From Petrosia ficiformis (taxonomy: Eukaryota; Porifera; Demospongiae; Haplosclerida; Petrosiidae), in contig OX345645.1 in assembly GCA_947044365.1 (NCBI GenBank), forward strand, positions 5,279,741 through 5,343,740: a stretch of DNA of 64,000 nucleotides, given 5' to 3'. The position numbers and the translations under genes are program-made. This document shows, piece after piece, positions 1-64,000 of the stretch. The notes under the pieces are model-generated. The model made no database searches and was not told the DNA's origin. It saw nothing but the letters and a program-made list of their open reading frames with translations. Numbering within the stretch: the stretch's first letter is position 1; each line of letters opens with the position of its first letter.

Positions 1-679
1 AACATTGATAATAACACGTGCGAACCTTCGAAGGTTCGTCCATTTTTGCCGACGAAGCTTCAAAGATTGTTTTTTTGCCTTCGTCCCATCTGGTAAGTGA
101 TGTTCATTCATTAATAGAGTTAATAGACATGTATAATTATATACATATGTACATGTACATGTATGTAATTATATGCACATATGTACTATACTGTTCATAT
201 ACATGGAGAGGTACATGTACACACACAGTTTATGCACTTTGGGTATTTAGTAAGAACACACATTCATTGTATGATAAAAGGGAGGAAAGGATGAGGAATA
301 TGTTTACTACACACTTTTTTTAATTGAAGTCATCTACTCCTGTTTTGTATATACATGTACATGTATACGCATATGTACATGTACATATATGTACTTATAT
401 AACACATATACCATGGTTCATATACAAAAATGTACATGCACGTACATATATACAGTAACAGGCTTAGTGTACATGATCTTTTAACCCACCATTTCTGGTT
501 CTCAAGACTGAGCATTCAGTGTTCCATTTTTCCAAGCCATTGTAGCTGCTTATTTTGTAAGCCAAAGTCGCTGCTCTAATGTTTAATGAAGCCGTTGTGG
601 CTGCTTGTTTGTTTGTTGTGTGTGTTTTGTCTATGCTTATTGCTAGCATGCTAGGCAGTAGGCACATGAATTTTCATGT
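1..679. other. AT-rich intergenic DNA, no gene seen
   Basis: No convincing coding exon on either strand. An 18-bp perfect palindrome (CGAACCTTCGAAGGTTCG) lies at 21-38. From about 130 the sequence is rich in ACATGTACATGT-like motifs that lead into the minisatellite that follows. The open frames here are low-complexity Tyr/Met/Cys translations of those motifs. Confidence 0.6.
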
Positions 680-1634
680 ATATGTCTTTATACAGCACCA
701 GGGTTTGTGTACATGTATATGTTCTTATACAGTACCAGGGTGAATGTACATGTACACAACTGTACATGTGTATACATTGTATGTCCTTATACGACACCAG
801 GGTTCATGTACATGTGTATACATTGTATGTCTTTATACGGCACCAGGGTTTATGTACATGTGTATACATTGTATGTCCTTATACGGCACCAGGGTTCATC
901 TACATGTGTATACATTGTATGTCCTTATACGACACCAGGGTTCATGTACATGTGTATACAGTTTATGTCCGTATACGGCACCAGGGTTTATGTACATGTA
1001 CATGTGTATACATTGTATGTCCTTATATGGCACCAGGGTTTATGTACATGTACATGTGTATACATTGTATGCCTTATATGACACCAGGGTTTATGTACAT
1101 GTACATGTACATGTCCTTATACAGTACCAGAGTTCAGGTACATGTATATGTCCTTATACAGTACCAGAGTTCAGGTACACGTATATGTCCTTATACAGTA
1201 CCAGAGTTCAGGTACATGTATATGTCCTTATACAGTACCAGAGTTCAGGTACACGTATATCTCCTTATACAGTACCAGAGTTCAGGTACATGTATATGTC
1301 CTTATACAGTACCAGAGTTCAGGTACATGTATATCTCCTTATACAGTACCAGAGTTCAGGTACATGTATATGTCCATATACAGTACCAGAGTTCAGGTAC
1401 ATGTATATGTCCTTATACAGTACCAGAGTTCAGGTACATGTATATGTCCTTATACAGTACCAGGGTTCATGTACATGTATATGTCCTTATACAGTACCAG
1501 GGTTCATGTACATGTATATGTCCATATACAGTACCAGAGTTCAGGTACATGTATATGTCCTTATACAGTACCAGGGTTCATGTACATGTATATGTCCATA
1601 TACAGTACCAGAGTTCAGGTACATGTATATGTAA
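680..1634. repeat. Minisatellite, ~37-bp unit (about 24 units)
   Basis: Tandem units built on TATGTCCTTATACAGTACCA followed by GAGTTCAGGTACATG. The left part (about 770-1100) has longer, more diverged units ending in TGTATACATTGTATG; the right part (about 1110-1634) is homogeneous with a ~37-bp period. The unit is not a multiple of three and lacks stops, so long open frames appear in all three plus-strand frames. These are repeat artefacts, not a protein. Confidence 0.9.
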
Positions 1635-1636
1635 AT

Positions 1637-1964
1637 TAGGGATGGGCAATATTTTGATTATCGTGATAGTCGTGATTAAAATTTCCTGTCATAATCCGCT
1701 CAGAATCGTATCGTCTAAATATTAATTGCCATATCGTGATCACAAAAATATTGTGCCAAAACTTCAGGTTTTCAGTACTTTTACATCTAAATCAGTTTTT
1801 CAACACCGTTTACTCCACAAATAAAATACATGTAATATATCCATTTGATTGTGGAATGAAATGTACATGTACATACATATGTAACGTAGCCGATAATCGC
1901 AATGATCGTGATACTTGCACAGACAATAATCATTGACACGTATTTTCATATTCACCCATCCCTA
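1637..1964. mobile_element. hAT-like MITE, ~328 bp
   Basis: Starts TAGGGATGGG and ends CCCATCCCTA, a perfect 10-bp terminal inverted repeat. It is flanked by ATGTAAAT on the left and ATGTACAT on the right, an 8-bp target duplication with one mismatch, as expected of hAT elements. The interior has further imperfect inverted AT-rich sequence (ATTATCGTGAT-type words on both sides) and no coding capacity. It is inserted right at the edge of the minisatellite. Confidence 0.8.
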
Positions 1965-2132
1965 ATGTACATGTGTATATACATGTACATGTATGTATGT
2001 ATGAAGTACATGTATGCATGCACATTGTATGTACATGTACATTCACTACATTGTATATATGTACATTGTACATGTATGTATATATATATATATATACATG
2101 TATATACTGTACTATACGTATGTATGTTAGAT

Positions 2133-2620
2133 TCTATTCTACTAGCAGCTCATATTTTAAAGGTATACTGATTTTATTAAAGAGGTAGAATGATGATAAA
2201 AGATAATACAATATAGATGATGATGAAAACAGTGCTATCTCTTCTGATACAGGTGTTGGAACAAAGAGTAAGTATTTCAGTATTGTATTACAACTGCTTG
2301 TATTTGTAATCTAACTTGATTCTGAAAGGTCTAATAGTACCTCTGATATTAGTAGTACCTCTTGTGATACTGAAGATACTAGACATGATACTAGATAATT
2401 ACTATATTTTCATAATATAACATATATTATGTGTCATTCTGTTCAATGTAACAATGTATTGTATTGTGAATTTGGGATACACCATGCTGATGAGACCCAA
2501 TAGGTCGAAACAATCTGATCAGATTGTCCATGGTTTACCCATCACAAATACAAAGTCAAGTCCACTCACTACCTATAACTGAAGATACAGATACTAGTAA
2601 CTTCAATACTAGTAGAATAT
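2133..2620. repeat. Dispersed repeat A, copy 1
   Basis: This non-coding block recurs at 25,740-26,090 (shared words include GAATTTGGGATACACCATGC and AATAGGTCGAAACAATCTGA). Its last ~75 bp (from CAAAGTCAAGTCCACTCACT) recurs separately at 23,347-23,420. Both full copies sit next to CATA/CATG-type microsatellites. No terminal inverted repeats or coding capacity were recognised. It may be part of an old transposon or a segmental duplication. Confidence 0.75.
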
Positions 2621-2759
2621 GTAAGTAGAATTATTCATAATATAATCTAGTATGATGATTAGTTGAATTACTCATATTCTACTGTCATTATATTAATTAT
2701 TATACTTCTGATAATTATATTCATATTCTAATTCATATACCTGCTCTACTGTTACTATT

Positions 2760-4262
2760 CTATTTACACTCATACATGCATACATAGATATATCTATACC
2801 AACATACATACATACATACATACAACATTCATGTATGTACATACATACATACATACATATATTTACATACACGCATCAACGTATACATACATATGTACAT
2901 ACATACATATGTACATATATACATACATACATACATGCATACATGCACATACATATATACATGTACATACATACACACATAATCACAGACAAACATAAAA
3001 CATACATACATACAAGCATGTACATACACGTACACTGATACTCGCATACATACATACATACATACATACATACATACATACATACATAGTCGCATACATA
3101 CATACACCCATAATTGTATACATGCATACACACATAGTCGCATACATGCATGTGTATACACACATACATACATACATATACACATAGTTGCATACATACA
3201 TACACACATAGTTGCATATATTCATACATATATACATACACACATATTGACATTATAGTCGCATGCATGCATACATACATGTACATGCATACATACATAT
3301 ATATACATACGCGTATACATACATTCATACACACATAGTCGTATATGTACATAAATACATACACACATAGTCGCATATATACATACAAACATGCGTATAT
3401 ATATACATGTGCATACACACGTAGTTGCATACATACATACATGTACATACATACATACATACATACATACATACATACATACATACATACATACATACAT
3501 ACATACATACATACATACATACATGTGCATACATATATACATAGTTACATGCATACATACATACACACAAATCACATACGCACATACATGTACACACATA
3601 GTCGCATACATGCATACATACATACATGCATACATACACACATAGTTGCATACATACATACATATACAACTGTATACATACACCTATATTGACATGTATA
3701 CATGTATGTACATACATACATACACGCATACATACATACACACATAGTTACATACATGTACATACATACATACATAGTTACATACATACATACATACATA
3801 TACATACACCTATATACATATACCTATAGTCGCATATACACACACTCGCATATATACATACACCTATAGTCGCATATACACACACTCGCATATATCCATA
3901 CATACAGTACATATATACATGTACATACGAACATACGAACATACGATACATGTACATACACACATAGTCACATACATGCATACATACATACATACATACT
4001 GTACTTACACGCATACACACATATTCGTATACATACACACTCACGTTCTCGCATACATACATACATACATACATACATACATACATACATACATACACAC
4101 ATAGTCGCATACATAAATACATACATACATACACCTATAGTCGCATATACACACACTCGCATATATACATACATACATACATATATACATGTACATACGA
4201 ACATACGTACATATATACATACACACATAGTCACATACCTACATACACACATACATACAATA
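2760..4262. repeat. CATA/CATG-type microsatellite, ~1.5 kb
   Basis: Long imperfect array of the tetranucleotide CATA (ACATACATAC...) interspersed with CATG, CACACATAGTCGCATA and TATACATGTA variants. It is pure at about 3440-3520. A higher-order block (CACCTATAGTCGCATATACA) recurs near 3805, 3860 and 4130. All open frames here are Tyr-Ile-His-Thr or Met-Tyr-Val-Cys repeats on opposite strands and are not genes. Confidence 0.95.
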
Positions 4263-4322
4263 CATATACTCTTACATCAAACACTTGTATTCATGTGATG
4301 TCCTTTGTGTACCTACAACTAA

Positions 4323-4450
4323 CACTGCAAAAAATAACAGGTTTCCTGATGTGCGTTAAGAGAAACATATAAGGAAATATGAGAGAAATTTAGTAGAATC
4401 CACTGGAAACATGAAAACGCACATCAGGAAACCTGTTATTTTTTGCAGTG
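4323..4450. mobile_element. Short MITE, 128 bp, with TAA duplication
   Basis: Left end 4323-4357 and right end 4416-4450 are a 35-bp inverted repeat, essentially perfect, beginning CACTGCAAAAAATAACAGG. It is flanked on both sides by TAA. The same 3' flank downstream of NLR2 (26,240-26,330) lacks the insert, giving a paralogous empty site. TIR and TSD are consistent with a PIF/Harbinger-type or related non-autonomous element. Confidence 0.85.
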
Positions 4451-4652
4451 TAACAACTATATATTCACAAAACTTCATTTTCTTCCTCTTATAGTTGATG
4501 TAGAGATTCATGATGTAACAGTAGAGTTGAGATCTCAGTTTAGATAAACACTAACAACATAATTACAAACATAAAATATCTTTTACACTTATAATAATTA
4601 TATGTAAACAAAACAAAATATTATTATATTGTTTAGTACTGTGTATTATTAT

Positions 4653-7600
4653 TTAAAAATATTTCTTCAATTCTTTAGGTGACGGTATGTCTGCCGTTTG
4701 TACTATTGGGTGTGGACCAAGTTTCTTTTCTTTACGTTCAGTAATCAGTGTTTTCTTCATATCATTTAGTATGTCTATCATAATAGATGATTCTGGAATC
4801 CTAACATAACATAATGATGGATGTAGTAACACAGTTGCCCACAATTGATGTATTATTGATATCCAATCTTCTTTATATGTAACTTCAGATAGTAAATATA
4901 CTGGATACAATATAACTGTCATGAACTTCATGTCTTCATTTCTCTTCAACATATTTGTAACATGAGGAATTATTTCTTCATAATACAATGGTGTCAATAC
5001 CTCTTCTGAGATCTCCCATGTATAAAATATTATTGTCAGTGATTTTAGTTTATCAGTAGCTTCAAAGAATTCCTTGAAATTAATATTTTCTGATAATTTA
5101 ATGTTTACATTCAGTTCTTGAAGTGTGTTGTTTCTTCTCAGACCAGTAGTCAGGTATTTGATAAGTAATGTACAATTGGATGCTCGGCTTTTGATCTCCA
5201 GACATTGGAATGATTTGTTTGATGACAACATCAAATGAAGAGATTTTCCCACTTCATCATGAAACAAACCAATATCTTCACAGTTTATTCTAAGAGCTAT
5301 GACGGTTCTGTTACTGGAGAGAATGTTAAATAGTTCATTAAGACTTCCTTCTCTCTCTAGTACTATATCCAGATGTTGTAGAAAAGGGTTAGAATCTAAA
5401 TAGATAATGAATGGCATCAATGGTTTATATAGGGATAGACTTTTCAAGTTAGTAATATTTCTTCCAACATTTTCTAATCCAGGTGACAAAGTTTCTGTTT
5501 TCTGTACAGGATATGTTATGATATCATGTACTGTATCATTACTGATATTTAGTGCTGTAAGAGATTCATTAACTGGTATGATACATAGAGATGGGAGTAT
5601 TCCTTTAATAGGTATATTCAGTTTAACAGCTTGTAAGGTTTGGTTGGTTTTCAATAGCTCTTCAATTTGTAACGACTTAGTATGAGTAGAGTCTGATGAT
5701 AGTGAAAAGAACTGGATTGTATCATTTCTCTCTACTCCAGAAAGCAAACTATTTATTAATGAGTCAAATGGCAAATCTGGCAACTCAATTAAAAGTTCTT
5801 TAATAGTATGATTTGTAGACAATACCTTCTCCATTTCCACTAATAATTCATTATCAATATGATCTTCTGATTCAATAGAAGAAAGGAACATGTCAATGTG
5901 TACATGTAGGATACCCAGATGAGGCATTTTAAATAGTTGTGTGAACATGATCACAAATGAATCAAGATGTATGGTACCACATCTGAATATATTAATATAA
6001 CTTTCTTGAAGGTACTGACACAATGATGATTGGTGTATCTTGATTAGTGATGTGATATCATTATATTTTGCATTCATTACAATGCAATTAGTCATGTTTG
6101 AATCTTCATTGGAATGTTTCAGCATGTCATCATGAAGATGGAGATAATTCCAAGTGATTTTTGAGTTCTTCAGGAGAAAGGAAAAACACAACAAATCAAA
6201 TTGTGATGAATTCACTCTATCTACACAGAGAGAGGAGTTTTTAATGGATGAAACAAATATCTGACACAATGCTTTGTTTTCAGACTCATAAATTAGATGA
6301 AGCAATTGTATAGTATCTGTATCATAATACGGTTCATGAAGAGGATATTTACTCAATGAATAACGAATGTCATCACAAACCAATTGTGGATTCTGATGAA
6401 ACATAGAGTACTGATGAGATTCAAAACCAAACAAAGGGTCCCGTATACACTGTAAGTCTACCTCTTTACTGAAATACTCTTGATAGCTGTCATCTTTAAG
6501 TTCAGTCAGACCTGCCACAAATCTTAGTGTCATGCGAAAGTGAGTTCCATGGAAATGTTCTCTAAACAGCATTTTTTGATCATCATGGTGAGTTATCCAC
6601 CATGCTGCCAGGAACTCCTGAATGGTTAGATGAAGAAACTGATGTTTAGTGGTGTCTGCTATCTTGTAACAGCTCATTAATCCAAAATGTTCACACTTCA
6701 ATGAATGTGATAACTTTAGTATTTCATTTCTATTGAAAGTGGTATTTTGTGTCTTCAGCTTCTCATAAGCACAACAACAAAGTTCATCAAATGCTCTCTT
6801 TTGATTTTCTTGTAGTTCCTCAAGTGATTCAACTGTGTCTGGATCAAGTTCTTGTTTTTCCATTGATCTCTTAACGGCATAAAGAACATATTTCTTGTAA
6901 AACTTAGTCAAAGTGTTAGGAAGAATAAAGTCACACAGCCCATAAACCCTCACTAACATGGAACATACAAAAGGTATATAACATAATGACAAGACATCTT
7001 CCCTAATCTTCAATTCCTCTATTAATTGTTTAGCATTCTTTTCAGTCAGCTCATTCCTGATACATGTAAAAATTTCTTTTTTCTCAAAACCTAATACTTC
7101 AATATGACGAATGTTTGTTTTTTTAAGGAGAATTGATGAGGCATACGTACGTGAAGTAATCATTGTATTACAGCTCTGTAATATATTCCGTTGAATAATA
7201 TTCAGTATGAATGATTGCGTTTGGTCTCTTCCCTTAAACTCATCCCATCCATCAAGTATTAGTAACAAGCCTCTACCATTTGTCTCCATGATATGATCAC
7301 TAACAGTTTCACAAAGCTTTTTACTACTATGAAATAAAGAAACAAGATCAGATATGTTTTTAGCTGATAATACTCTCTCATCTCTAAGATGAAGAAGAAA
7401 AACATGATCAAAGGAACATTTCTTCAATTCATTCTTAGCCCACATGTTACACAGTTTATGACAAAGTGTAGTTTTGCCTACACCTGGAGGTCCATCAACT
7501 ACTACTTTGATTGGACTATTATCATCATTATGTTTCAGTACATCTTGTATCTCTATTTTCTCAGATACATTCATTATATTGTCTAATTTGCCATGTAACA

Positions 7601-9739
7601 TGTTCCATGTTCTACTCCTCCCCTCTTTGTCAGAAAGACATCCTCCATGTCCCTTAATGAGTCCAAGTTGTCCAAACTTGTGTTCATCAACATCTGATAA
7701 TTCATGTTTGTAATAATCTCGTAACTCCTTACTATATATATCACTTTCAGGTATAAGTTCATCAGTTGGTGGCAAAGATGATGATAATCCTGATGAATAT
7801 AACAATCATTACAAGTATAATATACTAGACTGCATGCCTGCATGATTATGGATGGTGATATGCACTACTATGCATCTGTGGTCTAGTAACAAAGTGATTT
7901 GCCTGTATATTCTGATAAAGGTACATGTGGCTCACACACATCAACTCATAATACTGGTAACACTTACTTATCTACTATAAACATATCCAATTCTAGGTGT
8001 GTGGATGAAAGGGGTGAATGATATATAAATTAGCACTAACACTCCTACCTAAACTCTTAACCCTACAATCAAGAATGAAAGTCCCAGGAATGAGGACAAA
8101 TCCAGAAGAACAATTCATAATTCAGAACAGGATGAATATAGCCACTATATATCATACAATACTAACTAAGTGTACCTAAACCTATAATAAATATATAAGT
8201 AGTCAGTAATTATCACTTAAATGAAGACCAATGCCTAATTATTTTCACATTGTGGTTTATCACTATTTTAGAATTACATAATAACGATAAGAATTATATT
8301 AACTACTATGCAGTTCATATAGAATAAACTATTCCACTTACCACATTCATGTTTCAGTTGGTTTGCTAATACATTTTCTCCTACCATATCAAGTGTAGTG
8401 GATAATTTCAGTAGCCCTTCTTCATATGTAGGGAAACTTGTATCCATCTTCAACCATTTATTAAACATTGCTAACATACAGTTTCTCATTATAAAATGAT
8501 TATCATGTTCTATTTCTTTAATATCAGAATCTGATAATCCTAGTAAAACTCCAACATGTTTCCAATCACCCAGTGTAGAAATCTGAGCTGTACGTCTTCG
8601 TAATCTCTCTCGACCTTCAGTACTTAATATTTTCTTTTCTTCTGTTACACCATCATTCTCTTCACATTCATTCATTGATGTATCTAAAACAGTAACAAGA
8701 GTGTGTGGTAAGCAAACATGTATACAGTACAGTTCTTAAGATTTGAAATGTTTGTTTTTTTCATGGGAAAGTACATGTATGAACAAAGGCTAGTACTTTT
8801 AGGAGCACCATGAAAGGTTTGAATTGAAATAATAATGATACTTTAATTATCACATTCTTAAATGTTGAGATTCAGTTTTAGAAGTCAAAATGTGGCCAAA
8901 AATTGGAATACATCTTCATGCAAATGGAAACTTATTTGGGAGGGCATTAGGTGGTTTGGGAACCTGAGAGTTTGTGGTAAGCTTCCATACCTGATGGTAC
9001 GAATTATGTTTCACTATATAGTGTAATGAATACAAGCAACACTTAAGCTCATGAGCTTAACTATAATTACCTTCTTCAATTAGCTTTTTCCTCATTGCAT
9101 GTGCAGTGTCTTTCTCTCCACACCTGTCTACTGATGATATTAACTCTTTCCATGATGCTTCTGATGTGTTCTTAATCCACCAATCCAATGCTATTTCTAT
9201 TGCATATTCATATGTTTGATATTCCTTTATTATAGCTGTCATCTTTCCCTTTACCTCTACTGGAACACTCAGGAAACTTGTTAACAAACTCCACTTACTC
9301 TTAAAATTAAATCCACATTCATACAATAGTGAAACTGCTTTGCCCGGAGTAATCTCTGATAGTGAGTATAGAAATATAATAAATGATCATACTGCATGAA
9401 ATATAGCTCATATTTATATACATTGTAGTAAGTTATATAAATGTGTGTTTAGTACTATATTAAACATAGTAATAACTAACCCACAGGTCCAGGATTAGAT
9501 TCCACATCACCAGAGAGTATCAGTAGTAGAAATATAAACACAGTTAGTATATACAAACACACACTAGTATGACTGAGTAATGTTCTAATACATACTCCAA
9601 CATATTCACTCTCCCAATGATAATCTTTCACTCCTGGATGACTTTGCATGTTATTAACAAGTCTGCTTTTCTTCTTGACAGACTTCATACCACCACCCCA
9701 CATTCCAATAGAAACTCTCCATTGTATGATATCAATCAT
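4653..9739 (-). CDS. NLR1: 2A leader - Death-like - Death - NACHT - LRR receptor (intact)
   Basis: Four coding exons on the minus strand: 9739-9481, 9355-9071, 8683-8342 and 7789-4653. All have gt..ag introns in phase 1. The lengths (259+285+342+3137) sum to 1341 codons with no stop, so the gene is intact (1340 aa). Exon 1 carries a basic/hydrophobic leader and a 2A motif (break after residue 84). Exons 2 and 3 each encode a helical Death-fold domain with conserved Trp residues. Exon 4 encodes the NACHT ATPase: Walker A GPPGVGKTT near residue 395, Walker B LLLILDGWDEF near 470, and the sensor segment TSRTYAS near 510. Leucine-rich-repeat-like sequence follows to the C terminus. By family this should be a cytosolic innate sensor that oligomerises through NACHT and signals by Death-domain contacts; ligand and partners are unknown. 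The start is chosen because MIDIIQWRVSIG is matched by the NLR2 start. Confidence 0.9.
9485..9511 (-). promoter_or_regulatory. 2A ribosome-skipping motif in NLR1 (GDVESNPG^P)
   Basis: Codons 77-85 of NLR1 read GDVESNPGP, a full match to the 2A consensus D(V/I)ExNPGP. By established 2A behaviour the ribosome fails to form the Gly84-Pro85 bond and continues, giving two products. Upstream, residues about 59-76 are strongly hydrophobic (CLYILTVFIFLLLIL), resembling a signal or anchor, with a Lys/Arg cluster at about 19-26. The downstream product would begin with Pro and carry all receptor domains. Skipping efficiency cannot be judged from sequence alone. Confidence 0.9.
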
Positions 9740-10058
9740 TATGAATATCTGTATGGAAATTATATCCAGGATTCATGGTTAATTCATTGGTACATGTAAA
9801 TATTTTACAATGCAATCACTATTATATTGATAAAAGAAGCTACAGACCAAAGGTTCTACTATCATTGTAATATTTTTAATTATAACAAATATTATGATGA
9901 ATTTTTTTGTTATTGGAATATATTATTGTCCAGCTATAACAGGTAAACATAAAAGATATCTATTATGATAGACATACTTAATGATATTGGTAGTACAAAA
10001 TATCTTCTCTCTTATAAAAGAACAAACATAGATATATATCACTACATGTGTAAATATT
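9740..10058. other. Upstream region of NLR1
   Basis: AT-rich sequence between the NLR1 start codon and the first MITE. It must contain the NLR1 5' UTR and core promoter unless further 5' exons exist. I see no clear TATA box or initiator that I could defend. Confidence 0.3.
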
Positions 10059-10413
10059 ATCCCTATGATTGATTTGTGGTGTCCAAGATTAATTAATGAT
10101 GGCTGACTTTCTCATGCGTGAAGCACAACAGCTATAATTATTGACTTCTACTCTCCTTACTTTTAAAGGATCTTGAAAAACTATAGGAATATATTTCAGG
10201 CAAAGCAGTTTCTATGTAAGCTACAAGTTGTTTTCTTCCTGTTGGTTTAAAGAGCTTGTGCGAATGTTCTTTTACACGCCACACCTATTAATTTACTGAG
10301 TGCCCTGCAATGACATAACTTGATTAACTATGTAAACAATGCATAGTTACGTATGTGACACAAGCAAATATATTATAGATCAATTCAATACCGTGGAAAG
10401 CAATCATAGGGAT
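10059..10413. mobile_element. MITE family M, copy 1
   Basis: Begins ATCCCTATGATTG and ends CAATCATAGGGAT, a terminal inverted repeat of at least 13 bp. The interior matches the copy at 11,462-11,832 (ATGGCTGACTTT, ACGCCACACCTATTAATT, GTGACACAAG). No coding capacity. Confidence 0.8.
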
Positions 10414-11461
10414 CCCATAACAACCATAATTAAAGGAAAGCATTGCATGAGGTTCACATCCAGATGAATGGCTGCATTTATATCATCTTTACTGTAATCA
10501 TAATAAATTTGGCCCTAATAATTTCATGGATATAGTTGTGATTGCGGTTCTGGTATAAATGATAGGGTGTTATGTTTTGAGGAAATAATTACAATACTGT
10601 AATTTGTAGGGTGGGCCCACTGTGCATAATCTTAGCAACCACCTAGCAACGGGATATAAGTATTTGCATATACTTATAATTATTATGTTTATATAGTTTG
10701 TGTATACTGTAAAAGCCCTCAAAAGAGGACACCATTGGGAAGGTCCTTTTTGTCCTCTATAACGAGGTGCCACGGTCCTTATCTCAGGGGTTGACACGTG
10801 TCATGCACATGTCCAGTTCACACTCATGTACTGTTGTTATGGCTAGTCGATCTATAGTTTGACCTCAATAAACTGAAATGCTGGAAGTTAAGTGGTATAT
10901 AAGAGGATACCTTGTTTATAAGTGGTATGGGAAGCAACATGTGGCGACGTGGTACATTAATTTTGGAGAGTGAACACAATAATAAATGAAGACAGATTTG
11001 TTGTGGTTGTTCTAAACTAGAGAGAGTTATTCAGTCTCGAGCTTCACAAATGTAAAAATATTGAATATATACCTTCATACTGTTGTTGCATGTTGATCTC
11101 AAAAAAAGTTGCCTGTATTACATAGGTCATTTATTAGTATTATTGTATAAAGGGGGTGTGACTGGCAACCATTGTGCGGAAGAGCGGTGTGTCTATATGT
11201 GAGGGGTTACAACAGTATTGAGTTCAATGACAGGTCAATCGGGACTGTGGTAGCTGTTATTTATGTAGTGAATGTCCACAACTCAGGAGTGTCCATTAAG
11301 AGGGGTTTTACTGTAAACTGATAACCGCCTCTCCTTTGGTTTGATGGAGATTGAATTACAACATGATACAGGATAGTGATGTACCGATAACCGATCCTAT
11401 ATTACATCTATCTTCTGATTTCTGATTATTTCAATAACAAGTGTATATAGAGAAAAAAAGT
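10414..11461. other. Intergenic DNA, no gene seen
   Basis: No supportable exon. Two short stretches near 10,715-10,770 and 11,265-11,310 resemble one another loosely (AAGAGGACAC / GAGTGTCCATTAAGAGGGGT), suggesting small repeat fragments. The open frame near 10,570-10,797 has no recognisable motif and I do not call it. Confidence 0.5.
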
Positions 11462-11832
11462 ATCCCTATGATTGCTTTATGGTGTCCAGCATTCAGTAAT
11501 CATGGCTGACTTTATCATTCCTGAAACACAACAGCCTATTATAGTTATTATTTGATTATCTACTCTCTTTACCTTCTAAAGAATCTTGTAGAACTTTAGT
11601 GCAGGTAGAATAGTCAGCTAGTAGTTCCAGTTTCTAATTCTATGTAAGCTACAAGCAGCTTTCTTCCTGCTGAGTTCGAGCGCGCGTTCTATTACGCGCC
11701 ACGCCCATTAATTGACCGAGCCCCCGGGAATGATGTAACTTCCTTAACTACGTATACAACGCATACTCGCGTAGGTGACACAAGAATATAAATATATATA
11801 GTTCGAACCCGTGGGAAAGCAATCATAGGGAT
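11462..11832. mobile_element. MITE family M, copy 2
   Basis: TIRs ATCCCTATGATTGCTTT and AAAGCAATCATAGGGAT (17 bp, perfect). The interior holds the family hallmark GCGCGCGTTCTATTACGCGC followed by CACGCCCATTAATTGACC. This GC-rich core stands out from the AT-rich surroundings. It is a better-preserved copy than the one at 10,059. Confidence 0.85.
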
Positions 11833-13439
11833 GGCCCTACGGGCCATAAAAATATGCATTTCCTCAATCTATATATACCCAAACTAATGGCTGATACCAA
11901 TTACTGACCCAATTATAGGTACATTACTAATTTTGATTCACTCACCTCAAGAAGTGTTTGTTAGGTGGTATAACGATGTACAACTGACTAGAAAGAACTT
12001 GTGTTACAAGATCAAAAGAGTGAATCTGAGGCAGTATGGAAGACGAAATATTAGTAATAAATTATAAATTGACAATACGTCTATCAGTTATATAATAGTA
12101 GCTACTCAAACATTAATTGATATAATCTGGTGGGTTAGTCCCTTCGCATAGAGAGGAAGGGCCAGGTATGGTACACATATGCCATATACCTGTTGTGTAA
12201 GACAAATTTAATTATCTTTAGCCTACTATTAATTGTCCCCTGTAGATTTGGTGATTTTAAAACAGTTGGATTTAGCCTGCATTAATTTTAGCAAATTTCT
12301 GAGCCTAATAAATTGATCACTAAATACTTTTTTAGCATAAACCAATTTTAGCGATAATTACATCATAGTCACTACAATCAATATGCACAATTAAAAGTAC
12401 ACTTAAGGATGGACTTCTATGACATTTATTGAGTGTGTTAATACTAGATATGTAAACCGTTTATACACTGTAGTTTTTCATAGTAATGCTGGGGAATTGC
12501 ACAACTTGTATATACAAGTCACACCAGACCCTTCCGCTCTAGGTGAAGGGGTTGGCCACCCAGACTAAAATTGCCAGTGTCAATTGCTATAAAAATATAG
12601 GTTGCATGGTCTCATGGGCTTTATATGTGTGGGTAAAATGTGTTCGTTAGTTTACCAACTCAGAAAAGAGTCTATGATATACCAGTGACTCAACCATTGC
12701 TATTTGTTACCCGGTGACTGGCAGCAAGTATGGGAAATCAACTAGTCTCAATGAAGCACCATCAGTGGCGTAGCTACGCCCGGGCCTGGAGGGCCTGGGC
12801 CCGGGCATCAGAATTGAATTCAAATTTTAATTACTATTATTAAAATTAATATAATTATAACAATTTTATATTCCGTGTAATTGACACTTGTCAAGTTTGT
12901 TTATTTCAGATGGCCTTTCAGAAGCGAAGTAAAGGTAGACAGCGGACTATTTTGACTTTTGTGAATCAGCTGTAAATTCATTGAGTGTGTTAATACTAGG
13001 TATGTAAACTGTTTATACACTGCAGGAATTCAGAGGAACTGCACAACTCATAAATCTGTACCACTCCAGATATTTCTTGTCATGCGAAGGGCCTGGCCTA
13101 GTTTCATGTAGCAAGACCCATCCTAAAAGGTAAGATTCTGGGGACTAGCCTATATGCACTTCGTTCAAGTACCACTGGATGTTGGGTGTAAAACTCCTTA
13201 ACAGCTACATTGAGTCCCCCCCCGTTCATCATGTCAAAGTGGCTCATGGTGGATTGCTGTGCTCTCTGTTAGTGCGATGTTAGTAAAGGTGCAGCGAAGG
13301 CTAAAAGATTGAAATTGTATGGAGACAGTGCAGAAGCCACTAGAGAAGGGTTGGAAATGTTACCTTATTAAGAACTATTGTTGGAGAGAAGGAGTAGATC
13401 AACGCAAAGGGAAAGTATTTAGTGAAGAAATTGGCAGAG
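11833..13439. repeat. Intergenic DNA with repeat fragments
   Basis: No intact gene. A block with TGAGTGTGTTAATACTAG and GTTTATACACTG occurs at about 12,430 and again at about 12,978, each followed by a GCACAACT segment, so it is a duplicated repeat fragment. At 12,765-12,812 there is GTGGCGTAGCTACG plus a GC-rich palindromic patch (CCCGGGC...GGGCCTGGGCCCGGGC), the kind of end seen on DNA transposons. It is followed at about 12,910-12,975 by a short open stretch (ATG GCC TTT CAG AAG ...) preceded by a TTTCAG acceptor-like site. It may be the start of a transposase relic, but is too short to identify. Confidence 0.45.
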
Positions 13440-13641
13440 TGTAGCTGCCTTTGGTGAACCAACAGGTAGAAAGAGATCTGATAGAAGTCGATAAATCAGG
13501 TGGTTCCCATATCAGGTGCGTAAAGACGTGAAAACGTCGTTATCTTCAACAAATCTGAAAATGCAATCTCTTGTTTTTCTTTCAATGCAGCGACACCAGC
13601 TTTTCTTATAGCAAATGCTATTGCACTCTCCAGAGCCATAC
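13440..13641 (-). pseudogene. RecQ-like DEAD helicase fragment (relic)
   Basis: Reading the minus strand after a CTTTACAG acceptor-like site gives MALESAIAF...LKEKQEIAFSD. After a frame change comes DNDVFTSLRT, a stop, then YGNHLIYRLL. This resembles the start of a RecQ-type helicase domain (LK..Q..AI, then DVFVSLPTGYGKSL), with the Walker A motif destroyed. It is very short, and similar helicase relics are often scattered as repeats. Identification is tentative. Confidence 0.4.
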
Positions 13642-14104
13642 TGTAAAGTATGAATATGTTTATTTACTTAATTATTTAACTTCAAGAATATGATTTAGAT
13701 AGTTATGACACTTTATATAAGTACTTGACGAAGCATATATAGGCTTGTCCCTAGACCCTTCCCTTTTAGGATTGGTCTGGTAACTTGAGACTAGGGCTGA
13801 CCTAAAAGACTAAAACTGAGAGTGCAATGAATAAGGTGTTTCTAGATGTAACCGACAATGGATTTATGTCATCAGGACTATGTAAAATTATTCTAGGGTT
13901 TATCATTGTTAGGGTTGGATGAGGTTTTAATTTATACAAGCAATCGTTTCTATTTGTAGTAGCAATGGTTACATCAAGAAACTCCCAATGAATAGCTGGT
14001 GTAGTCTCACTGGCCCTCCCAAATACAGGATGGCCAGCAAGACTATAGGTTGTGCACTTCCTCTAATAAAATAGACATACATTAAACTATCTAGGAATGT
14101 AAAA

Positions 14105-15080
14105 GTAACATACCAAATAAGTTTGTTCCAAATACACTTCGACGGGCCACGCCCTTCTCTGTTTTGAGGACGGAGTGGGAAATGCGCTTTATCTTTACTT
14201 AGTCCTTATATTTATTCCGTAGTTCCTGTAATAATATTGATATAATATTAACTACATGTATATGTAATAATACTATATTTATATAAGTAGCACAAGTCGT
14301 ATATAGTAACATACCAAATTAGTTTTCTTCAAGCAGTCAGCTTTATAGCTTCTTGTTTTGTCGAGCCACACCCTCCTTCTTCGTCGTTGGGACCCAGCCT
14401 TTCCTTTACAAATAATAATACTTAGTCTGTGTAACATGTATTTCTGTAATAAATTTAGTTATGCACTCATATATAGCTTTACAAGCAAAAGAGATACCTA
14501 TGTAGTATTTACTATAACATACCAAATCAGTTTCCTTCCAAACACAGCTCTTCTGTTATTACGAGCCACGCCTTCTTTTCTGTTTGCACGGAATTGGACT
14601 TGCCCTTTCGCTTAGTAAAAAAATTTCAGTTTGGAAATGGTGCACTTCCTGCAATACATAAATTATAGTTATATAAGCAGCAGAAGTACGTATATACTAA
14701 CATACCAAATCAATTGCCTTCCAAGCAATCAGTTCTTCTGTTTTTGACAGGCCACACCTTCTTGTTTGTAATTGCACCTGCCCTTTCTTTTCAGTAGTCT
14801 ATATATTGTGGATTTCCTGTAATATAATTAGAAATGTACTCATATATAGTTATAATTATAGCAACACAAGTAAGTATAATTATGGTAATATACCAAATCA
14901 GTTTCCTTTCAAGCAGTCAGTTAAAAAGCTCCTCTAGCTCTGGTTTGATGAAACACGCACTTCTTCTCACTTGACCCAAAATAGCAATAATTAGAGGGTA
15001 AACTTCCTGTAATAATATTAATAGTATATTAGCTATGTAGAGTCATATATAGTTGTATAAACGACAGGAAAATGTCATAA
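14105..15080. repeat. Diverged tandem array, ~190-bp unit, five units
   Basis: The words ACATACCAAATCAGTTT..CCTTC..AAGCA followed by CAGTT/CAGCT, a TCTTCTGTT stretch and GAGCCACGCC/GGCCACACC recur near 14,112, 14,308, 14,514, 14,698 and 14,888 (spacings about 184-206 bp). The units are diverged and AT-rich between the conserved cores. A lone similar core lies at about 33,290. No protein is conserved across units. Confidence 0.75.
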
Positions 15081-15419
15081 AATGTGTTTCCACCTGCTAG
15101 GGTGGCATATATAAATCTTCAACACTTGTTGAAGGCCGTGGAACTCATGATGGGAGATGGAAGCTTCCGTATCAACCTGCATGATCATTCAGGAATACTG
15201 TGACACATAGTGGTTCAGTTATCTGGTCTCTGATAATGAACAAAGCATATGCCTCATACGTACTGTCAACAAGGTGATTAGTCTTAGTAATTGGCAAGGG
15301 CTCAGCTATACAGACTTGAGATGTGTCTCCTCCTTTTGCACTAAAAGCATTTTGAAAGGGCAGTCAGAGGACCAACGACTGTCTATGCAGTGAAGACAGG
15401 GGTTTTTAGAAGAATTAGA

Positions 15420-16005
15420 TCAATTAATGGTGTTCACGAATAAGGACTTGACTACATCTTTCTGAGCTGACTCCATTCCTTTTGCGATTTCCAGTGATGT
15501 CTCGAAGGTCAGATATTTTTCAGAGAGTATCTGCCTTAGTACTCTGTCATCATAGACGCCACAAACAACTTGAGACAAGTCTATCATGCAACATGGCATC
15601 CAGTATGGCTCCAAACTCATATTGTTCTGAGAGTTGGCGTAGAGCAGCTAAATAAATTCTCCTGATTGCCTCGAACGAGAGTTAAATTCAAACCTCTGCA
15701 CTGTCACTGAAGGTTAAGGGTAATAGTGGTCGTTAACTGACTTAAGTCGGTCCACAAATTGCTTGATATGAAAGTTGAGATTGGTTGTTCTGGGTGATAC
15801 TATGTTTCTCTTTACTGGTTAGATTGGTGCTTCACATGAACCCAGTAAAATAGATCTCTTCTTCCCATCATCAGTGATGCCATTAGTATATGGTTCATCT
15901 GTTCTATATATGAGGGCTAGTCATCCTCAGTGTATGCATTGAACTCTGACAAGTTCCCGTATTTAGGCATTCCCAGATTATCCTTGTCGCCAATTATAAT
16001 AAACT
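15420..16005 (-). pseudogene. Gypsy-type LTR retrotransposon gag relic
   Basis: Minus-strand translation, with frame changes, gives MPKYGNLSEFNAYTEDD, SYIEQMNHILMA, GKKRSILLGSCEAP, then after a gap RFEFNSRSRQSGE, ALRQLSEQYEFGAILDAML, and finally VCGVYDDRVLRQILSEKYL, TFETSLEIAKGMESA. These match the order and spacing of Gypsy-family Gag (…RLVCGI.DE..Q..LL.E..LTF..A.E.A..ME). Several frameshifts and a stop (after TEDD) show it is dead. No protease, reverse transcriptase or LTR was found nearby. Confidence 0.65.
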
Positions 16006-16613
16006 AGATTTGACCATCCATAATTACCATTGAATAAAAGTAACATACACTGAACATTTATAAAGACATACAAGAAGTGGATTTTATATGATCAGGGCAT
16101 AATTAAGGACATACAGACTGGATATACTGAGTAGATACATGAATAATAGTAGACATACAGTCAATGGTTATATGTAATATATTACTACAAGTAATTAGCA
16201 TATAAATGTACATGTATAGTACTTTGATATGGTGATTATAATAACATGCCACAGGATGTATATAGTTACTATGGAATTTACATATAGGATTAAATTACAT
16301 TATACTTTATTATCATACATTATTATGACATGTACATTATATACCAGTCAATATATATCAATACTTGTAATTAATAGGAAAACAACACTTCAGATTCTAA
16401 AGGTGTTTTCAAAATGTTGTTCCCCAGTGTACTAATCATATCACATTTGAACCAGTGAGAATGTATAATAATGTTAGGAAAGATTATAAACTCAACATGT
16501 AAATACAATCCAGTTTATGTGTGTGAGGATAATAATACATTATTGTTTATAAGAGAAACATCATTTGGATTTTAAATATTGCTTATACTTCCCCTATCAT
16601 TATAAGATCTCTA
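16006..16613. other. Intergenic DNA, no gene seen
   Basis: AT-rich sequence with scattered open frames lacking any motif. Nothing supportable. Confidence 0.5.
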
Positions 16614-16917
16614 CACTGCAAAAACAGTTTGGTTGTATCAACCAATCAGTTGGTTACCTCAATTACATTGCAAATATCCCATTATTGCTTAATTGATTTG
16701 TTGAAGAGTAGACCAGCTTATCTTTTGGTGTTGGAATGTTGTTCACAATAATATGTAAATTAGTCATGATTCACAGTTTACATGTCAGTACTTCCCTACT
16801 ATAAGTTTACATAATTACTCACATCATATCAGTTATGTTCCACTATTAATTACCCTCGCCGCGTAGCGTAGGCGGAAGGGTACGGTAATCGTTTTGTCTG
16901 TGTGTCTGTGTGTCTGT

Positions 16918-16955
<38 letters not shown>

Positions 16956-17927
16956 GCAATTTTTCTGGAAAAATAAAAACATTGACATTTCAAAAGAGGT
17001 ACTGGTAGACTTCAAATTATACAAGGAAAAAAAATAACGTAGGAATTCTTCTTAAACCTTTCGGTTATAAAGTTATCACAATGTTTATAACTCACGATTA
17101 CTGTTTCCAGACTTGAGAAGACTCGTGGAGGCATCTGGACACATCAAAACATAACTACTCCTGTATCATGACTATCGCTAGCAAAGCACTACATAAAAGC
17201 AAACAAAATTTGGGTAGTGGTTGCTACAACATCGAGTACTGGCTCCAAGCATTCTCCATTACTTTCAAACTCCGCCTATTTCAATTTCAAGTCATGTGCT
17301 GTGCACGTTACTCGAACGTCAGCAGTTTTGAGGACCTGTCTATGCTGTCTTTGTGGAATATTTCACAAGACGAATTGAGGATCTTTCTTTCTTCTTTCAG
17401 ATAATACAGAGACTAAAATGTAAGACTTATAGTATAGACAAGGAAGAGACTAGTATAATCATACTAAGTAATAAGTAGTGACATGTTAGTTTATATAATT
17501 TATATATATATATATATATAATATATATATATCTATATCTATTATAATATTATTATAAAAACTAACATGCCAGTACGGTTTTATAACTTAATATGTTTTA
17601 TACACAAACTAAACAATCTGAAGTAAACATTCTCATTATTATATGACCATACAAACGAGCAATGATAATTATAATCTTTTGGCATATTATATTTCGAAAT
17701 TATAGTTTGTATTACCTTGCCACGTAGGCGAGGGTCCCGTCCCGACGGTATTCATTTACATAGTGATTGTGAACACCACATTTCAATACTAAAAATTAAA
17801 ATTACAAACTGGCTTACCATCCAACAGCTTAATACTGCAGTATGGTGTGAAAAGGCATATTATTAAATTGGCATGCAATTGAGGTAACCAACTGACTGGT
17901 TGAAATAACCAAACTCTTCTTGCAGTG
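16614..17927. mobile_element. TIR element with CACTGCA ends, ~1.3 kb
   Basis: The left end (16,614 to about 16,665: CACTGCAAAAACAGTTTGG, then TCAACCAATCAGTTGGTTACC) is mirrored at the right end (to 17,927), giving ~50-bp imperfect inverted repeats flanked by TA. Inside lie a (TG)n stretch (about 16,900-16,952), a GC-rich patch at 16,854-16,890 (CCCTCGCCGCGTAGCG) partly mirrored near 17,715-17,750, and a (TA)n stretch at about 17,500-17,530. The internal open frame 17,168-17,404 has no recognisable domain. It may be a compound or nested non-autonomous element. Confidence 0.7.
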
Positions 17928-18279
17928 TATCCAGCATTATTCTATTATTACTTGTGACTACAAAATTTACATATTGTACTAATTATGATGATGAATTAGT
18001 GGAGCACATCATCTAGATTGGTTCTGTAATACCACACATATGAAATGAAATTATTAATCCTTCAATCAAACTAAACTGTTCTATATAAAGACCTTATTAT
18101 GTGTTCATATCAACTATATAATGATCCAGAATGTATCAACAAATTTAATACTAAATACATCAGTGTATATTAATAACTATCCACATGTGATAAAATAGTA
18201 CTATATTAAAAATACACAAACAACTTACTGAAAATATATCAGTGATACAACAGATCTCTCAGTAATATTATCTCGGTAC

Positions 18280-18605
18280 GGATCCTATCATGTACCCTAT
18301 ATATTCTATTTATTAGTATCAGTTTATAAAAAAAAATCAAGTGATGTCATGGTTCACGGAACAAGTGATGTCATGGTTTGATATTAACCATTTTCTCTCT
18401 GGCTGAATCTCAATCAGGTTTATAATTATAATTATGTTGTTTGTAACTATAATAAGTTATAATTTAGATAGTCAAGTTATATCATTTTCTTAAAACATCC
18501 ATTATAATTTTTGTTGTATGCAGATTCTCACTAGTACACTATGTGTATCATGTATTATACAGTATTTAATATGGTACCAGACACTGAGTGATGGGCTATG
18601 TTTTT
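18280..18605. repeat. Dispersed repeat B, copy 1
   Basis: A ~320-bp block that recurs at 48,764-49,080. Shared words include TCATGTACC, CATGGTTTGATAT, TTTTCTCTCTG, TCATGTATTATACAGTATTT and AATATGGTACCA. The second copy directly abuts the broken end of an NLR fragment, so the repeat may mark a breakpoint. No coding capacity seen. Confidence 0.75.
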
Positions 18606-21049
18606 ACTTTATGTGTATTGAATACTGCTCAAAGTATCAATACTTAGTTCTACCACTCCTCTATTCTATTTTGTCACACCCATTTGATATTTAAAATTTC
18701 ACACAGCTTCCTATAATTATTTTTTAATATGCAAAATTCTATTCTGTCACACTCATTTGAAATTTTCACATAGCTTACTGTATTTTTAATCCACAAAATT
18801 TGAAAATGATAAAATTAAAAAAAACGTGTAATTTGTGTATGTACATTATCAAATATTCATATCACTAATACTATTTCTCAGGGTATTCATTAAACTGAAA
18901 AATTACAATCACTATTTCTTCATCTACTTGTCTCTCAGAAGTGATTTTAGTCACAATTTGCTGTTGATAAAGAGAATTGAACTATTAGAAGAGAAGAACC
19001 GTTACATTTACTTGTACACACCTGTGAACATCAGGTGATTGTAATAATATATGATTATTAATGTATAAATACAGTTTAGGTTATGTGATTAATATATTCC
19101 ATAGTGACAAGAGTATTGTCCATTGAATCATATATAGTCCTATAGAGGATAGTTACCTCTGTCATGGAAGGTTAAGGTTTTTAAATATTTTAACATAACA
19201 TCCTAACATAGGTAGCTGGTCCTATGGTTCACACACCACACCCTTACTAATGTAACATGTAATATTATATTAATTATGATACCTAAACTTCACTTATACT
19301 GGTATTAATTGTAGGGGCAAAGTTACCCCAGTATATAATTGTATTTGAGGTGGAGTTTATCAAATTAAATTTCTATGATAAAGTCACTTACAGTAACATA
19401 GTAATATTCTTTAATTATAGGGTCCCATAATTTATATATACTAGTGTGATACTACTGTACTTAATAGTCAATTCCCTGTGTTTCTTGTAATCTCTTATTT
19501 TACACTATACTTATAGTTTAGTGTAGTATAATACAGTAGTAATTACATGTACTATATAAATTATTATTATTAACCCTTCAAGAGGAGGATTCAGTCCCTT
19601 TAATCCACCAACTTATATCTTGCTACTGAAAGGGCCAATAACAATACATTCACTATGCTCATGTATTATATAATTTCTGCCTTTATTGTCCCACCCTCTT
19701 GACATGTATTACACTATAAATGATGTTATAATTAATATTAGTATGTACATACTAGTAATGTAGTGATAACACAATATTCAAACCATGCTATACTGATTAT
19801 TAATATCCACAGGTAATTAATTAGCTTAACATGTCCAATACTGATATAGTAGAAACATTTCATTACAAATAATTAATATAACTGTAGAAAAGAAGATGCA
19901 TGAAGATAAATGGAAGGAATATATCGAAAATATAATTATATAATTGAAATTAATTTAGGTTCTTCTTCATAAAGAGCAGCATTTCAGGTTTTTCAGGAAG
20001 CAATATAATAGGTAATGATCTATTGCGTAAGGCTTCCACCTCTCTGCAGCACTTTGAGTGTCGCATGCTTGTGACTATACCCTTTTTATTGTTAGATTGC
20101 AATTGTTTTTTGCTCTTTTCCTTCTCTCTTTGTATCTGTATGGATGTCCTTGCAAATGTTTATGAAGGTTACTGGTGTATACCTGAGGATTAGTCAATGA
20201 GTTTATACCACCTTGTGAAACTTTAGGCTCTTTGCAAGTTATATAAAGACAAACAGCTTTTGTGTTATCACTGAGATCAAATTATACACTTCTTTCTCTG
20301 TTTGATATTCTGAGAGTTCTCTCCCCTGTCTTCTGAGTCTGAGTTTGAAGTGACACTGGGTTGACTTGTACTTACATGCCATAGATTAAAGTGGTAGGGG
20401 TGTGTGCTTTAATTAGAATAACTAGTATCAGTAACTTCATAATCAATAATGATGCTTACTGATGTTGTAATAATTACACTGATACTAATACTAATATTGG
20501 TATCAGTATACCACTAGTACACATACTAAATTAGATAGTTGAGTTATGATAGATCACAATTGTAAAAATGGTTCTTATGATTACCTGTGTTACTAATATA
20601 TATCATTGATATCATGTTCTGGTGAATTTATACCACATAGATAATTGTAGTGTCTAATTTTGATTATCTTTTCAAGTATTTATTATAAACTATACTAAAC
20701 ACTTGAGCTAACCAAAATTACATGTAAATATTATACATATACAATTGATCATGATTATACCTCCTATGTTATCTCTCAACTCACTGATATTACACTCACC
20801 TCTACACACTCAGGTATTCATATAACTCAGGTAGTAGCTGGCCCTAGATTCAATACTTCAACAGATGATGTATTATCACTGACAGATGAATGTGAAGTAT
20901 ATTCCTGAGATAAGTCAACACAAGGGAAACTACTACTGATAATATCATATCACCTTGTATAGTGGAGGCTTTGTAGGGAAAAAGGAATGATGGTTAGAGG
21001 ATGTGGTAATATTAAAATGTGTTTATGTGTATGTACTGTGCTTAGATAT
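18606..21049. other. Long AT-rich intergenic stretch, no gene seen
   Basis: No reliable exon on either strand. The open frame at 18,835-19,038 is low in complexity and unrecognised. A minus-strand stretch near 19,970-20,080 contains the residues KCCREVEAL but too little else to identify. Simple AT/TTA motifs dominate. Confidence 0.5.
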
Positions 21050-21290
21050 ATTTACATGTACATGTATCCTTTATATGTACATGTACTGTACATGTACACT
21101 TTATATTACATCAGTACATCCCTTATGTGTACATGTACTGTACATGTACACTTTATATTACATAAGTACATCCCTTATATGTACATGTACTGTGTATGTA
21201 CACTTTATATTACATCAGTACATCCCTTATGTGTACATGTACTGTACATGTACACTTTATATTACATAAGTACATCCCTTATTTAATCAG
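21050..21290. repeat. Minisatellite, 52-bp unit, ~4 copies
   Basis: Units starting TACACTTTATATTACAT at 21,095, 21,147, 21,199 and 21,251 give a regular 52-bp period, each with a TACATGTACTGTACATGTAC palindrome. The overlapping plus-strand open frames are repeat artefacts. Confidence 0.9.
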
Positions 21291-21772
21291 AAGACCTTAT
21301 GAAAGCCACAGTTACCAAAAATAAGCTTTGTTAGCTACAGGAAAGCATCAAGATGAGTACTTGAATGTGTAGTAGTCAGTGGTGATACCCATACTTAGCA
21401 TTCATGTGATTTCATGTTGAATTGCACATACACAAAAGATTGCTTGAACAGTTTCAATTGTTTTATAAACTGATTAAAATGGCAAAAAAATGATTCTTAA
21501 TTGTAAAAATGAAATGAATGAGAGAATGATAGTGTAAATGTTAATAAACATTAACTTTTTGTGTCTAATACTATATATATATATATAGTATATGTATGTA
21601 TATAGATATGTACAAATGTAAGAATGTGTCTTGTAATAAATGTATGTGTAACATAATGTACACACATACCTACATATGTATGTATTTACGTACATTGTGT
21701 ACAATTTATATGTACATGTATGTATGTATATAATTATTATATTTAAGTGTGTATGTATATGTATTTGTAGTA

Positions 21773-23088
21773 CAGTGCGTGGGTGTATCAAAGGTACCGA
21801 CACGTGTTTATATTACATAACCACTATAAGGGCAGTTGGAAGGCATCATCTAAATGCCAAATCAGGCAATTAGAAGGCAAAAATGGCGTTTTTTCTTTAA
21901 ACTTTTTAAATACAATGTGAAAGGCAAACTCAATTTTTCTTGTTCAGCAAATGAAATATGATATACAAGTGAACTGAAAGGAAGTTCAATTTTTTTTTCA
22001 ATAAATGAGAACTGACTGCGACTGCACACTGGCATTGCTGGGCCCATAAGTACCATAATTGATGTTGACAACACAGTGTTTAAGGACACCGAAGGTCGGA
22101 AAAGGTAGGGGTGTTATGGCTGTTGCTTCTTCTGATTTACATTTGCTTTCGCCAAACTTTGGCTCATTGAAACAAGAAAATATTGGCACACACTTGTTCT
22201 CAACACTGCGTTCAATGAGGCATCCAGACCGATTCTTAGATCCATTCTCAGTGTATACATATCTGTCTGGGTCATACAAACGCTTCAGCTGTGACAGCTT
22301 CAAATTTCTGTGCTCACATCCTCCCCTAAGACAAAAGTTTTTACCATTACAATAGAACACAGCAGACAGCAAGGCTTTTGGGTTTTCTGTGCTGAGAACA
22401 CCATTTTCCCACAATGCAGCTTCCTCCTCAGATGTAACGACGCTAGCGTGTTTCACCTCAGCTCCTACACCATCTATCCTCAGCTGCCGTCCTAAGTTAT
22501 CTACAGCACCATGTAGCTCTTTGAAATGATAATTATTCTTGTCTAAGAAATTGGGACATTCAGGATCAATTGAGCGCATATGACGCAAGATTCCAGATAA
22601 AAGTTGGTAGACAGTGGTCAAAGGATACCGTTGACCATCAGCACGTCGTGTTTCTAGTACATAAATGGTCAACCAATGGTTCAGCTCCTCGATGTTCCAC
22701 GGAGCGTGTTCGAAAAGATCTGAGCGACATACTTCTTGTGGGTAGTGCCTTTCTCGTTCTGCTCTCCAATCGTTGAAGTTTCTCAAGGCCCAGCTAGTAT
22801 TCTTCTTAGTATTTTTGGGCACGATTGGTTTAGTTAGTTCTGACAAATTTTCTGAAACTGACTGTCCAAATCTCCTTTTTCTAAGAGAAAGTGATTTTCG
22901 ACGTTTCTTCTTCATTGGCTCTTCCAGTTCTAACGGGACGTTCTCCTTCTCTGACCCTTCTTCTCCAGCAGCCACAATATTCTCCATCTCTGTATATTGT
23001 AACGTGTTTCAGACTGAGGTCAAGGTCATACGCATGCGCAGTACGTAATGCAGACGTGTCGGTGCCTTTGATACACCCACGCACTGTA
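21773..23088 (-). mobile_element. TIR-bounded element carrying a DUF3504/Crypton-type ORF
   Basis: The left end (ACAGTGCGTGGGTGTATC, then AAAGGTACCGACACGT) is mirrored at the right end (ACGTGTCGGTGCCTTTGAT, then ACACCCACGCACTGT), making ~34-bp inverted repeats with one or two differences. AGT flanks both sides, a possible 3-bp target duplication. The whole ~1.3 kb is covered by a minus-strand ORF plus flanks. Cryptons are not normally TIR elements, so either the ORF was captured or the element type is unusual. Confidence 0.75.
21998..22987 (-). CDS. DUF3504 / Crypton-derived tyrosine-recombinase-like protein, C-terminally incomplete
   Basis: A 329-residue frame opening with an acidic then lysine/arginine-rich N terminus (KKKRRKSLSLRKRR, a likely nuclear signal). 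Next comes the core typical of DUF3504 proteins related to KIAA1958/QRICH1/ZMYM and Crypton recombinases: NFNDWRAERERHYP, LNHWLTIYVLETRRADG, VYQLLSGILRHMR, the segment around NPKALLSAVFYCNGKNF, and CLRGGCEHRNLKLSQL. The first recombinase arginine (in LRGG..HR) is present. The distal H-x-x-R and catalytic Tyr region expected downstream is absent, because the frame ends soon after NINYGTYGPS. It is therefore unlikely to be an active recombinase by itself. It lies inside a TIR-bounded element, so it is probably transposon cargo rather than a host gene. Confidence 0.7.
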   Translation of the reverse strand: MENIVAAGEEGSEKENVPLELEEPMKKKRRKSLSLRKRRFGQSVSENLSELTKPIVPKNTKKNTSWALRNFNDWRAERERHYPQEVCRSDLFEHAPWNIEELNHWLTIYVLETRRADGQRYPLTTVYQLLSGILRHMRSIDPECPNFLDKNNYHFKELHGAVDNLGRQLRIDGVGAEVKHASVVTSEEEAALWENGVLSTENPKALLSAVFYCNGKNFCLRGGCEHRNLKLSQLKRLYDPDRYVYTENGSKNRSGCLIERSVENKCVPIFSCFNEPKFGESKCKSEEATAITPLPFPTFGVLKHCVVNINYGTYGPSNASVQSQSVLIY

Positions 23089-23101
23089 GTACAAACCAGA
23101 T

Positions 23102-23230
23102 AAACTACAGAGTCCATGTGTTATTGGATATACACGAGGTGGTTATTTGATTAGAAGCCTCGGCTCCGCCTCGGCATCTAATCAAATAACCACCTCGTGT
23201 ATATCCAATAACCAGTAGACTCTGTAGTTT
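23102..23230. repeat. Long perfect hairpin / foldback element
   Basis: 35-nt arms at 23,121-23,155 and 23,177-23,211 are perfect reverse complements. They are separated by a 21-nt GC-rich loop (AGCCTCGGCTCCGCCTCGGC...). The pairing extends outward imperfectly (AAACTACAGAGT / ACTCTGTAGTTT). It lies ~15 bp beyond the right end of the DUF3504 element. Likely a small foldback transposon. Confidence 0.85.
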
Positions 23231-23660
23231 AACTATAACATGTATGTATGTATAATTATTTATGTATGTATATAATTATTATATGTAAGTGTGTATGTAT
23301 GCATGTATATACTTATTATATGTATGTATGTATGTACAGTGTATGTATGTCAAAGTCAAGTCCACTCACTACCTACAACTGAAGATACAGATACTAGTAA
23401 CTTCAATACTAGTAGAATCTTTAATAACTTCAAAAGGAAGGCAAAGGCATTAGCATAGATAATGAAGTGTGAGCATACATACATAGTTTACATACATACA
23501 TGTACATACATAAATACATACATAATTTACATATACATACATATACATACATACATACATACATAAATACATACATGTACATACATACATACATACATAC
23601 ATAAATACATACATATACGTATATACATACATAAATACATACATATACATACATACATAC
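23231..23660. repeat. Microsatellite with a repeat A tail fragment
   Basis: ATGT-type repeats (23,235-23,345), then a ~75-bp fragment of dispersed repeat A (23,347-23,420), then a CATA-type array (about 23,470-23,660). No gene. Confidence 0.85.
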
Positions 23661-24286
23661 CAGTGGTGGGGTAATGGTAATTGTAATTAATTACAATTAA
23701 TTACAGTATATACAGTAATTGTAATTTAATTGTAATTGTGCTATTTGGACAACAAGTAATTGGTAATGGTAATTGATTTTTAATTGTAATTATACCTGCA
23801 ATTGCTAATTACCGAACCACAATAAATGAATATGATTAAAACTTCACCACACCCTAAAATGAATATTATTAAGTGACACTTTGGAGGTGGAAGATGCAGT
23901 GGAAGATGCAATGGAATATTGGAAGGTTAAGGAAAAAGAGTTTCCTTCACTTTCTCGTCTCGTAAAGCAAATTTTTTCAGTTCCAGCTACATCTGCTCCG
24001 ATCGAAAGGGTGTTCAGCCAAGGTGGCAAAATTTTAACACCACTGCGGAGTAGATTGAAACCAAAGAATTTAGAAACTTTAATTTTTCTTAAGATAAATT
24101 CACAATACATGTAATTAGAAAGTAATTGACATAGTAATTTGTAATGGTAATTGGCAGTAGAGTAATTGTAATTGTAATTGATTACTCTTGAAAAATTAGT
24201 AATGGTAATGGTAATGGTAATCATCAAAGATACAAGTAATTGTAATAGAAATTGATTACTTTAAGGCAGTAATTGCCACACCACTG
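23661..24286 (+). mobile_element. hAT element relic with C-terminal dimerisation domain
   Basis: Begins CAGTGGTGGGGTAAT and ends ATTGCCACACCACTG (imperfect TIRs), with ATACATAC on both sides (8 bp, but inside a microsatellite, so weak). Subterminal regions are runs of GTAATTGTAATT. The plus-strand frame 23,881-24,114 encodes VEDAMEYWK, FPSLSRLVKQIFSVPATSAP and IERVFSQGG..L...RSRL, the hAT C-terminal domain (hATC). Most of the transposase is missing, so it is internally deleted and non-autonomous. Confidence 0.85.
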
Positions 24287-24559
24287 ATACATACATACAT
24301 AAATGCATACATATACGTACATACATACATAAATACATACATATACATACATATACTCCTTAACCAATTTACAATTATACATGTACAATGTACATGTATA
24401 TGTACTTCTGGTACTTACTACACTCCTAATAACATTGTCAATTTACAAGTACACATATACATTTTTTGGGGGGAATACCTCTTGAGCCAGTTAACAAATA
24501 CACACATGTACTTAATTCCATTAGTAACATGACACTATGTATGTATGTATGTATGTATG

Positions 24560-24593
<34 letters not shown>

Positions 24594-25243
24594 TGTATGT
24601 ACATGTAAGTATGTACGTGTATGTATGTATGTATGCATGTATGTATGTATGTTTTTATTTATGTATGTATGTACATGTAATGTATAATTATGAGTATGTA
24701 TGTACATGTATGTGTGTATGTATGTAGGTACATGTACATGTGTGTGTATATGTACATATTAAAGTATGTATGAATATGTACATGTGTGTATTTATGTATA
24801 TGAGAGTACATGCAAGTACATACATGTATGTATTTACGTAAATACATACATGTACATGTATATATGTATATACGTAAATACATACGTACATACATGTACG
24901 TATGTAGCTGTGTATGTATCATTAATTCATTATACTTATGTACATAAATACATTGTACATATATACATCCACATACATGTGTATATACATGTATATATGT
25001 GTATGCAGATGTATGTATGTAATGTATATATGTGCACTGTACTTGTATGTGTGTAGTATATATATACACATGTACATGTAGTATATGTATGTTCATAAAT
25101 ACAAATGTATATCCATATGTAGATGTATGTAGATGTATGTAGATGTATGTATACATGTATGTAGATGTATGTAGATGTATGTATACATGTATGTAGATGT
25201 ATGTAGATGTATGTAGATGTATGTATACATGTATGTAGATGTC
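24287..25243. repeat. CATA/ATGT-type microsatellite complex
   Basis: Mixed tetranucleotide arrays: CATA at 24,287-24,355; ATGT from about 24,537 to 24,760; longer ATGTAG/ATGTATAC words up to 25,243, including an ATGTAGATGT array near 25,115-25,240. Open frames on both strands are repeat translations. Confidence 0.9.
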
Positions 25244-25324
25244 TATATGTTAGATTCTATTCTACTAGCACACATGCCATTATATTTAGTGGATAGTTTA
25301 TCATACAAAACAAGTGTAAAAAAC

Positions 25325-25742
25325 ATCCCTATATTTGCTTTGTGATGACTATGTATTAAGCATTGCTGGCGGCACTAGTGTCTCTACCTTTCTGTGTACT
25401 CGAAAGCTGGGGCCTGAAGTAAGTATAAGCCCAATTGCAGACTAAATACACAGATCTCTGATGAACTGACTAAAGTACTCCTTCAAGGTTCTAAATGATG
25501 ACTTCCTCAGGAAACTGAAACTCAGCAACTTATCATACTTACTTGTTAAAGATTCTTGCATAATATTTATACTGTTTCTCTGCTTTATTAGCAGTTTTAC
25601 ATCCTCTTCCTGGCTGGTCTGTAGCTCAAATGCGCGTTCTTTACGCGCCACCCCCATTAATTGACCGAGCCGGGAATGACACAACTTCTTTAACTACGTA
25701 TACAACGCATAGTCGTGCAAGTGACACAAGAATATATATATA
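25325..25742. mobile_element. MITE family M, diverged copy 3, inside repeat A
   Basis: Begins ATCCCTATATTTGCTTTG and contains AAATGCGCGTTCTTTACGCGCC, ATTAATTGACCGAGCC and GTCGTGCAAGTGACACAAG, matching family M. The right inverted repeat is not preserved. It sits between two partial left ends of dispersed repeat A (CTATTCTACTAGCA at 25,258 and ATTCTACTAGCA at 25,752), so it appears to have inserted into that repeat. Confidence 0.65.
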
Positions 25743-26235
25743 GATTCAACATTCTACTAGCAACTCATATTCTAGAGGTATACTTATTGTACTAGATGAT
25801 GATGAAGAGTCTTTCCTGATACAGGTGTTGGAACAAAGTAGTTCAGATTTGTAGTTGTAATCTAACTTGATTCTGAAAGGTCTAATAGTGCCTCTGATAT
25901 TAGTAGTACCTCTTGAGATACTGAAGGTACTAGACGTGATACTAGATAATTACTATATTTTCATAATATAACATACATTATGTGTCATTCTGTTCAATCT
26001 AACAATGTATTGTATTATGAATTTGGGATACACCATGCTGATGAGACCCAATAGGTCGAAACAATCTGATCAGATTGTCCATGGTTTGCCAGCACATACA
26101 CACTCACATTTTTCACACATCCACACACACACATACTCACTCACCCTTCACACATACACATTTTACACACATACACGCACACACATTTTTCACACATACA
26201 CATCTAGACACACACATTTTTTAAACAGATGACAA
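25743..26235. repeat. Dispersed repeat A copy 2 and CACA-type microsatellite
   Basis: 25,743-26,090 is the second copy of the block at 2,133-2,540. From about 26,093 to 26,222 it changes to a CACACATAC/CACACATTTTTC simple repeat. Confidence 0.8.
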
Positions 26236-26407
26236 CCTTTGTGTATCTACAACTAATTACTATTCACAAAACTACATTTTCTTCCTCTTATAGTTAATGT
26301 AGAGATTCATGATGTAACAGTAGAGTTGAGATCTCAGTTTAGATCTTCTCATTTGATATTTATATTACTTATGCTAATGTAGAAAGGATTATAATTCTAA
26401 TAATTAT

Positions 26408-29400
26408 TTAATGCCATGTTTTTACTATTGGATGTGGACCAAGTTTCTTTTCTTTACGTTGAGTAATCAGTGTTTTCTTCATATCATTTAATATGTCTAT
26501 CATAATAGATGATTTTGGAATACTAACAAAACATAATGATGGATGTAGTAACACAGTTTCCCACAGTTGATGTATCATTGATATCCAGTCTTCTTTATAT
26601 GTAACTTTACAGAATTTAGATCCAATGAGTAGTACAGATCCCATGAGAACTTCTAGGAACTTCATATCTTCATTTCTCTTCAACATATTTGTAACATGAT
26701 GAATTATCTCTTCATAGTACAATGATGCCAATACCTGTTCTGAGATCTCCCCTGTATAGAATTCCACAGTCAGTGATTTTAGATTATCAGTAGCTTCAAA
26801 GAATCCTTTCAAATTTGTATTTTCTGATAATTGAATGTATACATTCAGTTCTTGTAGTGTATTGTTTCTTCTCAGACCAGTAGTCAGGTATTTGATAAGT
26901 GATGGACAATTGGATGGTAAAATTTTGATCTCCAGACATTGTAATGATTTGTTTGATGACAACATCAATTGAAGAGATTTTCCCACTTCATCATGAAACA
27001 AGCTATAGTAGTCACATTGAATTCTACATGTAAGAGCTATGACAGTTCTGTTACTGGCAAGAATGTTAAATATTTCATCAAGACTTTCCTCTCTCTCTAG
27101 TACTATATCCAGATGTTGTAGAAAAGGGTTAGAATCTAAGTAGGTAATGAATGGCATCAATGGTTTATATAGGGATAGACTTTTCAAGTTAGTAATATTC
27201 CTTCCAACATTTTCTAATCCAGGTGACAAAGTTTCTGTTTTCTTTACAGGATATGTTACGATATCATGTAATGTATCATTACTGATATTCAGTGCTGTAA
27301 GAGATTCATTAACTGGTAGATCTAGAGATGGGGGTATTCCTTTAATAGGTATATTCAGTTTAACAGCTTGTAAGGTTTGATTGTTTTTCAATAGCTCTTC
27401 TATTGGTAATGACTCAATAAAAGTAAGATTTGATGGTAGTGAAAAAAACTGGATTGTATCATTTCTCTCTACTCCAGTAAGCAAACTATTTATAAATGAG
27501 TTGAATGGCAAATCTGACACAGTTAAAAATTCTTTAATAGTATGATTTGTAGACAATACTTCCTCCATTACCACTAATAATTCATTATCAATGTGTTGTT
27601 TTGATTGATAAAGCGACTTCTGTTTAATGTGTACATGTAGGATATTCAGATGAGGCAGTTTGAACAGCTGTGTGAACATGTTCACAACTGAATTGGGATG
27701 TATGGTACCAGATTTGAATACATCAATATAACTTTCTTGAAGGTACTGACACAATGATGATTGGTGTATCTTGATTACTGATGTGATATTATGATATCCT
27801 GCTTTCATTACAATGCAATTAGTTATGTTTGAATCTTCATTGTAAGGTTTCAGCATGTTATGACCAGATTCATGATGGAAATAATTCAAAGTAATCTGTG
27901 AGTTCTTCAAGAGAAAGGACAAACACAATAAATCAAACTGTGATGAATACACTCTATCTACACAAAGAGAGGAGTTTTTAATGGACGAAACAAATATCTG
28001 ACACAATACTTTATTTTCAGACTCGTAAATTAGATGAAGTAATTGTGTAGTATCTGTATCATAATAAGGTTCATGAAGAGGATATTTAATCAATGAATTA
28101 CAAGTGTCATCACAAAGCAATTGTGGATTCTGATGAAATACATAGTACTGATGAGATTCAAAACTAAACAATGGTTCCCTTATACACTGTAAATCCACCT
28201 CTTTACTGAAATACTCTTGATAGCTGTCATCTTTAAGTTCAGTCAGACCTGCCACAAATCTTAGTGTCATGCGAAAGTGAGTTCCATGGAAATGTTCTCT
28301 AAACAGCATTTTTTGATCATCACGGTGAGCTATCCACCATGCTGCCAGGAACTCCTGAATGGTTACATGAAGAAACTGATGTTTAGTGGTGTCTGCTATC
28401 TTGTAACAGTTCATTAATCCAAAATGTTCACACTTCAATGAATGTGATAACTTTAGTATTTCATTTCTATTGAAAGTGGTATTTTGTGTCTTCAGCTTCT
28501 CATAAGCACAACAACAAAGTTCATCAAATGCTCTCTTTTGATCTTCTTGTAGTTCCTCAAGTGATTCAACTGTGTCTGGATAAAGTTCTTGTTTTTTCAT
28601 TGATCTTTTTACAGCACTAAGAACATATTTCTTGTAAAATTTAGTCAAAGTGTTAGGAAGAATAAAGCCACTCAGCTGATAAACTCTCACTAACATGGAA
28701 CATACAAATGGTATATAACATAATGACAAAACATCTTCCTAATCTTCAATTCCTTTATTAATTGTTCAGCATTCCATTCAGTCAGCTCACTCCTGATATA
28801 TGAAAAAATAACTTTTTCCTTAAAACCTAATACTTCAACATGACGATTAACACTCTGTAGTTGACAAAGTTTTGCTGAAGCATATGTACGTGAAGTAACT
28901 AGTACATTACATTTGTGTAGTTGTCTACCTTGAATAGTATCCAGTATGAATGATCTGTTTTGGTCTCTTCCTTTAAATTCATCCCATCCATCAAATATTA
29001 CTAACATATCTTTACCATTTGTCTGCTTGATTTTTGTACTCATGTTATCACAAATCTCTTCATCGCTATGAAATAGTGAAACAAGATCAGATATGTTTTC
29101 AGCTGATGATACTTCCTCATCTCTGAGAGAAACAGCAAAGAGTAGATCAAAGGAACATTTTTTCAGTTCATTCTTAGCCCACATGTTACACAATTTATGA
29201 CAAAGTGTAGTTTTTCCTACACCTGGAGGTCCATCAACTACTACTTTGATTGAACTATTATCATCATTTTGTTTCAGTACATCTTGTATGTCTATTTTCT
29301 CTGATACATTCATAATCTTATCTAATTTTCCTCATAACATATTCCATGACCTCTTTATTCCTTCTGGTTCAGATAGACATCCTCCATGTCCCTTAATGAG

Positions 29401-31132
29401 TCCTAGTTGTCCAAACTTGTCTCCACCAAAACGTCGATCTAACAAGTCATTATATACTACAGGATTTTGATGATACCGATCACGCAAACCTTGAACAAAC
29501 TTGTCAGTATCAGTGGTGACGTGGAATGATGAGTCATCTAATGACACACCTGTGTTAATTTATATTAGAATTTCATATATATTGGTTACAAGGATTATTA
29601 TTTTAATTCCTTACCTAATTCTTTCATCATAGTTTTACATATCATAGACATCACTGAGTTTTTCTGATCGATTAATACTCTACACAACGAAATGAGTGGC
29701 TCTGGATTTTTATTGATTTTAAGAGATCTCTGAACTTCATTTAGTAATTTACTGGTCTTCTCATAACGAGGAACACTTGGAGTAGATATGATATTATCTT
29801 TAACAACATTAGATATTAGACCAACACTCCACAAATCATTAGCAAGTCTATTTGGGTCAGAGACCACATCAAGTATTTAAGAGAAATGTCTCTTCAGTAT
29901 ATTAAATGGTGTTAACTGATTAGGTTCACAAGATATCTGTGTACATGGATCATCTATAGCTTGTGCTTTTTCAGATGTAGAGGCTAAATCAAGATCAATG
30001 TTGAACATAAGTATAATAATTATAACATTATTATTTATTATAAACGTGAAACATTTTTCTTATATGCAGAAATCATTTCACACACAATGGTAAAATAACT
30101 ACTGAATGCATGTGTACAATGAAATGAATTATTTATATGGAGACATGGGGATTAAATTTTATGGGCTGGAGAATCTGATGTTTTTTCTCAAGGGATTAGT
30201 CTATATAATATTATTACATGCTTGTGAAACATAATGTGTACACAATACATAATTAGAAATGTACAATCATTAATCAAGTAATGGATGTGGCATTTAAAAC
30301 AACATTTAGTCAAGCTAAGACAAGCTGGAGATAAGCATCTAGTTGGAAGAAGAAGAATGTGTTTACACAAGCTCTTTAGAACTGAATTATTACTTGCTAT
30401 ATATAACATATATAATAGAGAGATACATAATATCGTCAACATTTGCCATTACTAATCAGTGTTTATATAGTAACTTACTATAATGAGATGAGTCTAGTTG
30501 AGAGGATATATTCAACTTCTGCTGATCATCAAGATCCAATACTTTTCTCAGTGCAGACACAACATTCTCATTAGTTTCACACTTTTCAACTGCTGAAAGC
30601 AATCCCTCCCATGATGACTGTGGTGTGTTTGATATCCAAGAATCCAATGCTTGTTCTAAAGCAAAGTGATAGTCTTGTGTTGTCTGTGCCTCTTCTCTTA
30701 ACCTCTTTCTCTCAACAATGGAGATACCTATAATACCAGCAAGTCTGTTCCATTTCTCTGGTATATTAAAACCACTCTGTTGAAGAATATTCAATCCTTC
30801 ATTGGCAGTTAATTCTAAAGTGATAGATGAATACTTTCATTTCAAATCATTACAGTTATACAAAAAAACTGACCTATATTAACAGGTCCAGGATTAATTT
30901 CCACATCACCACATAGTATTAGTAGTATCATGACAAGTGAATAGGATAATATGACAGCTTTAGTGAGTATTGCTTGTAATAACCTCAGTGATCCAAGCAA
31001 CCATTCATCCACTGAGTGTGACATTTCTCCATGATCAACTCTTTTTTTTAATCTTTTCCTCTTGTGACTGCCCATAACACTGGAACAATACCATGTACCA
31101 ATAGTAACCCTCCATTGTATTAGATCAATCAT
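26408..31132 (-). pseudogene. NLR2: 2A leader - Death-like - CARD-like - NACHT - LRR, broken
   Basis: Exons on the minus strand: 31132-30874 (leader and 2A), 30814-30479 (Death-like), 29983-29615 (a helical CARD-like module with DPNRLANDLWS, SKLLNEV and MKELG), and 29549-26408 (NACHT-LRR). All introns are phase 1. Against NLR1 three lesions are visible: a TAA in the third exon after KRHFS (about 29,878-29,880); a TGA after WNML (about 29,333-29,335) where NLR1 has His; and loss of one G in GGGAAGATG near 28,740, shifting frame inside the helical domain after the ATPase core. Walker A (GPPGVGKTT) and Walker B (MLVIFDGWDEF) remain recognisable. The LRR half (from 28,729) is open to the stop at 26,408. 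Either a recent pseudogene or partly assembly error; the two stops are not homopolymer-type errors. Confidence 0.85.
30884..30910 (-). promoter_or_regulatory. 2A ribosome-skipping motif in NLR2 (GDVEINPG^P)
   Basis: Codons 75-83 read GDVEINPGP, again a full consensus match. The predicted break is after Gly82. The segment before it (AVILSYSLVMILLILC) is hydrophobic and is preceded by a basic cluster (HKRKRLKKR). The exon is 259 bp, exactly as in NLR1, though its middle has diverged. The motif has survived although the gene body is broken, which fits recent inactivation. Confidence 0.9.
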
Positions 31133-31189
31133 TTCATGGAACTGATGATAATATTTTCCTGTTATAGAAAGTAGAATGCATAAAATCAA

Positions 31190-34106
31190 TCAGCTGATTA
31201 ATAATTGCTGTTAAATGTCATGTGATTACAGGAATGTAATTTACGTGTCAATCATTCAATAAAACAAACGAGATTTGTTAATTATATAACTAGGGTAGTA
31301 TAGCTGTGTATTATGTATTAATGGTGGTGCAGGTTGTTATGGATATAGACATGCAATTGCAACAACTACTATGTACTATAACTAATAAAAAACAGTTTAA
31401 AAATGTAATAGAGTATGTAGGAATATACATTATATCAAAACTGAAAAAGACAGGAGCAAGATTGGGATGGTTCATTAGCAACAAAATTAAACACCACCTC
31501 CTCATAACAACATTATATACATAGTATACATATGGCTACAGTACAATACATATACTTGTAATGGTGCTGTCTATCATATTCCATGCCAACAAAATTCACT
31601 TTGATAGTAACCTTACTAAATGCTATGTGCCAAACTGGTTTGGAAACCTACAAACACATCATCTAATTTGGTAATTTGGAAACCTAGAAAGTGATAATTT
31701 AATTAATATGAAACCTACAAAGATAATCATAATTTCATTTTTTTATTTAGTGTACTTTATATTATCATGTCATGGTATGACAAACTGCTCTACACTGCAA
31801 ATGTAGTAACGAATACATATTTAACAACTTTGTATGTGCAGTGATATAATTGCAATATAGATTAGTATTGAGTGCAAATGATAAACTCAAATATAAGGAA
31901 TTATATACATGTTTTCATTGATTTAAAACTCTCATCATCATCATCACATTGCTACTAATAAGATTCATTATACACTATAAAGTAGCTTATTCATGTCTGA
32001 ATATCACAGCATGGGACTAATATAAGAATACATGGTGTTTGTATTATCATAAACTCACTGAATATAAAATTTCTACAGATAGTATAACACATACTGATAA
32101 TCAAGATCTATGAAAGGTCTAATACCTACAGTATACATGTAAAGGGTTCATATATTCTTCAAATGTATTATATCTATTTAAGGATACAACAGTGAATATT
32201 GTGTTTATAATTAATACTCCTGTTAATAAAATCCCATATTCACTTTCATGCAGTCATATACGATTATAAACTTTGTTCACAATCACTGTTACATATCAGA
32301 GAAAAGAAGTATTTAATTAAAATTATATATTATGTTTCCTTATGTCAATGTCATACTCAGTTTCAGTACAGAATAGAAGTGACAAAGTTCAATGTTTATT
32401 ATATAATTGTTCTAATACAACAACTAAATACACTGCAAAAATTAAATAGTCCAATTTATTGGTTAGTACAGTTGCAAGAAATAATATAAATTTCAATCTA
32501 GTTTGTCATATAGGTTGTTGTGGCTACATGCATGATGTTACCATGACAATATGTGCACCAAGTATAAAAATGTACACAAGAATAAATTAAATTATGTGTT
32601 TGCAGGTTTCTGAACACTTTTGTTGGCCAGAACTGCCAGATACAATCGTTTTAAGTGGTTGTTGGTTGAAATATGAGTACACAGTACCTTAAAATTATAC
32701 TGCTTCAACTGATTAGTTATAATTATTACAAACTAGATATGGCATTAGCATGTGTGTATACATAATAATCTGAACAACCCTACAACTAATTGTGAAATCC
32801 TTTGCATCTGTACTAAGCAATCAAATAATTATTTTAACTATTTTGTTTTTGCAGTGTACAATCAATTGTATTTCAGGTTGAAAACCCGATATATATATAT
32901 AATATAGAAGACTAACGTGAAGATACAAACAGTTATATATAAATATAGGCTAATTAATTAATATTGTCTGGCAACAGATATAAATTGTAATTATACAAAA
33001 TTATATCTAAGCAAATGAGGCAACCTCATGACTGTGTCACTTCAGCTCAGTGATTATAAACCTGATATAGTACTAGAGCTGTCACAAAACTACTTATATA
33101 TAATTATCAAATTAGTTTTCCAGCTAGTGTTACAGCTCGAGTGCATACACAACTGGTTACATATCAAATGCTTCAGTGTATGTTAATTTTCCAACTAAAG
33201 CAATAAATATTGTGCTCTTAAGCTTATTGTAGTACATTCTATTCACATAAAATTATACAAACAAGAGAGAAATATTGTATACAGAAACATACCAAATCAG
33301 TTTGCTCACTCTCTACTCAAATAGCATCAGACTCTTATAAGGCTGAGGTAAAACATACATTTGTGGTTAATTCTTAGAGGAGTGGCTGGTGAAAGTAAAT
33401 GTTGAACTAATCACTTTGCTGATATCATGCAGCACTACAATATTGTTAATGGCTTGTCATCCAATCAGTTATATATTGATTCATAATTTTACAATTCTTT
33501 ATTAATGTGACAGTTACCTATTATATATATTATATGTGTATATAATTATACAGACATATATAGTTTCTAAGGATGCCAGAGCTTGTAAAGGTCACTGTTT
33601 ATCACATCTGAGGAGTGAGGACACTAACTGAATTTTCTACTTACTGTATATGTATAATAATTATAGAACTATATGTGATATTATTATAGTAATTATTATG
33701 ATGATATTATAGTATACTCTGCATGCATGAGCTAGTTATGTATAGACTTAGCTATTGTCATGAATAATATAATAATAATTTATAGTGCATTGTTACAACA
33801 GCTAGATGACATTTGTCATAATTAAAATTATTCTCAGACAGGTAATACTGGTGGTTTCCTGTGTAAAAATATCATCATAATAAAATTAATTTTTTAACTT
33901 TTGTATTCTGTATAATGTATTCTAGTAGTAGTTTTTAATCAGTTATTGAAATAACAAATATATTGCATAATAAGTTGTGTGTTTATTTATAAAATACAAA
34001 TTATAAATGATGAAATGACATGTACCTGTACATGTACCTGTACAACACAACTATTAACTAATTAATAAAAAGTAAGTTACATTAGACAATAATAAATGTT
34101 TCCTTC
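31190..34106. other. AT-rich intergenic region, no gene seen
   Basis: Apart from the TIR element at 32,431-32,856 I find no supportable feature. The short opposing open frames near 31,306-31,524 have no motif. A single ACATACCAAATCAGTTTG core at about 33,288 resembles the 14-15 kb tandem array unit. Confidence 0.5.
32431..32856. mobile_element. CACTGCAAAAA-type MITE, ~426 bp
   Basis: Begins CACTGCAAAAATTAAATAGT and ends ATTTTGTTTTTGCAGTG (imperfect TIR of ~20 bp), flanked by TA on both sides. Same terminal motif as the elements at 4,323 and 16,614, but an unrelated interior. Confidence 0.75.
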
Positions 34107-34974
34107 TTAAGTAAGTAATGGTCTTTGATCCTCATTATTACCAAATTGGATATATTCAGGAGGTGGTATGGTCTCCTCATTTGTAGGTACATTAATTGGA
34201 ACACTAGCAATTCCCTCTTCAACTTTTACCGATCTATCTCTTCCAGTAACTGCTTGATCATAAGATGGAGGCATGTTTGGATTAAACCTACGACCAGTAG
34301 CCCCAAGCAAAAGGTCTTCTGGTATTATAACAATGGTAGTAGTACCACTAAGTGAAGGGGCAGATGGATTGGGTGTCGGTCTTACAGGATGGATCCTCTG
34401 ACCTTGTTGATTTAGACTAGCTGTAGGTACAATATATATTCGTTCCCTACCATCTTGTCCTCGGGCTACAATCCTAGTTAAACCACATCCATCAGTAGCT
34501 CTTAACTGAGCACATGCTCTGTACAGAATGATAAATATATTAAGATTCAATTCATTTAGTAATATATTTATTACCTTGCTTGATGTGGTCTGATGATAGC
34601 ATTTCTTTGTATTAGTGGCTGACGTTGTTGTTCTCTTCTCTATAAACAAATATGTTAATATAATTAGTAATAAACACACCCACTAATGGAATGTATATCA
34701 TTATTAGTAAAGACAAGAATTTATCTTAAGAATGTGCAATAACTGAAACTAATGTAAGATATACTATAAAACAATATGATATCAATATGGTGAGAAAGCA
34801 ATATTATACCATTCCCACATATCCCAATGATGTTGTATTACACTACATTACACTGTATGACACTACATTATGCTTTATAGCATATTACACTGTATGACAC
34901 TACCTTACACTGTATGACACTACATTACACTATATGACACTACATATAATGATTACATTGTATGACACTATAAT

Positions 34975-35524
34975 CAGACATAGGGTAATAGTAATAGGTA
35001 ATAGTAATATTAATAGTAAAGAATACATGTTTCAAGGTAATAGTAATAGAAATAGGTAATTAAAAATAACTGAGGTAATAGTATTAGTAATAGTAGTATA
35101 TAATCTCAATGTGGAGGTAATGGTAGTAGTAATTGTAATTGACAATGCGTAATATGTTCATTTATAATAGGGACAGTAGAGAGATGTTTTAGTATTGGAG
35201 GGAACTTTTTTTTGGACTGGAAATGTGTAGACTTACTGATTCTGTTTTTGAGAAACTCACGAACATTATATGCAATGTTCATTTAGTTTACAATATGAAA
35301 GAATTTCAAAGAAACCTTAATACTATAGTAATTCAGTAGTGGTGATAGTAATAATTATATTACATTGAATTAATTAGGAGGTAATGTAATAATATTATAC
35401 TGTTTTTTAAGGTAATAGTAATGTAATATATTACGCTAACTTTGGAGGTATTAGTAATAGTAACAGTAATATACTGATTTTTAAGGTAATATATTTTATT
35501 ACAATGTAATTAACAACATGTCTG
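34975..35524 (+). mobile_element. hAT-type relic with GTAATAGTAAT-rich ends
   Basis: Begins CAGACATAGGGTAATAG and ends TTAACAACATGTCTG (CAGACAT terminal repeat). Between are runs of GGTAATAGTAAT and a short plus-strand stretch near 35,165-35,260 reading TVERCFSIGG, the hATC signature. No 8-bp target duplication is evident. Same general organisation as the element at 23,661 but a different family. Confidence 0.65.
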
Positions 35525-35581
35525 AAATGTTTAATACATTACACTATATTATACTATAATGTATTATACTATATTCTTTTT

Positions 35582-35803
35582 CTACAAGTGTTTTGACCAA
35601 ATGTGGCTTAAAAAAGAGCTAGAATAGCACAAGTTGCTAATATTAACCAGTTTCCCATGACCGACAGCTTTACATCCCCACCAAATGAAGCATGAGGATA
35701 GAGCTGAGTACACTCCTAGGCGAAAAAAAGCCTGGCCCTAGTGGGGCTTGAACCTGAAACCTTTACATTTTAGGCCAGCACTTTAACCAGCAGGCCACAA
35801 GAA
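35582..35803 (-). mobile_element. tRNA-derived SINE
   Basis: On the minus strand 35,803-35,731 reads like a degenerate tRNA, with an A-box-like TGGCCTGCTGG..., the words TTAAAGTGCTGGCCTAAAATG, and a B box GGTTCAAGCCCC. A non-tRNA body follows (GCCTAGGAGTGTACTCAGC ... AAGCCACATTTGGTC). The cloverleaf looks imperfect and there is a body, so a SINE is preferred over a functional tRNA gene. Confidence 0.7.
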
Positions 35804-35809
35804 CACTAT

Positions 35810-35975
35810 TACACTATATTATACTATAATTATTATACTATATTATATTATACTACATTATATTACACTATATTATATTACATTATAATACACTATATTA
35901 TACTACATTATAATTTTTACACTATATTATACTATAATGATTATAATTTATTATATTACACTGTTTTTCACTATA
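35810..35975. repeat. ACTATATTATACT-type simple repeat
   Basis: Low-complexity ACACTATATTATACTATAAT sequence next to the SINE. A similar ACACTACATTACACTGTATG array lies at 34,840-34,970, on the other side of the hAT relic. Confidence 0.8.
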
Positions 35976-36095
35976 ATGATTACATATCGGGTATAATACT
36001 TACCTGTTGGTGATAATGTATTCGGCAATACAACAAACAACACATCAATGTCAATGCAACCACAACAACAGGAATTATAATATATAAATAAGTGT

Positions 36096-36114
36096 CTAGA
36101 GAGAGAGAGACGGA

Positions 36115-36155
<41 letters not shown>
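36096..36155. repeat. (GA)n microsatellite abutting a splice acceptor
   Basis: About 55 bp of GA repeat on the plus strand, which is (CT)n on the coding minus strand. It ends in CTCTAG directly at the acceptor of the TM exon starting at 36,095, so it forms that intron's polypyrimidine tract. A (TA)n array at 36,297-36,325 lies further upstream in the same intron. Confidence 0.85.
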
Positions 36156-36156
<1 letters not shown>

Positions 36157-36293
36157 TACATAGTAATTGAATATCTTCAATCGTATAATTATTAGATTCT
36201 AGGAATAACGCTTATGTATTAACTGTATATAAATCTTATAACTATAATTAACACAATCAGATCATGTTTATGTCATCAGCAATTCCATGCCTA

Positions 36294-36329
<36 letters not shown>

Positions 36330-37569
36330 AAAAATATACTGTCAGTACTTACATGACAGCATGACGATCTTCTTATCACTCAAATGTTATCTATAAAGAA
36401 GTTAATAACTAACTAATATAACTATATATTATAATATACCTTATTGATAGCACAGCAAACTTCTCTGATTTTCTATAAAACCACTTCCATTCATTAAACA
36501 ATTCTTTAGTTATTATAGGGGAATATCACACATAACTTGAGAAGGTGGGGTACTATATAATGCTAATTAAATAAATTCATTTTCACAATAATTATTACAT
36601 AATCTTATCAATTCATAATTATATTCAAGTCATAATAATTCTATTAAATACAAACGAATTACAGTATAACTATCAGTTGATGTACACATGTACTGTCCAG
36701 CATCTCCACACCCACACTAGATGTAATTAATGTACCATCTGTCTCTCCAGATATTACTACATTATCAGGTCCTATCCGCTTGTAAACAAAACTAACACTT
36801 ATATCAAAAATAATAAAAAACATTTTCAATAAAAATGAAAGAAGATGTAGGGATGTCAAAACCCAAAAAGCATGCAAACAAGGTTGGGAAGCTAACATAG
36901 GACCCAAATTTAAATCACTTCTATATAACCCTACATAAGTACTTACACTGCTATAAAACTAAATACAAAGAGCTGTACTTGTGTAGGGTTATATAGAAGT
37001 GATTTTGGGTCCAGATAAACATAGGCTGTATTCATAGAATCTATTATGTATTTAGATTCACCTTCACTACCAGTATAACTAGCAGTAGATGTACACATGT
37101 CCAGCATCATCTACACCCATAGTAGATATAATTAATATACCATCAGTCTCTACAGATATTACTAGATGATTAGGTACTGTCCACTCATAATCAAAACTAA
37201 CACTTATATCACAAATCGATGACAAACACATTACAGTAGCTGTAGAATCATCAGTCACAGTGTCATTAGTAACAGTAATTGAAGGGCATGTACTAGCAAA
37301 ATAAACTAGTTGATTAATCCACAACAGTAATTGAAGATGTAATTAACTTACATTTCGCATCAAAATCATTTGTACTTGAATAAACATACTCTCAATTATG
37401 AATAATGTAAATGCACTAATAATTATTACCACAATGCAGATGGATTTGATTATCTATTTTGAGCCGACATACGATGTCAACCACTGCAGTAAGTGAAGTT
37501 CATTACAGTTAAGTGGTACTTAGAGAGGTTTATATATAACTCTGATTAACTTGATGTTATTGAATCCTC

Positions 37570-40500
37570 TCAAATTACATGCTTGAAATTTTCATATTTG
37601 GACATCTCTTCACGACAGTCACTGAGTACTTCATGACAAAACAAATACTGCTCCTATAAAAACACAATAATAATTGAAGGGCTAAGAAATAGTGGGCTAA
37701 CCCCAAATCAGCTACTGGAAATGGTCCAAATTCCATAAAATGCAATATCCCACTATCAAATATTCCTTATCTGCTTCATTTTCAGATTGTTTTCAAGTTA
37801 ACCTTGGTATACTAGTGTTTTGTGGGCTAAACCACTATGAGTCTTAGACCTTCAATTATTCTTTAATTATAGACACATGATAATCATTAGAGGGATAAGC
37901 CTGAGCAAGAATTTGAAATTAGTTCACATGGGAGAAATTTAAATTGTGATTAACAGTTTATTACAGGTTGTCATCATGTTTCTCATTCAATTCTTCCATG
38001 TTCCAGAAAAGGGTGTAGCTAAAATTTTCTGCCGACAATAATCAACAGTGCTTAATTATAAATACTTAAATCCAACTATAAGTGGCTGGACAAATGGGGA
38101 ATATGGTTTATTTATCTACACAAACTTAAACCAATACATATACCATCTTACTCCATGATTAGAACACAGGCCCCAAGATCAAGAATATTGCCCCTTGGAT
38201 AGTGACATTGCATGCCACTGTGTTTAAGAAAAATTACAAAACAATAGTATAAGAAATATTCTATCTGGTGGCTGGAGAATAGATATAGTTCTGCAGCATT
38301 TTAGAACAAATAATTTGTCTATAACTTTGTACTTGTTGCCATGATGACTTTTATTCCCATTCCAATACTGTAATCCCTGCACCCTCATACCAGTAATGTA
38401 GTAAATCCTCAAACCAACAGTGTAATATATACATGCATCAGGGTTACTATTGACATGCACAAGCTTCAAAACGTACTTCATTTCTTACAAGTCCAAATCG
38501 TTGCATTCTTGCGCCTCTGATGAACTGAAACACATCAACAATTCCTTCTGACTTTGCTCTTTCGATTTGAGTATAAACAGTCATAAATGTACCAGTCCTA
38601 CCAATACCATCACTACAATGATATGAGCATGTCAATATTATATAATTATGCATTATCATAGTCATGGTCATACGTATACAAGTGTCATTGAATGTAAATA
38701 CTAAATTATATCACACATTTCTTAGCATACACAAAACTAATAAAATGATACATTTGTCTAATTTAAATATTGTTGGTATTCACATGAACTTCTTTGAATT
38801 ATAAATTCACTGGCTACTGCTGAAATAAAAATTACGATAACATTCTGCCTGTGTAGTGCAGTTTAATAATGTATACCAAATAATACACTGTATTATAGCA
38901 AAAAACGTGTTTTGGGAGATTCAAACTTTGATCCAATTTTGGAGACAAAAAATGGTCCCTGGGAGCTCAAAGATCACTAGGTCATACTGGTTATGGTGTT
39001 AGGGGCCAAATTACTTTTCCTGAAGCATGATAAAATAATACAGTAATTATTTGACCCCCAGGGACATTGTCAAAAGGCTGTCAGAATCACATGCCATTGG
39101 CGATAAAGCAGGAGGAATGTGTGATGAAATTCAGTTTTGTTATTCGACTAACTTAAGAATCTCATATCATGTAAATTGAACTGCATGATTTCTACTACTC
39201 ACTTGCATATTACTGTAATTGGATTGTTTCCAGTATCACTCTGATTCTTAGTTACATCTTTTAGCATATTGAGAAGAGAGAAATTATCTCTAGGTTTATC
39301 CTCCTCTGGCCAGTCTAAGAAATGAAACTGTGTTACACTGAGAGAACAAAAAGGGTCCTGGAATAAAACAAAAGAACGTGTACAGGGTTAAATCTATATA
39401 AAAAGTGGGGAAGTTAATGTAATTATGGCGACAACAGTACTGGGGAACAAGTCAATCGAGTTATGTAAGCTCCCACTCGTGCAAAGCTGAAAAATAATAC
39501 TTCTAACAGGACACCAGAATATCTCTAGATCTATTTTCCCCAAAGGTTATTTGCAAGTCTAATCTATGCATATATACATGCAGTTTATTAAATGTGCATG
39601 TACATGTGTGGCATGCAAAACACAGTTATATCCTGGTATAATTATGGTAGTTAACTAGTGCATGTCCGTAGGTATAGAATGTTTGGGGAAGCTGAAAGTT
39701 TGAGAATCTTCCCTGAGTAGATAGAACCCTTATAAAATATAGTATAAGACAAATAATAAAAAAAAATTAACCACTCAAAGCTTAAGTTTATATATATATT
39801 AAATACAAGATGTAATTAACATATTTTACCTCCATTTTTGCTTCAAAACAGCGAACAACATAATCTCGCTCTTGTATTTCAGTTTTCAGAGTAACAGTGA
39901 CATTACCAAAATTTTCCTTTTCAGTTTCAGATTGTGGCCAGTAGAGATGACATTGAATCTAAAAAAATACACACACACACACACACACATTGATAGTACA
40001 TTGTTAACTGTTACAACAAAAAAATAGACTACAGCTTATACTGCTTACCTGATGGTTTTCTACAAGTTTACATAGCATCACAATTGTACTGCTCTGTTGT
40101 TCTATTAACATCCTCCAAAAATGGCCAACAGTGTTTTCAAGAGGACACTGTGCAGCAATAAAACCACATCTTGTTTGGTATCCCTATAAAATAAGAGTTA
40201 TGGTTGAAAGTATTTAATGGTTTTGTTCATACATCAATCCAAGATGCATTGATATAGTTGTCTTCATCATCCACTGCACTCAACACAACTCTTGAATGAT
40301 TAACTATTATTAAGAGTTAATAAAAATCAATAACAAACTGAATTAGCTTACATGGTATGTTGTAATTGTATCTGTTCTTTTGTAAATTTTCATGTGCATC
40401 AGTATACCTCACAAACGAATGATCTGAAACTTCTTGAAGAAGCTGTATGTAAGTATTTTAACCATTACAAAGACAGCTAATATTGGAATTATTTATGTAT

Positions 40501-41393
40501 ACCCAAAGTATAATGTGAACTAATATATAAAAGCAAGTAATTAACTATACTTACATCAAATTGTCTCTTCAGTTTGGCATTCTCACACAGTTCAGGTAAT
40601 ACATCACTAATAGGAAATGATATACTGAGACTGCAAAGAAAATTAATAGTGGTAAGTAGTTATATAAATAAATAATGCTTCTAATATTCATATACTGTGA
40701 GTATGAATATGCTCAAGTACCTCTGATTGCACTAGATGTGTCCTTTGTTGTCTGATGTGCGAAAGAAAGTCATAAATATTAAAGTGTGTCAAGATGTTTC
40801 ATCCTTTGTAACATGGTATCCAGTACAATGAATGTACCTGTTCTACCTACTCCTGCACTACAATGAACTACAAGAGGAGGTCCCTCGGGTGGGTGTTTCT
40901 GACGAATACATCTGATAGGTGTCAACATGCATATTTTATCATCCGGTACTCCATGATCTGGCCATTCAGTGAAATGGTAATGTGTCACTTGAAATGGTGA
41001 ATAATCTTCTTCAATAGTCTAACAAATGCAATAAAATTTATTTACTTAATATACATTCCACTTTGATTTACATTTCCAACGAGAACCTATTGCAGTTATA
41101 TCCTTGAAAACATTCTCGTTGAAGTAGTTTAACCCTCATTCCTTCTCCAAAATTTTGTTTTAAATTGACTTGTTGTGGCCAATAGCGTACACACTTTGCC
41201 TATAAGTAAAATTTAATATAGAAACTGAAATGATAATGCTATCAAAGCTAGAATTTGTAGTAAAATCAAAGTTACGAACAAAATCATTAACTCACAACTC
41301 CTTTCTCTATTTCTTTAGTTAACATTACTACAGTTGGAAGTTTAAATTCCCAAATCATTCTCCAAAAATCAACAGCAGTGTGTGGTAATGGAC
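37570..41393 (-). pseudogene. Receptor-type protein tyrosine phosphatase, two PTP domains, 5' truncated
   Basis: At least eleven minus-strand exons. Domain 1: 41393-41296 (GPLPHTAVDFWRMIWE), 41199-41072 (KCVRYWPQ) and 41018-40721 (TEWPDHGVPDD and the catalytic loop HCSAGVGRTGTF). Domain 2 begins about 40,630 and includes [48 protein letters not shown] and, across the junction near 39,205/38,628, ICNDGIGRTGTF. The last exon encodes EQYLFCHEVLSDC and stops at 37,570. Domain 1 keeps WPD, Cys and Arg, but one extra T after MKHLDTL (about 40,780) shifts the frame before IYDFLSHIRQQR. Domain 2 has WPE for WPD and IC for HC, typical of non-catalytic second domains. Exons for the first part of domain 1, the membrane segment and ectodomain were not found upstream, where a MITE and an inverted duplicate sit. 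Probably a truncated copy. Confidence 0.75.
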
Positions 41394-41439
41394 CTAAAGA
41401 AACCAAAGTATAAATAATTTTAAGGTTGTAGTCTTTTCC

Positions 41440-42022
41440 GTGGGCGGATGCTACTCCAATCAGTTTCTAATCTTGCAAGCTTCTTGCTGCATACAATCTG
41501 GTTCCATTCTGTATTTTTTGGAAGCCACACCCACCCGGGGGTATAATTATTGGGCCTAAATGTTTTGACTGATAGTTTATTTTCAGAAACAAAGCTAAAC
41601 ACACCCCACGGGTGGTGGAGGGGGCGGTGGGTGGGAAACAATGGCGGGTAACTGTAGTTGCTCTCTGAGAAAGATCGGAGTTTGATAGTGCCTAGAAAGG
41701 TAGATTTTATGGTTTCAGTGAAAAGCTACAGAATTCAGCTTTCTTCAGCCTCTTGTAACTATAAAAGTAAAATGAATTTCCAGAAAACGGCTCTATTTGT
41801 TTTCTCTAAATGCATTGTACTTGGTGCACGCCATGATTGGTGGGCGTGGCTTTCTTCGTTTTGTACTTATTAAGATGGCAAAAATGGACATTTTATATAT
41901 GTTTTATCAATTCCAGGACCCTATAAAGGTGATTAGAAGATATGAAGGTTGCCATTACACCAGGTTAGAGTCATATTATATAATATTCTATTTTGAAACT
42001 GATTGGAGTCGCATCCGCCCAC
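41440..42022. mobile_element. MITE with 27-bp inverted repeats, ~583 bp
   Basis: GTGGGCGGATGCTACTCC... at 41,440-41,466 is the reverse complement of 41,996-42,022 with one difference. The interior is comparatively GC-rich (GGGGTATAATTATTGGGCC, CACCCCACGGGTGG). It sits right upstream of the first PTP exon found, so it may have disrupted or displaced the 5' part of that gene. No domain was recognised in its open frames. Confidence 0.75.
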
Positions 42023-42171
42023 TCCCTAGTACCACCTTAACAGTTAAACTTAGCAGTATCATTAATTAAGAAAGTTAACATATTAAGCCTTGTATTAGTA
42101 TATACAATCTTAAGCTTTGAATGGTTATATTTTCAGTGGTGGATGATACAGTTTCTTATACTATATTTTAT

Positions 42172-42505
42172 AAGGGTTCTATCTACTCAGGGAAGATTCT
42201 CAAACCTTCAGCTTCACCAAACATTCTATACCTATGGACATGCACTAGTTAGCTACCACATACCAGGATATAACAGTGTATTACATGCAACACATTTACA
42301 TGGACATTTAATAAACTCGCATGTATATATGCATATAGGTGAAACTTAGGAGAAAATATATCTAGATATTTTTTGGTATATTGTGTTTTTATAGGAGCAG
42401 TATTTGTTTTGTCATGAAGTACTCAGTGACTATCGTGAAGAGATGTCCAAATATGAAAATTTCATAGATGTAATTCGAGAGGATTCAATAACAATTCATA
42501 TATAA
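42172..42505 (+). pseudogene. Inverted partial copy of the PTP gene (intron piece plus last exon)
   Basis: 42,172-42,335 is the inverted copy of the PTP intron at about 39,571-39,735. 42,395-42,505 is the inverted copy of the last PTP exon (about 37,570-37,672), after an ATAG acceptor. It encodes EQYLFCHEVLSDYREEMSKY, ENFIDVI and a short extension, because the TGA stop of the minus-strand copy is CGA here. The intervening exons are missing. An inverted duplication with deletion, or the end of a separate paralogue, would explain it. Confidence 0.8.
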
Positions 42506-42724
42506 TTAATTATGTGTGTAGTAGGTAGTGGTTAACCATTTTTTGTTCTTTTGAATAGTTGTGTATAGACACTACATTTTGTTTACATACACATAGTTCA
42601 TTTGTTATTAGTTTAGCATTTTATTAATAATGTAATGTTTGTAGTACAAAGTCCAAGTTGCTGGTAAGTACTAATGCATACAAGTGGGGATTTGTGTATA
42701 TACACTTCCTGCTAGACCATGCTA

Positions 42725-42764
42725 GTTTGTGTCAACTTTATTGAGCAATAAAGTTGACACAAAC
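42725..42764. repeat. Perfect 18-bp hairpin with GAGC loop
   Basis: GTTTGTGTCAACTTTATT at 42,725-42,742 and its exact reverse complement at 42,747-42,764, separated by GAGC. No T-run follows that would suggest a terminator, and the setting is eukaryotic. Possibly joined transposon ends or a structured RNA; function unknown. Confidence 0.85.
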
Positions 42765-43204
42765 ACTCTTTTCGTAGTATTTGTAGGGGTATACTGGTTC
42801 CCCTTATTGTCAATTTTCTTGGTATTGACGAACTTGTATGGATTGCTTTTCTTACTCTATTGCAGCTTTGTGTCTTTTATGTATTTCAGTTTTTCTGTGT
42901 GTCATTTTTCCTTTCTCTACTTTTTGTAGTTGCTTGTACACCAGATTTCATGCGATTCGGAGAAGAAAGTGAATCAACCGGACAACACGACAATTCTGTT
43001 TATTATTAAGGTACACTACTTTTAAAAGCTGATGAAATGACTTGTGAACATGTTAGTATTCACTACCGTACCCACTCTATACCAAGTACCCCATTTTTCA
43101 CATGTGGAACATAGTCAGTATTGAAGTACTAAGGTACTTCTCAGTTAAGAAATACATTATCTGTTGTAACTGGACTGGAAATCTGCTTTCCTCTCTTTTG
43201 TAGT

Positions 43205-43382
43205 AAAACGCGAATGTGATACATGCATACATACATATGAACATACATACATACATACATACATACACACATAGTCGCATACATACATACATACATACAT
43301 ACATACATGTACATACATACACACATACATACACTCATACATATATATACGCATACATAAATATATACATGTACATACATGC
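43205..43382. repeat. CATA-type microsatellite
   Basis: CATACATACATG arrays with one CACACATAGTCGCATA insertion, the same variant as in the 2.8-4.2 kb array. Confidence 0.95.
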
Positions 43383-43652
43383 ATATTAGTGTTATTTTAG
43401 TGTGACTATAGCAACCACTTTTATTTATAGTTATAGTATGCCTGGTTTATCAAACTTTTAGTTTAGTTATAGTTTAACTAAAACAATATTAGGCTTACTA
43501 AAAGGGTTTTAGTTTTATTTAACTAACCAATTTTCATTTTAGTTAGTTATAGTTATTGCAGTAGACTTGTAATTTAGTTACAGTTTAATTAACTAAAAGT
43601 CACAATGCCTTACTAAAAGGGGTTTTAGTTATCATTAGCAACACTAATACAT
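43383..43652. mobile_element. TTTAGTTA-rich MITE, ~265 bp
   Basis: Bounded by ATTAGTGTTATTTTAG on the left and TCATTAGCAACACTAAT on the right. The interior is made of TTTTAGTTTAGTTATAG words and AGGCTTACTAAAAGGG. A related partial copy lies at about 51,357-51,525 (TTAGTATTAGTGTTG ... TTTTAGTAAGCCTAATA). It is inserted between two microsatellite blocks. Confidence 0.65.
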
Positions 43653-43920
43653 ATACATGTACAGACATAGTTACATACATACATGTAGTATATGTGTGTG
43701 TGCACATATGTACGTACATACATACATGTGTACATACATGTGTACATGTACATACATACATACGTGCATGCATAATATATACATGTATACATGCATATAT
43801 ACATGTACATGTACATACATACATACAGTACATACATACATACATACATACATACATACATACATACACACATGCATACATACACACACACATAGTCATA
43901 TATATACATGTACAAACAAT
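43653..43920. repeat. CATA/ACATGT-type microsatellite
   Basis: Mixed CATA, ACATGTGTACATGT and CACACA repeats. All open frames are repeat translations. Confidence 0.95.
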
Positions 43921-43921
43921 T

Positions 43922-44588
43922 TAGTGATGCACCGATAGGCCTTTTTCACCGATATTCCGATAACCAATAATGGTTACTTAATATCTGCCAATACCAATAG
44001 TCGATCCAATATTTTATTCAAAAAATAATAATGTATCAGTATGTAATTAACGCACGAAACCAACATCACTTACAACAGATAACAGTTGACAATCCAGTGC
44101 TATGAATTCCCCAATTTTTTGATGGAACGTGAATCATTGATATCCCAAACATGGCATGACTGAAAACAAGAGTCAAGAGACATCTGACTGGAGGTAGGGG
44201 TTTCAATTTTATCCTTCTGGGACTCTTTTGCGGCCTTATGTGTCGCGTATAGGCTATACGCCTCAGTGTGCTTTGTTTGCAAATGGTACAGAAAATTTGT
44301 TGTATTAAAAGTCTTTGTGCTGTTTCCACCACGAGCCACAGATGTTTTGCACTCGTTGCAAACACCGTAGTGAGTGTCCTCAGCTACTGTAAAAAAGGTT
44401 CGATGTTTTCGCCATCTTGATTTTCAGCTGCATGCTATGCGTCAAGGTCAAATACATAATGCGCATGCGCGAGAACACATGACTGTTTTTTTAATCGGTA
44501 TGGAAGCTTTTAACCGATATTCGATTCCCAGTTTGACTGTAATATATCGGCCGATATGATGGTCGATCTGATTATCGGTGCATCACTA
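43922..44588 (-). mobile_element. hAT element, internally deleted, with BED zinc finger
   Basis: TIRs TAGTGATGCACCGATA (43,922-43,937) and its exact complement (44,573-44,588). The minus strand encodes FFTVAEDTHYGVCNECKTSV, ARGGNSTKTFNTTNFLYHLQ, TKHTEAY: a BED-type zinc finger with Cys pair and H-x4-H, the usual N terminus of hAT transposases. The remaining transposase (catalytic and hATC parts) is missing. Not related by TIR to the hAT relics at 23,661 and 34,975. A clear 8-bp target duplication is not visible. Confidence 0.85.
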
Positions 44589-44813
44589 ACATTCATACAT
44601 ACATACATACATACATGCATACATGTACGTACATACACGCATACATACATTCACACGATCTACAAATATTATTATGCTGTACAGTAGACTTATAATTTTC
44701 CAACTAATGCAAACCTTCAGGCCGAAATGTTTGTAATGAATACAATTAGTGATGAGGTTCATCACAAGTAGTAACACTTTGTTATTACAGTACACAGCTT
44801 ATAATTACCTTCT

Positions 44814-46807
44814 TCAAACACAACCAAACACCCTCAAATGACTTAGGTCTGGTTTCCTTTGGTACCATTTCTCATATGGTGATACCTTTTCCTTAAATGC
44901 AATGGTGGGAACTCTGTTCCTAATATAAGCTGCTGTAGCCACAGCTTCGCCCCAATAACTATCAGGTATCTTCGCAAATCCAATCATGGTTCTTGCTGAC
45001 TCCATCAAGGTATGGTTTAGTCTTTTTGCTACACCATTCTGTGCGGGAGAGTACGGGACAGTGAGTTCATGTCTGATTCCTTTTGACTTAAGAAATTCTT
45101 CAAATTCTTTAGAAACATATTCCCCACCATTGTCTGTACGAAGTGTACTAATTTCCAATCCAGTTTTGTTTGTAACACGGGCTTCGAACTCTTTAAATTT
45201 ATCTAAAACTTCAGATTTGTGTCTCATAAAATAGACTTGACAACATCTCGAATAATCATCAGTAAATGACACAAAATATCTCTTTCGTCCTAAGAACTCA
45301 GTGGGCATTGATCCACATACATCACTGTGAACACATTGTAACTTTCTAGTGGAGCGAATTCCTCCAACACTCTCAAATGATTTTCTGTGCATTTTTCCTT
45401 CAATGCATAATTCACAAAATAATAATTCATCACTCTTCGAAATGGTCACTCCTCTCACAAGCTCTTTAGAAACCAATTCTCTCATTTGCTGTTTCCCTAA
45501 ATGGCCAAGTCTTCTATGCCATAAATTGGCTGAGTTACCCTTTCCACATGCTGTTGAGGCATACTGTTGCACTTGCACTACGGGTTCACAGTCTAATTTA
45601 TATAACTTATCATCAACCAATGACCCCGTGCCAATTAACTTCCCTTTTCTATCCTTAATACAACAAATTAAATTTCCGAATCTAACTGTATTGCCCTTTG
45701 ATACTGCTGCTCTCACAGAAAACAAATTACATGTAAGTTTGGGAACATACAACACACCTCTCATGAAACAACTTTTCTGCTCGCTAACCTTAAATCAGTT
45801 AAATGTCATATTAACTTGAATATCTCCTGTACCAATAGCTTCCACGGTACGTCCATCTCCAAGGCTTACTTTTTCTGGAACTTCAAACTCACGATAATAA
45901 TAAAATAGTTCCTTTGAATGAGTCATATGACTAGTAGCACCAGAGTCTATTATCCACTTTTCAGTCATTGACGAACCAACTGAGGCTGTAAATACTCCCT
46001 CTGGCTCCTGCGACATCTCTTTAGCAGGTTTCGCATTGTGTCCAACCGTTGGTTTCTCCTGTGATTGCTTGGGACAGTCATCCGTCCACACGTAAAACAC
46101 TTCGGTTTCCATTGACGACGCCGTCTGTTACCACCTCTCTCTCAATGTTCACGATTATGATAAAGTGCTGAAACTTCATGACATTGGGAACTTGATTCCC
46201 CACTTAGTTTTCTTTATTTATGAATTAGCGATTGCTGAACATAGCTCAGCGTGACTTCATCTCGAGCCTCAAGAGCTGTAACTAGTGTTTTATCACATGC
46301 AGGCAAACTACCAAGGAGCATTACCACCTGGTCTTCTTCTGCAATATGTGTTCCAAGTGCGGCGAGTTTATCAGTCAATTCCTTCATTCTCTTCATGTGA
46401 GCATCAACCGGGGTACCTTGTTTCATCTCCAGACGAAAGTATTCCTTTTTAAGTAGAAGTTTGTTTGCGAGCGTGTCTCTTTCAAAATGATCACACAAAG
46501 CATCCCATGCTGGCTTCGATCTATCATACGAAGTGATAAAGTAAAGTTGAGACGAGCTAATAGAGAGTACGATTGTTGAGAACGCTTTCTGTAACCTCTT
46601 ATTATATTCAGCTTCTTGCTGAGCTGTCACTCCTCGTCTGAGGACCTCCATTTCATCTACTAGACCCTACAGGCCACTAGCCAGCAACAGATGTTTCATC
46701 TGGAACATCCAGATGGACCAATTGTTTGCATCTAGCCTGTCAATAGAACATTTTGCTTGTCCAATTGTTGCTTCAGCCATAATAGCGTCGATCTGGGCTC
46801 ATAACCT
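44814..46807 (-). mobile_element. Ty1/Copia LTR retrotransposon, 5' part only, degenerate
   Basis: Minus strand. The leader ends with a primer-binding site at 46,793-46,806. Gag starts at 46,780 (MAEATIGQAKCSIDRLDANN) but has a stop after LLLASGL; the rest of Gag (UBN2-like) is 46,651-46,214. The protease region 46,112-45,795 has the active site WIIDSGATSHM. Next come the pre-integrase zinc-binding region (LWHRRLGHLG ... CELCIEGK) and the integrase core with HSDVCG, FTDDYSR and LRTDNGGEYVS, ending at FGCV near 44,814. Reverse transcriptase and RNase H are absent: homology stops there. A 5' LTR should begin at 46,807 going right; I could not fix its far end, and no 3' LTR was seen. An inactive remnant. 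Confidence 0.85.
46793..46806 (-). promoter_or_regulatory. Copia primer-binding site matching the tRNA-iMet anticodon arm
   Basis: The plus strand reads CTGGGCTCATAACC, matching the metazoan initiator-tRNA anticodon region CTGGGCCCATAACC with one change. It lies immediately next to the presumed LTR end (...AACA on the coding strand) and 12 nt before the gag ATG. This fits priming by an internal half-tRNA, as known for Drosophila copia. Confidence 0.65.
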
Positions 46808-47036
46808 GTTAGTAAAGTTCAAACAACAAAATTGACAATTCTTAAAGAGAAAAACAATACAGAAATCAATCATTTATATAGCAACTCAAACAGGAAGTAT
46901 TACATAACCATGTTTACGTAAAATAAGTATTAACACATTCACACTTATAAATCACTTTTCTCCAACAGTGTGCACATGGAAGGTCTATATACAATATATA
47001 GAACCCACCTCATCAAATGGATAATGTCACCATCTT

Positions 47037-47042
47037 ACTATA

Positions 47043-47095
<53 letters not shown>

Positions 47096-47158
47096 TATGT
47101 ATATATAATTACATATATATATATATAATATATATATATAGATATATATATATATTAA
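47037..47158. repeat. (TA)n microsatellite
   Basis: About 120 bp of imperfect TATATA. The Tyr-Ile repeat frame through it is an artefact. Confidence 0.95.
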
Positions 47159-47897
47159 CAGTGGTACAAGAAATTCAATTTGGAGTGACTATCAGAAACA
47201 GAAATTCTGAAAAGAAAATAAAGTTGATGGATTATACAAATCAACTGTTCTGCAGTTGAGTTTGTGTCAGTTGCATTGTGCAATTTCTTACAAGGTTTTA
47301 GAAGAGAAAAAGCTTGACTATTTGGCTATGGTACATTGATTGCATATTGATGCATGAACTTGTCATATGATTATTCAGTGGAAAGAAAATGTATAAAATA
47401 TGCGATGTATGCCTGATGTGTTTATCTTCTTTAATATTTATTAATTTAACTTTTATTAACGTACTATATACACTTACTTATGAAAAAAAAATCCGAAATA
47501 TATGAAATGATGTACTTCAAAAATGGATCACCTATATATATAATTATGTATAGCCATTTGAAAAATGAATTTAAAACGACCATACATAATTATGTTATAC
47601 ATAGCTTCTTTGTGTGTCAATTTCAGTCTTGCTATACACTAATTAAGGTGCCAACCAATCCATTCTTGTTTCTGTACTTTTGTTTTTTTAAACAAATACT
47701 CTTTCCTTTTTAAAAACCTTTTTATTATTCTTTAATATTATATTAAAGTGCAGACTGTGTACATTACTTTCACAATACTTTGTTCCTCATATTTATAATA
47801 ATAGAAATTCATGATACCTCTGTTTAGACATGACAAATATAAACATAAACTAGTATTTCGTTAAATTTAATATTTTTTACATGTGGATATCACTAAT
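47159..47897. other. Intergenic DNA, no gene seen
   Basis: AT-rich; unrecognised short frames only. Confidence 0.5.
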
Positions 47898-48765
47898 TTA
47901 TTCATCTATATCTACAATTGGAGGTGGACCAAGTTTGCTTTTTTTACGTTGAGTAATCAAAGTTTTCTTGATATCGTTTAATACGTCTATCATAAGAGAG
48001 GAGTTTGAAATCGTAATATAACATAATGATGAATGGAGTAACACGATTTCCCAGAATTGATGTATCATTGGTATGCAGTCATCTTTAATTGTATCTTCAG
48101 AGGATAAATATGGAATGACTCTAATTTTAAGGAAGTTCATGCCTTTATTTCTCCTTAACATATTTGTAACATGAGGAATTATTTGTTCATGGTAAAATGA
48201 TATCAATATACGTTCTGAGATCTTCCATGATTTAAATAATACTGTCAGTGATTTCAGATTGTCTGTAGCTTTAAAGAATTCCTTTGAATTAAAATTTTCC
48301 AAAAATGGAATGTGTACATTCAGTTCTTGTAGTGTGTTGTTCATTCTCAGACCAGTAGTAAGGTATTTAATAAATGATGTAAAATCAGAGATAATAAAAC
48401 TTGTTTCCATCTCAAGACATTGTAATGTTTGATTTGATGATAGCATCAATTGCAGAGATTTTCCTACTTTATCATGAAAATTGTTTTCACATCTAATCCT
48501 CAGTGCTATGACAGTTCTGTTGCTGGAAAGAATGTCAAACAGTTCATTAACACTTCCCCTTCTGTCTAGTACTATGTCCAGATATTTTAATAAAGGGTTA
48601 GAATCTAAGTAGATAACGATTGGCATCAATGGTTTATATAGAGATAGACTTTCCAAGTTTGTAAAATGTCTTCTAACAATTTGTAGTCCTGATGACAAAG
48701 TTTCTGTTTTCTTTACAGGATATGTTACGATATCATATAGTGTATCAGCTCCTTCAGTAATATAG
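47898..48765 (-). pseudogene. NLR tail fragment (LRR-like C terminus)
   Basis: A continuous minus-strand frame from about 48,765 to the stop at 47,898, homologous to the last ~290 residues of NLR1/NLR2: DTLYDIVTYPVKKTETL, NLESLSLYKPLMPIVIYLDS, LFDILSSNRTVIALRI, TTGLRMNNTLQELNVHI, IPHVTNMLRRN, KKTLITQRKK, then a divergent end. It is more diverged than the other copies. Homology ends abruptly at about 48,765 where dispersed repeat B begins; no NACHT or N-terminal exons follow. A truncated relic, although the frame itself is open. Confidence 0.85.
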
Positions 48766-49080
48766 GGTCATGTACCATATATACTCTATTTATTAGTTTC
48801 AGTTCATTAAGGATTGTTATTTTAGTGATGTAATGGTGAAAGAGACTGAGAGGCTTGTTCAAGTGATGCCATGGTTTGATATCAAGAATTTTCTCTCTGA
48901 CTGAATCAGGTTTATATTTATAATAATTATGTTGTTTATAATTATAATAATTTATAATATTAGCTATATCATTATCATAACTCTAGTCTGGGGTATGCAG
49001 TTCCTCTCTAGTACACTAAGTGTATCATGTATTATACAGTATTTAATATGGTACCATACACTGAGTGATGGACTATCCTA
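48764..49080. repeat. Dispersed repeat B, copy 2
   Basis: Homologous to 18,280-18,605 along its length. It directly adjoins the truncated end of the NLR fragment. Confidence 0.75.
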
Positions 49081-49384
49081 TTCGAAAAAAGTGTTAACTT
49101 TAGGCTCTCTGAAGTTACTTTTAATGGCTTCTGGATTCCCGTAAAGATGTAGCTGAGATGTTGTTGCATGTTGAAATACATGTGACCTCCATTAGGCCTG
49201 ACAACTAGGGGGGAAGGACGGATATCCTTCCTTATCAGGTCCCTCCACTGTATGAAATCTAGCGAGATAGAAAATGTGTGATATAGAAATGTAATTTGTG
49301 TTACAGGGAACATGCCCACCTCTATGCCCATCTGTAAAGCATGACCTATTCTGTAATGTAATGTACATGGGCATTCAGTAAATA
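49081..49384. other. Intergenic DNA, no gene seen
   Basis: The minus-strand frame through here contains DFIQWRDLIRKD, which recalls the NLR leader start, but nothing else supports a gene. Confidence 0.4.
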
Positions 49385-49925
49385 TCAGTGATTTGTACAA
49401 TGTATATGTACATACAATATCAGTGATTAGTACATGTACATGTACATACAATATCAGTGATTAATACATGTACACATGTACATGTACATACAATATCAGT
49501 GATTAATACATGCACATGTACATGTACATGTACTACAATATCATTGATTAGTACATATGTACATGTACATACAATATCATTGATTCATATGTGCACATGT
49601 ACATGTACATGTACACACAATATCAGTGATTAGTACATGTACATGTACGTACAATATCAGTGATTAGTACATGTACATGTACATACAATATCAGTGATTA
49701 ATACATGCACATGTACATGTACATGTACTACAATATCATTGATTAGTACGTATGTACATGTACATACAATATCATTGATTCATATGTGCACATGTACATG
49801 TACATGTACACACAATATCAGTGATTAGTACATGTACATGTACGTACAATATCAGTGATTAGTACATGTACATGTACGTACAATATCAGTGATTAGTACA
49901 TGTACACGTACATGTGTAATACAGT
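49385..49925. repeat. Minisatellite based on ACAATATCAGTGATTAGTACATGT
   Basis: About 13 units of roughly 36-48 bp, each with a CAATATCA(G/T)TGATT core and a variable ACATGTACATGT tail. A higher-order block of several units (about 180 bp) is itself duplicated: near 49,480-49,660 and 49,660-49,840. Confidence 0.85.
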
Positions 49926-50064
49926 ATATGTCAATAAAACGTCACCATACATTAACAATAATAGGCTTAGCTCTATTGTCAGTATAGTGTAGTAATTACT
50001 GTCTCACTACTGTGGTGCTCAATTGACATGTACAGCAATTACTGTTAAAACTACGATTATAAAA

Positions 50065-50235
50065 CTACTGAGTAATTACTGTACTCTATAGTGAGATGTT
50101 ACTGAGTAATTACTGTACTCTATAGTGAGATGTTATTGAGTAATTACTGTACTCTATAGTGAGATGTTGCTGAGTAATTACTGTACTCTATAGTGAGATG
50201 TTGCTGAGTAATTACTGTACTCTATAGTGAGATGT
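50065..50235. repeat. Minisatellite, 34-bp unit, 5 copies
   Basis: GAGTAATTACTGTACTCTAT followed by AGTGAGATGTTACT, repeated with very little divergence. Each unit contains the near-palindrome AGTAATTACT. Confidence 0.9.
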
Positions 50236-50401
50236 TATTGATATACAATACATGTATACTGTGCATGTATGATTTTGTGTTCATATCCATTGTGTGGTAT
50301 CATTAGTTACTAGTAACCACATGGAAAGAAATCACATGGATGACCTTACTATAAAGTGTAATTCCAACACAAGAATGAATATTCTCTTGTATCTACTACA
50401 G

Positions 50402-50568
50402 ATATAACAGATGTTGTGTCCTCACTGGTCCAGTTGATGTGTGATTCACATTACCGTACAATCACTGGTTTAGAATCAGTTGTTCCAAATGAATGGGTAG
50501 CAATGGGACATCCCTTTACTAGTAGAAGTGGACTAGTAACTGAAAGTTCTACAGAAGATGATGAATGA
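50402..50568 (+). pseudogene. Orphan myotubularin-like exon
   Basis: After a CTACTACAG acceptor the plus strand reads ITDVVSSLVQLMCDSHYRTI, TGLESVVPNEWVAMGHPF, TSRSG, then a short acidic end and TGA. This matches the segment just after the catalytic CSDGWDRT loop in myotubularin phosphatases (LAQLLLD.YYRTI.GF..LIEKEW..FGH.F..R). No exon with the catalytic loop was found upstream and no clear exon downstream, so it is likely a stranded fragment. It could be a 3' terminal exon of a gene whose other exons are unrecognised. Confidence 0.55.
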
Positions 50569-50949
50569 AAAGTTAGTTACTATACACTTAGTCCTGTAGT
50601 TGTGACTGAATTTGCAGTGACCTTTTCTCATATAATAGTTTTGCTCAAATACTTACCTTTAATAACTTGCCATTTTTAATGACCTATAATCCCTATAATT
50701 GGTTGGACAAATGCCCCAACCCCGTAAATGAAACCCTGTGAAACATTTTAGGAAAACTTTTTGGTGGGAAAACGTCAGAATACATGTAGCACTGTCAATT
50801 TACAATTCACATGTGATGTATTTATATTCCTAACATTATCAATTTACAAGTACACACATGTACATGTACATGTATTTATGGCTCCTCACTAGCATTGTCA
50901 ATTTACAACTACATATACATGTCCATGTACATGTATTGTCAATTTATGT

Positions 50950-51350
50950 ACAATACATTGACATGTACTTACATGTATGTATGTATGTATGCATGTTGTA
51001 TGTATGTATGTATGTATGTATGCATGCATGCATGCATGCATGTATGCATGCATACATACATGCATGCATGCATGCATGTATGTATGTACATTCAGTACAT
51101 GTATTTCAATAAAACGTCACCATACAGTAACAGTAATTACCTTAGTTCTACTGTCAGTATAGTATAGTCTCGCTACTGTGGTGTTCAATTGTATTTATAT
51201 ATGCATGCATGCATGCACATGTATATACATGTATGTATGTCTGTTCGTATATAATATATATATGTATGTACATACATGTTTGTATGTACATACATACGTA
51301 TGTGTATATACATGTATGCATGAATGTATACAGCATGTATGTATGTAAGT
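50950..51350. repeat. ATGT/ATGC-type microsatellites
   Basis: ATGTATGT and GCATGCATGC arrays at about 50,970-51,090 and 51,195-51,350. The 100 bp between them (AATAAAACGTCACCATAC...) recurs at 49,930-50,030. Confidence 0.9.
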
Positions 51351-51762
51351 ATGTTTGTTAGTATTAGTGTTGTTGTATATAGTTTTAACTAAAATTATAA
51401 CTAAGTCTACTGGAATAAATGTAACTAACTAAAATGGAAACTGGCCAGCAGTAAGCACTTTTAGTTAGTTAGCTAAAACTAAACCCCCTCAAGTTTTAGT
51501 TTTAGTAAGCCTAATATACTTTTATAACCACAGGATATGAATGGAATATGTCATTGTGATTTGAGAACAAATACAGTACCTGACGCTAGTGGATGCAATT
51601 AATAGTAGACTTAAGGATTTAAGTTTACATACTATCACTGTACTTCCATTGACTATAGTGTACTGTATGAGTGAAGTACACTGCACTTTGAATATACTAC
51701 ACAGTATTACATCTTAGTACTATGCTATCACATGCAAATGTAACGGGAATTTACACATTACT

Positions 51763-54420
51763 ATGATTAACCTTAAATCTTCTCCCACTCATTCACTCAA
51801 CATTCTTTCTTTAAATGTTCGTAGTCTACTTCCTAAGTTTGATGAATTCTGTCTTGCTCTGATTAATTATCAACTTTTTCGTAAAGATAGAAACCGACAT
51901 GGTGGAGATGTTCTTCTTTACATTCATTCTAATATTTTTGCTGTCCCTTTAAAGCTTTCTTGTGATCTTGAACTTCTTTTGGTTTCAGTTAAAGTTTTCA
52001 ACCAAACTATTATAGACCTCCTTCCTTACTTAATGGCGTTTTTGATTTAGTTGAACTTCTTTCTTTTATTCCTCCTGAGTCTATTCAAAATCTTATAATT
52101 GCTGGGGATTTTAATGTTGACATGTCTTCCCCAAGTGGACTACTATTTAGTGACTTTTCCTCCCTTTTAAATCCTTTCTCTTTGTCTCAGATAGTATCTT
52201 CACCTACTTGTACTCCTGTACTTGGTTCTTGTCCTATTATTGATCTTGTTCTTGTTCCTGATAGTTTAAGTGCCTCATCGGTAATTTTACCTCCAGTTTC
52301 TTCTTCTGATCATAATTCTGTACTTTCTACTGTTTCTCTGAGATCTACTGCTCATTTTAACAGACAGCCTCCGAAACAAAAAATTTGGCTATATCATCTT
52401 GCTGATTTTGATATGGCTAATTTTCTTTTATCTTCAATTCCTTTGGATACTCTTCTCTCTTCTGATTTAGATTTATCATGGAATACTTTTAAGGATAATT
52501 TTATGAGAGTAATTGATCATTGTATTCCATTGAAGTATTCTTGTCCATCTTCTTTCCCTCCTTGGATTGATTCTGACTTGAAAATGAAAATTCAATGTCG
52601 TCAAAAGCTCTTTATTCAAGCCAAGAGATGAAATAGTTCTTCAATTCGTCAAACCTATTGTTCTCTTCGAAATTATATAACCTCTACTATTGGATTAAAG
52701 AAATTTCAATTCTTTCGCTCTCTATCTTCCTCTTCTCCTAAAAAGTTCTGACCTTATGATCGATCTACAAGAAAAACTTCCTCATCTGTTCCCCCTCTCA
52801 CTTTTAAAGATAAAATCTTTACCTCTGATTGTGATAAAGCTGATATTTTGAATGAATATTTTTCTGGCTGTTTTAATTCATCCATTCCTCCCCTTTCCTC
52901 TTTTTTACCTGCTTTTGGTCAGTCCTCTCTTCCTCCATCTTACCTCTGTACTCAGTCTCAAGTTCTTTCTTTGATTGCTAATCTGCCTCTTGACTCTGCT
53001 TCTGGTCCTGACTTCATTTCTACTCGTAAGCTTAAACATACTGCTCACTCTATCGTCTCTCCTCTCACTCATATTTTTAATTTATCTCTGTCTTTAGGTC
53101 GTGTTCTTTCCGATTGGAAAAACTCTTTTATTGTTCCTATACCAAAATCCTCTTCTAATGCCAGTGATCCTTCCAACTATCATCCTATATCTTTACTTTC
53201 TGTGATTAGTAAAATTCTTGAAAAGCATGTTCACTCCATACTCTACAGTTTTTGTTTAGACCATAATCTCGTGTCCCCTATCAATTTGGTTTCTCACCTA
53301 ATCGTTCAACCTCTTCAGCTCTTCTATTTGCTACTAACTCTTTTCATATTATTCTTCAAAACAATAAAGCAATTTGTACTTGCTTTCTTGATCTGAAGAA
53401 AGCATTCGATACTGTTCCTCATGCTCCATTAATTGACTTTCTTTCCTCTTTCAATTGTCCTCCTATTTTACTTAAATGGCTTCATTCATATTTATCATCT
53501 CGTTCTCAGCAAGTCGTTTTCAATGGATCCTCCTCTTCTTCTCTTTCAGTTCTATCTGGAGTTCCTCAAGGATCCATTCTTGGACCTCTTCTCTTTCTCA
53601 TTTACATTAATGGTATTACTTCCGTTCCTTTATCCCCTCTTCTACTTTAATTTTATATGCTGATGACATTCTTATCTTTCGTCCAATTGATAATGAATTG
53701 GACCTTTCTACTTTCCAAAATGATCTTAATTCTATATCCTTGTGGCTTTCCACTAATTTCCTCTCCCTGAATCCTTCTAAATCCAAGTATATGTTTCTGT
53801 CTTATAGGCGTTCTATATTTATTAATTCACTTCCTCCTCTCTGTCTTTCTGGTTCACCTTTGGAATTAGTTACTGAATTTAAGTATTTAGGTGTCACCTT
53901 ATCTTCTTCTTTATCTTGGTCTCCCCACATTTCTAACATTGTGCAAAGGCTCGTAAATTGCTTGGTCTTTTGTATCGCCAATTTTATTTCTATTCTGATA
54001 CTTCTACACTTTTACATTTTTATATTTCCCTTATTCGTCCTCATCTTGAATACTGCTCTTTTCTTTTTGACCCTCATTCTTCTCATCTTTCTTCTAAAAT
54101 TGAAAACGTCCAATACTTTGCTTGTAAAATTTGCAGCAAAGATTGGTTATCTGATTATACGTTTCTTCCAAGACCCAGTCTGCTCTGAATTTTTTTCCCA
54201 AATTCAATTAAATTATGGAATTCTTTGCCACACCATGTTAAATCATCTAAGTCAATAAGTCAACTCAAGTTTTATATTAGATCTTATATGTAATAAAATT
54301 ATAATTATCCTAAATATTTAATTAAGTTCTGTTTTTTTATTTATGTAAACTTACTCTTCGTATTAGCCCTCGGCTATTGAGTATTTATGCTAACAAAAAA
54401 ATTAAAATAAAAAATATTAA
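51763..54420 (+). mobile_element. Non-LTR retrotransposon (LINE), CR1/Jockey-like, degenerate
   Basis: Plus-strand endonuclease-reverse transcriptase spread over several frames. Endonuclease motifs: LNILSLNVRSLLPKFDEF, NRHGGDVLLYIHS, IIAGDFNVDMS, and the terminal SSDHNSV. Reverse transcriptase: DWKNSFIVPIPKS, SNYHPISLLSVISKILEKHV, NKAICTCFLDLKKAFDTVPH, SGVPQGSILGPLLFLIYING, LILYADDILIF (catalytic YADD) and FKYLGVTLS. Frameshifts, in-frame stops and a missing stretch after the endonuclease mean it cannot encode an active protein. No ORF1 was recognised. The 3' end is AT-rich with a TAATATTAATATTAAT tail near 54,410-54,430. The coding strand is conspicuously pyrimidine-rich. Confidence 0.9.
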
Positions 54421-54715
54421 TATTAATATTAATTCCCGAGGATGCCAGTCCAGGATTGGTCCTGTTCAAATCCCATTACATTACATAAACATCACTTTTG
54501 GTATATAACACAAGAAAACCAATACCACATGATTATCAAAATATTTGACATGAGAATATACAATTGTTTATAGGTGTGTGTATTGTTTCTGACTTGAAAA
54601 GCCTAAACAACACAAAAAATGAACTATAACTATATAGCTTCTCGATGTAATTGCCTTGATGATGATTATGATTATTATTTAAAGTTAAATAAATAGTTAT
54701 ATGTTTTGATACTTT
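54421..54715. other. Intergenic DNA, no gene seen
   Basis: AT-rich sequence between the LINE and the Tc1-like relic. Confidence 0.5.
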
Positions 54716-54719
54716 TATA

Positions 54720-56190
54720 ACTGCCCAAGGCCAAGTAGTACTCCATACTCCAGTTGGATGTGGGGAACCAAATGTTGACTCAAGAGATGATATTGGACCA
54801 CTCTTTGAATCACTAGAGAGTCCTCTTTTACTTTAAAGTGGTGGAATTCATACCTCGGAAAGGAATGTGGATATTGTGGATACACATAGGTTGAGGCAGA
54901 AGTTCTTAAGAGGTCCCCTAAAAAAAAACGAACCTCTTCTGTAAGCAATTCTCCAATCGTTCTTATAGAAATTCTTTTGATACTCCAAATCTCGGTAGCC
55001 ATCAGAGCAAAATTTGGAAACTCCTCCACAGTCGATATACATTAATTTGGGTTCCAACACCACTTGCATTATGAAAACCTTTACCGCTGCTGATTGGATA
55101 CTTGGTGCAAAGTTGCAGGTATAAAGTCTTACTACTATTTACAGCAAGTAACAAATAAATCACTCTGCCTACCAGAAAATGATTCTTGCAAAAACAAATG
55201 TTAAAAGGAACTCTAATGCTGATGATCTTAAAAGTTTCTTCAGCGAAATATTCTTTTAGTGGTCCATCACTGACTTCCTTGGGCATAGGTATAACAGAAA
55301 AGGGTAGTATAGCTGGAGTCTTCTGCGTTAAAGCTGGTGAAGGACCAGCAATGCTGGTTACTTGCATTACTGTTCCAGGTAAACAAAAGGCTGGCTGGAG
55401 TCCTGCAGTGGTAATTATGTGTGTTTCCATCTGAATAGTGCATTCATCAGTATATATAACATTAAAATCATCATTTTTGTACTCCTGAGCCCATGCCATG
55501 CCAGTCTTTCCTCCTTATTAGCCTGTCTTATTAACTGACAATAAGCACTGCCTCTAAAAGTCCATCCAAGTGAAGTTCGACAGCGCAAGATTGTCTTCAA
55601 GCAGGATGGTCTTCAAGCAAAATTTGGAAACTCCTCCACAGTCGATATACATTAATTTGGGTTCCAACACCACTTGCATTATGAAAACCTTTACCGCTGC
55701 TGATTGGATACTTGGTGCAAAGTTGCAGGTATAAAGTCTTACTACTATTTACAGCAAGTAACAAATAAATCGCTCTGCCTACCAGAAAATGATTTTTGCA
55801 AAAACAAATGTTAAAAGGAACTCTAATGCTGATGATCTTAAAAGTTTCTTCAGCGAAATATTCTTTTAGTTGTCCATCACTGGTCAAGATCGTGTACAGT
55901 TGGTGCGCTGTGGTCTCATCATCCAGTCTCGTTTGCTCTAGTAATTTTAGAAGGGCGTCAAGATCCAGGCTTCCTCATCAAACAGCCTGACTCCTCGAAC
56001 CTTTGAAGAAACTTATTGATCCACTCTTGACTAACTAGTATCCCTTCTGCTAGTAAAATCTTGGCTATTGTTGGAGCTTTACACCCCTTGCTGCTCAGAG
56101 AGACAATTCTCTGTTTTTTGTAGCTTGAAAACACTATTTGCGAGTTGTGACTCATGACGTGACACGTTCTATTTGTGACGTCATACATCA
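54720..56190 (-). mobile_element. Tc1/mariner-like transposase relic with two copies of a 267-bp insert
   Basis: The minus strand starts about 56,152 (MSHNSQIVFSSYKKQRIVSL, then the helix-turn-helix ...AKILLAEGILVSQEW). It continues in broken frames to DDETTAHQLYTIL, then ILRCRTSLGWTFRGSAYCQL, IRQANKE, and the first catalytic Asp in VIYTDECTIQME. Homology then fades. The protein is interrupted by a 267-bp segment at 55,616-55,882 and again at 55,006-55,272; the copies differ at about three positions. The segment encodes no recognised domain. Confidence 0.75.
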
Positions 56191-56990
56191 GTTCGTTTTT
56201 GCACCGTTTCTACGCCGTTTCTACGCTTGTGGTACGTATACACTTTCAGTTTTTTAGTGTTGTAATTTTACAACATCCTGTCAGATAGGAAGTACCACAC
56301 CTACTTATTACATTGCTAAATTTCACTGCAATGGCTGGGTCTTGGATGTACCACACCCCAAATTACTGTAGATTACAAGAGTATACCAATGTGGTGGCGG
56401 CATGTCGGCATTCTATTGTTCAAAACGCCCACGCTTCGTTGGATGTGGTCTAGCGGTGCTTTGATTCAAGTGTCCGCCCTTTGATGTTACTTTGAAGTTA
56501 GCTTAGGATACTTAAAAAAAAAAAAAAAAAAAAAAAAGTGAAAAGAGAGTAGAACGTTATGTTGATGTTTGTGTGATGTATAGACTTGGGTTTCTAGCTG
56601 GTTCTAGCGAGAGAGAAAGGGATGTTGGGAGAATAAGTGACAAATAGCGTTCGTGTGCAGACTTGAGTAGATGCTGTGCTTGCAGTAATTGGTAAGCAAG
56701 GTTGAGGTGAGTGTTAGATTGCTCCAGAAGTTGGAGAAAGTTGCAAATTGCCTGTATTCATTTGCAACGAAGGTTTTGATTTTAATGAGATGCTGAGCCA
56801 CACCTCGCAATCAGTATATTACATCTATGGTAGGTGTGGTTGGAATTATTATTAAAATTAATTCATTCTTTTTTCAAAAGCCCCCGGGTTACGAAACTGT
56901 AAGTGGTATGCATAACGCTCGTACTACGAGCATATTACACAAACGGAACGTAAACTTTTTACTGACACATACTGTACATACATACATACA
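56191..56990. other. Intergenic DNA, no gene seen
   Basis: Contains an A-run at about 56,514-56,537. No exon was recognised. The minus-strand open frame at 56,604-56,810 has no identifiable motif. Confidence 0.5.
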
Positions 56991-56992
56991 CT

Positions 56993-57245
56993 GCAAAAAA
57001 AAGTGATTACCTTAACCCATTTTTTTGGGTTAAAACAACTGCAACTCAGATAATCCAAATTTTGGTTACTGTAACCACTAAACTAGCTAAGCTAGTTAAA
57101 TGAGACATTGGTAACCTCTAAATTGGGTTAAAATAACTACGCAAGATGTTATAGAAATCTTCAATTCTAAATTAACCATGCAATTGTTTATCCGAAGAAA
57201 ATTGTTATTCAAAAAAGTTAGAAATGAAGTTAAATCAGTGACAAT
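56993..57245. mobile_element. CACTGCAAAAAA-type MITE, left part
   Basis: Starts ACACTGCAAAAAAAAGTGATT and includes an internal inverted pair (AACCCATTTTTTTGGGTT). The expected right inverted repeat (TTTTGCAGTG) is absent; the sequence runs into the 38-bp minisatellite, which may have expanded from its end. Confidence 0.5.
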
Positions 57246-58115
57246 GGTTACATACCAAAATAGTTATGAATGTATGGTTGTATGGTTACATACCAAATTA
57301 GTTATGAATGTATGGTTGTATGGTTACATACCAAATTAGTTATGAATGTATGGTTGTATGGTTACATACCAAAATAGTTATGAATGTATGGTTGTATGGT
57401 TACATACCAAATTAGTTATGAATGTATGGTTGTATGGTTACATACCAAAATAGTTATGAATGTATGGTTGTATGGTTACATACCAAATTAGTTATGAATG
57501 TATGATTGTATGGTTACATACAAAAATATTTATGAATGTATGGTTGTATGGTTACATACAAAAACAGTTATGAATGTATGATTGTATGGTTACATACAAA
57601 AATAGTTATGAATGTATGGTTGTATGGTTACATACAAAAACAGTTATGAATGTATGGTTGTATGGTTACATACAAAAATAGTTATGAATGTATAGTTGTA
57701 TGGTTACATACAAAACAGTTATGAATGTATGGTTGTATGGTTACATAACAAAAAGGTTATGAAAATATGGTTGTATGGTTACATACAAAAATTGTTATGA
57801 ATGTATGGTTGTATGGTTACGTACAAAAACAGTTATGAATGTATAGTTGTATGGTTACATACAAAAACAGTTATGAATGTATAGTTGTATGGTTACATAC
57901 AAAAATAGTTATGAATGTATGATTGTATGGTTACATACAAAAACAGTTATGAATGTATGGTTGTATGGTTACATACCAAATAGTTATGAAAGTATGGTTG
58001 TATGGTTACATACAAAAATTGTTATGAATGTATGGTTGTATGGTTACATACAAAGCAGTTATGAATGTATAGTTGTATGGTTACATACAAAAACAGTTAT
58101 GAAGGAATGAATCTG
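57246..58115. repeat. Minisatellite, ~38-bp unit, about 22 copies
   Basis: Unit AGTTATGAATGTATGGTTGT, then ATGGTTACATACCAAAAT. Left units have TACCAAAT/TACCAAAAT, later ones TACAAAAACAG/TACAAAAATAG, so the array has two sub-families. Two more diverged units at about 58,095-58,190 extend towards the SAM-gene relic. Confidence 0.9.
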
Positions 58116-58150
58116 TTAGTATCGGTGGCAGTGTTTACATACAAAAACAA

Positions 58151-59995
58151 TTATGAAGAAATGAATCTGTTAATATCAGTGACGATGGTTACATAACTGG
58201 TAGTACATTCACCAGAATCAGGATAGTTTAAAATACAGTCTTGAAAGAAGCATAATACATTGTGAGCTGGACGTGGATACTCCAAATTAAATGAGTAATA
58301 CACAGCGAAACAATAGTACAAGGCATCACTGAATGAATTTGCCTTTAAAAATACTTTCTGTTCACAAACAATGTAATATATGGGAGTTCCTTCAGATTCT
58401 AATACTTCTGTAATCTTTGGTGAACTTCGAACTGGAGGCAACACACATAATTCTTCAATTGTTCGGTTATCTATCTAAAGGAATATGCCAGTTTATAAAT
58501 AGATCATTATAGTATACAATTTTAATTGTTTACCTCATATCTCTCATAAAATAATTCAATGTTTTTTCTTTTCCATCAGGGCCTATGAAGATAAAGAAGT
58601 ACACTCAGAGAAATAATTCAGTATGGTATGCTTACTATAAGTTTCAACTTCAACTAATTTTGTAATGCTTCTTTTTGTAGATGTTGTGGCATACAACAGA
58701 ATGGCTGGGACATATTTCAAAGACCAATTTTTAAGGAACTATGATTTAGTTTTTTTTCCAATTATCAAATCCAATTCTTGTTCCATCTATATGAAATTAT
58801 AGCAACAATACTAACAAAATTTGAGTTAAATAGGTGTGGCTTAAACTTACAACTGACAAAGCTGGATATTTTGCTAATATGGAAGCAAAAGACTGTTCAT
58901 CACTATCAACTACCCTATCACGTCTAACAGTAAAGGTAGACTTCATCAATGGAAGTAAAATGTTATCACGGGGTTTAGCTTTTTCCAACTTGTTCTCAAG
59001 TCCCTTCATGTGACTTTCAATACTTTGGAGATCATCACAAACACTTTCTTGACTTCTGTTAATAGGGTAACGTCTCTGGAGTTGCTCTGCTTTTTACGCC
59101 TTTTCTCTCGGACTGGAGTAGCACTAGAGCTGTCTTCATCTAATAGACGAGCTTTTTTGTTTGCTTGTTTAATCAAATTCCTGATTCTTTGATTCATCTT
59201 ATCGACCCATGAAGTCTGCATGTGTAAAATTATATTATACTGAATGAAAATCTAATTCTAAAGGTATAAAAGTTACTTACATATGATGGACCCTAACCAC
59301 CTGCATTATCTTTCATCCAAGAGTAGGTTTCTGTCACTTTTGAAACAAGATCTCAACTAGAATCCTAACAATTTCACCTCGGGCACCATCTGTTAATTCT
59401 TTTTTGTTGATACAGGTAGTGATAGAACGCTTCCATACTTAGGAATTTCAGCTGATGCACTTTTACTGCCATGCACTAGCAGATTCACTGCTCACAACTG
59501 ATGCAGACATTCCCAGAGCAATTGAGGAATTACCATCAGAATCAGGAGATTTCAGTGATGTCACACTTGAAATCCCCTTATCAATAGAATTAAGACTTGA
59601 AGAAGTCGGTGTAAACCGTGCAGGAGTAAATGATGAGGGAACCTAATGATTAAAATTAAAAATATTCCGATAAATTCAAATCATTAACTGTACTGAAGAT
59701 TTTTCAAACTGTGGCATGAGGCAGATGGTTTTCTTAGCTATTCCTAGTGGACACATTGACTTAATTTCTTCACCTGACAATTGCAAACACTCAGCTCCAT
59801 CAATATAGTTTATTAACAAATAAAAAAATTAACCATAATTTACGACATGACCTACATGATGGGCTTGGTAAAAACTCCAGCAGAACTGACCTTTAAAGCA
59901 ATGACAAAACTCATAGGGTATACCCCTTCTCTGTAGCCACTGCGAAACTTCTGCAGCTGACATAGAGCTGTCAATATCATCTAACAGAAAATAAA
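58151..59995 (-). pseudogene. SAM-domain protein (SAMD3-like uncharacterised family), decayed
   Basis: Minus-strand exons in order. SAM domain start 59,987-59,892 (SAAEVSQWLQRRGIPYEFCH) and end about 59,808-59,690 (YIDGAECLQLSGEEIKSMCP, LGIAKKTI). Ser/Thr-rich linker about 59,643-59,460. LTDGARGEIVRILVEIL about 59,385. KVTETYSWMKDNAGG about 59,345. Helical exon with KMNQRIRNLIKQANKKARLL (59,221-59,015). MKSTFTVRRDRVV .. ILAKYPAL (59,009-58,850). FLKNWSLKYVPAILLYA (about 58,740-58,640). Final exon VFLKANSFSDALYYCFAVYY, LNYP (58,444-58,190). The order matches a multi-copy animal family often named SAMD3-like, of unknown function. Lesions: stop at 58,739-58,741, frame changes near 59,340-59,400, no AG acceptor before the second SAM exon, and a stop in the linker. 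Confidence 0.6.
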
Positions 59996-60078
59996 TTACT
60001 GACTACCTAAAAAAATAAAGGTAAGCTTACCAACCTCTGTCACAATTAGGCCAATTAATCTGCTCTAGCCGGTTGTTT

Positions 60079-62235
60079 CTAATTGTTATTGATATTTAGT
60101 GCTGTAAGAGATTCACTGATGCATAGAGATTGTAATATTCTTTTAATGGATATATCTAATTGAACAGCTGGTAAGGTTTGGTTGTTTTTCAATAGCTCTT
60201 GAATGAGTAATAACTTAGTCCGAGTATAGTCTGATGATAGTGAAAAGAAATGGATTATATCATTTCTCTCTACTCCAGTAAGCAAACTATTTATTAATGA
60301 GTTGAATGGCAAACCTGACAACTGAATTAAAAATTCTTCAATAGTATGATTTGTAGACAATACCTTCTCGATTTCCAGTAATAATTCATTATCAGTATGA
60401 TCTTCTGATTGAACATATGATGACTTCAGAATGTGTACATGTAGGATACTCAGATGAGGCAGTTTAAACAGTTGTGTGAACATGGTCACAACTGAATCAG
60501 GATGTATGGTACCATACATGTGGACTACATTAATATAACTTTCTAGAAGGTACTGACATGATGATGATTGGTGTATCTTGATTACTGATGTCATATCACA
60601 GTATTTTGTTTTTTGAATCTTCATTGTAAAGTTTCAGCTTGTCATGAAGATATGAATGATGTAGATAGTTCCAAGTGATCTTCAAGTTATTCAGGAGAAA
60701 GGAAAAACGCGAAATTGTGATGAATACACTCTATTTACACAAAGAGATGAGTTTTTAATGGATAAAACACACAATACTTTGTTTTCAGACTCGTAAATTA
60801 GACTAAGTAATTGTATAGTATGTATATCATAATAGGGTTCATGAAGAGAATATTCAGTGATGCTTGAATAACGAATCCCATAACAAAGCGATAATTGTGG
60901 ATTCTAATGAAACATAGAGTACTGATGAGGTTGAAAACCAAACAATGGTTCCCTTATACACTGTAAATCTACCTCTTTACTGAAATACTCTTGATAGCTC
61001 TCATCTTTAAGTTCAGTGACAACAGCCACAGATTGCTGATGTGACATCTTTATGTCTAGTTTTCAATTACTTGTGTCTGAATGTTCATTGAAAAATGTGC
61101 AATTGTCATGAACATATGAATGATGGAGATAATTCCAAATGATATTTGAGTTCTTCAGGAAAAAGGACAAGCACAGTATATCAAATTGTGATGACTTCAC
61201 TGTATCTACACAAAGAGAGGAGTATTTAATGGATGAAGCAAATATCTGACACAATGTTTTGTTCTGTGACTCATAAATTAGATGAAGCAATTGTATTGTA
61301 TCTGTATCATAATAGGGTTCATAGTTGACATATAATATGTCATCACAAAGCATCTGTGGATTCTTATAATTTACAGAGTACTGATGAGAATCAAAACCAA
61401 ACAATGGTATCCTTACACAATGTAAGTCCACCTCTTTACTGAAACAATCTTGATAGCTGTGATCTTTAAGTGCACTGAGACCTGCCACAAATCTTAGCGT
61501 CATCCGAAAGTGAGTATCCTCAAAATGTTCTTGAAACAGCTTTTCTTGATCATCTTGTTGAGATATACACCATGCTGCCAGTAACTCCTGAATAGTTTAA
61601 TGACGAAATTTATATGTACGTGAAGTAATCATTATACTGCAGCTCTGCAATGCTTTCCGTTGAATGATATCCAGTATGAATGATCTGTTTTGGTCACTAC
61701 TGTTAAACTCATTCCATCCATCAAATATTAATAACATATCTTTACCATTTCGCTTTTTGATTTTATTAATAACATTTTCGCATATTTCTTCACAGCCATG
61801 AAATAAAGAAACAAGATCAAATATGTTTTCAGTTGATAATACTTTTTCATCTCTGAGAGGAAGAAGGAAGACATGATCAAAAGAACATTTCTTCAGTTCA
61901 TTCTTAGTCCACATGTTACACAGTTTATGACAAAGTGTAGTTTTACCTACACCTGGAGGACCATCAACTACTACTTTGATTGGACTATTATCATCATTAT
62001 GTTTCAGTACATCTTGTATATCTACTTTTTCTGATACATTCATTATATTATCTAATTTGTCATGTAACATATTCCATGTTCTCTGCATCCATTCTTGTTT
62101 AGAAAGACTTCCTCCATGTCCCTTAATGAGTCCAAGTTGTCCAAACTTACATTCATCAACATCATGTTTATAATAATCTCGTAACTCCTTGCTAAATCCA
62201 ACACTTTCAGTTATATGTTCATCAGTTGGTGACAA
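60079..62235 (-). pseudogene. NLR3: NACHT-LRR fragment, deleted and internally duplicated
   Basis: Minus strand. 62,235-61,597 matches the start of the NLR1 NACHT exon: KFGQLGLIKGHGG, Walker A GPPGVGKTTLCHKL, LLIFDGWNEF (Asn for Asp at the second acidic position of Walker B) and SRTY. The sequence then jumps from SRTY to KFRH, a stop and TIQELLAAW, skipping about 175 residues of the NLR1 equivalent. 61,503-61,063 encodes FVAGLSALKDHSYQDCFSKE onward; a second, worse copy of that segment follows at about 61,030-60,640 (tandem duplication). 60,624-60,079 covers the first LRR part and stops after LTALNINNN. No 2A, Death or CARD exons lie upstream, although the NLR1 intron-like flank is still recognisable to about 62,740. 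Not functional as a receptor. Confidence 0.85.
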
Positions 62236-63049
62236 AGTTAATTAATGATAATAATATTATTGACAAAAATAACAATCATTACATACAACACAATGAAGTA
62301 TAAACTATAATCATTATGGTATAATAAATCAAACAGAGGCCATATTTTCACATTCATGGAAAAGATTATTTGTCTAGTTATTTGTCTGGTTATGGATGGT
62401 GATATGTACTTCATGCTATGCATTTGTGTTCTAGCAATGATTTGCCTGTATATTCTGATAAAGGTACATGTGGCTCACATACATCAACTCACAATACTGC
62501 ATGGTAACACTCATTTTTCTACTATAAACAAATCCAATTCCAGGTGGTTGGATGAATGGGAGAATGATGTTATATAAATTAACCTTCACACTCCTAACAA
62601 ACCATAAACCCTCAATCAAGAAAGAAAGTCCCTTGGACTGGGGATAAATCCAGATGAACTGGATGAATACAGCTACTATAATATCATACAAGACTAAGTG
62701 TACCTAAACCTATAATAAATAAATAAGTAGTCGGTAATTATCACTTAATTAACATAGAATACAGGCAGTTGAAACCATAGACAACAAGATCATTAATCAT
62801 GCTGTCTTTGTTTGTCAATACATTCTCTTATTATACAAAACACACACACACAGACACATTCACAAACAGAATTATATCCCATGTTGTGTTCAAGTATACG
62901 TAATGACATTTTTGTACCTACAACTGACAAAAATCCATTTCCTTTCTCTTATTGTTGGTGTAGAGATTCATGATGTAACAGTACATCTTTTCATTAAATT
63001 TTCAAATTTATAATAATGATGTCAATGTAAAAATATAGTTATTTTATTC
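62236..63049. other. Intergenic between NLR3 and NLR4
   Basis: 62,240-62,745 matches the intron upstream of the NACHT exon of NLR1 (7,800-8,215; e.g. TACATGTGGCTCACA, CATCAACTCA). 62,915-62,990 matches the 3' flank shared by all NLR copies (GTAGAGATTCATGATGTAAC). A short CACACACACA run lies at about 62,840. No further exon seen. Confidence 0.7.
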
Positions 63050-64000
63050 CTATGCCTCCACTATTGGATGTGGACCAAGTTTCTTTTCTTTACGTTGAGC
63101 AATCAGTGTTTTCTTCATGTGTTTTAGTATATCAATCACAAAAGATGATTTCTGAATTGCAACATAACATAATGATGGATGCAGTAACACAGTTTCCCAG
63201 AATTGATGTATCATTGGTATCCAGTCTTCTTTATATGCATGTCTAGGTGGTAAAGATCGACCAAGTATAAATTTCAGAAACTTCATGTCTTCATTTCTCT
63301 TCAGCATATTTGTAACATGAGGAATTATCTCTTTATAATACAATGATGTCCATACCTGTTTTGAGATCCCTGAGCTGTAAAATTTCACTGCCAGTGATTT
63401 TAGATTACAAGTGGCTTCAAAGAAGTCCTTCAAATTAATATTTTCTGATAATTCAATGTCTACATTCAGTTCTTGTAGTGTGTTGTTTCCTCTCAAACCA
63501 GTAGTCAGGTATTTGATAAGTAATGTACAATTGGATGCTCGACTTTTGATCTCCAGACATAGTAGTGATTTGCTTGATGACAACATCAATTGAAGAGATT
63601 TTCCCACTTTATCATGAAACAAATCAATACCATCACAGTTTATTCTCAGAGCTACGACAGTTCTGTTACTGGAGAGAGTATTAAATAGCTCATTAAGATC
63701 TCCTTCTTTCTCTAATGCTATATCCAGATGTTGTAGAAAAGGGTTAGAATCTAAATAAATAATGAATGGCATCAATGGTTTATATAGGGATAGACTTTTC
63801 AAGTTAGTAGTATTTCTTCCAACATTTTCTAATCCAGGTGGCAAAGTTTCTGTTTTTTTTTACAGGATATGTTATGATATCATGTACTGTATAATTACTG
63901 ATATTTAGTGCTGTAAGACATTCATTAGCCGGTATGATATACAGAGATGGGAGTATTTCTTTAATAGGTATATTGAGTTTAACAGCTCGTAAGCTTTGGT
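63050..64000 (-). CDS. NLR4: C-terminal LRR part, continues beyond the window
   Basis: The minus-strand frame 63,844-63,050 encodes the same C-terminal block as NLR1 (GLENVGRNTTNLKSLSLYKP, LMPFIIYLDSNPFLQHLDI, TTGLRGNNTLQELNVDIELS, KKTLIAQRKEKKLGPHPIVE). Homology continues to the window edge (SNYTVHDIITYPV upstream). At about 63,855-63,863 a run of nine A residues (coding strand) is one longer than needed, putting the two parts in different frames; this could be real or a homopolymer sequencing error. The 3' flank is shared with NLR1 and NLR2. Its N-terminal architecture cannot be seen. Confidence 0.75.

Follow-up and report, generated by a model that had tools for sequence, protein, structure and literature searches.

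The minus strand of the analysed window, a 64-kb stretch of DNA (C10:5279741-5343740) in a sponge assembly of 191 Mb and 29 contigs, carries a NACHT receptor gene, NLR1, whose four exons (9739-9481, 9355-9071, 8683-8342 and 7789-4653) join into a single frame of 1,340 aa, in agreement with an earlier note on this DNA. All three introns have GT-AG edges and all three are phase 1; these edges, the shared phase and the open frame of 1,340 codons make the predicted 9481/9355 splice junction possible. Exon 1 (9739-9481), the leader exon, begins with the ATG at 9739 and ends in phase 1 after GPV plus G. It encodes an N-terminal QWR head (residues 1-14, MIDIIQWRVSIGMW; 9698-9739), a basic segment (residues 19-26), a hydrophobic predicted helix (residues 59-77; 9509-9565), which is the top-scoring 19-residue window with a mean hydropathy of 2.57, and the 2A/StopGo core GDVESNPGP (residues 77-85; 9485-9511), with the predicted break between Gly84 and Pro85. 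The basic and then hydrophobic leader ending in GDVESNPGP that the earlier note had described is thus present in exon 1. By hydropathy, the residues remain hydrophobic right up to the 2A core, a candidate for the upstream context on which 2A activity depends and which a motif by itself does not reveal; the core fits the 2A/StopGo consensus (D/G/C/N)(V/I)ExNPGP.

Exon 2 (9071-9355) encodes a Death-like region, the first domain past the predicted break, with a weak match to Pfam Death below the cut-off (E 0.028), and exon 3 (8342-8683) encodes a Death domain (Pfam Death, 2e-6, residues 220-260). Exon 4 (4653-7789) contains the NACHT domain (7038-7511; Pfam, 5e-25) and, up to the stop, a C-terminal region that was assigned by a fold model. 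Pfam models detected no LRR in exon 4 even at E≤10. The last 400 residues (4656-5855) show alternating strands and helices in an AlphaFold model of moderate confidence (mean pLDDT 62), and the PDB matches of this model include NAIP/NLRC4 and NLRP3 chains (TM 0.43-0.48; the best with E 2e-6 and TM 0.43). On this model, the case for an LRR-like C-terminal region is fair but not proven. The motif, together with the Pfam matches to Death and NACHT, bears out the claim that this intact NACHT receptor has a leader with a canonical 2A.

We then considered the origin of the motif in the window. As DNA, it lies on the minus strand at 9508-9486 (DVESNPGP with the next base) and in a second copy at 30907-30885. 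Chance was rejected as its origin, with 0 matches in 100 dinucleotide-preserving shuffles of the window and 0 in the reversed-pattern controls. A 2A within a retrotransposon inserted in NLR1 was also ruled out, since the leader forms an exon, has a phase-1 donor and is followed by a Death-like exon, as in 39 of 40 other loci in which that exon is on the leader's strand.

The second copy of the motif belongs to NLR2 (26417-31132, minus strand). Its leader, at the gene start (30881-31132), was recognised by the motif and the leader match; it is of family B and intact, with the 2A CGDVEINPGP. A Death-like exon 2 follows (30534-30815; 90% to family B exon 2), and the NACHT exon (26417-29250) is broken across two frames, with the NACHT at 29250-28777 and the C-terminal region at 28738-26417 (ORFs of 213 and 776 aa). 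With its NACHT exon in two frames, NLR2 has the appearance of either a pseudogene or a misassembly. More NACHT-family pieces lie on the minus strand at 47913-48746, 60082-61980 and 63053-63998; they are up to 77% alike, with their order or frames broken, and no leader adjoins them inside the window. The window further contains Copia-type LTR pieces (44814-46666, minus strand) with gag (1e-34), pre-integrase and integrase, non-LTR retrotransposon pieces (51993-54258, plus strand) with endonuclease and reverse transcriptase matches, and an ORF (21998-23008, minus strand) that matches DUF3504 (3.6e-15) and, weakly, QRICH1, and that may have come from a mobile element.

The leader family and its two conserved islands

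The earlier note had proposed a search of other sponge NLR first exons, which was carried out in part and found the same leader repeatedly. As DNA, the 2A motif occurs at 205 genome sites, against 0 for the reversed pattern. The 86-aa leader protein as query gave 149 matches at E≤1, of which 108 were full-length (residues 1 to 85 or 86), distributed over C10 (54), C3 (26), C1 (17), C2 (6), C9 (3), C5 (1) and C11 (1). The exact 2A is present in all 34 full-length leaders on C1, C2 and C3 to 2.01 Mb, where the motif-site list is complete, and in 54 of 57 further ones covered by a codon-restricted list; 17 of the 108 lie outside both lists. Among the three that the codon-restricted list missed, L066 has an intact 2A on reading, and L059 ends in NPGL.

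Many of the leaders stand ahead of NACHT receptors. Among 103 scored NACHT loci out of 249 candidates, 65 have a full leader less than 5 kb upstream on the same strand, against one downstream on the same strand and none on the opposite strand; within 10 kb, the corresponding numbers are 69 upstream, 8 downstream and 1 on the opposite strand. Leaderless loci thus number 38 of 103 within 5 kb and 34 of 103 within 10 kb upstream. Conversely, 71 of the 108 leaders have a listed NACHT within 10 kb downstream, and 37 do not. When 40 loci were fetched by leader position, a Death-like exon 2 was found in all of them, in 39 on the leader's strand, and exon 3 and the NACHT were not detected in some, partly because the loci are short. 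Exon 2 matched Pfam Death below the cut-off in four of five cases tested, with no match in the fifth.

Two loci depart from this arrangement. L060 (C11:2056000-2060900) is a lone leader with a Death-like exon downstream and no NACHT found in the 4.9-kb locus, and it is perhaps another kind of leader-bearing gene. At the other, a NACHT (C1:25256693-25257160) is preceded at about 1.4 kb by a QWR head (C1:25258592-25258626, minus strand) for which the next 350 nt hold no canonical 2A; this head is perhaps part of a leader whose 2A was lost or changed.

For the conservation analysis, we read 42 leaders; two of them lie in the window, and the other 40 came from two parts of the list ranked by leader score and were thus not picked by motif. 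In 39 of the 42, a donor site could be assigned downstream of the 2A, always in phase 1, and the leader exon therefore fits any phase-1 exon. The QWR head (M....QWR..IG.W) is intact in 41 of 42, as is D(V/I)ExNPGP, and in-frame stops occur in two; the consensus of the head is M-I-D-x-x-Q-W-R-x-x-I-G-x-W. In the 40 stop-free leaders, residues 1-14 and the 2A each had a dN/dS of 0.23 (ranges over resampled leader sets 0.19-0.26 and 0.20-0.31, respectively), against 0.80 (0.76-0.85) in the linker and 0.84 (0.72-1.06) in the hydrophobic stretch. This position-picked set replaced an earlier one of 51 motif-picked leaders, which had given 0.25 for the head, 0.82 for the linker, 0.61 for the helix and 0.20 for the 2A. 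Several codons of both islands vary synonymously, which indicates selection on the peptide.

An AlphaFold model of the leader, of low confidence (mean pLDDT 64), has a helix at residues 4-16, a low-confidence part at 20-35 and a long helix at 40-81. Among 157 database leaders with Trp at residue 14, the end of the hydrophobic stretch is separated by a median of 7 residues from the NPG|P break, with a net charge of +3 before and -2 after it; the hydropathy of the stretch is at least 1.6 in 148 and weaker in nine. As judged by the conservation of two separate islands in its sequence, the leader is thus more than a signal peptide and goes beyond a 2A signal sequence.

The same module on other genes, on Helitrons and in other databases

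We next searched for the head independently of the 2A. A DNA pattern for the head, M-(I/V)-xxx-QWR-xx-(I/V)-G, which does not include the 2A, occurs at 190 genome sites, and its reversed form at none. The lists of head and 2A sites are both complete for C1 and C2; there, a 2A follows 50 of 72 head sites on the same strand within 350 nt, 47 times in frame, and a head lies upstream of 50 of 86 2A sites. The 36 headless sites include other 2A classes, namely CR1-like copies (L025 and L031), in which the 2A comes with a PHD finger or endonuclease and no QWR head, and headless Helitrons (L018). The headless Helitron-type class (L018 1348-3021; L009, L011, L013-L015 and L017) has the 2A GDIEQNPGP and a zinc ribbon with no QWR head, and L018 also matches DUF6570 (8e-23). 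Its existence means that head and 2A can separate.

The module was also found on genes of other kinds. On C1, the leader at L029 stands ahead of an open frame that encodes ankyrin repeats (Ank_2, 1.4e-23). The ankyrin case comprises this locus and a match from Amphimedon queenslandica, P0226 (LOC100638883), in which the head, a hydrophobic stretch and GDVELNPGP are followed by a domain similar to the L029 protein (29% over 82 aa, E 5e-10). Furthermore, L010, L020, L035 and L038 start with head and 2A, and in L020 and L035 a zinc-ribbon-like stretch lies in the same frame. In the copy on C5, the leader 2A, DUF6570 and Helitron_like_N lie within one open frame of 2,352 aa; this protein was assigned to Helitrons by its domains. 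Three more Helitron copies have open frames of 2,246, 2,211 and 2,232 aa spanning DUF6570 and Helitron_like_N, with the head and 2A in phase with both domains. A 2A lies within 6 kb upstream of 9 of 66 Helitron_like_N matches on C1 and C2, one of the nine being headless, and the majority of Helitron remnants there are thus without an upstream 2A.

The likeness of the Helitron heads was scored with a profile built on residues 1-40 in 120 database leaders, from which the helix end and the 2A were excluded. The first 36 residues of four Helitron heads gave 23.4, 16.0, 13.7 and 12.0 bits, each above all of its 4,000 shuffles, narrowly so for L038 and L035 (shuffle maxima 12.9 and 10.7), and the headless L018 scored -0.9.

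In the protein databases, leaders were recovered as short ORFs; among large proteins, NLR1 residues 1-110 gave 33 candidates, none at E≤0.1. A ten-leader query found 710 proteins at E≤0.01, and the best 120 of the 710 have the head in all 120 cases and the exact 2A in 119. Five Helitron-type starts as query found 156 proteins, the best 120 of which divide by pattern into 71 with head and 2A, 29 with the 2A alone, 8 with the head alone and 12 with neither. Both motifs were present by pattern in 189 of these 240 proteins, and the other 51 were left out. Residue 14 is Phe or Tyr in all 22 leaders whose 2A is followed by a CPxC zinc ribbon; among the other 167, which have no such ribbon, it is Trp in 157, Phe in nine and Tyr in one, and some of these ten look mobile-element-like. 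In a tree of 187 leaders, which is no more than indicative given its 42 columns, all 24 mobile-type leaders and six others form one clade with support 0.92. A second A. queenslandica protein, P0237 (A0A1X7TI8), combines head and 2A with a Death domain that falls just short of the cut-off (22.3 of 22.6 bits). The named relatives of the leader thus belong to A. queenslandica, which points to a sponge as the source of the assembly.

Two leaders stand ahead of an endonuclease-like start (E 0.0055 and 0.13), which hints weakly at non-LTR elements that bear the same QWR head. One protein of 199 aa, P0185, has four 2A-like motifs in series, the canonical GDIEKNPGP and GDVELNPGP and two off-consensus ones, and would yield a string of small peptides. 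A viral origin of the leader was rejected, since 31 viral-contig stretches fit the peptide pattern and 0 were confirmed by tblastn.

Predicted translation and role of the leader

We consider it probable that exon 1 is an autonomous leader module, at which ribosomal skipping yields a cytosolic receptor and a separate, tail-anchored leader peptide. The module would consist of the conserved QWR head, a fast-drifting linker, a single hydrophobic helix and the StopGo core. On most ribosomes, the Gly84-Pro85 bond would be left unmade, to give an 84-aa leader peptide with its sole membrane helix at the C-terminus, and a cytosolic receptor that starts at Pro85 and has the order Death-like, Death, NACHT and LRR-like. 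The ribosome tunnel holds about 30-40 residues, and the helix would still be inside it at the break, so that SRP binding would not yet be possible. The freed leader would insert later as a tail-anchored peptide, with its QWR head facing the cytosol. Where a ribosome fails to skip, the helix would serve as a signal anchor and take the receptor to the ER, on the far side of the ER membrane.

Among the closest known systems is the NLR leader of the sea urchin, a precedent that the earlier note had mentioned and that proved to be real. Roulston et al. (2016; PMC4981915) describe, for one Strongylocentrotus purpuratus NLR leader, about 80% recoding in cell-free translation, by the authors' qualitative estimate, and, with recoding blocked, delivery of a reporter to the Golgi of HeLa cells; the leaders are 26 aa long in the 14 tabulated there, and 85 of 241 family members carry an N-terminal 2A. 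Both families share D(V/I)ExNPGP near the N-terminus of NACHT receptors, a hydrophobic stretch just ahead of it, the predicted separation and a large share of members with the motif. The sea-urchin leaders tabulated lie at the extreme N-terminus, whereas the sponge leader has at least 84 aa, which include the conserved QWR head and the drifting linker, and also occurs on an ankyrin protein and on Helitrons. The 2A of NLR1 does lie in the N-terminal part of a NACHT receptor, but 84 aa precede the break and the head is about 60 residues upstream, and because of this length and the head we did not file the sponge leader under the 26-aa SpNLR2A type. Since the NLR1 core is the same as that of the sea-urchin leader, skipping is likely at the NLR1 leader, which probably works like SpNLR2A; dual targeting of the NLR1 receptor is possible.

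Other known systems share single features with the sponge leader. The core is that given for viral StopGo/2A elements, (D/G/C/N)(V/I)ExNPGP (PMC12846837), but the sponge copy lies in a host gene at the end of the first exon and not between the proteins of a viral polyprotein. 2A sequences in non-LTR retrotransposons, named in PMC4981915 and PMC11512398, likewise lie near the start of a mobile-element protein, as in L025 and L031 of this genome with their PHD finger or endonuclease; the leader-bearing elements here are instead Helitrons, and L025 and L031 are without the QWR head. Sponge NLRs with transmembrane segments, for which membrane-bound receptors are suggested in PMC12909245, are also sponge NACHT proteins with a predicted TM segment, whereas the NLR1 helix is N-terminal and followed by the 2A. 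Thus, an N-terminal 2A on NLRs with dual targeting is already known from the sea urchin (PMC4981915), and what is new, at the level of sequence, is the QWR head and the spread of the leader across unrelated genes and transposons in a sponge genome. An open-access literature search found no reports of 2A in sponge NLRs or Helitrons, an earlier mention being possible, and the matches examined for Amphimedon and 2A were gene names ('protein 2a-like').

If the leader were simply a signal sequence, dual targeting could itself be the purpose, with the 2A controlling how the receptor is divided between the cytosol and a secretory or membrane pool, and the freed leader being waste. We regard this as unlikely, because it leaves unexplained both the head with a dN/dS of 0.23 about 60 residues before the 2A and the occurrence of the same head on Helitrons. 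The known partners of NACHT receptors are cytosolic, and a receptor in the ER lumen would be kept away from them. The strong hydrophobic stretch in 148 of the 157 database leaders is nevertheless what a signal sequence predicts, and reporter experiments in both plant and HeLa cells have shown dual targeting by a sea-urchin NLR leader (PMC4981915), with TM segments also reported in sponge NLRs in the Dysidea paper (PMC12909245). The latter paper, which discusses predicted membrane-bound sponge NLRs, would also fit an inert 2A behind a leader acting as a plain N-terminal membrane anchor; this is very improbable, as an anchor requires the helix and not NPGP, whereas the 2A residues are fixed (41 of 42) while the helix drifts (dN/dS 0.84).

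We give hardly any credence to the leader being a recent, functionless leftover of a mobile element, with its likeness between loci due to the youth of the gene copies. Many copies are indeed close paralogues, and the same module is present on Helitrons, but the linker and helix are near neutral between the fixed islands, so that youth does not account for the latter. Moreover, A. queenslandica proteins share the head and the 2A, and the mobile-type leaders stand apart as one clade (support 0.92 on 42 columns).

Returning to the autonomous leader module, we favour a separate job for the leader peptide, since neither dual targeting nor the 2A needs a conserved head about 60 residues upstream. 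More tentatively, each receptor mRNA may be a two-product unit that makes the receptor and, in a ratio of about 1:1, a tail-anchored microprotein whose QWR head would act at a membrane from the cytosolic side, for instance as a docking or control partner common to the receptors; the leader would then be a portable, mobile-element-related first exon, exchanged between Helitrons and host immune genes, perhaps a single time, before the split from Amphimedon.

StopGo motifs are described as very rare in cellular coding sequences (PMC12846837). Against this stated rarity, one animal genome holds 108 full-length copies of a single leader of fixed design ahead of immune-type receptors. The putative membrane-bound sponge NLRs would also be open to an alternative reading, if those receptors carry the leader and the 2A. 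Finally, a predicted module of translational control is, in this leader, common to a transposon and an innate immune family.
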